64,000 bases of DNA, taken from the NCBI RefSeq assembly GCF_016650695.1, contig NZ_JAEKFH010000003.1, forward strand, positions 702,001-766,000, written 5' to 3'. Position 1 is the first letter of the stretch; every line of letters begins with the position of its first letter. Source of the stretch: Pseudomonas sp. TH41 (GTDB taxonomy: Bacteria; Pseudomonadota; Gammaproteobacteria; Pseudomonadales; Pseudomonadaceae). The notes under the pieces were generated by a model. It searched no databases, was not told the origin of the DNA, and saw only the letters and a list, made by a program, of their open reading frames with translations. Positions 1-64,000 of the stretch are shown here, one piece after another. Made by a program: the position numbers and the translations under genes.

Positions 1-4
1 AAAC

Positions 5-1060
5 TTAAGGCCGGCGATCTTCAACGCGCGCCTGGCTTTTGCTCCAGTCGGTCAACAGGCTATAAGCCACCGCCAACAACGTCGGGCCGATGAACAAGCC
101 AATGAACCCAAACGCAATCAACCCGCCAAACACGCCCAACAACACAATCACCAACGGCAAATTCCCACCGCGGCTGATCAAATACGGCTTCAGCACATTG
201 TCGACGCCGCTGATAATGAACGTCCCCCAAATGCCGAGAAACACCGCCATCCCGTACTCGCCCTTCCAGGCCAGCCAGGCCGTGGCGGGTATCCACACCA
301 ACGGCGGCCCCATGGGAATCAGGCTGAGCAGGAAGGTCACGATACCGAGAACCAGTGCGCCAGGCACCCCGGCAATTAAAAACCCGATCAACGCCAGAAC
401 CGCCTGAGCCGCCGCCGTCCCGATCACGCCGTTCACCACCCGCTGAACGGTCCCCGCCACCAGTTCGATGTAATAGCCGGCCCGTTGCCCAATCAGCCGC
501 TCCAGCAACCCATGAACAAACGCTGCCAATCGTGGCCCGTCACGGTAGAAAAAGAACACAAAGACAATGCTCAACGTCAGCTCGAGAATGCCGCCGCCAA
601 TCTGCGCACTGCGCGCCAGCAACCAGTTACCGACCTGGCCCAGGTATGGCTTGACTGCCAGCATCATCGCCGCGCCCTGCTGATCGATGCTGTTCCAGAT
701 AACCACCAACCGTGCGCCCACCAGGGGAACACCGGCCAGCCAGATCGGCGCTTCAGGCAGACCGTCGACCTGCACATCCTTGATGAACGCCGTGGCATCA
801 CGCACATGATCCGCCAGGTTGAACCCCAGCCACACCAGCGGCACCGCCACCAACAGCATCCAGCCAAGCGTCAGCAATGCCGCCGCCAGTGCCTCCCGAC
901 CATTGAGCAAACGGGTCAGCAAGCGCATCAGCGGCCAACTGGCAAACGCCAGCACGGCCCCCCAGAACAACGCTGACCAGAACGGCGCCATCACCCAAAA
1001 GCTCGCGCCAAACAGCACCAGGAGCAGGATCTGCACCAACAGCCGATCGTTATTGATCAT
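5..1060 (-). CDS. AI-2E family transporter (PerM/YdiK-like membrane protein)
   Basis: A 351-residue inner-membrane protein with paired hydrophobic segments at the N terminus (about residues 8-40 and 57-85), a soluble central part, and four to five more membrane segments from about residue 155 to the end. This is the layout of the AI-2E/PerM (UPF0118) family, whose members are proposed exporters of small molecules or ions; the substrate of this one cannot be read from sequence. The C terminus is polar and ends a few bases inside the window edge, so the gene is complete. It stands alone, with the DUF4892 gene about 70 bases upstream on the same strand. The family call is firm and the function is not. 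Confidence 0.85.
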   Translation of the reverse strand: MINNDRLLVQILLLVLFGASFWVMAPFWSALFWGAVLAFASWPLMRLLTRLLNGREALAAALLTLGWMLLVAVPLVWLGFNLADHVRDATAFIKDVQVDGLPEAPIWLAGVPLVGARLVVIWNSIDQQGAAMMLAVKPYLGQVGNWLLARSAQIGGGILELTLSIVFVFFFYRDGPRLAAFVHGLLERLIGQRAGYYIELVAGTVQRVVNGVIGTAAAQAVLALIGFLIAGVPGALVLGIVTFLLSLIPMGPPLVWIPATAWLAWKGEYGMAVFLGIWGTFIISGVDNVLKPYLISRGGNLPLVIVLLGVFGGLIAFGFIGLFIGPTLLAVAYSLLTDWSKSQARVEDRRP

Positions 1061-1129
1061 CCAAGTCTCGAAAAAAGTCAGTTCGCAAAAGAGCAGGCGA
1101 ACGCGACAAGCGCGTTCGCCTGATGAAGC

Positions 1130-1948
1130 TTATCGCAACAGTTCCACGTGCAGGCCAGAGCCGTCAACGCTGCCGGTTTCCATCCGAGCCGCACGCACGC
1201 CCTGGCCAATCAGCGCCTGACGCCAGGCTTCGGCGTTCGGTCCGGAAACGTTGACCCTAAGGGTCGTATCCAGATTCAAGCCGCGCGAAAGCAAGCGCAG
1301 CCAGGTATCGTCAGGGGTATTGGTCAGTTTAGGGAAATCGAGCTCGCCAGTGCTTTTGAGCTGCCGCAACAAGGTGGCGGAAGTGGGCAGCAAATCACCC
1401 AGCGGCGCAGCGGCATCGAACTGCTCGACATGCAGATAGGCTTTGCGATTACCGCGAGTGATGCTGTAAAGCGCCACCAGCGTGCTGTCCTTTGGCGCCG
1501 CCAGACGCAACAGCAGATACGCCTGTTGATCATCGGCGCCGTAGAGTTTGGCGTTGCCGAAGACCTCATTGGCCCACAGGCTGCTTTCACCGCAATCACG
1601 GGCCTGGCACCAGAACAGCAACTCGGCACCCTGTTTCTGCAACGCTTCGCGGGCGGCGGTGAAGGCTTCCGTGGACGAATGTTCCGGCGGCAGTTCGTAG
1701 GTCACCGAGGTGGTTTGCCCGCGGGCGGTGACTTGACCGTCGAAACGCAACTGGCCGCTGATCTTGCGGATCGACCCCAGCGGGTAGATCCGCTCGAGTT
1801 CGACCGCCGGGCGATAGTCGACGATCTGCGCATCGACCATACGCGGCACGATCGGCAGGTCCTGGCTGCCCGGAACATCGGCGGCGAACAACACGGGACT
1901 GAAACAGCACAGCGCCAGCAAACTGAATGAACGCATGGATAGGCTCAT
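1130..1948 (-). CDS. DUF4892 domain protein, exported
   Basis: A 272-residue protein with a signal peptide ([20 protein letters not shown]; cleavage near FAA/D) followed by a mature domain that I recognise as DUF4892, a Pseudomonas periplasmic family without known function. The open frame extends further upstream, but I chose the ATG at 1948 because it overlaps the stop of the glutathione S-transferase gene as ATGA, a normal translational-coupling arrangement; an ATG at 1936 would also leave a good signal peptide. It is the last gene of a four-gene run with two hydrolases and the transferase. Nothing in the sequence suggests an enzymatic role. Confidence 0.75.
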
Positions 1949-2604
1949 CGTATCAGCATGGCCTGGGCGCCTTTGACGACGCTGGCATCGTCGATGCGTT
2001 CGGGTACCAGCAAACCACGCTGCACCGCCGGACGCGCCTCCATGGTCGCCATCCAGCGCTGCAACGCCGTCAAGCCATCCACCGCGACACCGGACCACTC
2101 GTGGCCACGAACCCATGGGTACGTGGCAATGTCGGCAATGCTGTACTCGCCAGCAAGGAATTCCACGGTTTGCAGGCGAGTGTCGAGCACCTCGTAGAGG
2201 CGACGGGTTTCATGCTGATAGCGGTCGATGGCGCCCTGGAGCTTCTCCGGGAAGTAGCGGAAAAACACGTTGGCCTGTCCCTGCATCGGGCCGATTCCAC
2301 CCATCTGGAACATCAGCCATTGCAAAACCACCGAGCGCCCCTTCGGGTCCTTGGGCAGCAGCTTGCCGCTCAACTCGGCCAGGTAGATGAGGATGGCGCC
2401 GGACTCAAACACGGCAAAATCATCGTTGGCGCGATCGACAATCGCCGGAATCCGGCCATTGGGATTGAGCTTGAGAAAGTCCGGGGACTTTTGTTCCTTT
2501 TTGTCGAAACTCAAGGCGTGCACCGTGTAGGGCAGGCCGAGTTCCTCGAGCACGATAGAGACCTTGTGGCCATTCGGGGTCGCAGCGGTGTAGAGATCTA
2601 TCAT
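1945..2604 (-). CDS. Glutathione S-transferase, YfcG/Ure2-like
   Basis: A 219-residue cytosolic protein with an N-terminal thioredoxin-like domain starting [17 protein letters not shown]. The TPN signature with a conserved Asn near residue 11, rather than a catalytic Tyr or Ser, is typical of Nu-class/YfcG-type transferases, which show disulfide reductase activity on glutathione compounds. An ESGAILIYL segment forms the gamma-glutamyl site and an all-helical C-terminal domain follows. The start at 2604 is preceded by GGAGACAACC; the frame stays open further upstream, but that extension lacks conserved character. It lies 50 bases after an alpha/beta hydrolase and overlaps the DUF4892 gene by four bases. 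Confidence 0.85.
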
Positions 2605-2654
2605 GGTTGTCTCCCATTTCAACCCGCCCAGCCTCGACAGTTGCCCGGCGCAAG

Positions 2655-3509
2655 TCAAGGAACGGCGAAGAACCGATTGAAACAGTCTGCGACAAGGTCG
2701 GCACCGGGTTCATCATTCAGGTGCAAATGATGGCCGCCAGGCAGCTGTTCACGGCTAAAGGGTAGACGCTCCAGCAACTCGGAATGTTTGGCGAGCATGC
2801 CGTCAGCTGCAACCACCAGCAATGCAGGACAACTGACCCGCTGGACGAAGGCCATGGCCTGCTCGGTTGTAAGACGTAGCGGCGATGGCAGCGTGAGACG
2901 GTTGTCGGTGCGCCAGGTGTAACCGCCCGGCACCGGCATCAAACCGCGCTGGGCCAGGAGTTCGGCGGCTTCGCGACTGACCGCTACCAGACCTTTCATT
3001 CTCGCCTCGATGGCGCGGTCCTGTGTGGTGTAGACGGGTTTGCGCTTTTCCTGCAGATCCAGCTGCGCCTGCAGGGCCATGCCCATACGTTCGGCAGCGT
3101 TTTCGCCTTTGTCTGTAGGCGGGATGATGCCGTCGATCAAGGCTAGATGCGTCACACGTTCAGGCAGCGACCCGGCGATGATCAACGAAGCGATCGCCCC
3201 CATGGAATGCCCCATCAGCGCAAACCGCTTCAAGCCCAGCTGTTCGGCGACTTGCAGTACGTCGTGGGCGTAGTCCCACATTGCATAACCGGCACCGGGC
3301 GGGCGATGCCCGGAGTGGCCGTGACCGGCCATGTCCAGCGCGATGATGCGCAAGCCTTTGAGCTTTGGCGCCAACCGGGCAAAGCTGTTGGCGTTGTCCA
3401 GCCAGCCATGCAAGGCAATCACCGGCAGGCCGTCTTCAGGGCCGAACAAATGTGCCGCCAACTCGATGTGCGGCAGGCTCAGGCGAACTTCTTCAACGAC
3501 ATGGCTCAT
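2655..3509 (-). CDS. Alpha/beta hydrolase
   Basis: A 284-residue alpha/beta-hydrolase-fold protein. Visible motifs are the oxyanion-hole HGW ([12 protein letters not shown]), the strand-4 turn DMAGHGHSG, the nucleophile elbow GHSMGA with its Ser, an acid-bearing segment VVAADGML, and the C-terminal [11 protein letters not shown] with the likely catalytic His. The substrate cannot be predicted; ester or lactone hydrolysis is the family norm. The ATG at 3509 overlaps the stop of the preceding hydrolase gene as ATGA, so it is preferred to a TTG six bases upstream. The two neighbouring hydrolases are different members of the fold and not a recent tandem duplication. Confidence 0.85.
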
Positions 3510-4312
3510 ACGCAATCCTGCTGACGACGACGTTCCCAGCGGCTGAACAGGTTCTTCAGCAGCGTGGCGGTATCCTGTGGTCGTTCGAGGGGAAACATGT
3601 GCCCACCGGGCATGGTCAGGGATTCGCCCTGCGGCATGCGCCCGACCGAACGGGTGTGATGGCGCATGACCACGCGACTCTTGTGCCCACGCACCACCGC
3701 CAGCGGCACTTTCAACTGCCGTGCGCGACCGGGGCTGGTGTGGGGCACGCCGCGGTAGATGCTGATTTCCGTGGCCGGATCGAAGCGCAGTCGCAGCTTG
3801 TCACCCACTGTGTGCAAGCCGTGTTGCAGGTACGCGTCGAAACACTCCGGATCGAATTCACGAAACAGGGTCTTACCGGCGAAATACACGCGCGCCGCCT
3901 CCAGATCGGCGAACTCTTCGCGTCGCCCCAGCGTGCGGCCAGCCGGGGTCAGGCGGTCGATAAAACCAAAACGCTTGGCCGCGCGGATGACCCACTGATC
4001 GGTACGGGTCAGCACCGGCGAATCGAGCATCACCACACCGCGGTACAGTTTGGGGCAACGCAACGCCGCGTGCAGGTGCAGTACGCCACCGAAGGAGTGG
4101 CCAACGCCCCAGACGGGCTCAGGCTGCTGCTCGAGATGATGAATCAGCTCGTCCACCAAATTGTGCCAATTGTCATCCGCCGGAAAACGCGGGTCATGGG
4201 CATGCTGTTCCAGATGCGTCACCTGATACTCGGGCGCCAGCGCCGCGAACAACTTGCCGTAGGTGCCCGAAGGAAAACCATTGGCGTGGGCGAAAAATAT
4301 CTGTTGCGACAT
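3506..4312 (-). CDS. Alpha/beta hydrolase
   Basis: A 268-residue alpha/beta hydrolase, first gene of the run of hydrolase, hydrolase, glutathione S-transferase and DUF4892. The N terminus MSQQIFFAHANGFPSGTY carries the HANG oxyanion region, GHSFGG is the nucleophile elbow, and MPGGHMFPLERP holds the candidate catalytic His. The reading frame is open far upstream, but that part is compositionally repeat-like (it runs through a REP element), so I placed the start at the ATG at 4312. The Shine-Dalgarno match there is modest. The specific substrate is unknown. Confidence 0.8.
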   Translation of the reverse strand: MSQQIFFAHANGFPSGTYGKLFAALAPEYQVTHLEQHAHDPRFPADDNWHNLVDELIHHLEQQPEPVWGVGHSFGGVLHLHAALRCPKLYRGVVMLDSPVLTRTDQWVIRAAKRFGFIDRLTPAGRTLGRREEFADLEAARVYFAGKTLFREFDPECFDAYLQHGLHTVGDKLRLRFDPATEISIYRGVPHTSPGRARQLKVPLAVVRGHKSRVVMRHHTRSVGRMPQGESLTMPGGHMFPLERPQDTATLLKNLFSRWERRRQQDCV

Positions 4313-4397
4313 ACCGGTCGATCCATCAACGAAAACAAGGGGTGATTGTCCGTAAGACAACGCCCTACAGCAATGACCATAACTGCCAGGAATGGTG

Positions 4398-4500
4398 GTA
4401 GGAGCTGTCGCAAAGATCAAAAGATCGCAGGCTGCGCCAGCTCCTACAGGTTGTCTGCGATCCAGTGTAGGAGCTGCCGAAGGCTGCGATCTTTTGATCT
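4398..4500. repeat. REP-like repeat cluster (type A, three arms)
   Basis: A hairpin with arms GTAGGAGCTG and CAGCTCCTAC (4398-4446), containing the core GATCAAAAGATCGCAGGC, is followed by a third, separate arm starting TGTAGGAGCTGCCGAAGG at 4466. It lies between the thioesterase stop and the hydrolase start. Most other copies in the window are simple pairs; this one carries an extra half. Confidence 0.85.
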
Positions 4501-4506
4501 GAAAAC

Positions 4507-4950
4507 TCAACGACCCGGCGGTGTTTCGCCCAACGGCACCACCGCCATGGTCAACCGCGACACGCAACTGGCCTTGCCCTCGTCGCTGGTCAAGCGGATA
4601 TCCCAGACATGCGTGGTGCGACCGATGTGAATCGCCGTGGCCACTGCCGTTACCCGCCCGCTGCGCAATCCGCGCAAATGGTTGGCGTTGATTTCCAGAC
4701 CGACGCAATAAAACTTGCTGGCATCGATGCACAGGTAACTGGCCATCGAGCCGACGCTTTCGGCCAGCACCACCGAGGCGCCACCGTGCAGCAAGCCGTA
4801 GGGCTGATGAGTGCGGTGGTCGATGACCATGCTCGCAGTGAGGGACGCTTCGTCGAAGGCTTCAAAGCGAATATCCAGCACTTCACCGATGGTGTTTTTC
4901 TGGATCGCGTTCAACTGCTCGATGTTGGGAGTGGTACGCCACAGACTCAT
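4507..4950 (-). CDS. Hotdog-fold acyl-CoA thioesterase (PaaI/YdiI type)
   Basis: A 147-residue single hotdog-domain protein. The active-site helix QPYGLLHGGASVVLAESVGS, with the HGG turn and the catalytic Glu, is characteristic of the PaaI/EntH/YdiI group, which hydrolyses aryl- or fatty-acyl-CoA esters. An AAGGAAATCGGCG ribosome-binding region precedes the ATG. It follows the acyl-CoA synthetase on the same strand with only a 31-base gap, so the two are probably co-transcribed, giving an activation and hydrolysis pair acting on similar substrates. Substrate chain length or aromatic preference is not predictable. Confidence 0.85.
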   Translation of the reverse strand: MSLWRTTPNIEQLNAIQKNTIGEVLDIRFEAFDEASLTASMVIDHRTHQPYGLLHGGASVVLAESVGSMASYLCIDASKFYCVGLEINANHLRGLRSGRVTAVATAIHIGRTTHVWDIRLTSDEGKASCVSRLTMAVVPLGETPPGR

Positions 4951-4981
4951 CGCCGATTTCCTTTGTTGGTGTGTTCGTGGC

Positions 4982-6649
4982 TCAATCCTGCCACAGCACC
5001 ACTTCGCTGCGCTCGCTCCATTCTTCGAACCGGGCGCCGTAAGCGGCTTCGATCATATTGCGTTTGATCTTCAGGGTCGGCGTCAGAAAGCCGTTTTCCA
5101 CTGCCCAACTGTCCTTGACCACCACCAGCCGCCGCAAGCGCTCATGCTTGTCGAGGGCACTGTTAACCTCCTCCAGCAGTTTTTCCAGGCTGGAATGCAG
5201 ACCGGCGCGCGCCGTCCCACCGGCGTCCTGCTGGCCGACCGCCGAGAGCACGCACAAGCCCAGCGGCGCACTCAAACCATCGCCGACCACACACACCTGC
5301 TCGATCCGCGAATGCACCGCCAGCCGATTTTCGATGGGCGCGGGGGCCACGTATTTGCCTTTGCTGGTCTTGAAGATTTCTTTCAGCCGCCCAGTCAGAC
5401 GCAGGTTGCCTTCGGCGTCTTCCTCGCCCTTGTCACCGGTACGCAGGAAGCCGTCCTCGGTGATGGTTTCGGCGGTTTTTTCCGGTTCCTTGAAATACCC
5501 GAGCATGGTCGCGCCGCTGCGCACCATGACCTCGCCAGAGTCGGCGATCCGCACCTCGACGTCCGGACAAGGCTTGCCGATCCAGCCCGGTTTGTTCTGG
5601 CCCGGCAGGCAAACATGCGAATAGCCGCAGCTTTCGGTCATGCCGTAGACCTCCAGCACATCCAGCCCCAGCTTGCGATACCACAGCAACAAGGTTTGCG
5701 GAACCGGCGCCGCGCCGGACAAGGCAATGCGCAAGGCGTCGAGCCCAAGCCCGGCAAGGACTTTGTGTGCGACCCGCTTGCCAATGATCGGCAGACCGAG
5801 CAAAAAGTCGAGGCGCTTCGCCGGGATCTTGCTGTAGACGCCCATCTGGAACTTGGTCCAGATCCGTGGCACGCCGAACAATGCGGTGGGTCGTGCGCGC
5901 TGCAAATCGGCGAGGAAGGTATCGAGGCTCTCGGCAAAAAATACGGTTTGCCCGGTGTAGATCGACGCCAGCTCGACGAACATCCGCTCGGCGACATGGC
6001 ACAGCGGCAGGTAGGACAGCAATCGGTCCGACTCATTGAGGCCGAAGAGCTGGGTGCCACGGGTGGTGGCAAACCCCAGATTGGCGAAGCTGTGCATCAC
6101 CCCTTTGGGCATTCCGGTCGTGCCGGAGGTATAAATGATGGTTGCCAATTGATCGGCGGCAGGCTTCGGATCGTCCTGGATCGGCGAGCTGCGTTGCAGG
6201 TCGGCCCAGCTGAAATCGAAGTGGCCTTGCGGATGCAACGGCAGGCTGATGGTTGGCAGTTCCGGCTTGACCCCACGGGACATGCCAGACCAGTCATCGA
6301 GTTTGCCGATGAACACCAGCGCGGCTTCGGAATGTTCGAGCACTTGAGCCACGGACTCGGCTGTCAGGTTCGGGTACAGCGGAACCGAGACATGCCCGGC
6401 CATCCAGATCGCCAGGTCGGCGATGATCCAGTGGGCACAATTTTTCGAGATCAAGGCAATGTGGCTGCCTTGAGGCAGTTCGCGTGCTCGCAGCCAGTGC
6501 GCAGCGCAGCGCGCTTGATGACCCACCTCTTCCCACGTCAGCGTTTCGACCTGTCCACCACCCGTGGGCTGGACCAGAAAGCGCTGGCGGGGATGACGGG
6601 CCTCACGCTCATAGAAGACGTCCAGCGGCAAACGGAATGCAGCAGACAT
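4982..6649 (-). CDS. AMP-binding long-chain acyl-CoA synthetase-like ligase
   Basis: A 555-residue ANL-superfamily ligase that would adenylate a carboxylic acid and transfer it to coenzyme A. The P-loop motif IIYTSGTTGMPKGVMHS lies near residue 165, the adenylate motif EVYGMTESCGYSHV near 335, and the hinge region LRTGDKGEEDAEGNLRLTGR near 415, followed by the lysine-bearing FKTSKGKYVAPAPIE. This pattern resembles FadD15/FAA-type AMP-forming enzymes. The start at 6649 has CAGGAG about nine bases upstream. It stands upstream of a hotdog thioesterase. The substrate is uncertain; long-chain fatty acid is the likeliest reading. Confidence 0.85.
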   Translation of the reverse strand: MSAAFRLPLDVFYEREARHPRQRFLVQPTGGGQVETLTWEEVGHQARCAAHWLRARELPQGSHIALISKNCAHWIIADLAIWMAGHVSVPLYPNLTAESVAQVLEHSEAALVFIGKLDDWSGMSRGVKPELPTISLPLHPQGHFDFSWADLQRSSPIQDDPKPAADQLATIIYTSGTTGMPKGVMHSFANLGFATTRGTQLFGLNESDRLLSYLPLCHVAERMFVELASIYTGQTVFFAESLDTFLADLQRARPTALFGVPRIWTKFQMGVYSKIPAKRLDFLLGLPIIGKRVAHKVLAGLGLDALRIALSGAAPVPQTLLLWYRKLGLDVLEVYGMTESCGYSHVCLPGQNKPGWIGKPCPDVEVRIADSGEVMVRSGATMLGYFKEPEKTAETITEDGFLRTGDKGEEDAEGNLRLTGRLKEIFKTSKGKYVAPAPIENRLAVHSRIEQVCVVGDGLSAPLGLCVLSAVGQQDAGGTARAGLHSSLEKLLEEVNSALDKHERLRRLVVVKDSWAVENGFLTPTLKIKRNMIEAAYGARFEEWSERSEVVLWQD

Positions 6650-6730
6650 ACGACTCGCTCCTGTTTTTCTGGTCTGGAGCAAGCGTAGTCAACCAAGCAG
6701 TTGCTTGGTTAATTATTTGAGGGCAGAAGA

Positions 6731-6830
6731 AAGATCAAAAGATCGCAGCCTCGTTGCACTCGACAGCTCCTACAAGGATTGCGCAATACCCTGTAGGAGC
6801 TGTCGAGTGCAACGAGGCTGCGATCTTTTG
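6731..6830. repeat. REP-like inverted pair (type A variant)
   Basis: Two long inverted arms: the left reads from GATCAAAAGATCGCAGCC and the right ends in GGCTGCGATCTTTTG. Between the shared ends both arms carry TCGTTGCACTCGACAGCTCC or its complement instead of the usual CCGAAGG, so this copy is a distinct variant whose two halves match each other. It lies between sixA and the acyl-CoA synthetase promoter region. Confidence 0.85.
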
Positions 6831-6833
6831 CTT

Positions 6834-7286
6834 TTAAGGGTGTTTGATGCCGTTGAGTTTCATAGCGCCGGCGAGCGGACCTTCACCTTCAAGTTCGGCA
6901 AGTCCGGCGGTTTTCACCGCTTCCGGCTGCTGCACATGACCGTGTTGCAAGTAACCCAACAGGTTGCCCACCAACGGGTTATGGCTGACCAGCAGCGCGT
7001 AATCCACCGACACCAATTGCTCCGCCACTACTTGTGGGCTGTAGCCGGGGGTCAACCATTCGACGGTGCGAATGTCCGGCTGGAACCCCAGCGCTTCACG
7101 CACCAGCTGCGCGGTCTGCTGCGCTCGCTGGTAAGGACTGGCGTAGATAGCCGTGAGCGGCTGGCCGATCAGTTCGGCGGCGCTGCGCAGCACTTCTTCG
7201 CAACCGTGAGGGGTCAATGCCCGTTCGGAGTCTGGACGCGAGCCATACGGCTCGGCTTCACCATGACGCAATACCCAGAGTTTCAT
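6834..7286 (-). CDS. sixA: Phosphohistidine phosphatase SixA
   Basis: A 150-residue histidine phosphatase with the RHG signature at the N terminus (MKLWVLRHGEAEPYG) and the second catalytic His in LVSHNPLVGNLLGY. Size and motifs match SixA, which dephosphorylates phosphohistidine on phosphotransfer proteins such as HPt domains or PTS components. The ATG overlaps the stop of the DUF4389 gene as ATGA, so gpsA, DUF4389 and sixA look like one transcript. It is notable that two hybrid kinases of the HPt-dependent phosphorelay type lie elsewhere in this window, although a functional link is inference only. Confidence 0.88.
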   Translation of the reverse strand: MKLWVLRHGEAEPYGSRPDSERALTPHGCEEVLRSAAELIGQPLTAIYASPYQRAQQTAQLVREALGFQPDIRTVEWLTPGYSPQVVAEQLVSVDYALLVSHNPLVGNLLGYLQHGHVQQPEAVKTAGLAELEGEGPLAGAMKLNGIKHP

Positions 7287-7630
7287 AGCTTGGGTTCCTC
7301 ATCTCGGGCCGGATGCGGGGCGGGCGCCACAACGTGCGGCGCTTCACCTTCCGGCGTACGCGGCGTCGGCCAGTCGGCGAACGGCCAGGGTTTCTGGTCG
7401 CTGTGGAAACTGCCGAAACGCCCGATCTGTGCCAGGAACTGGCTCAGGCTGTCGCCGAAGTTCATCAGGCTGGCGCTCGGGGCGCCATAAATCAAACGAT
7501 AGATCAACTGCACCAGCACCACTGCACCAAGGATGAATTGCGCCACCTGCCAGACCAGCACGAAGACGATCATCCACAACACACGCAGCAGGATGGATTC
7601 GTACCTGGCTTCTGTTTTCGGATCGTTCAT
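7283..7630 (-). CDS. DUF4389 membrane protein
   Basis: A 115-residue protein with one strongly hydrophobic hairpin (about residues 15-45, LLRVLWMIVFVLVWQVAQFI) followed by a polar Pro/Ala-rich tail. It matches the DUF4389 family of small inner-membrane proteins of unknown function. The start at 7630 has GGAGAGCGAGAC directly upstream. It sits 34 bases after gpsA and overlaps sixA by four bases. No function can be assigned. Confidence 0.8.
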   Translation of the reverse strand: MNDPKTEARYESILLRVLWMIVFVLVWQVAQFILGAVVLVQLIYRLIYGAPSASLMNFGDSLSQFLAQIGRFGSFHSDQKPWPFADWPTPRTPEGEAPHVVAPAPHPARDEEPKL

Positions 7631-7664
7631 GTCTCGCTCTCCTGCTCCTTTATAGGGAGCGTGC

Positions 7665-8690
7665 TCAGTTAAAACCGCTGGTGGAAATAAAGTCGACATC
7701 GGTTTTCGGTTCGCCGCGCATCAACAGCTCAATCACCTGATTAAGCGTGCGCCCTTCGAACAGGATCGCGTGCAGCCCGGCGACCAGCGGCATATACACG
7801 CCAACCTCCTGCGCCTTGGCCTTGAGCACTTTGAGGGTGTTCACGCCTTCGGCGACTTCGCCCAGGCGCGTCACCGCATCTTCCAGGCTCAAGCCCTGAC
7901 CGAGGGCGAACCCGACCTGATAGTTACGGCTTTTCGGCGACGAACAGGTGACGATCAAATCGCCCACGCCAGCCAGGCCGAGGAAGGTCATCGGGTTGGC
8001 GCCCTGATTGACCGCGAAGCGAGTCATTTCCGCCAGCGCCCGGGTGATCAACATGCTTTTGGTGTTCTCGCCCATACCCAGCGCCACCGCCATGCCGGCG
8101 ATGATCGCGTAGACGTTTTTCAGGGCCCCGCCCAGCTCCACGCCGAAGCGGTCGGCGCTGGCATAGACGCGGAAGGTACGGCCATGCAACGCGTCCTGGA
8201 CGCGCTGGCAGAGTTCCTCGTCTTCGCTGGCGACCACCGTGGCGGTCAGCGCGTGCTCAGCGATTTCACGCGCCAGGTTCGGCCCGGACAGCACGCCGAT
8301 GCGCGCTTGCGGGGCAATTTCTTCGAGAATTTCGCTCATCAGCTTGAACGTGTGGGCTTCGATGCCTTTGGTCAGGCTCACCAGCAGCTTGCCGCTCAAA
8401 CGGTCCGCGTGCGGCACCAATACCGAACGCAGCGCGCTGGACGGCAGCGCAACGAAACACAGTTCGCAGGTGTCCAGCGTGGCTTGCAAGTCAGTGACCG
8501 GCTCCACGCCCGGAAGAATCTTGATGCCTTTGAGGTAGCGCGGGTTCTCGCGATTGACCCGAATAGACTCGGCCTGCTCAGGATCACGCATCCACTGTCG
8601 GACCTGATACCCGTTCTCGGCCAGTAGATTAGCCACGGCGGTTCCAAAACTTCCGCCTCCCAGGACCGCAATTGGGCGCTGTTCAGTCAT
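7665..8690 (-). CDS. gpsA: Glycerol-3-phosphate dehydrogenase [NAD(P)+]
   Basis: A 341-residue enzyme reducing dihydroxyacetone phosphate to sn-glycerol 3-phosphate for phospholipid synthesis. The N terminus [19 protein letters not shown] is the Rossmann dinucleotide loop; VSLTKGIE and [13 protein letters not shown] carry the conserved active-site lysines; [18 protein letters not shown] completes the family signature. Length and motifs match GpsA well. The start at 8690 was chosen because homology begins there ([13 protein letters not shown]); the open frame continues upstream without conserved sequence. In P. aeruginosa gpsA also lies near the fabA/PA1611 region, in agreement with the neighbours seen here. 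Confidence 0.95.
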
Positions 8691-8932
8691 ATGCAATCCG
8701 TTAATCCATACCAGTGGCGATGTCGGCATTATACGGAGCGGCCCAGTGGCGGCCAGCCCCCGCGTCAATTACCGGCAGTTGTAGAAAGAAGACCAACAAA
8801 ACCGAGGAAAATGCCGGCATCGTGACTGGAAAAGTCGACCGTCTCGGTTAACATGCGCGCCAGTTAATCGCGATCAAGGCTGTGTTGTGTCTCTTGACTC
8901 TCCTTCAACCCGCTCGCCAGTGGCGTTCTAAG

Positions 8933-9862
8933 ATGCGCTATTGGTCATGGATGACGCCAACCTTTGGCCGCCTGCTGGCCCTGCTGTGCCTTATGTTTGC
9001 CGGCTTACTGAGCAGCCTGCCGACAAACGCCGCGGACATCCTGCTGATCGGCGCCGAAGACGGCCCCGGGGTGCAGTCTTTCGCTAAGGCCCTTGGCAAC
9101 TTGCGCCCGGCCGACAGCGTGCGCTTCCAGTCACTGGCCAGACTGCCGGCGCCGGACGAACTACCGGCCAGCAGCCGTTTGATTTTGCTCGATCTGCCAA
9201 GCCTCGACTGGCGCCTGCAAGACAGCCAAGGCCCGGCGACGCTGGTGTTGTGCATCAGTCGCCTGCAAGCCCGCCAACATCTGGGGGCTGCCCTGCCCCA
9301 GCACCTCAGTCTGCTCTGGAGCGATCCACCGCTGGACCGGCAACTGCGCCTGACGCGACACCTGCTGCCGCAGGCCCGAAGGATCGGCGTGTTGTACGAC
9401 AGCCACGGCGAATTCCTCTTGAACGAATTGCGTCAAGCCGCCCGGCCGTTAGGCTTTGAGGTCGTCACCGAGCGCTGGGACAACACCAATGACAGCCATC
9501 CGTTGCAGAGCCTGCTAAAAAACAGCGACGTGTTGCTGGGTCTCGACGATCCTGATCTGTACAACCCGAAAACCGCGAAAAATCTGCTGTTCAGTAGCTA
9601 TTTGCGGCAACGGGCGCTGATCGGCCCCAACCCCGGGTTCGTCAAGGCGGGCAGCCTGGCCAGCACCTACAGCGATCAGAGCGATTGGCTGGCGATCCTC
9701 GACGACCTGCTCGACCGACCACCCGAAACCTGGCCGCGCGCGCGCTACCCGCAACACTTCAAAGTCTTGAGTAACGCACAAGTCGCTCGTTCATTAGGGA
9801 TTGAACCAACGAATGACGCGTCTCTCGCCACTCAGCTGACCGAAGGAGAACGCCGCCAATGA
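8933..9862 (+). CDS. Lone ABC-type substrate-binding protein (PF04392-like), coupled to kinase
   Basis: A protein of about 309 residues with an N-terminal hydrophobic stretch ending SLPTNAADI, consistent with export to the periplasm, and a two-lobed body that resembles ABC_sub_bind (PF04392) proteins; [11 protein letters not shown] and the closing [15 protein letters not shown] are typical. No ABC permease or ATPase gene lies near it. Instead its TGA overlaps the ATG of a hybrid histidine kinase (ATGA), so the two are made together. I infer that it serves as a ligand-binding accessory of that kinase, not as a transporter component. The start could instead be the ATG at 8951. Confidence 0.7.
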
Positions 9863-11778
9863 CCTTCTGGCGCCGCTGGGATATCAATACCCGCACCCAA
9901 ATCATCAGCCTCGGCCCGGCGTTGTTGCTGACGTTGCTGTTGATCAGTTTTTTCACCTTTGTGCGGATCCAGGACCTGCGTCAGGAACTCAACCACACCG
10001 GCCAACTGATCGCCAACCAACTGGCACCCGCCACTGAATACGGGGTGATCTCGGGTAACAATGAAGTACTCGACAGTTTGCTCAAGGCGACCCTGGCCAC
10101 GCCCAATGTGCGCTTTCTGGAAGTTCAGGACAGCGCCAACCGGAGTTTGGTGTACGTCGAGCGACCGTCGCAAATCCTCCACCGCTCGCAGCAGGTCGAA
10201 GTGTTCCAGGCCCCGGTGCGGCTGCAACGGATCCCGCTGCACAATGATTTTTTCCAGAACAACAAAGTCACCGGCAATGCCCCCGCTGAGGATTACCTGG
10301 GGCGGGTGATCGTTGGCCTGTCCAACGACGCGTTCAGTCAGCGTCAGCAGGAAATCCTGCTCAAGGCCGGCGTTCTGGCGCTGTTCGCCCTGCTGTTTAC
10401 TTTCCTCGTGGCCCGGCGCCTGGCCGGTGGCCTGTCGCAACCGATCCGCGACATCGGCAACGCGGTCAAGGCGATTCAAGCGGGCGACTACAGAACCCCG
10501 CTGCCGATCGTCGATGACACCGAGCTGGGTGCGCTGTCGCAACACATCAATAACCTCGCCCACGGTCTCGAACAAGCGAGTCGCGAACAGCATCAGGCGA
10601 TGGCACAGTTGATCCAGACCCGCGAACAAGCGGAAAAAGCCAACAATGCCAAGTCCGATTTCCTCGCGATGATGAGCCACGAATTGCGCACGCCGATGAA
10701 TGGCGTGCTCGGCATGCTGCAATTGCTGGAAACCACCGACATGACCGAGGAGCAAGTCGAATACGCGGCGCTGGCCTCGGAGTCCACCGAACATTTGCTC
10801 AAAGTCATTAACGACATACTCGACTTCTCGCGCATCGAGCGTTCGGAACTGGAGCTTGAGCACATTCCGTTCAACCTGGTGGACCTGATCAGCAGTTGCG
10901 CCCAATCCTTCCAGCACAGCGCGGCACAACGCGGGCTCGATCTGCAATTGCGAGTCCCTGAAGACATGCGCGCGTTGCAGGTACAGGGCGACCCGACGCG
11001 GATCCGGCAAATTCTGGTGAACCTGGTCGGCAATGCGCTGAAGTTCACCGAAGAGGGTCTCGTCACCATCGAGCCGCAGTGGCAATCGCTGGATCACGAA
11101 CTGCTGTGGTTTACCTGCACCGTGCGCGACAGCGGGATCGGCATCTCGGCCGAAAGCCTGGAATTGATGTTCAACGCGTTCCAGCAGGCCGACAGTTCTA
11201 TTTCGAGGCGTTACGGCGGCACTGGCCTGGGCCTGCCGATTGCCCGCACGCTGGCCGAACGAATGGGCGGTACCCTGCGCGCTCAGAGCGAAGAAGGTCG
11301 CGGCTCGGTGTTCACCCTGGAAATCCCGCTGGCACTCTATAAACAGACGCTACCGGTGCGGGTGCCGCGCGTGCAGACCGGCAGCGGTGATGATGAAGGT
11401 GAAGGTGAAAGTGAAGGGCGCAATGTGCTGCTGGTCGAAGACAACCCGGTCAATCAGACAGTCATCGAAGCAATGTTGCGCAGTCTGGGCTTTACTGTCA
11501 GCGTCGCCACCGATGGCGCGCAAGCGGTGCGCAGTGCCGAGAGTCTGATTTTCGAAGCGATTCTGATGGATTGCCGCCTGCCGATTATCGATGGCTACGA
11601 GGCGACGAGGCAGATCCGTCAACTGCCCGGTTGTGCAGACGTGCCAATCATCGCCCTGACCGCCAATGCGTTGCAGGGGGACCGCGAAGCCTGCTTATCG
11701 GCGGGAATGAACGATTACCTGGCCAAGCCCTTCAAACGTACTGATCTGCAGCAGATTTTGCAGCGCTGGGTGCAGTAG
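9859..11778 (+). CDS. Hybrid sensor histidine kinase, PA1611-like
   Basis: A 639-residue inner-membrane hybrid kinase: first membrane segment about residues 18-36, a periplasmic sensor region, second membrane segment about 168-188, HAMP, a HisKA domain with [13 protein letters not shown] (phospho-His at 274), a HATPase domain with [20 protein letters not shown] and [10 protein letters not shown], and a receiver with LVEDNP and acceptor Asp 571 in [14 protein letters not shown]. It has no HPt domain. Position next to fabA and gpsA and the domain order match P. aeruginosa PA1611, reported to signal through HptB and to bind RetS in the Gac/Rsm network. It overlaps the binding-protein gene by four bases. 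Confidence 0.85.
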
Positions 11779-11887
11779 TGCAGGCCTTTCGACCATCTGC
11801 GACTGGCGTGAAAGGCGAAAGTGCGGCAGTCTTAGTCACCCGAACAGGCCCGAAAAGGGGCTTGAATAATAATTTCAGTGCACAAGT

Positions 11888-11901
11888 GTACATTCATGTA
11901 C
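11888..11901. promoter_or_regulatory. Palindrome upstream of fabA, candidate operator
   Basis: GTACATTCATGTAC is a dyad with perfect six-base arms around a two-base centre, 126 bases before the fabA start. A 14-base dyad is of a size used by TetR-family fatty-acid regulators such as DesT or FabR, which control fabA/fabB in other gamma-proteobacteria, but I cannot confirm that it matches their consensus. Confidence 0.4.
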
Positions 11902-12026
11902 TTGGTGCTGTGACTTTCACCACAACGCAATAGTCTATGAGTAGGCTGCTGACTCGAGGCATGAACGCTTCGATCGGCCGGGAAGATTTGCCCCACCCTG
12001 CCGCATGGGACTATTGAGGAGCTCGC

Positions 12027-12542
12027 ATGACCCAACAAAACGCCTTTACTCGGGAAGACCTGCTGCGCTGCAGTCGCGGCGAGCTGTTCGGCCCAGGTAA
12101 CGCACAACTGCCCGCCCCGAACATGCTGATGGTGGATCGCATCACCCATATCAGTGCCGAGGGTGGCAAGTACGGCAAAGGTGAATTGGTCGCCGAGCTG
12201 GATATCACTCCGGACCTGTGGTTTTTCGCCTGCCACTTCGAAGGTGATCCGGTGATGCCAGGCTGCCTGGGCCTTGACGCCATGTGGCAACTGGTCGGCT
12301 TCTTCCTGGGCTGGCAAGGCCTGCCGGGCCGTGGCCGTGCGCTGGGTTCGGGCGAAGTGAAATTCTTTGGCCAGGTTCTGCCGACGGCCAAGAAAGTCAC
12401 CTATAACATTCAGATCAAGCGCGTGCTGAAGGGCAAGCTGAACCTGGCCATCGCCGATGGTTCGGTCACTGTCGACGGCCGCGAGATCTACACCGCCGAA
12501 GGCCTTCGGGTCGGCGTTTTCACCTCCACTGACAACTTCTAA
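12027..12542 (+). CDS. fabA: 3-hydroxydecanoyl-[ACP] dehydratase/isomerase
   Basis: A 171-residue hotdog enzyme that dehydrates 3-hydroxydecanoyl-ACP and isomerises the trans-2 product to cis-3-decenoyl-ACP, the branch point of anaerobic unsaturated fatty acid synthesis. The active-site segment [20 protein letters not shown] has the catalytic His, and the following helix the catalytic Asp. The length equals that of E. coli FabA. A GAGGAGCTCGC ribosome-binding site precedes the ATG. It is followed eleven bases later by fabB on the same strand, the usual Pseudomonas fabAB operon. Confidence 0.97.
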
Positions 12543-12553
12543 GGGTTATCCGC

Positions 12554-13774
12554 ATGCGCCGCGTCGTTATCACTGGTCTGGGCATCGTTTCGTGCCTGGG
12601 CAATGACAAAGAGACCGTCTCCGCTAACCTGCGTGCAAGCCGCCCTGGCATCCGGTTCAACCCGGAATATGCTGAAATGGGTCTGCGTAGCCAGGTTTCC
12701 GGCTCCATTGACCTTCCCCTCGAAGAGCTGATCGATCGCAAGATCTATCGCTTCGTTGGCCACGCGGCGGCTTACGCCTACCTGGCCATGAAAGACGCCA
12801 TCGCAGACTCCGGCCTGACCGATGAGCAAGTCTCCAACCCGCGTACCGGCCTGATCGCCGGTTCCGGTGGCGCCTCCACACTGAACCAGATGGAAGCGCT
12901 GGACATCCTGCGCGAGAAAGGCGTGAAGCGCGTTGGCCCATACCGCGTCACGCGGACCATGAGCAGCACCGTTTCCGCTTGCCTGGCCACCCCGTTCAAG
13001 ATCAAGGGCCTGAACTACTCCATCGCTTCTGCCTGCGCCACCAGTGCTCACTGCATCGGTACCGCCATGGAACAGATCCAGATGGGCAAGCAGGACATCG
13101 TGTTCGCCGGCGGTGGTGAAGAAGAGCATTGGAGCCAGTCGTTCCTGTTCGACGCCATGGGCGCTCTGTCCAGCCAGTACAACGAAACCCCGGAAAAAGC
13201 TTCCCGTGCCTACGACGCCAAGCGTGACGGTTTCGTCATCGCCGGCGGTGGCGGCATGGTCGTGGTCGAAGAGCTGGAACACGCTCTGGCTCGCGGCGCG
13301 AAGATCTACGCAGAAATCGTTGGCTACGGCGCGACCTCCGATGGCTACGACATGGTTGCGCCAAGCGGCGAAGGTGCTATCCGCTGCATGCAGATGGCCA
13401 TGTCCACCGTTGACGCTCCGATCGACTACCTGAACACCCACGGCACCTCGACTCCGGTCGGCGACGTCGCGGAAATGAAAGGTGTGCGTGAAGTGTTCGG
13501 CGACAAGGCACCGGCCATCAGCTCCACCAAGAGCCTGTCGGGTCACTCCCTGGGCGCCGCCGGCGTTCACGAAGCGATCTACTGCATGCTGATGATGGAA
13601 GGCAACTTCATGGCGGGCTCCGCCAACATCAACGAACTGGACCCGGAAGTGGCTGACATGCCAATCCTGACCAAGACGCGCGAAAACGCCACCATCAACA
13701 CCGTGATGAGCAACAGCTTCGGCTTCGGTGGCACCAACGCTACGTTGGTACTGAAGCGCTGGCAGGGTAAGTAA
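12554..13774 (+). CDS. fabB: 3-oxoacyl-[ACP] synthase I
   Basis: A 406-residue condensing enzyme (KAS I) that elongates cis-3-decenoyl-ACP and is essential for unsaturated fatty acids. The catalytic Cys-His-His triad is visible as [25 protein letters not shown] and [14 protein letters not shown]. The C-terminal glycine-rich turn [15 protein letters not shown] is also intact. It is co-directional with fabA (eleven-base gap) and ends in a strong rho-independent terminator. Codon use is strongly biased compared with neighbours, as expected for a highly expressed gene. Confidence 0.97.
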
Positions 13775-13800
13775 TACCCCACAGCTACGCAGCACACGAA

Positions 13801-13832
13801 AACGCCCCGACTGGTTCGGGGCGTTTTTTTTT
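13801..13832 (+). terminator. Rho-independent terminator of fabAB
   Basis: A GC-rich stem AACGCCCCGA / TCGGGGCGTT with a five-base loop, followed by nine consecutive T, starting about 25 bases after the fabB stop. Confidence 0.93.
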
Positions 13833-13849
13833 GCTTTGGGAAATACCCC

Positions 13850-13936
13850 TGTAGGTGCTGCCGCAGGCTGCGATCTTTTGATCTTGATTTGTGATTTTAA
13901 AGATCAAAAGATCGCAGCCTTCGGCAGCTCCTACAG
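13850..13936. repeat. REP-like inverted pair (type A)
   Basis: Left arm begins TGTAGGTGCTGCCGCAGG and right arm ends CCTTCGGCAGCTCCTACAG, around a GATCTTTTGATC / GATCAAAAGATC core. It lies just past the fabB terminator. Confidence 0.88.
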
Positions 13937-14142
13937 ATTTTGTGTAGCACCCAAACATGAAGCTTTTGTCATAAAACTCAGCGCCCTGCGACCGAATGTC
14001 GCGTGTTTGGCGGGCTGCAGCACTATTGCAAAATTCGCAATTGTTCATTACCAAACTCAATCGTTTACTTAGCAAGCTAACCAAATATATAACAGAGTCC
14101 TGCACATGCCTTGGTGCAGGTAACTGAGATTGGAGCTAGCAG
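13937..14142 (+). promoter_or_regulatory. Leader of the 62-residue protein gene: candidate promoter and hairpin
   Basis: This AT-richer stretch contains a possible sigma-70 promoter, TTTACT at 14064-14069 and TATAAC at 14088-14093 with 18 bases between them. Immediately after it lies a perfect seven-base-pair hairpin, CCTGCAC / GTGCAGG at 14099-14120 with an eight-base loop, ending 22 bases before the start codon. The rest of the interval shows nothing recognisable. Promoter calls by eye are weak; the hairpin is exact. Confidence 0.4.
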
Positions 14143-14331
14143 ATGACTGTAAAAGTAACTGAACGCGACGATTCACATATGTCTCATGAAGGCGTAGCCG
14201 CCGGTATCCGTATCTGGGACGTGCATCAACAGGACCTGTTGGTCGGGATGTTCCACTCCGAGACTGACGCGCACAACTACAAAGCCGAACTGGAAACACT
14301 GGAGCAGAAACGTGAGTTACTTTCGGCCTAG
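14143..14331 (+). CDS. Small conserved Pseudomonas protein, unknown function
   Basis: A 62-residue soluble protein, acidic at the start and helical and charged at the end (SETDAHNYKAELETLEQKRE). A good ribosome-binding site, TTGGAGCTAGCAG, precedes the ATG, and a strong terminator follows the stop, so it is a real single-gene transcript. No domain is recognised. The leader carries a short hairpin. Confidence 0.7.
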   Translation: MTVKVTERDDSHMSHEGVAAGIRIWDVHQQDLLVGMFHSETDAHNYKAELETLEQKRELLSA

Positions 14332-14361
14332 GCGCGTAACTTGAGCAACTACAGCATTGAA

Positions 14362-14396
14362 AACGACAAACCCCGCCATGAGCGGGGTTTGTCGTT
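14362..14396. terminator. Bidirectional rho-independent terminator
   Basis: A perfect 15-base-pair stem, AACGACAAACCCCGC and its complement, with a five-base loop. It sits between two convergent genes (the small protein on plus, DUF2058 on minus); on the minus strand it runs into TTTTC, so it can serve both. Confidence 0.85.
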
Positions 14397-14414
14397 GTTG
14401 CAGCCTCTAACGGC

Positions 14415-14957
14415 TTACCACATCAGATCGTCCGGGATCTGATAGGCCGCGTACGGATCGTCTTCAGCAGCCGCTTCTTCCGTCTGCACGTTCAACTGCA
14501 CGATACGCTGTGGATCGCGCTCCTGGATCTTCAGGGCCGCTTCACGCGGGATCACTTCGTAGCCGCCGGCATGGTGCACGATCGCCAGCGATCCGTTGCT
14601 GAGCTTATTGCGCATCAGCGTGTTGACGGAGAGGCGCTTGACCTTCTTGTCGTCGACGAAGTTGTAGTAGTCCTCGGTCGTCAGCTTTGGCAGACGCGAG
14701 ACTTCGATCAACTGCTTGACCTGCGCGGCGCGAGCCTTGGCTTCGGCCTTCTCCTGCTGCTGACGGTTCAGTTCCTGGTCACGCTTGACCTTCTCCGCCA
14801 GTGCTTCCTGGGCCAGGCGCTGCTGGGTGTCGTCCTGTTCGATCTGGCCTTTATGAACCAGGCGCTGTTGTTTCTGCTTCTCTTTGCCGACCTGTTTGGC
14901 CTGCTTTTGGTTGACCAGTCCTGCTTTGAGTAACTGGTCGCGAAGGGAAATGCTCAT
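14415..14957 (-). CDS. DUF2058 protein (YaiL-like)
   Basis: A 180-residue cytoplasmic protein that matches DUF2058. Residues 1-20 (MSISLRDQLLKAGLVNQKQA) are followed by a long, highly charged Lys/Gln/Glu helix (about 20-85) likely to form a coiled coil or bind nucleic acid, then a compact C-terminal part. The biochemical role is not established. It follows mazG by 28 bases on the same strand. Confidence 0.82.
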   Translation of the reverse strand: MSISLRDQLLKAGLVNQKQAKQVGKEKQKQQRLVHKGQIEQDDTQQRLAQEALAEKVKRDQELNRQQQEKAEAKARAAQVKQLIEVSRLPKLTTEDYYNFVDDKKVKRLSVNTLMRNKLSNGSLAIVHHAGGYEVIPREAALKIQERDPQRIVQLNVQTEEAAAEDDPYAAYQIPDDLMW

Positions 14958-14985
14958 GGTGCTTATTTCTCACTTAGGCAACTGC

Positions 14986-15819
14986 TCAACCGCAGCTGGG
15001 CAAATTCTTTTCCTGACGTTTGGCTTCGCCCCACAAGGCGTCCAACTCTTCGAGGGTGCAATCTTCTATGGGACGGTGGGTGTCGCGCAATGCCTGTTCG
15101 ATAAAACGGAAGCGTCTTTCGAACTTGCTGTTGGCGCCACGCAGTGCAGTTTCCGGATCGACCTTGAGATGACGCGCCAGATTGACCACCGAAAACAGCA
15201 GATCCCCGACCTCATCGGCAATGGCTGCCGAGTCGTTATCGGCCATGGCTTCGAGCACTTCATCGAGTTCCTCGCGGACCTTATCCAGCACCGGCAAGGC
15301 GTCCGGCCAGTCGAAACCGACCTGCCCTGCCCGCTTCTGCAATTTGGCTGACCGAGACAGTGCTGGCAGCGCCGTGGGCACGTCGTCGAGCAACGACAAC
15401 TGCTCCGGCGCGGATGATTTCTCGGCGCGCTCTTCAGCCTTGATCTCCTCCCAACGCTGCTTGACCTGCTCTTCACTCAGACGCGGGACATCCAGCGGCG
15501 CATACAGATCGCCGGTGGGGAACACGTGAGGATGACGGCGGATCAGCTTGCGGGTAATGCTGTCGATGACGCCGGCGAATTCGAAGCGCCCTTCTTCCCG
15601 TGCCAGCTGGCTGTAATAAACCACCTGGAACAGCAGATCACCCAACTCCCCCTGCAAATGATCGAAGTCACCGCGCTCGATGGCGTCAGCGACTTCGTAG
15701 GCTTCTTCAAGAGTGTGCGGGACGATGGTGGCGTAGGTTTGCTTGATGTCCCACGGGCAGCCGAACTGCGGGTCGCGCAGTCGGTTCATCAGGTGCAGCA
15801 AGTCTTCAAGTGAATACAT
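14986..15819 (-). CDS. mazG: Nucleoside triphosphate pyrophosphohydrolase
   Basis: A 277-residue MazG-family enzyme with two tandem all-alpha NTP-PPase domains. The N-terminal repeat has CPWDIKQTYATIVPHTLEEA and the EEAYEVADAIE / EELGDLLFQVVYYS metal-binding helices; the C-terminal repeat has EELDEVLEAM and DEVGDLLFSVVNLARHL. It converts NTPs to NMPs and in E. coli lowers ppGpp accumulation during starvation, which is relevant because relA lies next upstream on the same strand. Confidence 0.93.
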   Translation of the reverse strand: MYSLEDLLHLMNRLRDPQFGCPWDIKQTYATIVPHTLEEAYEVADAIERGDFDHLQGELGDLLFQVVYYSQLAREEGRFEFAGVIDSITRKLIRRHPHVFPTGDLYAPLDVPRLSEEQVKQRWEEIKAEERAEKSSAPEQLSLLDDVPTALPALSRSAKLQKRAGQVGFDWPDALPVLDKVREELDEVLEAMADNDSAAIADEVGDLLFSVVNLARHLKVDPETALRGANSKFERRFRFIEQALRDTHRPIEDCTLEELDALWGEAKRQEKNLPSCG

Positions 15820-15839
15820 CGATCAATCTCTTCCGCTCT

Positions 15840-15942
15840 ATGTAGGAGCGAGCTTGCTCGCGATGGACGTTAACGATGACGCGTGCAGTCTGGATGAACG
15901 CGTCGCCCTCTGGTTCTTCGCGAGCAAGCTCGCTCCTACAGT
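15840..15942. repeat. REP-like inverted pair (type B)
   Basis: Arms TGTAGGAGCGAGCTTGCTCG and CGAGCAAGCTCGCTCCTACA enclose about 55 bases. It lies between the 3' end of relA and mazG. Confidence 0.9.
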
Positions 15943-15955
15943 AAAGCGCTCCGTC

Positions 15956-18198
15956 TTATGGCGTACGGTTACGCCGGGCTTCAATAATGTTCGGCAACTG
16001 GGAAATCCGCCCCAGCAAACGACCCAATGCATCCAGCCCCGGAATCTCGATGGTCAGGGACATCAGCGCGGTGTTGTCCTCCTTGTTCGAGCGGGTGTTG
16101 ACCGCCAGCACGTTGATTCGCTCGTTCAGCAATACCTGGGACACGTCTCGCAGCAAACCGGACCGGTCGTAGGCACGGATGATGATGTCCACCGGATAGG
16201 TGAGCACCGGCACCGGGCCCCAGCTGACCTGGATGATCCGCTCCGGCTCGCGCCCGCCCAGTTGCAACACCGAGGCGCAGTCCTGACGGTGAATGCTCAC
16301 ACCGCGGCCCTGGGTGATGTACCCAACGATCGCATCCCCGGCAGCGGCTGGCAGCAGCCCGCCATCTGGGTCATCAGGTTGCCGACGCCCTGGATCTGAA
16401 TATCGCCGCGCTTGCCCGGTTTGTAGCCGGTGGCTTTACGCGGGATCAACTCCAGCTGTTCGCTGCCGCGCTCCGGCTCGACCAGTTGTTGCGCCAGGTT
16501 GACCAGTTGCGCCAGGCGCAAATCGCCAGCACCGAGTGCGGCGAACATGTCCTCGGCGGTTTTCATGTTGGCCTTTTCGGCCAGCTTGTCGAAATCCACC
16601 GCTGGCAGACCGAGGCGATTGAGTTCGCGTTCGAGCAGGGTTTTACCGGCCGCGACGTTCTGATCCCGAGCCTGCAATTTGAACCAGTGAACGATCTTCG
16701 CCCGCGCTCGCGAGGTGGTGACGTAACCCAGGTTCGAGTTCAGCCAGTCGCGGCTCGGGGTGCCGTGCTTGCTGGTGATGATCTCGACCTGTTCACCGGT
16801 TTGCAGGCTGTAGTTGAGCGGCACGATCCGCCCGTTGATCTTGGCGCCGCGGCAGTTGTGACCGATTTCGGTGTGCACGCGGTAGGCGAAGTCCAACGGC
16901 GTCGCGCCTTTGGGCAAGTCGATGGCGTGACCGTCCGGGGTGAAGATGTAGACCCGGTCCGGTTCGATATCGACCCGCAGTTGTTCAGCCAGACCACCAA
17001 TGTCGCCGAGCTCTTCGTGCCACTCGAGCACCTGCCGCAGCCAGGAGATTTTCTCTTCGTAGTGGTTGGAGCCGGATTTGACGTCGGTGCCTTTGTAACG
17101 CCAGTGCGCGCAAACACCCAGCTCGGCCTCTTCGTGCATGGCGTGGGTGCGGATCTGCACTTCCAGCACCTTGCCCTCAGGGCCGATCACCGCCGTGTGC
17201 AAAGAACGGTAGCCGTTCTCTTTGGGGTTGGCGATGTAGTCGTCGAACTCTTTCGGGATGTGCCGCCACAAGGTGTGGACGATACCGAGCGCGGTGTAGC
17301 AGTCGCGCATTTCCGGCACCAGCACGCGCACGGCGCGCACGTCATAGATCTGGCTGAACTCCAGGCCTTTGCGCTGCATTTTGCGCCAGATCGAATAGAT
17401 GTGTTTGGCCCGGCCGCTGATGTCGGCATCGACGCCAGTGGCGGTCAGCTCATTCTTCAACTGGCTCATCACGTCGGCGATGAAACGCTCGCGATCCAGT
17501 CGCCGCTCGTGCAGCAACTTGGCGATCTGCTTGTATTGATCGGGCTCAAGGTAACGGAAGGACAAATCCTCCAGCTCCCACTTGATGTGACCGATACCGA
17601 GACGGTGGGCAAGCGGCGCATAGATGTCGAAGACTTCACGGGCCACGCGATTGCGCTTCTCGTCGTCGGCAGTTTTCACCGCGCGAATCGCGCAGGTACG
17701 CTCCGCCAGTTTGATCAGCGCGACGCGCACGTCGTCGACCATGGCCACCAGCATTTTGCGCAGGTTTTCCACCTGGCCCTGAGTCCCCAGCACCAGGGAT
17801 TGACGGGGGCTCAGGCTGGCGCTGATCGCCGCCATGCGCAGCACGCCATCGATCAGTTTGGCGACCACCGGACCGAAGCGCTGGCTGACCGCCGGCAGTT
17901 CGATCTGGCCTTCGCGCACGCCACGGTACAGGACCGCTGCGACCAACGAATCCTGGTCGAGCTTGAGGTCGGCGAGAATCTCGGCGATCTCAAGGCCCGT
18001 GCGAAAACTCGAAGTCCCTTCGGACCACAGGTTCTTCGCCGCATTGGCTTGTTGTTCGGAGGCACGAGCGAACTCGCACGCGTCTTTCAAGGCTTCGCGA
18101 TCCAGTGCCGGATCGACACTGACCGCGTGATCGAGCCAAGCCTCGAGATTGATACTGCCGTCGGTGTTGATCGGCTGGTGTGCTCTCACCTGTACCAT
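15956..18198 (-). pseudogene. relA: relA, GTP pyrophosphokinase, frameshifted in the zinc-finger domain
   Basis: RelA makes (p)ppGpp on stalled ribosomes. Residues 1-621 are intact: a degenerate, hydrolase-dead HD region (VLYRGVREG replaces the HD pair), the synthetase with YRSLHTAVIGPEGKVLEVQI, TGS (VYIFTPDGHAIDLPKGATPL) and the linker up to AGCCQPLPG. There the frame breaks. The run of four G (4 C at 16336-16339 on plus) should be five to read on as GDAIVGYITQGRG; as written the protein adds about twelve foreign residues and stops near 16297. The remaining C-terminal 114 residues, including SIHRQDC and the ACT/RRM domain, stay open in the other frame (15956-16300). It is either a true truncation or a homopolymer sequencing error. 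Confidence 0.88.
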
Positions 18199-18321
18199 CT
18201 TGCTTACCTTCCCTACGACGCAGATTCAATGCGTCAAAATCGCTGACCTTCGTTGCCCGTGAGCCGACGCGGGGCTGGTGCGCGGCTGCACGGGCGGGCC
18301 AGTCGGACCAGACGAGCCTTC

Positions 18322-19674
18322 CTAGCTCGCTTCAAATAACGCCATGGCCTCGACATGCGCCGTTTGAGGAAACATATCGAGAATCCCGGCACGTTTTAAC
18401 CGGTAGCCCTGCTTGATCAATTCGACCGTATCGCGCGCCAGCGTTGCAGGGTTGCACGACACGTACACCAACCGTTTGGCACCCAGGGATGCCAGCGTGC
18501 GCACGGCCTCGAAAGCACCGTCACGCGGTGGATCCAAGAGTACCGCAGAAAAGCCTTCGCTGGCCCATTCGGCATCGGTCAAAGGCTTGGATAAATCGGC
18601 CTGAAAAAACCGTGCGTTATGCAGATTGTTGCTAGCAGCGTTCGCCGCCGCCCGCTCGACCATTGCTTGCACACCTTCCACCGCCACGACCTCGCGAACA
18701 GCTTTGGCCAGCGGCAACGCGAAGTTGCCCAACCCACAGAATAGATCGAGAACGCGATCATCGGCTGTCGGTTTCAGCCAGTCCAGCGCCTGGGCAATCA
18801 TTGCCTCGTTGACCCCGGCGTTGACCTGGATGAAGTCGCCCGGCCGGTACGCCAGGTCCAGGTCCCACTGCTCGAGACGATAGCCCAGCGACTGATCGGC
18901 CTCGACCGGTTGCGGCTCGCCGTCACCGTGCAGCCACAATTGGGCGTCGTGGACAGCGCAGAAATCCTTGAGGATCGTCATATCGGCTTCGGACAACGGC
19001 GCCATGTGCCGCAGCAATACCGCCAGCGAAGAGCCGCTGAACAACTCCACATGACCCAGCACCTGAGGTTTGCTCAAGCGGCGGAGCATTTCCGGCAGGT
19101 GGGTCATGATCGGCTGCAAGGGCTGTACCAGCACTGGGCATTCGTTGATTGCAACGATGTCCTGACTGCCTGCCGCGCGGAAACCGACCTCGAGTTTTTT
19201 TGCTTTCATGTCCCAGCGCACCGCGATGCGGGCGCGACGACGGTAGCCGAATTCCGGACCGCTCAATGGCGCTGCCCACTCTTTGGGCTCGACACCGGCG
19301 ACTTTCGACAGTTGCTCGGCGAGCATGCGCTGTTTCAGCGCGAGTTGCTCGTTGTGCGGCAGGTGCTGCACGCTGCAACCGCCACAGCGATCGGCATGCG
19401 GGCACGGTGCCGAACGACGCAGTTCACTGGCCTTGAACACCCGTTCGGTGCGCGCCTCGACCACTTTGCCGTGAGCGCCCAACACGCGCGCCTCGATTTC
19501 TTCACCGGCCAATGCGCCGATGACGAACCAGGTGCGGCCTTCGAAAAACGCGATACCACGACCGTCATTGGCCAGGCGCTCGATGCTCAAGCGCTGCTTT
19601 TTACCGGTCGGAATTTGCGGGGCCTTGCTGCCGCCGGTGGGCTGGAAGCGCAGGCCTCTCTCTTGCTTGGCCAT
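18322..19674 (-). CDS. rlmD: 23S rRNA (uracil-1939 C5)-methyltransferase
   Basis: A 450-residue RumA/RlmD enzyme. An N-terminal TRAM domain (about 20-80) is followed by a four-cysteine iron-sulfur motif, [15 protein letters not shown] with a preceding Cys region, then the SAM-binding domain with [24 protein letters not shown] and the catalytic [12 protein letters not shown]. It methylates U1939 of 23S rRNA. The ATG shares one base with the cysM stop (TGATG), so the two are coupled; relA follows 123 bases downstream, the conserved cysM-rlmD-relA order of Pseudomonas. Confidence 0.94.
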
Positions 19675-20576
19675 CAGTTGGGCGCGTCGAAAATGCCGGT
19701 CGACAAGTAACGGTCGCCACGGTCGCAGATGATCGCGACGATCACCGCGTTTTCAACTTCTTTAGACAAGCGCAGCATCGCTGCCACGGCACCGCCCGAG
19801 GAGACACCGCAGAAGATGCCTTCTTCACGCGCCAGACGACGGGTCACGTCTTCGGCCTCGCTTTGCGCCATGTCGACGATCCGGTCCACGCGCTCAGCCT
19901 GGTAAATCTTCGGCAGGTATTCCTGCGGCCAGCGACGGATGCCCGGAATGGCCGAGCCTTCCATCGGTTGCAGACCGATGATCTGCACGTTGTCGTTCTG
20001 CTCTTTCAAGTAGCGCGAAACGCCCATGATGGTGCCGGTGGTGCCCATCGAACTGACGAAATGGGTGATGGTGCCCTCGGTCTGGCGCCAGATTTCCGGG
20101 CCGGTGGTGGTGTAGTGCGCTTGCGGGTTGTCCCCGTTGGCGAACTGATCCAGCACCTTGCCACGGCCTTCGGCTTCCATTCGCTGGGCGAGATCGCGGG
20201 CACCTTCCATGCTTTGTTCCTGGGTGACCAGAATCAACTCGGCGCCATACGCTGTCATCGCGGCTTTACGCTCGGCGCTGGAGTTGTCCGGCATGATCAG
20301 GATCATTTTGTAACCCTTGATCGCGGCGGCCATCGCCAGCGCGATCCCGGTGTTGCCCGAGGTCGCTTCAATCAGCGTATCGCCGACGTGGATCTGCCCG
20401 CGCAATTCGGCACGGGTGATCATCGACAGCGCCGGACGGTCCTTGACCGAACCCGCCGGGTTATTCCCTTCGAGCTTGAGCAAAAGGGTATTGCTGGTGG
20501 CGCCAGGCAGGCGCTGCAAACGGACCAGCGGAGTGTTGCCGACGCAATCGGCGATGGTTGGGTACTGCAAGGTCAT
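19674..20576 (-). CDS. cysM: Cysteine synthase B
   Basis: A 300-residue PLP enzyme forming L-cysteine from O-acetylserine and sulfide or thiosulfate. The PLP lysine is in [13 protein letters not shown], the substrate loop is [12 protein letters not shown], and the cofactor phosphate loop is [32 protein letters not shown] and the C terminus fit CysM better than CysK. The start at 20576 is set by homology ([18 protein letters not shown]). It is the first gene of the cysM-rlmD-relA run. Confidence 0.93.
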
Positions 20577-20965
20577 GGCGTATTCGCAATCCAGACTGCG
20601 GGGGCGCCTATCATACCGGCAAACGCCCGCAGGCCATATCACGCAAAGTGTGGTGCTTATGGCTTATGGGAATAAGCCGGCTTTTCTGCGGTGGATGTGC
20701 GGTCCTCTTCGCGGGCAAGCCTCGCTCCTACGGTCATCCTGTAGGAGCGAGGCTTGCCCGCGAAGGCCGCGACTCGGTCAAAGCATTGTTCACCGCTAAC
20801 CAAAAATACGGCCGCACGCATAAAAGTGCCCCCATCAGACATTTCCCGCAGACCGTAGCGACATGCATGAACTAGTGCGCAGTGATTTCCATGGATAGTC
20901 TTTTGTTAAGCGGGATATGCATGCAGGGGTGTTCCGCTATTACTGCCAACTCGACTGCCACTTCA
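20577..20965. other. Intergenic region between cysM and the low-GC locus
   Basis: This 389-base interval holds the cysM promoter region on the minus strand, one REP-like pair (listed separately) and, from about 20870 on, an AT-richer leader for the small secreted protein gene. No other gene, terminator or RNA was recognised. Confidence 0.5.
20707..20765. repeat. REP-like inverted pair (type B variant)
   Basis: Arms CTTCGCGGGCAAGCCTCGCT and AGCGAGGCTTGCCCGCGAAG enclose only nine bases plus the CTCCTAC / GTAGGAG ends. This is the tightest pair in the window and uses GGCTTGCCCGCG instead of GCTTGCTCGCG. Confidence 0.88.
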
Positions 20966-21358
20966 ATGAGCATCTATATGAAATTTCCAATTGCACTTTC
21001 TCTCGTAGGGCTGATCCTTGCGACCAGCCAGGCTTCTGCAGCATGCACCAACATTCGTAACACCTATAGCGGCACCGTACCTGCCAACTCGTTTATTATT
21101 GCACAGGGTCCTTTTACCATTACCAGTGCTAACGGATGTCGGTAGGCCAATATTTCTTCCAATATTACCGCCGTGGGTGCGGGCTCTCCGCCGAAGCTAT
21201 ACATCGACAGACTAACAGGCTCAACCTGGACGCAAGTGGCCGGCGATACTGGCAATACCGCTTCAGTACTTGGACAGCTGGAAACTTATAGAGTCCGCCA
21301 TGTCAATGACCTTAACGTAAACAGACAATATTCTGGCACCACACGTTACGCTCGATGA
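20966..21358 (+). pseudogene. Small secreted protein interrupted by an in-frame amber codon
   Basis: From ATG 20966 (or 20978, MKFPIALSLVGLILATSQASA) the reading encodes a clear signal peptide with an ASA/A cleavage site, then ACTNIRNTYSGTVPANSF and TSANGC. A TAG at 21143-21145 stops it at about 59 residues. The same frame continues without other stops for 70 more codons (ANISSNITAVGAG, then SPPKLYIDRLTGSTWTQVAG) to TGA at 21356-21358. The joined product would be about 130 residues, exported, with two early cysteines. I do not recognise the family. It is a nonsense-mutated gene, or less likely amber readthrough. Base composition is poorer in GC than the surroundings. Confidence 0.6.
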
Positions 21359-21408
21359 GTAATAAAGCTTCCGGTGCTCGTCAATTATTTTTTCGGGCAC
21401 CGACTGAC

Positions 21409-21930
21409 TCAGGCTTGAATGCTGACAGACAGATCGTTTCTAGCTGAAGTGGCAAAATACGAGAGCGCGTTTATGGCCTGATTTGCGCCCAGCAATGCCC
21501 TCGTCACGACCTTGAATGACTCTTGGTGAGCATATAAAGGCCATGAACGGACGTTTGCTTTATTGTCATCCAGCATTTGATTGAACATGGCGATCGCATT
21601 ATATTTGACGTCTTTTTCAGTCTGATGACCATATTTATCAGTCGCCATATTCCCTGATATAAATACGGACGCTACATGTCCATCTATCAGGTCAAGCTCA
21701 CGGAGTCTTGATCCGATTCTTGCAAGTTCATTGGTGCTTATCGACGTAAAATCGCTTCCCCTTATCAATTCTTTCAGCTCGCCAAATAAATACTCGCTTG
21801 TCAAACTTAATATGTCAGCAGCATTTTCGGCACTAGTTACTGTATGAGCGTTTTTTATCTCTCGAGGATTTTTAATAAAATAGGCATCAGCCTGCATTGA
21901 TAGAACAGGCATTCTGATTAGAACATTCAT
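21409..21930 (-). CDS. Unknown protein in a low-GC patch
   Basis: A 173-residue soluble protein starting MNVLIRMPVLSMQADAYF, with AAGGAGTG eight bases before the ATG, so translation is credible. No signal peptide, membrane segment or known motif is visible; the body looks mainly helical. Codon use is markedly AT-richer than that of neighbouring genes, suggesting transfer. It is convergent with the broken secreted-protein gene and lies between cysM and the pirS-like kinase, where P. aeruginosa has the siderophore receptor pirA. Nothing supports a functional assignment. Confidence 0.65.
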   Translation of the reverse strand: MNVLIRMPVLSMQADAYFIKNPREIKNAHTVTSAENAADILSLTSEYLFGELKELIRGSDFTSISTNELARIGSRLRELDLIDGHVASVFISGNMATDKYGHQTEKDVKYNAIAMFNQMLDDNKANVRSWPLYAHQESFKVVTRALLGANQAINALSYFATSARNDLSVSIQA

Positions 21931-22093
21931 TGTCGACACTCCTTGGGTTAGCCTCAAGTTGAATATCGACCCTCCATTTAAAGTCTTGATAGCTGACCGC
22001 TATTTTCAGAAACTTCCTACTTCAACACCTTTCATCTCGTAGGACATATCCGTAGAAGATGTATGAATGCATTAAGATAATACGGTTTTAGAA

Positions 22094-23455
22094 TTAAACA
22101 GGCGATTGATGAGCCACCAAGCGCATGTTCAATCGCAGCCCCTGCCCGCCATTCTCCGCATTAAGACTGCCGCCCTGACGTTGCACCGCATTCCTGGCAA
22201 TGCTCAATCCCAACCCGAATCCGCCATTCCCCGGACGCGAGCCGTCGAGACGAATGAACGGCTGGAAAATCCGCTCCAGATCAGCCTCGGCCACGCCGCC
22301 ACCCTGATCCTCCAGCCAGAGGTGCCAATAGTCCCCCTCACGCCGTCCGCCAAGCTGCACCACGCCGCCCTCGGGTGAATGTCGAATCGCGTTACGCAGA
22401 ATGTTTTCCAGCGCCTGGGCCAAGGTATTGAGATGGCCGCGCACCCAGCAGGATGAATCCACCGTGCAGTGCAATTGCTCCTTCGGCCAGCCACTTTCAT
22501 AGCAGGCATTCTCCGTAAGCATTTCCCACAGCGCCTGAATCTCGATGGCTTCGCCGGGCAATGGCGTACGCTCGGTATCGAGCCAGGCCAATTGCAGGGT
22601 GTCCTCAACCAGACACTGCATGCCATCGACCTCCCGGGCGATACGCTCACGCAACGCCTCCAGTCCCTGCTCGCTTTCGCTGGCCACCCGCAGCCGGCTC
22701 AGCGGCGTGCGCAATTCGTGGGACAGGTCGCGCAGTAATTGTTGCTGCATGGCCACTGTGCTTTCCAGGCGTTCGGACATGTGATCAAAGGCCCTGCCCA
22801 ACTCACCCAACTCGTCCGGGCGATTGGTAGTGTGGCTCGATAAGCGAACCCCTAACTGGTCGGCACGCCAGGCATTGGCCTGTTCGCGCAGATTGTTCAA
22901 TGGCACCACCAGTAACCGATACAGACCGACACACAGCAGCAAGGTAAACAGCACCGGAATCACTCCGTTAGTGATCACGCGCCAGAACACCTTGTACTGT
23001 CCGGGCATGTACCGCTGGGGCAGTTCGATCACCAGGCTACCGGCGGCCGGGTCGCCGGGAAACGGCACGCGCATCCACGGTAGCCGCTGCTTGTGGATCG
23101 GCCAATCGAGGCCACGCAGAAAGGTCATGCGGTGGACTTCCTTGTCTGTCAGCGGTTGGCTGCTCAATGACTGCAAGTCACCACCAATGACGCCAATCCA
23201 ACCCGCTTCACGCTGGCGCATGCCCTGCAGACAGGCATCGACCCCAGCGCGCTGCCGCAGATTCCACGCCTGCTCAGCCTCGGCGGCATAGCGCGACAGG
23301 GTGCCTCGGGCATCATCCGACAGGAACTGGTTTTGCTCCTCCATGTACCGGCCCCACGACCAGCTCAGCCAGATCAAGAGCAGACAGAACGCCACCAACC
23401 AACACGCCAGTTTCCAGAACAGCGAATGCCTGCCCGGCAGGTCAGACCATTTCAT
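22094..23455 (-). CDS. Sensor histidine kinase, PirS-like
   Basis: A 453-residue classical kinase: membrane segment about 14-33, a periplasmic region of roughly 120 residues, second membrane segment about 162-185, HAMP, HisKA with LLRDLSHELRTPLSRLRVA, and a HATPase domain with NILRNAIRHS, LEDQGGGV and GFGLGLSIARNAV. It follows and overlaps the response-regulator gene. Position between gacS and cysM matches P. aeruginosa pirS, part of the system controlling the enterobactin receptor PirA. The start is the ATG at 23455; a GTG nine bases earlier is possible. No receptor gene is adjacent here, so the target is uncertain. Confidence 0.82.
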   Translation of the reverse strand: MKWSDLPGRHSLFWKLACWLVAFCLLLIWLSWSWGRYMEEQNQFLSDDARGTLSRYAAEAEQAWNLRQRAGVDACLQGMRQREAGWIGVIGGDLQSLSSQPLTDKEVHRMTFLRGLDWPIHKQRLPWMRVPFPGDPAAGSLVIELPQRYMPGQYKVFWRVITNGVIPVLFTLLLCVGLYRLLVVPLNNLREQANAWRADQLGVRLSSHTTNRPDELGELGRAFDHMSERLESTVAMQQQLLRDLSHELRTPLSRLRVASESEQGLEALRERIAREVDGMQCLVEDTLQLAWLDTERTPLPGEAIEIQALWEMLTENACYESGWPKEQLHCTVDSSCWVRGHLNTLAQALENILRNAIRHSPEGGVVQLGGRREGDYWHLWLEDQGGGVAEADLERIFQPFIRLDGSRPGNGGFGLGLSIARNAVQRQGGSLNAENGGQGLRLNMRLVAHQSPV

Positions 23456-24164
23456 CGGCGGCACTCAACACATAGCCTTTGCCCCACACCGTGCGGACTT
23501 CCCGCTCGGTGTAGCCGATAACTTTAAGTTTTCGACGGATCTGGCTGATGTGCATGTCCAGGCTACGGTCGTGGGCCGCGTAACCGCGTTGCAGCACGTG
23601 CTGATAAAGGAACGGCTTGCTCAATACTTCATCACCGTTGCGATTCAGCGTTTCCAGCAGTCGATACTCGCTACGGGTCAATCCCGCAGCGTGCTCGCCG
23701 TAACAGACGTCACCGCATTCATCATCAAAACGCAGACTGTCCACCGAAGGTGCAATCGGTGCCGGCGCTGGCCGACAATCGAGTGCCACCCGACGCAGAA
23801 TGGCTTCAATGCGCACCCGCAACTCCACCATGCTGAACGGTTTGGGCAGGTAATCATCGGCGCCCAAGCGAAAGCCGTTGATACGATCCGACTCGGCACC
23901 GAGCGCCGACATCAACAACACCGGGGTTGAATGGCTTTTGCGCAGCGCTGTCAGTACCGACAGACCATTCAACCCTGGCAGCAGAATATCCATCAGCACG
24001 ACATCGAAAGCCTGCTGCCGGGCAATGGCCAGCCCTTCTTGCCCGTTCTGACACCACGTCACCTGAAAGCCGCAGTTCCCCAGATGCTCATGGACATAAG
24101 CACCCAGCACGAGGTCGTCTTCGATGGAAAGAATGCGGGGATGTGCAACAGAGATGGGAGCCAT
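23442..24164 (-). CDS. OmpR-family response regulator, PirR-like
   Basis: A 240-residue regulator with a receiver domain (acidic pair in LSIEDDLVLG, acceptor Asp in VVLMDILLPGLNG, Lys in LPKPFSMVEL) and a C-terminal winged helix (LTRSEYRLLETL, DRSLDMHISQIRRKL, VRTVWGKGYVL). The ATG at 24164 is preferred to a TTG twelve bases upstream. It overlaps the kinase gene by fourteen bases and is divergent from gacS across a 213-base region. By position it corresponds to P. aeruginosa pirR. Confidence 0.85.
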   Translation of the reverse strand: MAPISVAHPRILSIEDDLVLGAYVHEHLGNCGFQVTWCQNGQEGLAIARQQAFDVVLMDILLPGLNGLSVLTALRKSHSTPVLLMSALGAESDRINGFRLGADDYLPKPFSMVELRVRIEAILRRVALDCRPAPAPIAPSVDSLRFDDECGDVCYGEHAAGLTRSEYRLLETLNRNGDEVLSKPFLYQHVLQRGYAAHDRSLDMHISQIRRKLKVIGYTEREVRTVWGKGYVLSAADEMV

Positions 24165-24377
24165 GACTATCTGCAAATAATTCTCAGTTGATGATTATTC
24201 AAGATTGCTTCGTCAGGGGCAACCCAAGGTTTGCCCGCAAGGCAAAAGTGCTGGACCGATCGACGGAGGACGAGATCAATTTTACGAGGATTGCCCGCAA
24301 GCAAATCGCTACACTGCGCAGGTGGTGCGTGCTGGACGTGCGTGCAGGTCATTAATAGCGGGATGCAGGAGAGATGC

Positions 24378-27131
<2,754 letters not shown>

Positions 27132-27149
27132 TGTAGCCTTTGTCCCTCT

Positions 27150-27248
27150 GTGGGAGCGAGCTTGCTCGCGAAAGACCTGAGAGCGACACGTTTATCCATC
27201 ATGAACGCGTTACCGTTAACGTCTTTCGCGAGCAAGCTCGCTCCTACA
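27150..27248. repeat. REP-like inverted pair (type B)
   Basis: Arms TGTGGGAGCGAGCTTGCTCG and CGAGCAAGCTCGCTCCTACA; the two ends differ (GTGGGAG against GTAGGAG). It lies between gacS and ldhA. Confidence 0.9.
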
Positions 27249-27294
27249 GGCGAACACAGGCTTCGTCAGACGTGAAATTTTCCAGGAGGACAGC

Positions 27295-28287
27295 ATGCGC
27301 ACGATTCTTTTCAGCAGCCAGACTTACGACCGCGACAGTTTTCTTGCGGCTGACCTGCCACCCAGCATCGAACTGCACTTTCAATCCGCGCGACTGAGCC
27401 TCGATACGGTGGCGTTGGCGGAGCATCACGAAGTGGTTTGCGCCTTCATCAATGATGACCTCAGCGCTCCAGTGCTCGAACGCCTGGCCGCTGGCGGCAC
27501 GCGTCTGATCGCCCTGCGCTCGGCCGGTTACAACCATGTTGACCTGGCGGTGGCAAAGCTTCTGGGACTGGCGATTGTGCGGGTTCCGGCCTATTCACCG
27601 CACGCCGTGGCCGAACATGCGGTGGCGCTGATCCTGGCACTCAACCGGCGTCTGCACCGCGCCTACAATCGCACCCGCGAAGGAGATTTCAGCCTCCACG
27701 GGTTGACCGGCTTCGACCTGGTCGGCAAAACCGTCGGTGTGGTGGGCACCGGCCAGATCGGCGCCACGTTCGCGAAAATAATGAATGGGTTTGGCTGCCA
27801 GTTGCTGGCTTATGACCCTTACCCCAACCCGCAGGTCGAGGCCCTTGGCGCTCGTTACCTGAGCCTGCCGGAATTGCTGGCCGAGTCGCAGATCATCAGC
27901 CTGCACTGCCCGCTCAATGAACAGAGCAAACACTTGATCAACCGCGAGTCACTGGCGCACATGCAGCCCGGCGCGATGTTGATCAACACCGGGCGTGGGG
28001 GTCTGGTGGACACACCGGCGCTGATTGACGCATTGAAGGATGGCCAACTGGGTTATCTGGGACTGGATGTGTATGAAGAGGAGGCGCAACTGTTCTTCGA
28101 GGACCGTTCCGACTTGCCGCTGCAGGACGACGTGCTGGCGCGCCTGCTGACCTTTCCAAACGTGATCGTGACGGCTCACCAGGCGTTCCTGACCCGCGAA
28201 GCGCTGGGCGCCATTGCCACGACAACCTTGCACAACATTGCGGCCTGGGCGGCGGGCGCACCGGCGAATCTGGTCAAGGACGACTGA
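27295..28287 (+). CDS. ldhA: D-lactate dehydrogenase (fermentative)
   Basis: A 330-residue D-2-hydroxyacid dehydrogenase reducing pyruvate to D-lactate. The NAD loop is GKTVGVVGTGQIGATFAKIM, the substrate Arg region is ALRSAGYNHVDL, and the catalytic Glu/His region is YLGLDVYEEE and VIVTAHQAFLTREAL. The length suits LdhA. It is downstream of gacS, as in P. aeruginosa (gacS-ldhA). A CCAGGAGGACAGC ribosome-binding site precedes the ATG. Confidence 0.93.
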   Translation: MRTILFSSQTYDRDSFLAADLPPSIELHFQSARLSLDTVALAEHHEVVCAFINDDLSAPVLERLAAGGTRLIALRSAGYNHVDLAVAKLLGLAIVRVPAYSPHAVAEHAVALILALNRRLHRAYNRTREGDFSLHGLTGFDLVGKTVGVVGTGQIGATFAKIMNGFGCQLLAYDPYPNPQVEALGARYLSLPELLAESQIISLHCPLNEQSKHLINRESLAHMQPGAMLINTGRGGLVDTPALIDALKDGQLGYLGLDVYEEEAQLFFEDRSDLPLQDDVLARLLTFPNVIVTAHQAFLTREALGAIATTTLHNIAAWAAGAPANLVKDD

Positions 28288-28364
28288 ACCAGATCGAAGG
28301 TCATCTGCCCGCGCCATGCTGCGTTGATGTCCGTGCTAGCATGCCGCGCATATTTGGAGGACCC

Positions 28365-28799
28365 ATGGTCGAACACGATTTCCGCTATACCCTGATGAAC
28401 CCGCAACACACCCTCACCGAATGCCGCGCCCTGGTGCCGGGGCGTTATCAAGTCACCGGCAACGGCGGCTCGATTCGTAATAACGACGTGCTGGTAGTGA
28501 CCCTTAAAGGCAGCAAGGACTTGTCCATGCGCCTGAGCGTCGAAACGGTTCGGCACTTGATCAACCCGCCCGGCCAATGGGTTGCGGTGGCGAGTGGTCC
28601 GGTGTTCGGCGAATTGGCAATCCACACCTGGAAAGTCAATTGCGACCGTTGCGCCAAAGAGCTGGGTTTCGAGTTCGCGGTCGACGCCAAGCTGGGTAAC
28701 AAGGCTGAAAAGCCTGCCGCCAACGCGCGGATTGCCGAATTGGGCTGGACCACCGTCGGCGAGAAACACCTGTGCCCGAAATGCCAGGAGCCTGCGTGA
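28365..28799 (+). CDS. Conserved protein with a CxxC pair, unknown function
   Basis: A 144-residue soluble protein starting MVEHDFRYTLMNPQHTL with GGAGG just upstream. Two cysteine pairs, CDRCAKELGF and a C-terminal CPKCQEPA, look like a split zinc ribbon. The rest is a beta-rich body without a family I can name. It lies between ldhA and the META-domain lipoprotein gene, with which it overlaps by one base, and the trio is conserved next to gacS in Pseudomonas. A role in protein or nucleic-acid binding is only a guess. Confidence 0.7.
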   Translation: MVEHDFRYTLMNPQHTLTECRALVPGRYQVTGNGGSIRNNDVLVVTLKGSKDLSMRLSVETVRHLINPPGQWVAVASGPVFGELAIHTWKVNCDRCAKELGFEFAVDAKLGNKAEKPAANARIAELGWTTVGEKHLCPKCQEPA

Positions 28800-29203
28800 T
28801 GAAACACCTCGCTCTGACCGCAATGGTTGGTGCCAGCCTGCTGGGCTGCGCCGCCGAGCCGGTGCAATTGCAACAGAACCGCAGCTACATTCTGGAGTGG
28901 ATCGGCGAACGTCCATTGATGGACTATAGCCACCTGACCATCACCCTCGGTGAAGACGGTCGGGCTTATGGCAATGGCGGCTGCAACCACTGGTTTGCGC
29001 CGTACACCCTGGAAGGCGGCAAACTGAGCTTCGGCAAGATCGGCAGCACTCGCAAGCTGTGTGCGCCAGCGGTGATGGAACAGGAAAAGCGTTTCTTGCA
29101 GGCCCTGGAAAACGTGCAGCGCTGGGACGTTTCACCGATCGACCAGATGCGCTTCTGGCCGGCGGAAGGCAAGCCGCTGCGTTGGTGGCTTGAAGAGGGT
29201 TGA
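28799..29203 (+). CDS. META-domain lipoprotein (HslJ-like)
   Basis: A 134-residue protein with a lipoprotein signal MKHLALTAMVGASLLGCAAE (Cys 17 as lipidation site) and a META/HslJ-type domain (ILEWIGERPLMDYSHLTITLG, GNGGCNHWFAPYTLEGGKL). HslJ-like proteins are envelope proteins linked to heat or novobiocin tolerance in E. coli; the mechanism is unknown. The ATG shares a base with the upstream stop (TGATG), so it is translationally coupled to the CxxC protein. Confidence 0.83.
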   Translation: MKHLALTAMVGASLLGCAAEPVQLQQNRSYILEWIGERPLMDYSHLTITLGEDGRAYGNGGCNHWFAPYTLEGGKLSFGKIGSTRKLCAPAVMEQEKRFLQALENVQRWDVSPIDQMRFWPAEGKPLRWWLEEG

Positions 29204-29220
29204 TGATCACTCGTCCTTTT

Positions 29221-29351
29221 GTAGCAGCTGGCGGAGCCTGCGTTCGGCTGCGCAGCAGTCGTGAAATCAGGCAATGCGGTCTTTCAGGTAATCCGCGAGC
29301 ACAGGTTTCACGACTGCTGCGCAGCCGAACGCAGGCTGCGCCAGCTGCTAC
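29221..29351. repeat. REP-like inverted pair (type C)
   Basis: Two arms of about 46 bases, GTAGCAGCTGGCGGAGCCTG and CAGGCTGCGCCAGCTGCTAC at the ends, each also containing CGTTCGGCTGCGCAGCAGTC or its complement. It is the only copy in the window of this third sequence family. It lies between convergent genes. Confidence 0.88.
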
Positions 29352-29379
29352 AGATCGTGTTACGGCTTACAGATTCATC

Positions 29380-29847
29380 TCAATTCTTCGCCTGCAACGC
29401 CTCAAGCTTCGCCATCACCCCCGCCGCCGTTTGCTCGCCCATCAACTGGTCCCGAACGTTTCCTTTGTTATCGATGATGTACGTCACCGGCAACGCCTCG
29501 CTGCGGGGTAAATCAAACAGCTCGGCCGGATCCTGCGCCAGCACGGTGAACGTGATCCCCAGTTTCTCACTGGCGCTTTTCAGCTCTGCACCCTGCACGT
29601 TATCGAAGTTGACCCCGAACACACCGATCTTCCTGTCCTTGAGTTGATCGGCCAACGCGTTCAACTGTGGAATTTCGGTCCGGCATGGCCCACACCATTC
29701 GGCCCAGTAATTGAGCACCACCCACTGTTTGTCCAGGCGCTCGGCGGCGACTTTGTGGCCGTTCTGATCCGTGCCGTAGTCATTGCCACAGCCCCCCAGC
29801 ATCAACGTCCCGATAATCGCCAACACCGCTGTCAGTCGTCGTGCCAT
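29380..29847 (-). CDS. TlpA-like thioredoxin-fold lipoprotein
   Basis: A 155-residue protein with a lipoprotein signal (MARRLTAVLAIIGTLMLGGC, Cys 20) and a TlpA/ResA-type thioredoxin domain: NYWAEWCGPCRTEIP active site, FGVNFDNVQG insert and cis-Pro region LPVTYIIDNKG. It is expected to reduce disulfides at the periplasmic face of a membrane. AAGGAATACGAC precedes the start. It is divergent from arsC. Confidence 0.87.
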   Translation of the reverse strand: MARRLTAVLAIIGTLMLGGCGNDYGTDQNGHKVAAERLDKQWVVLNYWAEWCGPCRTEIPQLNALADQLKDRKIGVFGVNFDNVQGAELKSASEKLGITFTVLAQDPAELFDLPRSEALPVTYIIDNKGNVRDQLMGEQTAAGVMAKLEALQAKN

Positions 29848-29961
29848 GTCGTATTCCTTGTTCAAATTTGAATGCGCCTGCGACCCATCGCCTCCCAAGG
29901 TTCTGGATTGCGCGCTGCCCAGTTAGAATAGCCGTCACTTTCCGCAAGATGCGACCCGCAC

Positions 29962-30908
<947 letters not shown>

Positions 30909-30909
30909 G

Positions 30910-31335
30910 GTGGCCAAGAAGCCGAAGATTCTGCCCTCCATCGAATGGCTGGAACCGCGGGTTCGGGCGATGCGCGTGATCAGCCTGTTGTGCTTTTTCG
31001 CGCTGGTGGGATTGCTCTGCGCCTATTACCTGGTGGTCGCCGACCTGCATGGCGCCCGGCCGTGGGTGATTTTGCTGATCGAACTGGTGCCGTTGCTGTT
31101 GTTGGCGCCAGGAATGATTGTCGGCAGCGCGCGTGGGCATTCGTGGATGTGTTTTGTGGTGAACCTGTATTTCATCAAGGGCGCATTGGCCGCGTATGAC
31201 CCGAACCGGCAGTGGTTCGGGCTGCTCGAGATGGGCGCGAGCCTGGCGGTGTTCTGCTCGGCGTTATTGTATGTGCGGTGGCGGTTTCAGTTGAATCGCA
31301 AGTTGGCGGGTGAAGGCGAGATTTCCGCCGCCTGA
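30910..31335 (+). CDS. DUF2069 membrane protein
   Basis: A 141-residue inner-membrane protein with four hydrophobic segments (about 22-43, 51-69, 77-95, 103-122) matching DUF2069. Function is unknown. I start it at the GTG at 30910 directly after the wrbA stop, because the N terminus VAKKPKILPSIEWLEPRVRA leads naturally into the first membrane segment. Confidence 0.78.
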   Translation: MAKKPKILPSIEWLEPRVRAMRVISLLCFFALVGLLCAYYLVVADLHGARPWVILLIELVPLLLLAPGMIVGSARGHSWMCFVVNLYFIKGALAAYDPNRQWFGLLEMGASLAVFCSALLYVRWRFQLNRKLAGEGEISAA

Positions 31336-31341
31336 TCTGAC

Positions 31342-31421
31342 GCCTTCGCGAGCAAGCCCGCTCCCACACTGGATCTGTATCGTTCACAAATCCCCTGTGG
31401 GAGCGGGCTTGCTCGCGAAGG
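31342..31421. repeat. REP-like inverted pair (type B)
   Basis: Arms CCTTCGCGAGCAAGCCCGCT and AGCGGGCTTGCTCGCGAAGG with GTGGGAG ends facing inward. It lies between the convergent DUF2069 and glycosylase genes. Confidence 0.9.
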
Positions 31422-31434
31422 GAACGACTCGGTC

Positions 31435-32109
31435 TCAATGATTGACGGTATAAGCCAACATCATCGAAATCTGGCTCATCGGCCGCCCACCGCTTTCTTC
31501 ATGCCACTGATTGAACACGCCCTGGACCGTGGCCAGATCGCGCAAACTGGTCGGCACCTTGTCGACAATTTCCTGCGCATTCAACGCCGCCACCACGTCA
31601 TAGCTCGGCACAAAGGTGTCTTTGCCGACCATCCGCAAGAAGCGCGGTGCCGACAACCCGCCCAGTTGATGGCCGCGCTTTTTCAAATACGTCCACAACC
31701 CAACGATATCGGTCACCGGCCAATCGGCGATCAACGCGCCGAAGCTGCCCTGCTCATGCGCCACGTCCAGCACGAATTGCGCATTGCGCGGCACGCTTTT
31801 GAGCTTGCCGAGGTGACGGATGATCCGCGCGTCCTGCATCAGGCGCTCCAGGTGCTCGGCGCTCATCAGCACGACTTTTTCCGGGTCGAACTTGAAAAAC
31901 ACTTCTTCGAACGCCGGCCATTTTGCATCCACCAGACTGTGCTTGAGCCCGGCGCGGAACACGCGCAGGGCCATGGTCGAGAGGTAGCGATCGTCGCTGA
32001 TCTTGCGCAATTGCGCCGGGGTCTTGGGAACGGGCAGATGGGCTTCCAGTTCAGCCGCCGAACCGAAGCGGTTCAGACAGTATTCGTGCAGCCACTTGTA
32101 ATCGCGCAT
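31435..32109 (-). CDS. DNA-3-methyladenine glycosylase I family protein
   Basis: A 224-residue Tag-family base-excision glycosylase. The N terminus MRDYKWLHEYCLNRF, the helix-hairpin-helix region YLSTMALRVFRAGLKHSLVD and the segment MQDARIIRHLGKLKSV fit the family fold. It diverges from E. coli Tag in the zinc-binding Cys/His residues, so I leave the gene symbol blank; removal of alkylated adenine is the expected activity but is not proven by motif. Confidence 0.8.
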   Translation of the reverse strand: MRDYKWLHEYCLNRFGSAAELEAHLPVPKTPAQLRKISDDRYLSTMALRVFRAGLKHSLVDAKWPAFEEVFFKFDPEKVVLMSAEHLERLMQDARIIRHLGKLKSVPRNAQFVLDVAHEQGSFGALIADWPVTDIVGLWTYLKKRGHQLGGLSAPRFLRMVGKDTFVPSYDVVAALNAQEIVDKVPTSLRDLATVQGVFNQWHEESGGRPMSQISMMLAYTVNH

Positions 32110-32148
32110 GCCCTCTCCTGAGGAATGATATGAAAACGGCGCCCAAAA

Positions 32149-32242
32149 ACTGTGGGAGCGGGCTTGCTCGCGAATGCGGTGTGTCAGCCGACTTTAATGT
32201 TGAATGACACACCGCATTCGCGAGCAAGCCCGCTCCCACAGT
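32149..32242. repeat. REP-like inverted pair (type B)
   Basis: Arms of over 35 bases, ACTGTGGGAGCGGGCTTGCT and its complement, extended by GAATGCGGTGTGTCA in both halves. The inner extension matches as well, so the whole unit is one long imperfect hairpin. Confidence 0.92.
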
Positions 32243-32247
32243 TTTGT

Positions 32248-33072
32248 TCAGAGATTTACAACATTAACGAAGCGCGAAGCCGCCGTTTCGTCGATCTTTA
32301 GGCTGGTGAAGTCAAACAGGTTACGGTCCGCCAGTTGCGACGGAATCACGTTCTGCAAGCTGCGAAAAATACTCTCGGTACGGCCCGGGGTCTTGCGCTC
32401 CCAATCCAGCAACATGTCTTTGACCACCTGACGTTGCAGGTTTTCCTGAGAACCACAGAGGTTGCACGGGATGATCGGGAATTGCTTGAGGTCTGAGTAG
32501 GCCTGGATGTCTTTTTCGTTGCAGTAGGCCAACGGGCGGATCACCACGTTGCGACCGTCATCGGCACGCAGTTTCGGCGGCATGGCCTTCAGCGAGCCGT
32601 TGAAGAACATATTGAGGAAGAACGTCTCGACGATATCGTCGCGATGGTGACCGAGGGCCATTTTGGTCGCGCCGATTTCGTCGGCAAAGGTGTAGAGGGT
32701 GCCGCGACGCAAGCGCGAACACAGCGAGCAGGTGGTCTTGCCTTCCGGGATCAGCTCCTTGACCACCGAATACGTGTCTTTCTCGACGATGTGGTACTCG
32801 ATGCCCAGTTCTTTAAGGTAAGCCGGCAGCACGTGTTCGGGAAAACCTGGCTGCTTCTGGTCCATGTTCACGGCCACGATCTCGAACTTGATCGGGGCGA
32901 CCTTCTGCAAATGCATCAGCACGTCGAGCATGGTGTAGCTGTCCTTGCCACCGGACAGGCAGACCATGACCTTGTCGCCGTCTTCAATCATGTTGAAATC
33001 GGCAATAGCCTCACCGGCCTGGCGGCGAAGGCGCTTTTGCAGTTTGTTCTGGTTGACCGTAAGAGTGCCCAT
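32248..33072 (-). CDS. ttcA: tRNA 2-thiocytidine(32) synthetase
   Basis: A 274-residue TtcA protein that installs 2-thiocytidine at position 32 of certain tRNAs using an iron-sulfur cluster. The PP-loop is [13 protein letters not shown]; cysteine motifs [10 protein letters not shown] and [12 protein letters not shown] hold the cluster; [19 protein letters not shown] is a family signature. The start at 33072 ([18 protein letters not shown]) is set by homology. A REP pair lies upstream. Confidence 0.95.
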
Positions 33073-33143
33073 GACGCGAATCCGTGAGGTGTGACGAAAG
33101 GCCGGCATTTTACGCAAAAATACCTCGTCGGCGAAGAACCCTG

Positions 33144-33243
33144 TGTAGGAGCTGCCGCAGGCTGCGATCTTTTGATCTTCGGCAATTTCCAGTGCCGTCG
33201 AAGATCAAGATCAAAAGATCGCAGCCTTCGGCAGCTCCTACAA
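33144..33243. repeat. REP-like inverted pair (type A)
   Basis: Arms TGTAGGAGCTGCCGCAGGCT and CCTTCGGCAGCTCCTACA around GATCTTTTGATCTTC, between the divergent ttcA and Yip1 genes. Confidence 0.9.
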
Positions 33244-33433
33244 AAGACATAACCGCGATTAAGCCCTGTGTTTACAGCGCGATTTGCTCTAAGCCCTATC
33301 ACCTGTGCCGGTAAGTCCTTTCTATACTGCGACATAAGGTCGCACGCATATCCAGACCTATTACTTACTTGGCCACTTTGGTCCGTAAGCGCTCCACTGG
33401 GGGGCGAGGGTAAAAACAAGAGGAGTGACTGGC
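33244..33433 (+). promoter_or_regulatory. Upstream region of the Yip1 gene, candidate -10
   Basis: The 190 bases between the REP pair and the Yip1 start contain TATACT at 33323-33328, a good -10 match, but the expected -35 position (around 33300) is poor. AGGAG ends nine bases before the ATG. Nothing else is recognised. Confidence 0.3.
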
Positions 33434-34036
33434 ATGATCCATCACGTAGTGGGGCTGTTCACCCACCCTGACCAAGAATGGAAAGAGATTCGTGGCGATC
33501 AAGAGGAAAGTATCAGCCGCATGTACCTGACGCACACGTTGATTCTGGCGGCAATCCCTGCGGTGTCGGCGTTTATCGGCACCACGCAGGTCGGCTGGGT
33601 CATTGGGAGCCGGGCGCCGGTCATGTTGACCCAGGAAAGCGCGCTATGGATGACGATCATGTCTTACGTGGCGATGCTCGGCGGTGTCGCGGTGATGGGC
33701 GCATTCATCCACTGGATGGCCCGTACTTATGATGCCAACCCAAGCCTGGCACGTTGCGTTGCGTTTGCGACCTATACCGCAACCCCGCTGTTCGTTGGCG
33801 GCCTTGCGGCACTTTATCCACATATGTGGCTGGGGATGATCGTCGGGACGGCGGCTATCTGCTACACGGTTTATCTGTTGTATGTGGGGCTGCCGACATT
33901 CATGAACATTCCATCTGACGAGGGATTCCTGTTTTCAAGTTCGGTGCTCGCCGTCGGCCTGGTGGTGCTGGTGGCTATCATGGCATTCACGGTCATTGTA
34001 TGGGGACTCGGCGTGGGGCCGGTCTATACGAACTAG
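33434..34036 (+). CDS. Yip1-family membrane protein
   Basis: A 200-residue inner-membrane protein with five hydrophobic segments (roughly 30-52, 70-92, 105-130, 133-153, 167-190) and an N-terminal MIHHVVGLFTHPDQEWKEI typical of bacterial Yip1/DUF1282 proteins. Function in bacteria is unknown. The ATG at 33434 is chosen for its AGGAG spacing over a GTG nine bases upstream. Confidence 0.82.
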   Translation: MIHHVVGLFTHPDQEWKEIRGDQEESISRMYLTHTLILAAIPAVSAFIGTTQVGWVIGSRAPVMLTQESALWMTIMSYVAMLGGVAVMGAFIHWMARTYDANPSLARCVAFATYTATPLFVGGLAALYPHMWLGMIVGTAAICYTVYLLYVGLPTFMNIPSDEGFLFSSSVLAVGLVVLVAIMAFTVIVWGLGVGPVYTN

Positions 34037-34070
34037 CAACATTCCACCTAAAAACTAGATCTGCCAACAC

Positions 34071-34099
34071 AGGCCGCCGCAAGGCGGCCTTCTAATTTT
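34071..34099 (+). terminator. Rho-independent terminator after the Yip1 gene
   Basis: Stem AGGCCGCC / GGCGGCCT with a GCAA tetraloop followed by TCTAATTTT, 35 bases after the stop codon. The T tract is interrupted. Confidence 0.7.
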
Positions 34100-34194
34100 C
34101 CGGGTCCGCTCACGGCGACGACCATTCGGCGCCTCGGCGATTCGCAAGGCCCCGGGGTTGCGGCATACTCGACGTCTCTGGAGATCCATCAAGC

Positions 34195-34689
34195 ATGCCC
34201 GAGCAACTCAATACCCGCGTCGAAGACTGTTACCTGCAAGCCGAAACCTTTTTCAAACGACCTTTCAAACGCCCCGTGGTGAGCCTCAAGCTGCGCGGGC
34301 AAAAAGCCGGTGTCGCGCATTTGCACGAGAACCTGCTGCGCTTCAATCCGCAGCTGTACCGGGAAAACACCGAAGATTTCCTCAAGCAGACCGTGGCCCA
34401 TGAAGTCGCGCACCTGATCGCCCATCAACTGTTCGGCGACCGTATCCAGCCCCATGGCGAAGAGTGGCAGTTGATCATGCGCGGCGTGTATGAACTGCCG
34501 CCCAATCGTTGCCACTCCTATGACGTCAAACGCCGCCGCGTGACTCGCTACATCTACAAATGCCCGTGCGCCGACAGTGATTTTCCGTTTTCGGCACAGC
34601 GTCATGGTTTGGTGAGGCAGGGGCGGCGGTATTTGTGCCGACGATGCCGCAGCACATTGGTGTTCAGTGGGGAGATGCGGGTCGAGTAG
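34195..34689 (+). CDS. SprT-like zinc metalloprotein
   Basis: A 164-residue SprT/Spartan-family protein. The metallopeptidase motif HEVAHLIAHQLFG contains the HExxH pattern, and a C-terminal zinc ribbon is formed by YKCPCADSDF and YLCRRCRSTL. Bacterial SprT is presumed to be a cytosolic protease, but its substrates are unknown. It has its own upstream region and a REP pair after it. Confidence 0.88.
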   Translation: MPEQLNTRVEDCYLQAETFFKRPFKRPVVSLKLRGQKAGVAHLHENLLRFNPQLYRENTEDFLKQTVAHEVAHLIAHQLFGDRIQPHGEEWQLIMRGVYELPPNRCHSYDVKRRRVTRYIYKCPCADSDFPFSAQRHGLVRQGRRYLCRRCRSTLVFSGEMRVE

Positions 34690-34713
34690 TCAGATTTGTG
34701 GTGTTTGGGCCGG

Positions 34714-34803
34714 CCTTTTCGCGAGCAAGCCCGCTCCCACATTGAATTGCATTCCCCTGAAGGAACTCGGTCAAATGTGGGAGCGGGCTTGCTCGCGAAG
34801 GGG
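34714..34803. repeat. REP-like inverted pair (type B)
   Basis: Arms TTCGCGAGCAAGCCCGCTCC and GGAGCGGGCTTGCTCGCGAA between the convergent sprT-like and CoA-transferase genes. Confidence 0.9.
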
Positions 34804-34815
34804 CCCTAAAACCCA

Positions 34816-35997
34816 CTACACAACCACCTTGGCACGGCGCAATTCCGCAATCCGCTCAGCACTAAACCCCAACTCCCCCAACACCTGATCCGTATGCTCC
34901 CCCACCGCCGCACCGATATGCCGCGGCTCAGGCAATCCATCAGAAAACTTCAACGGACACGCCATCTGCGCCTGAGTCGTCCCGTCACCCCGAGGCACCT
35001 CAGTCACCAACGCCCGCGCCTTCAACTGCGGATGCCGCACCGCCTCGCCAACACTCAACACCGGCTCGACACACGCATCGACTCCGGCAAACAAGGCGCA
35101 CAACTCGGCGAAGTCATGTTTCTCGAATTCCATCTTCAACTCATTCTTCAGCGCCTGTTGCTGCTCGGGTTTGGGCGACAAGCCCTGGGCCGCCAGTTCC
35201 GGCCGTCCCAGCGCCGAACACAGTGGCTGCATGAACACCGGTTCCAGGCTGCCCACCGATAACCAGCGCCCATCCCGCGAACGGTAATAGTCATAGAAAC
35301 TGCCGCCATTGAGCATCTGATCTTCCCGACCCGGCTCCTTGCCACAGGCCAGATACCCCGCGCCGGCCATGGCGTTCAGGCTGAAAGCGCAGTCGGTCAT
35401 GCTCACGTCCAGGTGCTGCCCCTGTCCGGTGTGCTGCCGGGCAATCACTGCCGCCAACAGGCCTATGACCCCGTGCAACGAGCCACCGGCGATATCCGCC
35501 ACCTGCATGCCCAAGGGCAACGGCCCACTGTCGGCGCGGCCGGTGTAGCTCGCCATCCCCGCCAGCGCCAGGTAGTTGATATCATGGCCGGCGCGGTCCT
35601 TGTAGGGGCCGGTCTGCCCATAACCGGTGATCGAAACGTAGATCAGCTTCGGATTGATCGCCTTCAAGGCTTCATAGCCCAGGCCCAGTCGCTCCATTAC
35701 GCCGGGGCGGAACTGCTCCAGTACGATGTCGTGGTCCTTGAGCAACTGCTTCACCACGTCCAGCGCCTCGGGTTGCTTGAGGTCCAGGGCCAGGCTGCGT
35801 TTATTGCGATTGAGGTAGGCATGGCTGGCGGAGACGCCCTGATCGTGAGGCGGCAGCACTCGCAGCAGGTCCATGCGGGTCGGCGATTCGATGCGCAAGA
35901 CCTCGGCGCCCATGTCCGCCAGCAACAACGAGGCGAACGGCCCCGGCAGCAGTGTCGAGAAATCCAGAACCTTGAGTGATGCCAGTGGACCGAGCAT
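34816..35997 (-). CDS. Family III CoA-transferase (CaiB/BaiF)
   Basis: A 393-residue family III CoA-transferase or racemase. The N terminus SLKVLDFSTLLPGPFASLLL, LNRNKRSLALDLKQPE and the catalytic-Asp segment MQVADIAGGSLHGVIGLL are characteristic. GHDINYLALAGMASYTG is close to alpha-methylacyl-CoA racemases, which share the fold, so CoA transfer and 2-methylacyl-CoA racemisation are both possible. No acyl-CoA pathway genes are adjacent. Confidence 0.87.
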   Translation of the reverse strand: MLGPLASLKVLDFSTLLPGPFASLLLADMGAEVLRIESPTRMDLLRVLPPHDQGVSASHAYLNRNKRSLALDLKQPEALDVVKQLLKDHDIVLEQFRPGVMERLGLGYEALKAINPKLIYVSITGYGQTGPYKDRAGHDINYLALAGMASYTGRADSGPLPLGMQVADIAGGSLHGVIGLLAAVIARQHTGQGQHLDVSMTDCAFSLNAMAGAGYLACGKEPGREDQMLNGGSFYDYYRSRDGRWLSVGSLEPVFMQPLCSALGRPELAAQGLSPKPEQQQALKNELKMEFEKHDFAELCALFAGVDACVEPVLSVGEAVRHPQLKARALVTEVPRGDGTTQAQMACPLKFSDGLPEPRHIGAAVGEHTDQVLGELGFSAERIAELRRAKVVV

Positions 35998-36100
35998 GAG
36001 CGTTCTCCCTAAACAATGCCCCCAGCCTAGGCAGCCGGCGGCATTCCAGCAATCACCTTATGCGTCAGATGCGCTGACCGTTGCGCTCAAATCGCAGGCA

Positions 36101-36121
36101 AAAAAAACCCGCCGAAGCGGG
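36101..36121 (-). terminator. Rho-independent terminator downstream of dctA
   Basis: Read on the minus strand: CCCGC TTCG GCGGG followed by eight T (plus-strand run of A from 36100). It lies 140 bases past the dctA stop, beyond a REP pair. Confidence 0.82.
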
Positions 36122-36128
36122 TAGTGCC

Positions 36129-36242
36129 GTAGGAGCGAGCTTGCTCCGGGCGGCGTTCCGACGATGGTCGTTAACGAAAACGGGTTTTGCCTGGCTAAAC
36201 GCGGCGTTTTGAAGTCCATCGCGAGCAGGCTCGCTCCTACAG
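36129..36242. repeat. REP-like inverted pair (type B, arms diverged)
   Basis: GTAGGAGCGAGCTTGCTCCG on the left and CGCGAGCAGGCTCGCTCCTAC on the right. The left arm loses the CGCGA part, so pairing is limited to the outer 16 bases. Confidence 0.82.
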
Positions 36243-36260
36243 TTCTCTCAACAGCGAGTC

Positions 36261-37595
36261 TTACTTGACGTTGCTCGGGGTTGGGCCTTCGGCCACACCC
36301 AGGTCGTCTTCAGCGCGCTCGTCGGAAATGCCGCGACCGCCGGAAGCCAGTTCCGCATGCATCACGTCAACGTCCAGCTCCTTGACCCACTTGGCCACCA
36401 CCAGGGTGGCAACCGCGTTACCGACCAGATTGGTCAGCGCACGGGCTTCAGACATGAAGCGGTCGATGCCGAGGATCAGCGCCAGACCAGCAACCGGCAA
36501 GTGACCCACCGCGGACAGGGTGGCCGCCAACACAATGAAACCGCTACCGGTCACGCCAGCAGCGCCTTTGGAGGACAGCAACAACACCACCAGCAACGTG
36601 ATCTGGTGAGTGATGTCCATGTGGGTGTCGGTCGCCTGAGCGATGAACACGGCCGCCATGGTCAGGTAGATCGCCGTACCATCCAGGTTGAACGAGTAAC
36701 CGGTCGGGATCACCAGACCTACCACGGATTTCTTCGCACCCAGACGCTCCATCTTGATCAGCATGCGTGGCAGCACCGACTCCGAAGAAGAAGTCCCCAG
36801 CACAATCAGCAGTTCTTCACGGATGTAGCGAATCACTTTCAGCACGCTGAAGCCGTGAGCGCGAGCGATCGCGCCCAGCACAACGAGGACGAACACCAGG
36901 CACGTGATGTAGAAGCACGCCATCAACTGACCCAGTTGCACCAGCGAGCCAACACCGTACGCACCGATGGTGAACGCCATGGCGCCCAAGGCACCGAGTG
37001 GTGCGAGCTTCATGATCATGTTGATGATATTGAACATCACGTGAGCGAAGCGATCGATGAAGTCGAGGATCGGCTTGCCGTAGGCACCCAGGCGATGCAG
37101 GGCGAAACCGAAGATCACCGAGAACATCAACACTTGCAGGATGTCGCCGGTCGCGAACGCGCCGAAGATGGTGTTCGGGATGATGTTCAACAGAAAGCCA
37201 ATGACGCTTTGATCAGCACCGGCCGCTACATACTGAGCGACTTTGGAGGCATCCAGGGTCGCCACGTCGATGTGCATGCCGGCACCCGGCTGCACGACGT
37301 TGACCACCACCAGCCCCACCAGCAAGGCGATGGTTGAAACGACTTCGAAGTAGAGCAGCGCGTAACCGCCCGTCTTGCCGACCGACTTCATGCTCTGCAT
37401 GCCTGCAATGCCGCTGACGACGGTGCAGAAGATGATCGGGGCGATGATCATTTTGATCAGTTTGATGAACCCGTCACCCAGCGGCTTGAGGGCTACGCCG
37501 GTCTGCGGGTAGAAGTGACCGACCAGGATGCCGATGGCGATGGCAACGATCACCTGAAAATACAGGGATTTGTACAGTGGCTGACGAGTCGTCAT
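36261..37595 (-). CDS. dctA: C4-dicarboxylate transporter
   Basis: A 444-residue sodium/proton-dicarboxylate symporter importing succinate, fumarate and malate across the inner membrane. Family signatures include [17 protein letters not shown], the serine-rich [14 protein letters not shown] hairpin, [17 protein letters not shown] and [20 protein letters not shown]. There are eight membrane helices plus two re-entrant loops by homology. The start at 37595 has GAGGAACTTTGCA upstream. The promoter is of the sigma-54 type (listed separately), which suits control by a DctB/DctD-type system; the partner kinase and activator are not in this window. Confidence 0.95.
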
Positions 37596-37724
37596 TGCAA
37601 AGTTCCTCAAGAGTGCCCGCTGACAACATCCATCTGTTGTCCCTGACACCTGAATTGCGAACCCTCCTGCACTGGAGGGATTTGTTTTTCGAGCTGCGCG
37701 TGGCAAGCATCTGCTCGTTGTATC

Positions 37725-37739
37725 GCAAGGCCCGTGCCA
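37725..37739 (-). promoter_or_regulatory. Sigma-54 promoter of dctA
   Basis: Read on the minus strand, TGGCACGGGCCTTGC matches the -24/-12 consensus TGGCACG-N4-TTGC exactly. It would start transcription near 37714, giving a leader of about 120 bases before the dctA ATG. An imperfect IHF-like sequence (ATCAAGGGTTA, 37770-37780) lies between it and the upstream palindromes. Confidence 0.85.
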
Positions 37740-37818
37740 CCTTTGCCGAATTGCCTGCAAGCCTTTCGACATCAAGGGTTACAGCTTTTTCCTTGTCACC
37801 GACCGGTTACGGCACAGT

Positions 37819-37873
37819 GGCGGGTTTCCGCCTATCCGCCCAATCACCTCCTGCAATTTGGCGGATATCCGCC
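37819..37873. promoter_or_regulatory. Two GGCGG-N4-CCGCC palindromes, candidate activator sites
   Basis: GGCGGGTTTCCGCC (37819-37832) and GGCGGATATCCGCC (37860-37873) have identical five-base arms and centres 41 bases apart, about four helical turns. They sit roughly 110 and 150 bases upstream of the predicted dctA start site, where a sigma-54 activator such as DctD would bind. They could also serve the divergent AraC gene. Confidence 0.6.
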
Positions 37874-37932
37874 TTGTTCATCACCCGGCACCACGCCTAC
37901 TATCCGCCCTTCAATGGACGGACCTGCCCGCT

Positions 37933-38946
37933 ATGCGCGAACGCACCATCGCCAGTCATTTCGCCCGTGCAGCCCTCGGTGGCGCGCGCCGGCTGGGATA
38001 CGACTATTCAAATCTGCTGCAACAACTCGGCATCAGTCCCGAATGGCTGGACGAGCCGCGTGCGCGGATTGCGCCTGAGCTGTTCACCCGATTGATCCAG
38101 GGGTTGTGGCTGGCGCTCGACGACGAATTCCTCGGTTTCGGGCCCGCCCCGAGTAAAACCGGCAGCTTCGCGATGATGTGCCATGCCCTGATCCACTGCC
38201 GCACTCTGGATAAAGCGCTCAATCGCGGCTTATTGTTTTATAGCCTATTCCCCGAGGGGCCGCGTCTGACCCTGACCCGCGAAGGCGAAAGCGTGCGCCT
38301 CAGCCTCTACGATTCGCAGTTTTGCGACCCGGACCATTTCCTCACCGAAAGCCAGCTGATGGTGTGGCATCGCCTCGCCAGCTGGCTGATCGGCCAGCGA
38401 ATTCGTCTGGAACAGGCCACCTTCAGCTACCCGAAACCCGAGCACGGCGCCGAATACGATTTGCTGTTCCCTTGCCCGATGGAATTTTCCGAAGTAAAGA
38501 GCACGACGGCGCGGAGCAGCCTGCTGTTTCACAGTCGCTACCTGAACCTGCCGTTGTTACAGGACGAGCGAACCCTCAAGCATTTCCTCCAACGCTCGCC
38601 CGCCGACCTATTGGCGCGACCGGATGACGGCGATAGCCTGAGCAGCCAGTTGCGCCGCCTGCTTAGCCGCGACAGTTCACGCTGGCCGGATCTTGAAACG
38701 GTGGCCGCGCACCTGCACATCAGCCCGCAGACCTTGCGCCGGCATCTGCGGGAAGAGGGTTCAAGTTTTCAGGAGCTGAAGGATCAGTTACGCCGGGACA
38801 TTGCGATTTATCACTTGGGGCGGGCGGATCTGTCGTTGCAACAGATTGCCGAGGCGTTGGGATTTTCCGAGCCTTCGGCGTTTCACCGGGCGTTCAAGAA
38901 GTGGACCGGATTGACGCCGGGGGCTTATCGCGCCCAGGAGAAATGA
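37933..38946 (+). CDS. AraC-family transcriptional regulator
   Basis: A 337-residue regulator: an N-terminal arabinose-binding-like domain of the ArgR/OruR type (about 1-200) and a C-terminal double helix-turn-helix, with LHISPQTLRRHLREEG as the first and SLQQIAEALGFSEPSAFHRA plus the AraC signature FKKWTGLTPGAYR as the second. The start at 37933 (MRERTIASHFARAALGG) is favoured because the family begins there; its ribosome-binding site is weak. It diverges from dctA across 337 bases; whether it regulates dctA is unknown. Confidence 0.85.
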   Translation: MRERTIASHFARAALGGARRLGYDYSNLLQQLGISPEWLDEPRARIAPELFTRLIQGLWLALDDEFLGFGPAPSKTGSFAMMCHALIHCRTLDKALNRGLLFYSLFPEGPRLTLTREGESVRLSLYDSQFCDPDHFLTESQLMVWHRLASWLIGQRIRLEQATFSYPKPEHGAEYDLLFPCPMEFSEVKSTTARSSLLFHSRYLNLPLLQDERTLKHFLQRSPADLLARPDDGDSLSSQLRRLLSRDSSRWPDLETVAAHLHISPQTLRRHLREEGSSFQELKDQLRRDIAIYHLGRADLSLQQIAEALGFSEPSAFHRAFKKWTGLTPGAYRAQEK

Positions 38947-38970
38947 GTTTTTTGTGGTGAATTGACTGGC

Positions 38971-39067
38971 CCCTTCGCGAGCAGGCTCGCTCCCACAGGG
39001 ATCTTTGGCGTGACATAAATCCAGTGTGGGAGCGACGGTGCGGCGATCCGACCTGCTCGCGAAAAGG
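38971..39067. repeat. REP-like inverted pair (type B, with inserted segment)
   Basis: Left arm TTCGCGAGCAGGCTCGCTCC; right arm GTGGGAGCGACGGTGCGGCG, then ATCCGACCTGCTCGCGAA. The right arm has an extra GACGGTGCGGCGATCC stretch that breaks the pairing, so this copy is decayed or a different subtype. Confidence 0.8.
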
Positions 39068-39082
39068 GCGACGCGATTTGCC

Positions 39083-39388
39083 CTACTTCACCACCGAACG
39101 CACCACTGACAATTCCGGCACAGCCACCCGCCGCTGACTCAGGTACCGCATACAACTCACCCGCAAAAACGAGGCGAAATTCACCACCTCGCCGCGATAG
39201 TCCATCACCTCTTCATACAGCTTGGCGATCAACTGGTTGGTGGTCATGCCATCGACCTCGGCGATTTCGCTGAGGATGTCCCAGAACTGATTCTCCAGCC
39301 GCAGGGTGGTGACCACCCCGCAGATGCGCAGCGAGCGGGAGCGCGATTCGTAGAGAATCGGATCGGCTTTGACGTAGAGCTCGCACAT
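39083..39388 (-). CDS. Ribbon-helix-helix domain protein
   Basis: A 101-residue protein resembling the RHH_4 family: SLRICGVVTTLRLENQFWDI is the ribbon and first helix, and VDGMTTNQLIAKLYEEV the second helix. Such proteins are often DNA-binding, but related Pseudomonas proteins are uncharacterised. The start at 39388 is fourteen bases downstream of the PfpI gene on the same strand; longer in-frame starts would overlap that gene heavily and are rejected. Confidence 0.72.
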   Translation of the reverse strand: MCELYVKADPILYESRSRSLRICGVVTTLRLENQFWDILSEIAEVDGMTTNQLIAKLYEEVMDYRGEVVNFASFLRVSCMRYLSQRRVAVPELSVVRSVVK

Positions 39389-39402
39389 GGGAACGTCCCT
39401 CG

Positions 39403-39984
39403 TTACAGCGTGATTTTGGTGCCCAGCAACCCGAGGAAACCCGCGAGCCAGTTCGGGTGCGCCGGCCAGGCCGGAGCAGTGGCCAGATTGCCTTGAACGT
39501 GACCTTCCGTCACCGGGATATCGATGAACGTCCCGCCGGCCAGCCGGACTTCCGGGGCGCAGGCCGGGTAAGCGCTGCACTCGCGACCTTCGAGAATCCC
39601 CGCCGCGGCCAACAGTTGTGCACCGTGACACACGGCGGCGATCGGCTTACCGGCCTTGTCGAACGCGCGCACCAGCTCCAGCACTTTTTCGTTCAGGCGC
39701 AGGTACTCCGGCGCACGACCGCCGGGGATCAGCAGCGCGTCGTAGTCTGCGGACTTGACCTTGGAAAAGTCGAAGTTCAGGGCAAACAAGTGACCGGGTT
39801 TTTCACTGTAGGTCTGGTCGCCTTCAAAGTCGTGGATCGCTGTGCGCACGGTCTGGCCGGCGTTTTTGTCCGGACAAACGGCGTGCACCGTGTGGCCAAC
39901 CATCAGCAGCGCCTGGAACGGCACCATCACTTCGTAGTCTTCGACGTAATCGCCAACCAACATCAGAATTTTTTTAGCCGCCAT
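39403..39984 (-). CDS. DJ-1/PfpI family protein
   Basis: A 193-residue class I glutamine-amidotransferase-like protein. The nucleophile elbow is [13 protein letters not shown] with Cys at the turn; the preceding [14 protein letters not shown] and the early acidic residue in [11 protein letters not shown] fit the PfpI/YhbO group, which includes chaperone, deglycase or protease-like proteins involved in stress. It probably shares a transcript with the RHH protein. Confidence 0.85.
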
Positions 39985-40075
39985 GGGGAAGACTCCTCTG
40001 GGAAAAACGTGGGCCTGCAGGAGTATTCAAGGTAGTCCTTAATCTGCATGACAGGTAATACCCGACTACTACGTT

Positions 40076-40155
40076 GATTACCTGATTACCTGATTACCTG
40101 ATTACCTGATCACCTGATCACCTGATTACCTGATCACCCGATCACCCGATCACCT
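40076..40155. repeat. Tandem array of ten 8-bp units, GATTACCT
   Basis: Exactly ten head-to-tail copies of GATTACCT, with variants GATCACCT and GATCACCC, covering 80 bases. The first four are identical and the last half is diverged. It directly abuts a REP-like pair and lies in the divergent interval between the PfpI gene and the EamA transporter gene. Confidence 0.95.
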
Positions 40156-40270
40156 GTAGGAGCTGCCGAAGGCTGCGATCTTTTGATCTTGATCTTGAAC
40201 CTTTGGAATGAAGCATATTGGGGTTGGTGGGGCGGCTGGTAAAAAGATCGCAGCCTTCGGCAGCTCCTAC
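40155..40270. repeat. REP-like inverted pair (type A)
   Basis: Arms TGTAGGAGCTGCCGAAGGCT and AGCCTTCGGCAGCTCCTACG around about 70 unrelated bases. It starts where the eight-base tandem array ends. Confidence 0.88.
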
Positions 40271-40388
40271 GTTGCGAGCATTACTCGCAACTGTACGGAT
40301 AACTCTACGCCTAGCTGTAACAGCGGCAGCCCCCAGGTTTGTGGCTATATAAAGGCTCTTCCCGCCACCCTCGATTCTGGTTGCCATC
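40271..40388 (+). other. Upstream region of the EamA transporter gene
   Basis: This 118-base interval holds the presumed promoter of the exporter gene. A TATATAAAGG stretch near 40346 could be part of a -10 element. No operator was recognised. Confidence 0.3.
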
Positions 40389-41279
40389 ATGTCCTCGCGC
40401 GAAAATACCGGTATGGCCCTGGGCCTGCTCGGCGTTGTTATTTTCAGCCTCACCTTGCCCTTCACGCGGATCGTCGTGCAGGAACTCCATCCGCTGCTCA
40501 ACGGCCTGGGCCGTGCGTTGTTCGCGGCGGTTCCGGCGGCGTTGCTGTTGCTGTGGCGTCGGGAGAAATGGCCGACCTGGAAACAGATCAAAGGCCTGAC
40601 GCTGGTGATTGCCGGGGTGATCCTCGGGTTCCCGGTGCTCTCGGCCTGGGCGATGCAAACCTTACCGGCGTCCCACGGTGCACTGGTCAACGGCCTGCAA
40701 CCATTGTGCGTGGCGCTGTACGCTGCGTGGCTGTCCCATGAGCGACCTTCAAAAGCCTTCTGGGCCTGCGCCGCACTGGGCAGTGCGTTGGTACTCGGTT
40801 ATGCGCTGATCAGCGGGGCCGGCAGTATTCAGGCGGGTGATTTGCTGATGCTCGGCGCGATTGCCGTGGGTGGCCTGGGTTACGCCGAGGGTGGACGGTT
40901 GGCCAAGGAGATGGGCGGCTGGCAGGTGATCTGTTGGGCCCTGGTGCTGTCGACGCCGCTACTGATCGGGCCGGTGGCGTACCTGGCGCTGCAACATCAA
41001 GGAGAGATTTCGGCCAAGACCTGGTGGGCGTTTGGTTATGTCTCGCTGTTCTCGCAGTTCATAGGGTTCTTCGCCTGGTACGCCGGGCTGGCCATGGGTG
41101 GCATTGCCCGGGTCAGCCAGATCCAGTTACTGCAGATTTTCTTCACCATCGCCTTTTCGGCACTGTTCTTCGGTGAACACATCGAGCCGATCACCTGGCT
41201 GTTTGCCGCCGGGGTGATCGTGACGGTGATGCTGGGGCGCAAGACAGCAGTCAAGCCCGCGCGCATTGCCACGGCGTGA
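40389..41279 (+). CDS. EamA/DMT-superfamily exporter
   Basis: A 296-residue drug/metabolite transporter with ten predicted membrane helices in two EamA repeats (first MALGLLGVVIFSLTLPFTRI, second LLMLGAIAVGGLGYAEGGRL). Members export amino acids or metabolites; the substrate is unknown. It is monocistronic, with REP pairs on both sides. Confidence 0.88.
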   Translation: MSSRENTGMALGLLGVVIFSLTLPFTRIVVQELHPLLNGLGRALFAAVPAALLLLWRREKWPTWKQIKGLTLVIAGVILGFPVLSAWAMQTLPASHGALVNGLQPLCVALYAAWLSHERPSKAFWACAALGSALVLGYALISGAGSIQAGDLLMLGAIAVGGLGYAEGGRLAKEMGGWQVICWALVLSTPLLIGPVAYLALQHQGEISAKTWWAFGYVSLFSQFIGFFAWYAGLAMGGIARVSQIQLLQIFFTIAFSALFFGEHIEPITWLFAAGVIVTVMLGRKTAVKPARIATA

Positions 41280-41283
41280 AGCA

Positions 41284-41363
41284 AGATCAAAAGATCGCAG
41301 CCTGCGGCAGCTCCTACAGAGGAACGCGGTCAATGTAGGAGCTGCCGCAGGCTGCGATCTTTT
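41284..41363. repeat. REP-like inverted pair (type A)
   Basis: GATCAAAAGATCGCAGCCTG and GCAGGCTGCGATCTTTT, with CTCCTACA / TGTAGGAG ends facing inward, between two convergent genes. Confidence 0.9.
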
Positions 41364-41368
41364 CGGGA

Positions 41369-42586
41369 TCAGCCCAGATAACCGTCAGAACGCAGCAAGG
41401 TTTCCAGGCAATGCTCGCTGATGTGGTAGAAATCCTTCAGCTCCTGAATCTTCACCAACAGCTGAGCCGGGTCAACCGGCTCGGCGCGTTTGACCGCCAG
41501 GATCATTTTGTTCTTGTTGGTGTGGTCCAGTGAGATGAACTCGAACACCTTGGTTTCATAACCGCAGGCTTCGAGGAACAACGCACGCAAACTGTCGGTG
41601 ACCATTTCCGCCTGCTGGCCCAAATGCAGACCGTACTGAAGCATCGGCTTGAGCAGCGCCGGGCTCTGGATTTGCAGGCGGATCTGTTTGTGGCAGCACG
41701 GCGAGCACATGATGATCGAGGCGCCGGAGCGGATGCCGGTGTGAATGGCATAGTCGGTGGCGATGTCGCAGGCATGCAGCGCGATCATCACGTCCAGCTC
41801 GCTCGGTGCCACACTGCGCACGTCACCACATTTGAACACCAGCCCCGGGTGCTCAAGCTTTGCCGCCGCGGTGTTGCACAGATTGACCATTTCTTCACGC
41901 AGCTCCACACCCGTCACCACGCCTTCGGCCTTCAAGGTATTTCGCAGGTAGTCGTGGATCGCGAATGTCAGGTAACCCTTGCCCGAACCAAAATCCGCCA
42001 CCTGCACCGGCTTGTCCAGCGCCAGCGGGGAGCTGGTCAGCGCATGGCTGAAGACCTCGATGAATTTGTTGATCTGCTTCCACTTGCGCGACATCGCCGG
42101 GATCAACTCATGCTGCTTGTTGGTCACGCCAAGGTCGGCGAGGAACGGCCGGCTCAGGTCGAGGAAGCGGTTTTTTTCGCGGTTATGTTCGGTGGACGGT
42201 ACTTCACGCAATTGCTGAGGTTTGCTCTTGAACAGCGAAGACTTGCCCTTTTTGCTGTATTCGAGCTGGGCTTCGTCTGTCAGCGACAGTAAATGCGCAT
42301 TTTTGAAGGATGCGGGCAACAACGCGGCAATGGTCGCCACGCCCTCGTCAATCGGCAGGTTTTTGGTGATATCGCGAGTCTTGTAGCGATACACAAAGGA
42401 CAGGCAAGGCTGATCCTTGACCGTCAGCTGCTTGATGATCAGCCGCTGCAACTCGGCTTCGGTGCCGACGTACTTGGCCAGCACCAGTTTGATGAACGCA
42501 TTGGCGTCGAGGCTGGTTTGCAGCAGATCGATGAACTGGGCGTGATGATCCGGCGCGAGGCTGGCGGGAGTGGCGGTGACAGACAT
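41369..42586 (-). CDS. SAM-dependent methyltransferase (PF13679-like)
   Basis: A 405-residue protein with a helical N-terminal domain and a class I methyltransferase domain from about residue 190: QVADFGSGKGYLTFAIHDYL is the SAM loop, VTGVELREEMVNLC the acidic loop, and IALHACDIATDYAIHTGI plus IIMCSPCCHKQIRLQ complete the fold in the style of Methyltransf_32 proteins. The double-Cys CSPCCH segment recurs in this family. The target is unknown. The start at 42586 is set by homology over an upstream in-frame ATG. Confidence 0.82.
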   Translation of the reverse strand: MSVTATPASLAPDHHAQFIDLLQTSLDANAFIKLVLAKYVGTEAELQRLIIKQLTVKDQPCLSFVYRYKTRDITKNLPIDEGVATIAALLPASFKNAHLLSLTDEAQLEYSKKGKSSLFKSKPQQLREVPSTEHNREKNRFLDLSRPFLADLGVTNKQHELIPAMSRKWKQINKFIEVFSHALTSSPLALDKPVQVADFGSGKGYLTFAIHDYLRNTLKAEGVVTGVELREEMVNLCNTAAAKLEHPGLVFKCGDVRSVAPSELDVMIALHACDIATDYAIHTGIRSGASIIMCSPCCHKQIRLQIQSPALLKPMLQYGLHLGQQAEMVTDSLRALFLEACGYETKVFEFISLDHTNKNKMILAVKRAEPVDPAQLLVKIQELKDFYHISEHCLETLLRSDGYLG

Positions 42587-42683
42587 GGAAAAAACGGCCT
42601 CGGGCGGAGCGAATCGGGGAATGGCGGGTATTTTAGGGGGGATGGCCACTCAGGACACGCAGTTATTTACCGAACGGCGCGAT

Positions 42684-42784
42684 CTGTAGGAGCGAGCTCG
42701 CTCGCGATGGTCGCTAACGATGACGCGGGCTCTCTGGATAAGCGCGGTGATTCGGCATCCTTCGCGAGCAAGCTCGCTCCTACA
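42684..42784. repeat. REP-like inverted pair (type B)
   Basis: TGTAGGAGCGAGCTCGCTCG on the left and CGAGCAAGCTCGCTCCTACA on the right. The left arm itself contains AGCGAGCTCGCT, a palindrome. Confidence 0.9.
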
Positions 42785-42798
42785 AGGAATGAGTAAGC

Positions 42799-43416
42799 TC
42801 AGCCCAGCACCACCAACCGATTTGGCAATTCATTGCGCACATGCGTCACCGGCACATGCACTTTGAGCAACTCGCCGCACGCTTCGACACAGGTGACAAA
42901 CCCCTGCAGTGTCTGCCCCTGCTTCACCTGTTGCGTGAACGCCGCAACAATCCCGTCCCAATTCTTGTTGTCCAGCCGTTTGGAAATCCCTTCATCCACC
43001 AGAATTTCCACATAGCGCTCGGCCTCGCAGACAAAAATCAGCATCCCGGTGCTGCCCACCGTGTGGTGCAGGTTTTGCTCCAGGAACTGCCGACGTGCCA
43101 GGTTCGAGGCGCGCCAGTGACGCACCGAGCGCGGAATCAGGTACGTGGTGACTTTGGGAATACGCAACACCAGGCACAGCACGATGAAGCTGGCCCATTG
43201 CACCAGCAGCAAGCTGTGCAGGGTTAGCCAGCCCGTCAGGTAATGCACGACACCCGGCACCACCAGTGCCAGCAAACTGGCCCAGAGCAGCGGGATATAG
43301 GCATAGTCGTCGGCGCGGGCCGCGAGCACGGTCACCAATTCCGCGTCGGTGTCGCGTTCGACCCGGGCAATGGCCTCGGCGACTTTGCGTTGTTCGTGTT
43401 CAGTGAGTAATGCCAT
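42799..43416 (-). CDS. TPM-domain protein without signal peptide
   Basis: A 205-residue protein whose N-terminal half (TEHEQRKVAEAIARVERDTD, then AELVTVLAARADDYAYIP) and C-terminal half (GMLIFVCEAERYVEILVDEG) are both TPM-domain segments, but two membrane helices are inserted between them (about 38-80). It lacks a signal peptide, in contrast to the larger TPM gene upstream. It is the third gene of a lemA-TPM-TPM module. TPM proteins are implicated in photosystem repair in plants and as envelope proteins or acid phosphatases in bacteria; function here is unknown. Confidence 0.8.
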   Translation of the reverse strand: MALLTEHEQRKVAEAIARVERDTDAELVTVLAARADDYAYIPLLWASLLALVVPGVVHYLTGWLTLHSLLLVQWASFIVLCLVLRIPKVTTYLIPRSVRHWRASNLARRQFLEQNLHHTVGSTGMLIFVCEAERYVEILVDEGISKRLDNKNWDGIVAAFTQQVKQGQTLQGFVTCVEACGELLKVHVPVTHVRNELPNRLVVLG

Positions 43417-43459
43417 GTTTACGAATGCCTGTTCGTTATTGTTATTAACTGAAGTGTCA

Positions 43460-44209
43460 TCACCAGCCGCCCGACGAACCGCCGCCCCCGAAACCGCCAC
43501 CGCCGCCGCTGAAGCCCCCGCCTCCGCCGCCACCAAAACCGCCGCCGCCAAATCCACCTCCCGAGCGGCCTCCGCCGCCGCCACTGGGCAGGATTCCGAG
43601 CATCTGGCAGACGAAAATCGTCAAGATGAACAGCATCACCAGAAACACAAATACACTCGGATGCCGCGAAATGAAGTCCCCGTTTTCATCGCCCCGCGAT
43701 TGATAGACGGTCGACGGCTCATCCAGCGGATTGCCGCCCAACACCACAAGCATCGCCGCGACCCCGTCGCTGATGCCCTTGCTGAAGTTGCCGGTTTTGA
43801 ACGCCGGGGTGATCACCTGATTGATGATCACCGAACTCTGCGCATCGGTCAGGCGATCTTCCAGGCCATAACCGACTTCAATCCGCAGCTTACGATCGTC
43901 ACGCGCCACGATCAGCAGCGCGCCGTTGTTTTTGTCCTTCTGGCCGATGCCCCAGTAGCGTCCCAGTTGATAACCAAAGTCCGCGATGTCGGTGCCCTGC
44001 AAGTCCGGCAACGTGACCACCACCAACTGCTCGCCGGTGGCTTTTTCATGGGCCTGAAGTTGTTGCGTCAGCTGCTCGCGCACCGCTGGCTCGATCATCT
44101 GGGCGTTATCCACCACCCGTCCGGTCAGTTCCGGGAATTTCAACCCGGCCTGGGCCGTCAGGGCAAACACCCAGAGCATCAGCACCAGGCCCATTTTCAA
44201 CACGCGCAT
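43460..44209 (-). CDS. TPM-domain membrane protein with Gly-rich tail
   Basis: A 249-residue protein: signal peptide MRVLKMGLVLMLWVFALTAQA, a periplasmic TPM domain (FPELTGRVVDNAQMIEPAVR, LVVVTLPDLQGTDIADFGYQ, RIEVGYGLEDRLTD), a membrane segment (about 188-210) and a C-terminal tail of about 40 residues almost only Gly, Phe and Ser. This arrangement is typical of YgcG-type TPM proteins that accompany LemA. The low-complexity tail may mediate assembly. Confidence 0.87.
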   Translation of the reverse strand: MRVLKMGLVLMLWVFALTAQAGLKFPELTGRVVDNAQMIEPAVREQLTQQLQAHEKATGEQLVVVTLPDLQGTDIADFGYQLGRYWGIGQKDKNNGALLIVARDDRKLRIEVGYGLEDRLTDAQSSVIINQVITPAFKTGNFSKGISDGVAAMLVVLGGNPLDEPSTVYQSRGDENGDFISRHPSVFVFLVMLFILTIFVCQMLGILPSGGGGGRSGGGFGGGGFGGGGGGGFSGGGGGFGGGGSSGGW

Positions 44210-44251
44210 TGGCAACCTCTTCCGTGCACCCGCATCAACATCTCTCAACCC

Positions 44252-44338
44252 CTGTAGGAGCTGCCGAAGGCTGCGATCTTTTGATCTTGATCTTAAAAGC
44301 AACATCAAAAGATCGCAGCCTTCGGCAGCTCCTACAGG
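44252..44338. repeat. REP-like inverted pair (type A)
   Basis: Arms CTGTAGGAGCTGCCGAAGGC and GCCTTCGGCAGCTCCTACAG around GATCTTTTGATCTTGATC. It falls between lemA and the first TPM gene, within a likely operon, so it may lower downstream expression. Confidence 0.92.
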
Positions 44339-44401
44339 GTTTGTTCACCCGCCATCAAGTGATGTGAAGCCATGTTTATTCGTGGTGTTAATTCAAATCC
44401 G

Positions 44402-45010
44402 TCAAAACTTCACTTGCGGTGCTTTATCAGCATCCGGCGTTGTCGCCTCGAAGGTTTCGCGAATCGGCAAATCGCTGTACATCACGCTGTGCCACAGGCG
44501 CCCCGGAAAGGTACGGATTTCGGTGTTGTACTTCTGCGCGGCAAGAATGTAGTCGCGGCGCGCCACGGCGATGCGGTTCTCGGTGCCTTCAAGTTGCGAT
44601 TGCAACGCCAGGAAGTTCTGGTTGGCCTTGAGGTCCGGGTAACGCTCGGACACCACCATCAAACGGCTCAAGGCACCGGTCAGCTGATCCTGGGCCTGCT
44701 GATACTGTTTGAGCTTTTCCGGGTTATCCAGGGTCTTGGCATCCACCTGGATCGACGTGGCCTTGGCCCGGGCTTCGATGACCGCGGTCAGGGTTTCCTC
44801 TTCGTGCTTGGCGTAGCCCTTGACGGTTTCCACCAGGTTGGGAATCAGGTCGGCGCGGCGCTGGTACTGGTTCTGCACCTGGCCCCAGGCCGCCTTGGCC
44901 TGCTCGTCCAGTGTCGGGATCGTGTTGATGCCGCAACCGGCCAACAGCGTGGTCAGCAACATCAAGGCTGCGACGTGCAGGCTCGACCGATAGTGGTGTC
45001 GTACATTCAT
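44402..45010 (-). CDS. LemA family lipoprotein
   Basis: A 202-residue LemA protein: lipoprotein signal ending TTLLAGCGINTIPTLDE (lipidated Cys 26), then a four-helix bundle with QVQNQYQRRADLIPNLVETV, the hallmark segment of the family, and KANQNFLALQSQLEGTENRI. It is paired with two TPM-domain genes downstream, a common genomic association whose function is unresolved. Confidence 0.9.
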   Translation of the reverse strand: MNVRHHYRSSLHVAALMLLTTLLAGCGINTIPTLDEQAKAAWGQVQNQYQRRADLIPNLVETVKGYAKHEEETLTAVIEARAKATSIQVDAKTLDNPEKLKQYQQAQDQLTGALSRLMVVSERYPDLKANQNFLALQSQLEGTENRIAVARRDYILAAQKYNTEIRTFPGRLWHSVMYSDLPIRETFEATTPDADKAPQVKF

Positions 45011-45249
45011 CTGGTTGACGCTCCCGTGTACATTCCGTTGAAAAACAACCAGCAGCCCCCTGACCGGCCTCTTGGGGCATAATCTGCCGCCGCCACTGGA
45101 TTGCATCGAGCCAATGGGCTAAAAGATGCCCCCAGCGCTAAAACACTGCGCAAGTGTGCCTGCATTTACCTGAACAACAATAGTCGCTCCCTAAATTTTG
45201 GCTGACCGGCGCGCATTCACCGCCGCTTAGGCTTTTGAGATAACTATTC

Positions 45250-47541
45250 ATGAAGAAGCTGTGTTTGCTGGGCCTGTTCGTCAGCCTGGCCAGTCATAAC
45301 GTATTGGCCGCCACGACGCCCGCACCTTTGGAGAACAAGGACGCCTTCATCAGCAACCTGATGAAGCAGATGACCCTCGATGAAAAAATCGGCCAGCTAC
45401 GGCTGATCAGCATCGGCCCGGAAATGCCTCGGGAGCTGATCCGCAAGGAAATCGCCGCGGGCAACATCGGTGGCACGTTCAACTCGATCACGCGCCCCGA
45501 AAACCGTCCGATGCAGGACGCGGCCATGCGCAGCCGGTTGAAGATCCCGATGTTCTTCGCCTATGACGTGATCCACGGCCACCGGACCATTTTCCCGATC
45601 CCGCTGGCCCTGGCCTCGAGCTGGGACATGGACGCCATCGGCCTGTCCGGACGCATCGCGGCCAAGGAAGCGGCGTCAGACAGCCTCGACCTCACCTTCG
45701 CGCCGATGGTCGACATCTCCCGCGATCCACGCTGGGGTCGCACGTCCGAGGGTTTCGGCGAAGACACCTATCTGGTTTCGCGCATCGCCGGCGTGATGGT
45801 CAAGGCCTTCCAGGGCAGCGGCGCGAATGCGGCCGACAGCATCATGGCCAGCGTCAAACACTTTGCCTTGTATGGCGCGGTCGAAGGGGGTCGCGACTAC
45901 AACGTGGTCGACATGAGCCCGGTCAAAATGTACCAGGACTACCTGCCCCCCTACCGCGCCGCCATCGACGCGGGTGCCGGCGGGGTAATGGTTGCGCTGA
46001 ACTCGATCAACGGCGTGCCGGCCACCGCCAACACCTGGCTGATGAAGGACCTGTTGCGCAAGGAATGGGGCTTCAAAGGCCTCGCCGTCAGCGACCACGG
46101 GGCGATTTTCGAGCTGATCAAACACGGCGTTGCCGCCGACGGTCGCGAAGCCGCGAAGCTGGCAATCAAGGCCGGCATCGACATGAGCATGAACGACTCC
46201 CTCTACGGCAAAGAGCTGCCAGGGCTGCTGAAGGCCGGCGAGATCGAGCAAAGCGACATCGACAACGCCGTACGTGAAGTACTGGCCGCCAAGTACGACA
46301 TGGGCCTGTTCAAAGACCCGTACCTGCGCATTGGCAAGGCTGAAGATGATCCGGCCGACACCTACGCCGACAGCCGTCTGCACCGTACCGAGGCGCGTGA
46401 CGTTGCGCGCCGCAGCCTGGTGTTGCTGAAGAACCGGGGCGAAACCCTGCCGCTGAAGAAAACCGCGAAAATCGCCCTGGTCGGTCCGCTGGCCAAGGCG
46501 CCGATCGACATGATGGGCAGTTGGGCAGCCGCCGGCAAACCTGCGCAATCGGTGACCCTGTTTGACGGCATGACCAACGCACTGGGCGCACAATCGACGC
46601 TGATCTACGCCCGTGGCGCCAACATCACCAGCGACAAGAAAGTCCTCGATTACCTGAACTTCCTCAACTTCGACGCCCCGGAAGTGGTGGACGATCCGCG
46701 TTCGGCCCAAGTGTTGATCGATGAAGCGGTGAAAGCCGCCAAAGACGCCGATGTGGTAGTGGCGGCGGTGGGCGAGTCCCGTGGCATGTCCCACGAATCG
46801 TCGAGCCGCACCGACCTGAACATCCCGGCCAACCAGCGCGACTTGATCAAGGCCTTGAAAGCCACCGGCAAACCGCTGGTGCTGGTGTTGATGAACGGTC
46901 GTCCGCTGTCGATTCTCGAAGAGAAAGAACAGGCTGACGCGATTCTGGAAACCTGGTTCAGCGGCACCGAAGGCGGCAACGCCATTGCTGACGTGCTGTT
47001 CGGCGACTACAACCCGTCGGGCAAACTGCCGATCACCATTCCGCGCTCGGTAGGTCAGATTCCGACCTACTACAACCACCTGAGCATCGGCCGGCCGTTC
47101 ACGCCGGGCAAACCGGGCAATTACACCTCGCAGTATTTTGATGACACCACCGGGCCGCTGTTCCCGTTTGGCTTTGGTTTGAGCTACACCGATTTCAGCC
47201 TGACCGACGTGGCCCTGTCGTCGACCACGCTGAATAAGACCGGCAAGCTCGACGCCAGCGTCATGGTGAAGAACACCGGCAAGCGTGACGGCGAAACCGT
47301 GGTGCAGCTGTACATCCAGGACGTGACCGGTTCGATGATTCGTCCGATCAAGGAACTGAAGAACTTCCAGAAAGTCATGCTCAAGGCCGGCGAACAGAAA
47401 GTCGTGCACTTCACCATCACCGAGGATGACCTGAAGTTCTTCAACGCCCAGCTCAAGTACGCAGCGGAACCGGGCAAGTTCAATGTACAGATCGGCCTGG
47501 ATTCAGAGGACGTGACGCAGCAGAGCTTTGAGTTGCTGTAA
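45250..47541 (+). CDS. bglX: Periplasmic beta-glucosidase, GH3
   Basis: A 763-residue glycoside hydrolase family 3 enzyme with a signal peptide (MKKLCLLGLFVSLASHNVLA). The (beta/alpha)8 domain carries DLTFAPMVDISRDPRWGRT, MASVKHFALYGAVEGGRDYN and the nucleophile Asp 282 in GLAVSDHGAIF. It is followed by the alpha/beta sandwich domain (AAVGESRGMSHESSSRTDLN) and a C-terminal fibronectin-III-like domain. It would release glucose from beta-glucosides in the periplasm. It is monocistronic and ends near a REP pair. Confidence 0.95.
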   Translation: MKKLCLLGLFVSLASHNVLAATTPAPLENKDAFISNLMKQMTLDEKIGQLRLISIGPEMPRELIRKEIAAGNIGGTFNSITRPENRPMQDAAMRSRLKIPMFFAYDVIHGHRTIFPIPLALASSWDMDAIGLSGRIAAKEAASDSLDLTFAPMVDISRDPRWGRTSEGFGEDTYLVSRIAGVMVKAFQGSGANAADSIMASVKHFALYGAVEGGRDYNVVDMSPVKMYQDYLPPYRAAIDAGAGGVMVALNSINGVPATANTWLMKDLLRKEWGFKGLAVSDHGAIFELIKHGVAADGREAAKLAIKAGIDMSMNDSLYGKELPGLLKAGEIEQSDIDNAVREVLAAKYDMGLFKDPYLRIGKAEDDPADTYADSRLHRTEARDVARRSLVLLKNRGETLPLKKTAKIALVGPLAKAPIDMMGSWAAAGKPAQSVTLFDGMTNALGAQSTLIYARGANITSDKKVLDYLNFLNFDAPEVVDDPRSAQVLIDEAVKAAKDADVVVAAVGESRGMSHESSSRTDLNIPANQRDLIKALKATGKPLVLVLMNGRPLSILEEKEQADAILETWFSGTEGGNAIADVLFGDYNPSGKLPITIPRSVGQIPTYYNHLSIGRPFTPGKPGNYTSQYFDDTTGPLFPFGFGLSYTDFSLTDVALSSTTLNKTGKLDASVMVKNTGKRDGETVVQLYIQDVTGSMIRPIKELKNFQKVMLKAGEQKVVHFTITEDDLKFFNAQLKYAAEPGKFNVQIGLDSEDVTQQSFELL

Positions 47542-47550
47542 CCGTTAAAA

Positions 47551-47634
47551 GCAAAAGATCGCAGCCTTCGGCAGCTCCTACAGGGGAACGCATTCCAATG
47601 TAGGAGCTGCCGAAGGCTGCGATCTTTTGATCTT
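47551..47634. repeat. REP-like inverted pair (type A)
   Basis: GCAAAAGATCGCAGCCTTCG and CGAAGGCTGCGATCTTTTGA, with CTCCTACA / TGTAGGAG facing inward, between the convergent bglX and clsB genes. Confidence 0.92.
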
Positions 47635-47637
47635 GCC

Positions 47638-48795
47638 CTACCCCCGTCGATCCAGCAGATTCACCACCAGCCGATCCACCCATCCCCACATCCGTTGCTT
47701 CACCCGTCGCCACAGCGGCCGGCGTTGCCAGGCCTCCAGGCTCACCTCCTGACTCAAGCCAAAGTCCTTTTCAAAACTCGCCGCCACCGCCCGGGTCAAC
47801 CCGGGGTCAAACGCTTCGAGATTGGCCTCCAGGTTGAAGCGCAGATTCCAGTGATCAAAGTTGCACGAGCCAATGCTCACCCAATCATCGATCAACACCA
47901 TTTTCAGGTGCAGGAAACACGGCTGGTATTCAAAGATCTTGACCCCTGCCTTGAGCAATCGCGGGTAATAGCGATGCCCGGCGTAGCGCACCGACGGGTG
48001 ATCGGTGCGTGGCCCGGTCAGCAGCAGGCGCACATCGACGCCACGGCCGGCTGCCCGTCGTAGTGAACGGCGGACTTTCCACGTCGGCAGGAAATACGGG
48101 GTTGCCAGCCAGATTCGCCGCTGCCCACTGTTCAACGCACGAATCAGCGATTGCAGAATGTCCCGGTGCTGACGGGCGTCCGCATAGGCGACCCGGCCCA
48201 TGCCTTCGCCCATGGACGGCACGCGCGGCAGCCGCGGCAAGCCGAAATGCGAAGCCGGTTTCCAGGCGCGTCGATGACGGTTGGCGATCCATTGGCGGTC
48301 AAACAGCAACTGCCAGTCGATGACCAGCGGGCCGGTGATTTCCACCATGACTTCGTGCCATTCGCTGGTGTCTTCGCCCGGCGTCCAGAACTCATCGGTG
48401 ACCCCGGTGCCGCCGACCACCGCCAGGCGCTGGTCCACCAGCAACAGCTTGCGGTGATCGCGGTAAAAGTTACCCACCCAGCGCCGCCAGCTCAGGCGAT
48501 TGTAGAAACGCAGCTCTACGCCGGCCGCCATCAGACGCTGACGCAGGGTCAGGGTAAACGCGAGGCTGCCGTAATCATCGAACAGGCAACGCACACGCAC
48601 ACCACGCTCGGCCGCCTGGACCAGCGCCTGAACCATGGCCTCGGCGCACGCACCGGCCTCCACCAGGTACAGCTCCAGTTCGACCTGCTCTTCGGCGCGG
48701 GCAATCGCGACCAACATGCGAGGGAAGAACTGCGGGCCGTCGATCAGCAGTTCGAAGCTGTTGCCTTCACGCCAGGGAAAAATTGCGCCGGCCAT
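47638..48795 (-). CDS. clsB: Cardiolipin synthase ClsB (phospholipase D family)
   Basis: A 385-residue phospholipase D-superfamily enzyme with two HKD motifs: DHRKLLLVDQRLAVVGGTGV and LHLKMVLIDDWVSIGSCNFD. It has no N-terminal membrane helices, which distinguishes ClsB from ClsA. It would join phosphatidylglycerol molecules into cardiolipin. It follows a YceI gene with almost no gap. Confidence 0.88.
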   Translation of the reverse strand: MAGAIFPWREGNSFELLIDGPQFFPRMLVAIARAEEQVELELYLVEAGACAEAMVQALVQAAERGVRVRCLFDDYGSLAFTLTLRQRLMAAGVELRFYNRLSWRRWVGNFYRDHRKLLLVDQRLAVVGGTGVTDEFWTPGEDTSEWHEVMVEITGPLVIDWQLLFDRQWIANRHRRAWKPASHFGLPRLPRVPSMGEGMGRVAYADARQHRDILQSLIRALNSGQRRIWLATPYFLPTWKVRRSLRRAAGRGVDVRLLLTGPRTDHPSVRYAGHRYYPRLLKAGVKIFEYQPCFLHLKMVLIDDWVSIGSCNFDHWNLRFNLEANLEAFDPGLTRAVAASFEKDFGLSQEVSLEAWQRRPLWRRVKQRMWGWVDRLVVNLLDRRG

Positions 48796-48796
48796 G

Positions 48797-49387
48797 TCAG
48801 CGCGCCGTGAATATCAGTACCGCACCCACCGGCACTGACAAACTGATCGCCGACAAACCGGCGACGTTGCGCAAACGTTCCAGGCCGGGGGCCAGATCGA
48901 AATCCGCAGCGTTGATCACCAGCGGCTCGAGGGTCACCACCTGGAAGCGCCGGTCATCGAGACGGGTCGCTAACAGTTCGGCGTTGTAGTCGTGTTGTTT
49001 GCCATGGAGGTTGACGGTCAGCGGCAAACGCAACTCCAGTTGCGCACCAGGAGCGAGGTCTTTGATCGGCCGCAAATCGATCTGCGCGGTGATCAAGGCG
49101 TCGGGAAAGGTCTGGATCTCGAACAGGTCCTTGCGCATGCGCTCGTCACGCAACGGGATGCCGCTGTTCACCGAGTCCAGCTCAACCTCCACTTCGGCCA
49201 GGCCCTTGGGATCGACCTTGCCATGCAGCACCAGAAAGCGCTGCACTTCGGAAACGTTGGCGTTTTGGGTGCTGATAAACGACAGCCGCGAAGACTCTCC
49301 GTCCAGGTACCAATTGGCGTGTGCCGGCAGCGTGGCGCTGGCCAGCAGCACGAAGGCCAGGGTTTTGAAGACAGAGCGGTTGAACAT
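48797..49387 (-). CDS. YceI-family periplasmic protein
   Basis: A 196-residue lipocalin-like protein with a signal peptide (MFNRSVFKTLAFVLLASATL, ending PAHA/N). The mature start NWYLDGESSRLSFISTQN and the block VEVELDSVNSGIPLRDERM are typical of YceI proteins, which bind isoprenoid or amphiphilic lipids. It precedes clsB by one base on the same strand, so a shared role in envelope lipids is possible. Confidence 0.88.
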   Translation of the reverse strand: MFNRSVFKTLAFVLLASATLPAHANWYLDGESSRLSFISTQNANVSEVQRFLVLHGKVDPKGLAEVEVELDSVNSGIPLRDERMRKDLFEIQTFPDALITAQIDLRPIKDLAPGAQLELRLPLTVNLHGKQHDYNAELLATRLDDRRFQVVTLEPLVINAADFDLAPGLERLRNVAGLSAISLSVPVGAVLIFTAR

Positions 49388-49452
49388 AGAGACTCGCGGG
49401 CAGAAAAACCTGAGCGAACCTTAACCGCCCGTGGGCGTGTTGCAAACCTTGA

Positions 49453-49526
49453 AGATCAAAAGATCGCAGCCTGCGGCAGCTCCTACAGAGATTGGTGTAG
49501 GAGCTGCCGCAGGCTGCGATCTTTTC
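49453..49526. repeat. REP-like inverted pair (type A)
   Basis: GATCAAAAGATCGCAGCCTG and GCAGGCTGCGATCTTTT with inward CTCCTACA / TGTAGGAG. It abuts the stop codon of the next gene. Confidence 0.92.
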
Positions 49527-49854
49527 ACGGCATCAACCGACATCCCTGCCGTTCGCCGACCCAAGCGGCGCTATTGCTGCGGCCCATGCCGCTGGCGGTG
49601 ACGCGCTTGCTGGCGGGATCATCGGTGAAACCGCGGGTGGGCAGCCATTGCTTCACATAGCTGTGGCAATACTCGGCGTCGTTGTTCATCACGTAGCGGC
49701 ACGAACAATATTCCTTGGCGGTGTAGGCGCTGATGATGTCCGGGAACGCCCACAGCGCCACTCGCTCCTGCCAGACCCAGCCGAGCAAGAGCATCAGCAG
49801 GATCAATAGCAACGTGCTGATTGGTCGGCGACGAATGAAAGGGCGACGGTTCAT
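49525..49854 (-). CDS. Small membrane-anchored protein, unknown
   Basis: A 109-residue protein with an N-terminal anchor (RRRPISTLLLILLMLLLGWV) and a periplasmic part rich in Cys (KEYCSCRYVMNNDAEYCHSY and a final GCR), suggesting disulfide bonds. It overlaps the serine hydrolase stop as ATGA and is likely translated with it. I recognise no family; an accessory to the hydrolase is the simplest idea. Confidence 0.72.
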   Translation of the reverse strand: MNRRPFIRRRPISTLLLILLMLLLGWVWQERVALWAFPDIISAYTAKEYCSCRYVMNNDAEYCHSYVKQWLPTRGFTDDPASKRVTASGMGRSNSAAWVGERQGCRLMP

Positions 49855-50945
49855 GGCTGTACCTTCACGGCAAATGCCTTGAGCGCGAGCTTGAGCAATT
49901 CGTTGTGTTGGTAGCGGCCGTCACGGTCATCGCCGTAGCGGACGATCACCAGGTTTTGGCTGGGGATTACGTACATCGCCTGCCCCCAATGGCCCAGCGC
50001 GGCGAAGGTATCGGCGGGGGCTTCGGGCCAGGGTTGTGCCGCGCCATCCACCGCGCGATTGAGCCACCACTGTCCGCCGGGCACCGCATCGTCCTGATTC
50101 TTTTGATAGTGGGCAAAGGGTTCGCGATTGAAGGCGACCCAGTCTTTGGGAAGCAATTGGCGTTCGCCCCAACGACCGTCGCGCAACATCAACAGACCGA
50201 CGCGGGCCAGATCCCGAGCGGTGAGGTAGGCATAGGACGAAGCGACAAAGGTGCCTGTGGCGTCGGTTTCCCAGACGGCGTGGCGAATCCCTAACGGTTC
50301 GAACAACGCAGCCCATGGATAGTCCGGATAACGTGCCGGGCCGACGATGTTTTTCAGCGCGGCGGACAGCAGATTGCTGTCGCCACTGGAATAGCGAAAC
50401 GCCTGACCGGGGGCGGCGTACTCGCCGTGATCGGCGGTGAACGCGGCCATGTCGGGGTGACCGCGGGTGTAGAGCATCGCGACCACCGAGGACTTCAACG
50501 GTGCGTATTCGTAGTCTTCCTGCCAGTCCAGGCCCGAAGCCCAATGCAGCAGATCGGCCATTGTTATCGTCGGGTGTTTTTCAAGCGCTGGATAAAACTT
50601 CAGCACCGGGTCTTTGAGTGTGAACAGGCCTTCGCCATAGGCCACGCCGAGGACCGTGGCCATGAGGCTTTTGCTGATCGACCAGGTCAGGTGCGGTGTG
50701 TTGGCGGTGGTTGGCGCGGCGTAGCGCTCGTAGATCAATTGGCCGTCGCGGATCACCAGCAAGGCATCGGTGCGGATGCCTTGGCGCGTGGTGTCGTCGC
50801 GAGGAGGGAAGGCGTAGGCCTCCAAGGCGTCGAGTGCGGGCCCGGTGATCGTCGGACCGGCCGACCATTGTTCGGCAGGCCATTGTTCGGCTTGGGCTGT
50901 GAGGCTGAGCAGCAGCATCAACATCAGGGACAAGCCTTTGAACAT
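49851..50945 (-). CDS. Beta-lactamase-fold serine hydrolase, exported
   Basis: A 364-residue protein with a signal peptide (MFKGLSLMLMLLLSLTAQAE) and a class C beta-lactamase/penicillin-binding fold: SxxK nucleophile in LTWSISKSLMATVLGVAYGE, a YxN-like YSSGDSNLLSAALK segment and a closing GHWGQAMYV motif in place of KTG. Such proteins are esterases or peptidases more often than antibiotic-resistance enzymes; I do not predict resistance. Confidence 0.85.
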   Translation of the reverse strand: MFKGLSLMLMLLLSLTAQAEQWPAEQWSAGPTITGPALDALEAYAFPPRDDTTRQGIRTDALLVIRDGQLIYERYAAPTTANTPHLTWSISKSLMATVLGVAYGEGLFTLKDPVLKFYPALEKHPTITMADLLHWASGLDWQEDYEYAPLKSSVVAMLYTRGHPDMAAFTADHGEYAAPGQAFRYSSGDSNLLSAALKNIVGPARYPDYPWAALFEPLGIRHAVWETDATGTFVASSYAYLTARDLARVGLLMLRDGRWGERQLLPKDWVAFNREPFAHYQKNQDDAVPGGQWWLNRAVDGAAQPWPEAPADTFAALGHWGQAMYVIPSQNLVIVRYGDDRDGRYQHNELLKLALKAFAVKVQP

Positions 50946-51009
50946 GGCAGGGGCTCGAAGTTGTGAACCTGCTGAGCCTAGCCCAGTTAAATGACACTCT
51001 CACTGTCCC

Positions 51010-51114
51010 TGTAGGAGCTGCCGCAGGCTGCGATCTTTTGATCTTTATCTTTTTCGGAGCCGCGGAAGATCAAGATAAAGATCAAAAGATCGCAGCCTGC
51101 GGCAGCTCCTACAG
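51010..51114. repeat. REP-like inverted pair (type A)
   Basis: Arms of about 45 bases, TGTAGGAGCTGCCGCAGGCT and its complement, extended with GATCTTTATCTTTT. It has one of the longest perfect pairings of the set. It overlaps the end of the acyl-CoA dehydrogenase-like gene by a few bases. Confidence 0.93.
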
Positions 51115-51990
51115 TGAACTGTTCAAGGCTTTGGCCAACCGCTTGCCTCTGGCTCCCGCCGCCAAATCCATCACCGCCTGATCCCTGCGCCACATCGCCG
51201 CCCAATGCGGCGGGCCATCGGCCAATGCCTGATCCACCTCAGCCTTGAGCCCATCGAACTGTGCAAACAACCCGCCCAGCAACACATGGCCGGCCGAATT
51301 ATTCGGCGCTTGCCGACTGACTTCTGCACACCCGGCCAGCAGCGCCAGCAATCGCAGTTGCAAGGTTTGCGGCCAGTCACTGTCCTGAGCGACCCCATAC
51401 AGCCAGGCCGTCATGGCGCTCAGCACATAGATGTCTTCCAGCGTGCGGAACGGTTTGACGTAAGCGTCCCAACCATCCCCCGCCAGCAATTCACATAGCG
51501 CGTTGTCGAGAAACAGTCGGCCGTGGCTGATGTCCGGCATCAACGGGATCGCAGGCAGTTTTTCCAGGCGCACGCCCGGCTCATCGGGATAGACCACCGC
51601 CAGACTCAAGCGCGGCGTCTCGCCAGGTTCTTCACTGCGAGCAGCAATCAGCAACCAGTCGGCGGCATCGCCAGCGGTGACGAAATCCTTGCGCCCGCTG
51701 ACGCGCAAATCGCTGAGACGGGTTTGCATGTCTGCCACCCGCAGGCTGCGTTGCTCAGTCGCACACAACGCGCCGAGACTCAGGGGCGCGCTCGGCCAGA
51801 GCATGCGCAATGCGGCCTGATAACCCACCAGAAACGCCAGCCCCGGTGTCGCCATCAACCGGCCACCCGCTACCGCCAGTTCGAACGGCGTAACGCTACC
51901 CAATTGGTGCAACAAGATCGAAAAACCTTCGCCCAAGTCCGCATTGGCAGGCAAGCGATCACGGCGGTGCAACAGGGTTTGCCAGGGCAT
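51109..51990 (-). CDS. Acyl-CoA dehydrogenase-like protein, short
   Basis: A 293-residue protein resembling the middle and C-terminal parts of acyl-CoA dehydrogenases (VSGRKDFVTAGDAADWLLIA fits the flavin-side beta domain). It is about 80 residues shorter than the usual enzyme and I see no clear catalytic Glu. It may be a degenerate member with a non-enzymatic or altered role. The start at 51990 has GGAGCCTCTT upstream. It diverges from olsB. Confidence 0.6.
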   Translation of the reverse strand: MPWQTLLHRRDRLPANADLGEGFSILLHQLGSVTPFELAVAGGRLMATPGLAFLVGYQAALRMLWPSAPLSLGALCATEQRSLRVADMQTRLSDLRVSGRKDFVTAGDAADWLLIAARSEEPGETPRLSLAVVYPDEPGVRLEKLPAIPLMPDISHGRLFLDNALCELLAGDGWDAYVKPFRTLEDIYVLSAMTAWLYGVAQDSDWPQTLQLRLLALLAGCAEVSRQAPNNSAGHVLLGGLFAQFDGLKAEVDQALADGPPHWAAMWRRDQAVMDLAAGARGKRLAKALNSSL

Positions 51991-52007
51991 AAGAGGCTCC
52001 TTGTGGG

Positions 52008-52036
52008 CTGTCATAGAAGCATCACCAAAGCTTCAT
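52008..52036 (+). promoter_or_regulatory. Possible Pho box upstream of olsB
   Basis: Three seven-base elements at 11-base spacing, CTGTCAT, GCATCAC and GCTTCAT, separated by AGAA and CAAA. The PhoB box is built from CTGTCAT-type repeats of this period; only the first element is a full match. Ornithine-lipid synthesis is known to be induced by phosphate limitation. Confidence 0.4.
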
Positions 52037-52144
52037 GGCGATGACACCGGGGCTACATAGCCTGACTTTGCACAACACGGCTGCATAAAGAAAGTCGATC
52101 GGCTGCAACCCAAGACAGGGGAACAGCCCGCACGGAGATTCCCA

Positions 52145-52900
52145 ATGACTCAGATCGCCCGCATCAGCGACACCGGCAATGAACGCCGCCTGCAAGCCGA
52201 ACGCCTGGTGGGCGCCGTGGCCTTGCAGGAAGCCCAGGCCCTGCGCTTCAACGTGTTCAGCGGCGAATTCAACGCCAAGCTCAAGGGTGCTGAACTGGGT
52301 CTGGACATGGATGACTATGACGTTCACTGCGCCCACATCGGTGTGCGCGACTTGAATACCGGGCGTCTGGTGGCGACCACTCGTTTGCTCGATCACACGG
52401 CGGCCAGCAGCCTGGGCAAGTTTTACAGTGAAGAGGAATTCAGCCTGCACGGGCTGGTCCATCTGCAAGGCCCGATCCTCGAAATCGGCCGCACCTGCGT
52501 CGACCCGGCCTACCGCAACGGCGGTACCATTGCCGTGCTCTGGGGTGAACTGGCGGAAGTGCTGAACCAGGGCGGCTACAGCTATTTGATGGGTTGCGCG
52601 AGTATTCCGATGCAGGACGGCGGCATTCAGGCTCACGCGATCATGCAGCGTTTGCGCGAACGTTATCTGTGCACCGAACACCTGCGCGCCGAGCCGAAAA
52701 AGCCGCTGCCTGTTTTGGACATCCCGTCCAACGTCATCGCCGAAATGCCACCGCTGCTCAAGGCCTACATGCGCCTGGGTGCGAAAATCTGCGGCGAGCC
52801 ATGCTGGGATGAGGATTTCCAGGTCGCCGACGTGTTCATCCTGCTCAAGCGCGACGAGCTTTGCCCGCGTTACGCCAAACACTTCAAGGCGGCTGTGTAA
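52145..52900 (+). CDS. olsB: L-ornithine N(alpha)-acyltransferase
   Basis: A 251-residue GNAT-type acyltransferase. [20 protein letters not shown] and [20 protein letters not shown] are signatures of OlsB, which transfers a 3-hydroxyacyl group from ACP to ornithine to make lyso-ornithine lipid. CTCAGATC-type upstream bases give a modest ribosome-binding site (CGGAGATTCCC before the ATG). Its stop overlaps the olsA start as TAATG. Confidence 0.92.
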
Positions 52901-53691
52901 TGAGTCGGTTGCGGGTGTACGCGCGGATCGCGCGAGTGCTTGGCGTAGTGACGCTGGGTTTGAGCATGGCCAGTGTGTTCGGGCTGTTCGAACGTTTAGG
53001 GATTGCTCATTCGATGGTTCGCCGCCAGCGCTGGTCGCGATTCTTCATGGCGCGGTTGAGCAACGCCCTGCCCTTTCGCGTGACGGTGCACGGTGAATTA
53101 CCGAAGGCGCCAATGCTGTGGGTCAGCAACCACGTGTCCTGGACCGACATCCCGCTGCTGGGCATGCTGACGCCATTGTCATTCCTGTCCAAGGCCGAAG
53201 TGCGCACCTGGCCTGTAGCGGGCTGGTTGGCGGCCAAGGCCGGCAGCCTGTTTATCCGTCGGGGCTCGGGCGACAGCCAGTTGATCCGCAAACAGATGAC
53301 CCGTCATCTGGAGCAAGCGCATCCACTGCTGATGTTCCCGGAAGGCACCACCACCGACGGCCGTTCGTTGCGCACCTTTCATGGGCGCTTGCTGTCCGCG
53401 GCGATCGATTCGGAAGTGAAGCTGCAGCCGGTAGCGATTCGTTACTTGCGTGACGGTGAGCTTGATTCACTGGCACCGTTTGTTGGCGATGATGATTTGC
53501 TGTCGCACTTGATGCGCTTGTTCGCGAACGATCGGGGTGAAGTGGAGATTCATCTGCTCAAGCCGATTGCTTGCGAAGGTCGGGAGCGCGCGGCGCTGGC
53601 GTTCGAAGCGCAGCAGGCGGTACAGAAGGCGTTGTTTGGGGCGATTCCAGCAACACAGCAAGCCCCGATGCGCCCCGCTATCGCGGCCTAA
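52900..53691 (+). CDS. olsA: Lyso-ornithine lipid O-acyltransferase
   Basis: A 263-residue PlsC-family acyltransferase that adds the second acyl chain to lyso-ornithine lipid. The N-terminal hydrophobic segment (about 12-32) anchors it; WVSNHVSWTDIPLLG carries the catalytic HX4D motif and MFPEGTTTDGRSL the glycerophosphate-site motif. Together with olsB it gives the phosphorus-free ornithine lipid of the outer and inner membrane. Translationally coupled to olsB. Confidence 0.92.
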   Translation: MSRLRVYARIARVLGVVTLGLSMASVFGLFERLGIAHSMVRRQRWSRFFMARLSNALPFRVTVHGELPKAPMLWVSNHVSWTDIPLLGMLTPLSFLSKAEVRTWPVAGWLAAKAGSLFIRRGSGDSQLIRKQMTRHLEQAHPLLMFPEGTTTDGRSLRTFHGRLLSAAIDSEVKLQPVAIRYLRDGELDSLAPFVGDDDLLSHLMRLFANDRGEVEIHLLKPIACEGRERAALAFEAQQAVQKALFGAIPATQQAPMRPAIAA

Positions 53692-53721
53692 ACACACATC
53701 CCCCCGAAGAAACACATCCCC

Positions 53722-53812
53722 GTGTGGGAGCGGGCTTGCTCGCGAAAGCGGTCTGTCATCCACCATTGATGTCGACTGGCACACCGCTTTCGCGAGCAAG
53801 CCCGCTCCCACA
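53722..53812. repeat. REP-like inverted pair (type B)
   Basis: TGTGGGAGCGGGCTTGCTCG and its complement with matching inner GCGAAAGCGGT / ACCGCTTTCGC, between convergent olsA and acpH-like genes. Confidence 0.92.
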
Positions 53813-53818
53813 AGGGAT

Positions 53819-54397
53819 TTATCTTGCTGGATGGTTGCGCACAAATTGTTGAAGCTGTGGATAGAACAACCTGAAGTCCTCGCTCAACGGTTCATACAAC
53901 ACTCGCAACTCCTGCATCGCTGCCGCCAGTTCTTCGGGTCGGGTCAACCGACGAGAAATCCCTCGCAACACCTGCTCCAGCACCTCGAATTCCCGATAAG
54001 AACCCAACCAGTCGTTGGCCACCATATGCGGCGCGATGCGCGCCAAGCGTTCCGGCAGTTGCGGTTCGCGGGTCAGCACGCGGTACACGTGCGAGGTGAA
54101 CAGCTCCAGCGGTTGTTCGGCGTACAGTTTCCAGTCCCGCGCCAGGCAGTGATCGAAAAACACGTCGAGCACGATCCCGGCGTAACGCCGGCGGGTCAGG
54201 GAGAACCGCGACAGCGCCACGTCCACCAACGGGTGGCGATCGGTGAATACGTCGATGCTGCGATGCAGCTGGATGGCCGCTTCAATCTCCGGATCAAACT
54301 GCCCTTGCAGCCGCCCTTTGACGAAATCGCCGTAAAGACTGCCGAGCAATTGACCGGGGCGCTGGCCACCGAGGTGAAGATGAGCGAGATAGTTCAT
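53819..54397 (-). CDS. acpH: Acyl carrier protein phosphodiesterase
   Basis: A 192-residue AcpH-family protein (MNYLAHLHLGGQRPGQLLGS, QLHRSIDVFTDRHP) with the metal-binding His/Asp pattern of the family. It removes the phosphopantetheine prosthetic group from ACP. It is monocistronic and diverges from the arsR-type gene. Confidence 0.88.
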   Translation of the reverse strand: MNYLAHLHLGGQRPGQLLGSLYGDFVKGRLQGQFDPEIEAAIQLHRSIDVFTDRHPLVDVALSRFSLTRRRYAGIVLDVFFDHCLARDWKLYAEQPLELFTSHVYRVLTREPQLPERLARIAPHMVANDWLGSYREFEVLEQVLRGISRRLTRPEELAAAMQELRVLYEPLSEDFRLFYPQLQQFVRNHPAR

Positions 54398-54439
54398 GGG
54401 CGCAGCTTAGCACTGCACCCTTGTATCGTTACACCCACC

Positions 54440-54548
54440 ATATCGTTATAACCCGATATACCGATTTACGCGGTCCTCAGAGCAAAATCATATTGGAATA
54501 TCGCGAAATACCGATTTAAAGTTCGCTGCATCGCGATATAGCGTTTTA
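54440..54548. promoter_or_regulatory. Repeat operator array upstream of the arsR-type gene
   Basis: Three near-identical 15-base elements: CGATATACCGATTTA (54454-54468), CGAAATACCGATTTA (54504-54518) and CGATATAGCGTTTTA (54534-54548), spaced 50 and 30 bases, so all face the same side of the helix. They overlap dyads: ATATCG-N8-CGATAT (54440-54459), the 18-base imperfect palindrome GGAATATCGCGAAATACC (54495-54512) and ATCGCGAT (54530-54537). This is most simply the autoregulatory operator of the adjacent ArsR-family protein. Confidence 0.75.
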
Positions 54549-54568
54549 CTCATCACGAGCCCTAAGCC

Positions 54569-54871
54569 ATGAACCTCGACCTCGACGAAATAATAAAAGC
54601 CCTGGCACACCCAGTACGGCGAGAAATCCTGCACTGGCTCAAAGACCCGACCGTCGAATTCCCCGACCAGTCCCACAGCAACGAGCACGGCGTCTGCGCC
54701 GGGCAAATTGATCAACGTTGCGGTTTGTCGCAGTCCACCGTGTCTGCGCATCTGGCCACCCTGCAGCGCGCCGGCCTGATCAGCAGCCGCAAAGTCGGCC
54801 AATGGCACTTTTTCAAACGCAACGAGGAAACCATCCAGGCGTTCCTCCGCACCTTCAGCAAAGAGCTCTGA
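54569..54871 (+). CDS. ArsR-family transcriptional regulator
   Basis: A 100-residue winged-helix protein: ALAHPVRREILHWLKDP is the ArsR N-terminal helix, and CGLSQSTVSAHLATLQRAGL the recognition helix with RKVGQWHFFKRN as the wing. There is no CxC metal site of the ELCVC type; the only cysteines are VCAGQIDQRCG, so thiol or electrophile sensing is possible. It heads an operon with an MFS exporter (34-base gap) and an Old Yellow Enzyme reductase, which suggests a reactive-compound response. Confidence 0.87.
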   Translation: MNLDLDEIIKALAHPVRREILHWLKDPTVEFPDQSHSNEHGVCAGQIDQRCGLSQSTVSAHLATLQRAGLISSRKVGQWHFFKRNEETIQAFLRTFSKEL

Positions 54872-54905
54872 CCCTTTACGTCAGTCAGCCGACAAGGAAT
54901 CAATA

Positions 54906-56072
54906 ATGCCCCTCTCGCTCCTCATTCTGGCCTTGAGCGCCTTCGCCATCGGCACCACCGAGTTCGTCATCATGGGCTTGCTGCCGGACGTGGCGGCCGA
55001 CCTCGGTGTGTCGATTCCCGGCGCCGGCTGGCTGGTGACCGGTTACGCCCTGGGCGTGGCTATCGGTGCGCCTTTCATGGCACTGGCCACCGCCCGACTG
55101 CCGCGTAAGGCCGCTTTGGTAGCGTTGATGGGGATTTTCATCATCGGCAATCTGCTCTGCGCACTGGCCACTGACTACAACGTGCTGATGTTTGCCCGTG
55201 TGGTGACCGCCCTCTGCCACGGTGCGTTCTTCGGCATCGGTTCGGTGGTGGCAGCAGGCCTGGTACCGGCTAACAAACGCGCTTCGGCCGTGGCCCTGAT
55301 GTTCACCGGCCTGACCCTGGCCAATGTCCTCGGCGTGCCGTTGGGCACTGCACTCGGTCAGGAAGCCGGCTGGCGTTCGACTTTCTGGGCGGTCACCGTG
55401 ATCGGCGTGATTGCGCTGATCGGCCTGATCCGCTTCCTGCCGGCCAAGCGCGATGAAGAGAAACTCGACATGCGCGCCGAACTGGCTGCGCTCAAAGGGG
55501 CCGGGATCTGGCTGTCCCTGAGCATGACCGCCCTGTTCGCGGCCTCGGTGTTCACCCTGTTCACTTATGTCGCGCCGTTGCTGGGCGAAGTCACCGGTGT
55601 CTCGCCTCGTGGTGTGACCTGGACCTTGATGCTCATCGGCCTGGGCCTGACGGTCGGCAATATCATCGGCGGCAAACTGGCTGACAAAGGCATGGCCGCG
55701 ACGTTGATCGGCGTCTTCATTTCGATGGCGGTGATTTCCACCGTGCTGACCTGGACCAGCGTCGCGCTGATTCCAACCGAAATCACCCTGTTCCTCTGGG
55801 CCACCGCGTGCTTTGCCGCCGTGCCTGCCCTGCAAGTGAACGTGGTGACCTTCGGCAAGGCTGCACCGAACCTGGTGTCGACCCTGAACATCGGCGCATT
55901 CAACATCGGCAACGCACTGGGCGCCTGGGTCGGCGGAAGCGTCATCGCCCACGGCTTCGGCCTGACCCGCGTGCCTCTCGCGGCCGCCGTACTGGCGGTA
56001 CTCGCCTTGCTGATCACCCTGATTACTTTCCGCCAGAGCGGCAACCCCGAACTGGCCCCTGCTACTCACTAA
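54906..56072 (+). CDS. MFS exporter, DHA1 family (AraJ/YdhP-like)
   Basis: A 388-residue major facilitator with twelve membrane helices. The start MPLSLLILALSAFAIGTTEF, the first-loop motif ALATARLPRKAALV and GWRSTFWAVTVIG (motif C region) fit drug-efflux DHA1 proteins such as AraJ and YdhP. It lies between an ArsR regulator and nemA in one operon and likely exports the compound or product that the operon deals with. Confidence 0.88.
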   Translation: MPLSLLILALSAFAIGTTEFVIMGLLPDVAADLGVSIPGAGWLVTGYALGVAIGAPFMALATARLPRKAALVALMGIFIIGNLLCALATDYNVLMFARVVTALCHGAFFGIGSVVAAGLVPANKRASAVALMFTGLTLANVLGVPLGTALGQEAGWRSTFWAVTVIGVIALIGLIRFLPAKRDEEKLDMRAELAALKGAGIWLSLSMTALFAASVFTLFTYVAPLLGEVTGVSPRGVTWTLMLIGLGLTVGNIIGGKLADKGMAATLIGVFISMAVISTVLTWTSVALIPTEITLFLWATACFAAVPALQVNVVTFGKAAPNLVSTLNIGAFNIGNALGAWVGGSVIAHGFGLTRVPLAAAVLAVLALLITLITFRQSGNPELAPATH

Positions 56073-56092
56073 CCTCACGAGGGTTGTACTTC

Positions 56093-57142
56093 ATGACGAC
56101 TATTTTCGATCCGATCAAACTGGGCGACCTCGAGTTGGCCAACCGCATCATCATGGCGCCGCTGACCCGCTGCCGCGCCGACGAAGGCCGTGTGCCGAAC
56201 GCGCTGATGGCCGAGTACTACGTACAACGCGCCTCGGCCGGCCTGATCCTCAGCGAGGCCACTTCGGTCACGCCAATGGGCGTCGGCTACCCGGACACCC
56301 CGGGCATCTGGTCCAACGATCAGGTGCGTGGCTGGGCCAATGTGACCAAAGCGATCCACGGCGCGGGCGGTAAGATTTTCCTGCAACTGTGGCACGTCGG
56401 GCGTATTTCCCACGGGTCGTATCTGGGCGGTGAAGCGCCGGTCGCACCGAGCGCCATTCAGCCGGAAGGTCATGTCAGCCTGGTTCGCCCACTGGCCGAC
56501 TTCCCCACCCCGCGTGCTCTGGAAACCGCTGAAATCGCCGACATCGTCGACGCGTACCGCACCGGTGCCGAGAACGCCAAGGCAGCCGGTTTCGACGGTG
56601 TGGAAATCCACGGTGCCAACGGTTACCTGCTCGACCAGTTCCTGCAAAGCAGCACCAACCAGCGCACCGACCACTACGGTGGCTCCCTGGAAAACCGTGC
56701 GCGCCTGTTGCTGGAAGTGACCGATGCAGCGATCGAAGTCTGGGGCGCGGGCCGCGTGGGTGTGCACCTGTCACCGCGTGCCGATCTCCATGACATGGGC
56801 GACGACAACCTGTCCGAGACCTTTACCTATGTCGCTCGCGAGCTGGGCAAACGTGGCATCGCGTTCATCTGCTCTCGCGAGAGAGAAGCTGGCGACAGCC
56901 TCGGTCCTCAAATGAAGGACGCGTTCGGCGGCCCCTACATCATCAACGAGCGTTTCACCAAGGACAGCGCCAATGCCTGGCTAGCCAGCGGCAAGGCCGA
57001 TGCGGTCGCCTTCGGCGTGCCGTTCATTGCCAACCCGGACTTGCCTGCACGGTTGAAGGCCGATGCACCGCTGAATGAGGCGCGTCCGGAATTGTTTTAT
57101 GCCAAGGGCCCGGTTGGTTACATCGATTATCCGATGATGTAA
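56093..57142 (+). CDS. nemA: N-ethylmaleimide reductase (Old Yellow Enzyme)
   Basis: A 349-residue FMN-dependent ene-reductase. IIMAPLTRCRADEGRVPNAL is the flavin-binding start, FLQLWHVGRISHGSYL follows, VEIHGANGYLLDQFLQSSTN has the substrate-binding His/Asn pair, and TDHYGGSLENRARLLLEVTD is the family signature. It reduces electrophilic alkenes, maleimides and nitro compounds. The start at 56093 is set by homology. It is the last gene of the arsR-MFS-nemA operon. Confidence 0.93.
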   Translation: MTTIFDPIKLGDLELANRIIMAPLTRCRADEGRVPNALMAEYYVQRASAGLILSEATSVTPMGVGYPDTPGIWSNDQVRGWANVTKAIHGAGGKIFLQLWHVGRISHGSYLGGEAPVAPSAIQPEGHVSLVRPLADFPTPRALETAEIADIVDAYRTGAENAKAAGFDGVEIHGANGYLLDQFLQSSTNQRTDHYGGSLENRARLLLEVTDAAIEVWGAGRVGVHLSPRADLHDMGDDNLSETFTYVARELGKRGIAFICSREREAGDSLGPQMKDAFGGPYIINERFTKDSANAWLASGKADAVAFGVPFIANPDLPARLKADAPLNEARPELFYAKGPVGYIDYPMM

Positions 57143-57155
57143 TTTTCAACCACGT

Positions 57156-57185
57156 AAAAAAGCCGCGTACGAACGCGGCTTTTTT
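57156..57185. terminator. Terminator of the arsR-MFS-nemA operon
   Basis: AAAAAGCCGCG / CGCGGCTTTTT hairpin with a TACGAA-type loop, 13 bases after the nemA stop. Symmetric, so it may act in both directions. Confidence 0.88.
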
Positions 57186-57210
57186 ATACCTGAATATCGC
57201 GATTTGGCAC

Positions 57211-57307
57211 TGTAGGAGCTGCCGCAGGCTGCGATCTTTTGATCTTGATCTGGCGATACCGCAGCAGCTGAAGATCAAAAGATCGCAGCCTTCGGCAGCT
57301 CCTACAG
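57211..57307. repeat. REP-like inverted pair (type A)
   Basis: TGTAGGAGCTGCCGCAGGCT and CCTTCGGCAGCTCCTACAGG around GATCTTTTGATC, between the convergent nemA and emhR. Confidence 0.92.
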
Positions 57308-57463
57308 GGGCGACACAAAATTCCTACAAAATAATGAGGCTGCCGCCTGTCAACCGGGCGAATGTGCGTATATAAAAGCACCCCAATGCCGTGGAGCCGG
57401 TGAAGAACTGTTCATTTATGGCTCCGACGGATGACACACGCAAAGCCGATTACGCATTTTGTT
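57308..57463. other. Interval downstream of emhR
   Basis: 156 bases between the REP pair and the emhR stop. A GTATATAAAAGC stretch near 57370 is AT-rich but no gene, terminator or operator is recognised. Confidence 0.4.
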
Positions 57464-58096
57464 TCATTTGCGCAGACTGGGGCTCAAGCGCAGCATATCC
57501 AACCCTGTATCAACCCAACGCTCTGCTTCGATGTGCAGGTGAAAACTGTCGGGAACCAGCAGCCACTGATACAAGATGCCATCGATGTAAGCATGCAGGC
57601 TGATGGCCGCGCGCTCCGTGTCGAGGTTTTCCGGCAATTGCCCCCGATTCACTGCATTACGCAGGGCCAGGCCGATCCGCACATTGCAGTCGAGGCTGGC
57701 CACCACACGCTGCTGGCGCAGATCGCACATTTCATCGGTGAATTCGCATTTATGGAAAAAAATCTCATTGATGCGTCGTGTTTTCGGGTCCAGGGCAACT
57801 TGATGAAACAAATGAATCAGCAGCTTGCGCATGCAGCCCAGTGGATCGAGCTCTGCTTCGCTTTCACTGGCCCTGGCCATTTCTTCCAGCGGCTCGTGCA
57901 ACGTATCGAGCATGGCCTGTACCAGGTCCGCCTTGTTGCTGAAATGCCAGTAGATCGCCCCGCGAGTGACGCCAGCCAGGGTCGCGATGTCCGCCAGTGT
58001 CGTGCGCGCTACGCCCCGTTCAAAAAAGGCCTTTTCTGCCGCTTCGAGTATCTGGCTACGGGTTTCTTGAGCTTCCTCTTTGGTACGACGGACCAT
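57464..58096 (-). CDS. emhR: TetR-family repressor of the RND efflux operon (EmhR/TtgR)
   Basis: A 210-residue TetR repressor: [20 protein letters not shown] opens the DNA-binding domain, and [20 protein letters not shown] contains the helix-turn-helix; the C-terminal ligand domain ([20 protein letters not shown] onward) resembles TtgR/AcrR. In P. putida TtgR releases its operator on binding antibiotics or flavonoids. It is divergent from emhABC across a 265-base region that holds a near-identical operator. Confidence 0.93.
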
Positions 58097-58242
58097 GGCA
58101 GTAAAACCTCAATCAGGATGCTTCAGCGATGTCTGAATATCCGCTGAATAAAAGTGGGGCGAGCGCTCTTGGGTATCGTCCCCGGCCTACAATTCGAACC
58201 TTCGAACGGCGTCTGTAACGATGTGGATACGTGGTCAAGGTG

Positions 58243-58270
58243 TTTACAAACAACCATGAACGTAAGTATA
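58243..58270. promoter_or_regulatory. TtgR/EmhR-type operator
   Basis: The stretch starting TTTACAAACAACCATGAACG and ending GTAAGTATA agrees, with one change that I can recall, with the P. putida ttgR-ttgA operator (TTTACAAACAACCATGAATG and following). It lies 92 bases upstream of the emhA start. Confidence 0.85.
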
Positions 58271-58361
58271 TTCATTAGCAAGCTACTTATCCACTCATCA
58301 CCCATTTTTTACCTTTCCACATTTCTTGAGCGTTTCTTGCGCGCCTGACCCGAGGATTTTC

Positions 58362-59519
58362 ATGCAATTCAAGCCAGCTGTTACCGCTCTGGTCACCGCC
58401 GTCGCCCTGGCATCACTGCTAAGCGGCTGCAAAAAGGAAGAGGCGGCACCGGCCGCGCCACCTCCTCAGGTCGGCGTTGTTACTTTGCAACCTCAATCCT
58501 TCACCCTGACCTCCGAACTGCCAGGCCGCACCAGCGCGTACCGCATCGCCGAAGTTCGCCCGCAGGTCAATGGCATCATTCTCAAGCGTCTGTTCAAGGA
58601 AGGCGGCGACGTCAAGCTCGGCCAGCAGCTCTATCAAATCGATTCGTCGGTCTATGACGCGACGCTGAAAAGCGCTGAAGCCAACCTGCAACAGACCAGG
58701 TCGATCTCGGATCGCTACAAGCAACTGGTCAACGAGCAAGCCGTCAGCCGTCAGGAATACGACACTGCCGTGGCCAACCGCATGCAATCGGAAGCCGCGC
58801 TGCAAAGTGCCCAGATCAATGTGCGCTACACCAAGGTTTACGCCCCGCTGACGGGTCGTATCGGCCGTTCCAATGTGACCGAAGGCGCACTGGTCACCAG
58901 CGGTCAAGCGGACCCGATGGCGGTGATCCAGCAACTCGACCCAATCTACGTCGACGTCACCCAGTCGTCCGTCGAGCTGCTTGAGCTGCGCCGTGAACTG
59001 GAAAGCGGTCGCCTGCAAAAATCCGGTGACAACGCGGCGGCGGTCAAGCTGACCCTGGAAGATGGCAGCCAGTACAAGCAGGACGGCAAGCTCGAGTTCT
59101 CCGAAGTGTCGGTTGACCAGACCACTGGTTCCGTCACCCTGCGCGCCGTGTTCCCGAACCCTGACCACACGCTGTTGCCGGGCATGTTCGTTCATGCGCA
59201 GTTGCAGGCCGGTGTGAACGCCGCGGCGATTCTGGCCCCACAACAAGGCGTGACTCGCGACCTCAAAGGCACGCCGACCGCATTGGTCGTCGGCCCGGAC
59301 AACAAGGTTGAACTGCGTCAGCTCAAGGCCAGTCGCACCGTCGGCAGCCAATGGCTGATCGAAGACGGTCTGAAGGCCGGCGATCGCCTGATCACCGAAG
59401 GCCTGCAATTCGTCAAACCTGGCGTTGAAGTCAAGGCCACTGAAGCCACTAACGTTGGCGCAAAGAACCCGGCACCCGCACAGGCAGCTAACAAGGCTTC
59501 CAGCGGAAAAGGGGAGTAA
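58362..59519 (+). CDS. emhA: RND efflux periplasmic adaptor
   Basis: A 385-residue membrane-fusion protein with a lipoprotein signal (MQFKPAVTALVTAVALASLL, Cys 24 in LLSGCKKEE). The lipoyl and hairpin domains are YRIAEVRPQVNGIILKRLFK and the coiled-coil SAEANLQQTRSISDRYKQLV; the beta-barrel is seen as LLPGMFVHAQLQAGV. It links the pump EmhB to the outer-membrane channel. CGAGGATTTTC precedes the ATG. It starts the emhABC operon (three bases to emhB). Confidence 0.93.
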   Translation: MQFKPAVTALVTAVALASLLSGCKKEEAAPAAPPPQVGVVTLQPQSFTLTSELPGRTSAYRIAEVRPQVNGIILKRLFKEGGDVKLGQQLYQIDSSVYDATLKSAEANLQQTRSISDRYKQLVNEQAVSRQEYDTAVANRMQSEAALQSAQINVRYTKVYAPLTGRIGRSNVTEGALVTSGQADPMAVIQQLDPIYVDVTQSSVELLELRRELESGRLQKSGDNAAAVKLTLEDGSQYKQDGKLEFSEVSVDQTTGSVTLRAVFPNPDHTLLPGMFVHAQLQAGVNAAAILAPQQGVTRDLKGTPTALVVGPDNKVELRQLKASRTVGSQWLIEDGLKAGDRLITEGLQFVKPGVEVKATEATNVGAKNPAPAQAANKASSGKGE

Positions 59520-59522
59520 ACC

Positions 59523-62500
59523 ATGTCGAGATTTTTTATCGACCGTCCGATTTTCGCCTGGGTAATTGCCCTGGTGATCATGTTGGTCGGGGCTCTATCG
59601 ATCCTCAAACTCCCGATCAACCAATACCCGAGCATTGCGCCTCCGGCCATTGCGATCCAGGTGACTTACCCAGGCGCGTCCGCACAAACCGTGCAGGACA
59701 CCGTGGTGCAGGTCATCGAGCAACAGCTCAACGGTATCGACAACCTGCGTTATGTCTCGTCGGAAAGTAACTCCGACGGCAGCATGACCATTACCGCGAC
59801 CTTCGAGCAGGGCACCAACTCCGATACCGCGCAGGTTCAGGTCCAGAACAAACTGAACCTGGCCACCCCGCTGCTGCCGCAAGAAGTACAGCAACAGGGC
59901 ATCCGCGTGACCAAGGCAGTGAAAAACTTCCTGTTGGTCATCGGTGTGGTCTCGCAAGATGGCAGCATGAACCGCGATGACCTGGCCAATTACATCGTAT
60001 CCAACATGCAGGACCCGATTTCGCGGACCGCCGGTGTCGGTGACTTCCAGGTCTTCGGTGCCCAGTACGCGATGCGGATCTGGCTCGACCCGGCCAAGTT
60101 GAACAACTTCAACCTGACCCCGGTGGACGTTAAAACCGCCGTTGCCGCGCAGAACGTGCAGATTTCTTCCGGCCAACTGGGCGGCCTGCCGGCACTGCCC
60201 GGCCAGCAACTGAACGCCACCATCATTGGCAAGACCCGTTTGCAGACGGCGGAACAGTTCAAGGAAATCCTGCTCAAGGTCAACAAGGACGGCTCTCAGG
60301 TTCGCCTCAAAGACGTGGCTGATGTTGGCCTCGGTGGTGAGAACTACGCCATCAATGCCCAGTTCAACGGTGCACCGGCCTCCGGTCTCGCGGTCAAACT
60401 GGCCAACGGGGCCAACGCCCTTGACACTGCCAAAGCCCTGCGCAAGACCATCGACACGCTCAAGCCGTTCTTCCCGCAAGGGATGGAAGTAGTATTCCCG
60501 TACGACACCACGCCAGTGGTGACCGAGTCGATCAAGGGTGTGGTTGAAACCCTGGTCGAAGCGATCGTGCTGGTGTTCCTGGTGATGTTCCTGTTCCTGC
60601 AAAACTTCCGCGCCACCGTGATCACCACGATGACGGTGCCGGTGGTGTTGCTGGGTACGTTCGGGATCCTCGCGGCATTCGGCTTCAGCATCAACACCCT
60701 GACCATGTTCGGGATGGTGTTGGCCATCGGCTTGCTGGTGGACGATGCCATCGTCGTCGTGGAAAACGTCGAACGCGTCATGAGCGAAGAAGGCCTGTCA
60801 CCCAAGGAGGCCACCAAGAAATCCATGGGGCAGATCCAGGGTGCACTGGTCGGTATTGCACTGGTTCTGTCGGCCGTACTGCTGCCGATGGCATTCTTCA
60901 GCGGTTCCACCGGGGTGATCTACAAACAGTTCTCGATCACCATCGTTTCGGCCATGGCCCTGTCCGTAATGGTCGCGCTGATCTTCACCCCGGCGCTCTG
61001 CGCCACCATGCTCAAGGCGATTCCGAAAGGCGAACACGGCACGCCGAAACGCGGCTTCTTCGGCTGGTTCAACCGCGGCTTCGATCGTAGTGTCAAAAGC
61101 TACGAGCGCGGTGTCGGCAACATGCTCGCGAACAAGGCCCCGTATCTGCTGGCCTACGTGATCATCCTGGTCGGCATGATCTGGTTGTTCACCCGCATCC
61201 CCACAGCGTTCCTTCCGGAAGAAGACCAAGGCGTACTGTTCGCTCAGGTGCAGACACCGGCAGGTTCCACCGCCCAACGCACGCAAGTGGTGGTCGACCA
61301 GATGCGGTCCTACTTGCTGGAGAAAGAATCCGGCGCAGTGGCTTCGGTCTTTACCGTGAACGGCTTCAACTTCGCCGGTCGCGGTCAAAGTTCCGGTTTG
61401 GCGTTCATCATGCTCAAGCCGTGGCATGAACGGGATGCGGAAAACAGCGTATTCAAACTCGCCGCCCGCGCCCAGCAGCACTTTTTCACCTTTCGTGACG
61501 CCATGGTGTTTGCCTTCGCACCACCGGCGGTACTGGAATTGGGTAACGCCACCGGCTTCGATGTGTTCCTGCAAGACCGCGCCGGTATCGGTCACGACAA
61601 GTTGATGGAGGCACGAAACCAGTTCCTCGGTATGGCCGCGCAAAGCAAGATGCTCTATCAGGTGCGTCCGAACGGTCTGAACGACGAACCGCAATATCAG
61701 CTGGAAATCGATGACGAGAAGGCCAGTGCCCTGGGCATTACTATCACCGACATCAACAGCACCCTGTCGATTGCCCTGGGCAGTAGCTACGTCAACGACT
61801 TCATCGACCGCGGTCGGGTGAAAAAGGTGTACGTGCAAGGTCAGCCTGGCTCGCGCATGAGTCCGGAAGACATCAAGAAGTGGTACGTGCGTAATGCCCA
61901 GGGAACCATGGTGCCGTTCTCTGCCTTCGCCAAGGGTCAATGGATCTACGGTGCGCCGAAGCTGTCGCGTTACAACGGTGTAGAAGCGATGGAAATCCTC
62001 GGGGCCCCGGCGCCCGGCTATTCCACCGGTGAAGCCATGGCCGAAGTCGAAGCCTTGGCTCAGAAACTGCCGCCCGGTGTCGGTATCTCCTGGACCGGTC
62101 TGTCCTACGAGGAACGTCTGTCCGGCTCGCAAGCGCCAGCGCTGTACGCGTTGTCGCTGCTGATGGTGTTCCTGTGTCTGGCGGCGTTGTACGAAAGCTG
62201 GTCGATTCCGATCGCGGTCATGCTGGTGGTGCCACTGGGGATTATCGGTGCGCTGATGGCCACCAGCCTGCGCGGCCTGTCGAACGACGTGTATTTCCAG
62301 GTGGGATTGCTGACGACCATCGGGCTGGCGGCGAAAAACGCCATTTTGATTGTCGAATTCGCTAAGGAACTGCACGAGCAAGGACGTAGTCTGCGCGATG
62401 CCGCCATCGAAGCCTGCCGCATGCGTTTGCGCCCCATCATCATGACCTCGCTCGCGTTTGTCCTCGGTGTGGTACCACTGGCTATTTCCACGGGTGCAGG

Positions 62501-62672
62501 TTCGGGTAGCCAACATGCGATCGGTACCGGGGTTATTGGCGGTATGCTCACCGCCACGGTCCTGGCGATCTTCTGGGTCCCACTGTTCTTCGTCACCGTG
62601 TCGTCCATCGGTCAGCGCAAAATCGTCGACCCGGATGACGCTACTGAAACTCCTAAAGAGGCTGGCCAATGA
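59523..62672 (+). CDS. emhB: RND efflux transporter
   Basis: A 1049-residue resistance-nodulation-division pump of the HAE1 class with twelve membrane helices. [20 protein letters not shown] opens it; the proton-relay aspartates lie in [38 protein letters not shown] begins the second half; [20 protein letters not shown] is in the C-terminal half. Length and motifs match EmhB/TtgB/MexB, exporters of hydrophobic antibiotics, aromatic hydrocarbons and dyes. Its stop overlaps the emhC start as ATGA. Confidence 0.95.
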
Positions 62673-64000
62673 GCAAGTCGCTACTCTCCCTAGCCGTCGC
62701 CGCCTTCGTGCTCGGTGGTTGCTCGCTGATACCCGATTACCAGCAGCCTGAAGCGCCGGTGGCGGCCCAATACCCGCAAGGTCCGGCTTATTCGCCGGCC
62801 CAGGCGCCGAACCAGGCTGCCGCCGAACAGGGCTGGAAGCAGTTTTTCCATGACCCGGCGTTGCAACAGCTGATCCAGGTCGCCCTGGAAAACAACCGTG
62901 ACCTGCGTGTCGCCGCACTGAACATCGACGCGTTCGCGGCTCAGTACCGCATCCAGCGTGCCGACCTGTTCCCGGCCGTTTCGGCCAATGGCACCGGCAG
63001 CCGTCAGCGGGTTCCGGCGGACGTCTCGCAAACCGGTCAGGCAGGCATCACCAGTTCCTACTCAGCCACGGTTGGCATCAGCGCCTATGAACTCGACCTG
63101 TTTGGTCGGGTTCGCAGCCTGAGCGAACAAGCCCTGCAGCAATACTTCGCCACTGAAGAAGGGCGCCGCAGCACGCAGCTCAGCCTGGTGGCCAACGTCG
63201 CCAATGCCTATCTGACCTGGCAGGCTGACAAGGAACTGCTGAAGGTCACCCAGGACACCCTCGGTGCATTCCAGGAGAGCTACAAGCTCACCGCCCGCAG
63301 CAACGAAGTGGGGGTAGCCTCGGCGCTGGACCTGGCGCAGTCGCGTACTTCGGTGGAAAACGCCCGTGCGCAATTGGCCCGATACACGCGCCAGGTCGCC
63401 CAGGATGAAAACAGCCTGGTGCTGTTGCTCGGCACTGGCATCCCGGCCAATCTGCAACCCGCCAAACCCCTGGCTGACGACCTGCTGAGCGATGTGCCGG
63501 CCGGTTTGCCGTCGGACTTGCTGCAACGTCGCCCGGACATTCTTCAAGCCGAATACAACCTGAAAGCGGCGAACGCCAACATCGGCGCGGCGCGGGCTGC
63601 ATTCTTCCCGAGTATCAGCCTGACGGCCAACGCCGGCACCTTGAGCCCGGACTTGTCCGGCCTGTTCAAGGGCGGTTCGGGCACCTGGCTGTTCCAGCCG
63701 CAGATCAACCTGCCGATCTTCAACGCCGGCAGCCTGCGCGCAAGCCTGGATAACTCGAAAATCCAGAAAGATATCGGTGTGGCGAACTACGAGAAGTCCA
63801 TCCAGACGGCCTTCCAGGAAGTCGCCGATGGCCTGGCTTCACGCGCGACCTACACCGACCAGGTACAAGCTCAACGTGATCTGGTCAGCGCCAACCAGGA
63901 CTATTACCGTCTGGCTGAGCGTCGTTACCGGATCGGTGTCGACAGCAACCTGACCTTCCTCGATGCCCAGCGCCAGCTGTTCGCCTCCCAACAGTCGTTG
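62669..64000 (+). CDS. emhC: RND outer-membrane channel, truncated by the window end
   Basis: At least 444 residues of a TolC-type outer-membrane lipoprotein (signal [18 protein letters not shown], Cys 18). The reading frame is open to the last base. Segments such as [40 protein letters not shown] and [20 protein letters not shown] are typical of OprM/TtgC. About 40 residues should remain beyond the window. It completes the EmhABC tripartite pump. Confidence 0.93.

Follow-up and report, generated by a model that had tools for sequence, protein, structure and literature searches.

The window, by which we mean the whole 64-kb stretch of DNA analysed, carries an operon of three genes encoding, in this order, an ArsR-family repressor, an MFS drug-efflux-type transporter and a xenobiotic reductase of the old yellow enzyme family, with an acpH-like gene as divergent neighbour (Table 1). 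Matches to Pfam and NCBI models bear out the order arsR, MFS gene, ene-reductase gene that the initial annotation had placed downstream of a set of repeats; its further statement that this is not a described system was mistaken. Judged by its sequence, the operon is the orthologue of pyeR-pyeM-xenB (PA4354-PA4355-PA4356), already described in P. aeruginosa, and hence not an unknown system. According to PMC7950407, the products of pyeRM-xenB are an ArsR repressor, by which the operon is autorepressed, an MFS transporter and a xenobiotic reductase, and the operon is regulated by MexT; a MexT regulon table in PMC12607905 includes PA4354, PA4355 and xenB. That order (ArsR, MFS, xenobiotic reductase B) is matched here, and the order acpH / pyeR / MFS / xenB, again with acpH divergent, is also found in genome G414, whose PyeR is 71% identical. 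Among 25 genomes of the genus of G442, G414 comes closest to P. aeruginosa in its azurin sequence (98%, with the others at 89% or less) and is presumably that species itself or a near sister. A candidate identity of pyeM as one of the NEM-inducible MFS genes of PMC7835679 was rejected, as the genes named there are PA1262 and PA1282. Downstream of the operon, the stretch 57464-62672 holds a TetR/AcrR-type repressor gene (57464-58096, minus strand) and, on the opposite strand, ORFs with RND-like translations, one resembling a membrane-fusion protein and the other a pump.

Table 1. Features of the pyeR-pyeM-xenB locus, in window coordinates
Feature	Position	Strand	Basis or occurrence
acpH-like gene (acyl carrier protein phosphodiesterase), divergent neighbour	53819..54397	-	Pfam ACP_PD E 3.5e-65
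Site 1, ATATCG-TTATAACC-CGATAT, perfect arms; candidate third operator, lineage-specific	54440..54459		138/187 loci
15-mer copy 1	54454..54468	+	exact match
TCGCGA-centred imperfect palindrome overlapping site 2, typical of site-1 lineage	54492..54515		80%
Likely -35, TTGGAA (4/6)	54493..54498	+	placed by position relative to distant relatives' promoters
Site 2, ATATCG-CGAAATAC-CGATTT, in likely promoter spacer	54498..54517		22-bp pair, 187/187 loci
15-mer copy 2	54504..54518	+	1 mismatch
Likely -10, TTTAAA (4/6), 16-bp spacer	54515..54520	+	placed by position relative to distant relatives' promoters
Site 3, AGTTCG-CTGCATCG-CGATAT, 22 bp downstream of site 2	54520..54539		22-bp pair, 187/187 loci
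Imperfect palindrome overlapping site 3	54524..54543		83%
15-mer copy 3	54534..54548	+	2 mismatches
pyeR, ArsR-family repressor, 100 aa, without ELCVC	54569..54871	+	HTH_20 E 9e-10; NF033788 68.1 bits (cut-off 55); AlphaFold ArsR fold
Cys43 codon, directly before helix 3	54695..54697	+	invariant in 187/187 orthologues; position by model
Cys51 codon, end of helix 3	54719..54721	+	Cys in 149/187; in 12/49 orthologues under 80% identity
pyeM, MFS drug-efflux-type transporter (Cmx/AraJ-like)	54906..56072	+	MFS_1 E 3.2e-42; NF033135 335.4 bits, under cut-off 400
xenB, xenobiotic reductase B, old yellow enzyme family	56093..57142	+	PDB 4ab4 'Xenobiotic reductase B' E 4.3e-209, residues 1-348

PyeR and its invariant cysteine

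The repressor lacks ELCVC and keeps two cysteines, as first annotated; these are residues 43 and 51, and in helix 3 GVCAGQI takes the place of ELCVC. No classical metal-binding motif is present in the sequence or in an alignment of 43, and its absence is also part of the description of PyeR, as are autorepression by direct binding and an effect on biofilm. The AlphaFold model (pLDDT 93, pTM 0.85, 43 sequences) has the ArsR fold, with helix 3 at residues 44-51, and its nearest solved folds are ArsR, CadC, HlyU, SrnR and NolR, the best Foldseek match being ArsR 6j05 (E 1.9e-6). PyeR passes the model NF033788, 'metalloregulator ArsR/SmtB family', but this is a broad, fold-level model, and its name says nothing of metal sensing. 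The protein thus shares its fold with the classical ArsR/SmtB sensors (ArsR, CadC, SmtB, CzrA) and differs from them in lacking ELCVC, with one cysteine where their first one sits; we take Cys43 to align, by eye, with the first cysteine of ELCVC. Thr or Ala replaces Cys51 in 36 of the 49 orthologues under 80% identity, and a sensor built on two cysteines is weakened for that reason. Cys43, by contrast, is also present in five further relatives (L230 and L232-L235).

What, then, might PyeR sense? Cys43 and the reductase partners suit a one-cysteine sensor of electrophiles or oxidants, which they would support rather than prove, and the original proposal of a sensor of electrophiles or quinones rather than of arsenic seems plausible on the same sequence features. 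An alternative, which we regard as a serious possibility though the less probable one, is that the signal for PyeR is an oxidant (HOCl, for instance) or a ligand bound non-covalently, and not an electrophile acting via Cys43. In P. aeruginosa, according to PMC7950407, the operon is induced by HOCl and deletion of the whole operon renders the bacterium HOCl-sensitive; moreover, because pyeRM-xenB goes up with HOCl and down with HOSCN, apparently via RclR, induction need not pass through the cysteine chemistry of PyeR at all. In the model, moreover, Cys43 immediately precedes helix 3 and may be structural. Against this reading stand the neighbouring enzymes, namely the ene-reductase in Pseudomonadaceae and beside the PyeR-like genes of L233 and L234, and the zinc-type oxidoreductase beside those of L232 and L235, all of which suit enones and quinones. 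Among the matches listed for the open-access literature, no electrophile test on pyeR was found.

Several described systems invite comparison. BigR, SqrR and YgaV combine the ArsR fold with cysteine-based sensing of thiol persulfides through a two-cysteine arrangement; this arrangement is absent from PyeR, which scores only 24.7 bits with the BigR model NF040642 (cut-off 155). NemR is a TetR-family protein and differs from PyeR, which has Pfam HTH_20/HTH_5 and no TetR_N, in both fold and operator. The logic of NemR-nemA in E. coli, a repressor coupled to an ene-reductase for electrophiles and HOCl, is nevertheless alike. PMC7950407 names this system too. Other Pseudomonas carry an ArsR gene adjoining xenA or the xenC/pnrA cluster, for which a role in the TNT response has been suggested (PMC9407559); these loci resemble the present one in having ArsR next to an old yellow enzyme gene, and differ in their reductases (XenA, XenC) and in belonging to another cluster.

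The 20-bp dyad upstream of pyeR

A total of 187 upstream regions were compared, made up of 110 loci (L021-L130), 57 loci (L136-L192) and 20 loci (L193-L212), the species of which overlap. The element conserved across the Pseudomonadaceae is a 20-bp dyad, ATATCG-N8-CGATAT, which is here put forward as the putative PyeR operator. Its three versions in the window (sites 1, 2 and 3) are centred at 54449.5, 54507.5 and 54529.5, so that the first spacing, of 58 bp, corresponds to 5.5 helical turns (opposite face) and the second, of 22 bp, to 2.1 turns (near the same face). Sites 2 and 3 taken as a pair show at most five mismatches over 24 arm positions in every one of the 187 promoters and at most two in 165 of them, a level of five being reached by none of 3740 mononucleotide shuffles (best 8) and reversed sequences coming down to six. 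After five of the 187 loci had been set aside for their misfit to the site-3 anchor, 25 diverged representatives were taken from the remaining 182; they have the conserved letters tATATCG..aa...cCGATaTA.agTTCGcccCAtc.CGATatac, that is, two 6-8-6 dyads 22 bp apart, in which site 3 reads agTTCGcccCAtc.CGATat. The work of Mac Aogain (2012) on P. aeruginosa PyeR is said to have described a palindromic PyeR site conserved among orthologues, and a palindromic site, the dyad above, precedes pyeR in all 187 loci. Two expectations of the initial annotation fared well: that the repeats, sought before orthologous operons, would recur there, as the element does in 187 of 187 promoters, and that they form an operator of the adjacent ArsR-type protein, which this conservation supports.

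Within the window's own 6.78-Mb genome, the exact dyad ATATCG-N8-CGATAT occurs once, at site 1. Six places match with at most one mismatch, two of them in the pyeR promoter, and at up to two mismatches the count is 104 against 44 for a reversed control; a half-site pattern at up to three mismatches showed no excess in the same genome (82 versus 77 for a control pattern). One half-site copy with a single mismatch (G000:C3:2048250-2048266, L003) lies just before a LysR-type gene that is divergent from an acyl-CoA dehydrogenase-like gene.

Site 1 and the MexT box

Site 1 differs from the other two in being confined to part of the family. In 138 of the 187 loci (107 distinct promoter sequences) a dyad with no more than two mismatches precedes site 2 at a distance of exactly 58 bp, 90 times in perfect form and 45 times with one mismatch, and none of the 187 has a dyad with up to one mismatch at any other upstream offset in the range 24-110 bp. 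(Closer to site 2, one MexT-type locus, L162, has a further one-mismatch dyad, 22 bp upstream.) The distance of 58 bp is kept more rigidly than the length of the leader, since the leader, counted up to the base that aligns with the start codon in the window, takes eight lengths between 23 and 30 across the 138 site-1 loci, and length differences that are not multiples of three represent real indels.

Boxes for MexT were sought with its nod box pattern, ATCA-N5-GTCGAT-N4-ACYAT. It agrees with the MexT consensus ATYA(N7)YGAT given in PMC11432991. In 30 of the 187 loci a nod box with no more than two mismatches starts 40-42 bp before the left end of site 2; the other 19 loci without site 1 divide into 11 that carry a box with three to four mismatches at the same place and eight that have neither element. 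Site 1 and the MexT box were never found together (0/187), and none of the 138 site-1 promoters, that of the window included, contains the box, the best fit having at least five mismatches everywhere. The box is a feature of how the P. aeruginosa operon is regulated and not of the regulator family. By eye, G414 combines an exact MexT box with the 22-bp dyad pair and has no site 1. Two exact MexT boxes (G000:C1:512135 and G000:C5:402410, i.e. L223 and L224) and one with a single mismatch occur in the window's own genome, none of them at pyeR, and the neighbours of the two exact ones do not look, by eye, like mexEF-oprN. In promoters that lack site 1, for example L136, L140 and L211, the interval from the MexT box to site 2 repeatedly contains a stretch similar to ctATCGgcgcaaaCGATc.

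The fluorescens/putida-type lineage, to which the window belongs, would accordingly differ from P. aeruginosa in having no MexT-type activator box and a third dyad at -58. While pyeR-pyeM-xenB itself is known, with operators that are here proposed from conservation, a lineage-specific third operator standing where other lineages have the MexT box appears to be new among the matches listed for the open-access literature. How often did this exchange occur? On a pyeR tree of 76 rows, the bootstrap of which is unsettled, site 1 versus MexT box takes one change if the loci with neither element are set aside, and site 1 versus all others takes two, with a weak dividing branch (47/90). Since a single change accounts for the first contrast, the mutual exclusivity probably records one historical switch and should not be counted as repeated evidence.

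The -35 hexamer may have changed along with the box. Its mean number of matches (of six) is 3.4 in 47 non-redundant site-1 loci and 3.6 in the eight loci with neither element, as against 2.3 in 26 MexT loci and likewise 2.3 in 10 weak-box loci; site 1 versus MexT plus weak gives a Mann-Whitney p of 2e-9, which is a plain contrast that leaves kinship out of account. The gap between the groups shrinks when the -35 is allowed to slide by 3 bp, and on the gene tree, whose supported branches yield only three independent pairs, no link with the MexT box emerged (median p 1). A better -35 where the MexT box is absent is therefore suggestive only.

Could site 1 belong to another regulator, for instance a LysR-type activator that took the place of MexT, or to the divergent acpH promoter? 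Seven of its eight inner bases (TTATAAC) are about as conserved within the site-1 lineage as the arms themselves, it sits upstream of the promoter as an activator box would, and its never co-occurring with the MexT box is in keeping with a replacement. However, its arms are identical to those of the dyad found before the PyeR-like genes of distant relatives, and it is the very place where the genome has its sole exact copy; we consider a foreign site 1 unlikely, if not negligibly so, and prefer to regard it as an additional site for PyeR.

Repeat geometry and a model of repression

The initial annotation had started from the 15-mer CGATATACCGATTTA and two near copies with one and two mismatches, 50 and 30 bp apart, and had read them as three directly repeated operators bound cooperatively on one face of the DNA. 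The copies are indeed present, as the sole matches at up to three mismatches in the window (0.42 expected), and since only one of 100 shuffles of the window gave three matches, they exceed chance. The claim that each overlaps a dyad was borne out in part, for copies 2 and 3, where the two imperfect palindromes lie. The geometry fared less well. With 10.5 bp to the helical turn, the intervals of 50 and 30 bp come to 4.76 and 2.86 turns, neither of them whole and hence not the same face; the 15-mers are the right-hand parts of larger dyads and not an operator unit of 15 bp (at site 2 the 15-mer is offset by 8 bp relative to the right arm of the conserved dyad); and cooperative binding on one face finds no support in dyad spacings that place the sites on opposite and near-same faces.

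A 30-mer palindrome centred on TCGCGA, built on the copies and tried as the unit, did reproduce the 50/30 spacing (in 133 of the 187 loci), but it failed in distant genera, and the dyad ATATCG-N8-CGATAT was adopted instead. In 22 diverged representatives outside the site-1 lineage, the arms of this dyad pair at 5.6 of six positions, whereas the inner part of the TCGCGA-centred unit pairs at 2.5 of six, a comparison that used places for site 2 found with the 6-8-6 search and so favours the dyad register; the consensus anchored on site 3 in the 25 representatives shows the same ATATCG/CGATAT arms at site 2. Within the site-1 lineage, site 2 could use either register, because it contains the TCGCGA palindrome in 134 of 138 loci (versus 7 of the 49 others), 128 of the 138 have CGATTT as its right arm, and in the three site-1 representatives pairing is equally good (5.0/6) in either register. 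Taken together, three 15-bp operators on one face are very improbable as an account of this promoter, and chance similarity of functionless AT-rich promoters, for which the single successful window shuffle might be invoked, is contradicted by the fixed 22- and 58-bp spacings in many diverged promoters and deserves practically no credence.

The reading that we consider very probable is that PyeR, bound at the dyads, represses its own operon by blocking RNA polymerase, with a sensing step at Cys43 and with site 1 as a lineage-specific addition. The orthology of the operon, the dyads, their fixed spacings, the exclusivity of site 1 and MexT box and the conservation of Cys43 are shown by the sequences; binding, the dimer, the promoter hexamers, the sensing step and the role of site 1 we infer. 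A generic consensus promoter scan detected no promoter in the pyeR upstream region, and the likely -35 and -10, both weak with four of six matches, are placed as in Table 1 because a dyad sits between promoter-like hexamers in three distant relatives. In these (L232, L233 and L234, from other families of the class and 43-46% identical) the dyad is a perfect ATATCG-N8-CGATAT that ends 25-30 bp ahead of the gene; the hexamers are, respectively, TTGATA, TTGACA and TTGACA on one side of it and TATAAT, TATAAT and TATAGT on the other. In the window, site 2 fills the likely -35/-10 spacer and site 3 follows directly downstream.

According to this autorepression model, PyeR, with its ArsR fold and no classical metal motif, would bind the 20-bp dyads as a dimer, and dimers placed side by side on sites 2 and 3, two turns apart, would exclude RNA polymerase; that two neighbouring dimers could shut out the polymerase follows from site 2 lying between the hexamers and site 3 lying 22 bp further on. 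A reactive compound, be it an enone, a quinone, a nitroaromatic or a reactive chlorine species, would then modify Cys43 and release PyeR, whereupon the pump and the ene-reductase could dispose of the compound. Site 1, 58 bp upstream of site 2, would probably serve as an extra PyeR site that tightens repression. The model offers a precise and testable candidate operator for PyeR and singles out one cysteine, and a third repressor site in one lineage versus a MexT box in others would provide a natural contrast for studying how a detoxification operon is handed over from one regulator to another.

Within the genus, 293 of 298 genomes have a PyeR relative at E <= 1e-10. At E <= 1e-15, relatives were found in 239 of 298 genomes of the family, covering 16 of 19 genera, and in five of 185 genomes of a class-wide sample, two of which, the window's own genome included, belong to this family. 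It is conceivable that a wider one-cysteine ArsR subfamily with an invariant Cys43, of which PyeR would be the member known best, is spread over several gammaproteobacterial families, that this subfamily guards ene- and quinone-type reductases through an ancestral 20-bp dyad in the -35/-10 spacer, and that in the fluorescens/putida lineage the operon has passed from joint control, with MexT activating and PyeR repressing it, to control by PyeR only, gaining a third operator and an improved -35. As a whole, these three propositions are offered tentatively, and we would sooner doubt than expect that all of them hold together. Paralogues of PyeR, about 43-57% identical, are frequent, with 17 of 38 genomes having at least two matches, although in G141 one gene is in two pieces. 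One paralogue, L235, has no perfect dyad upstream, and it is adjoined by its zinc-type oxidoreductase.
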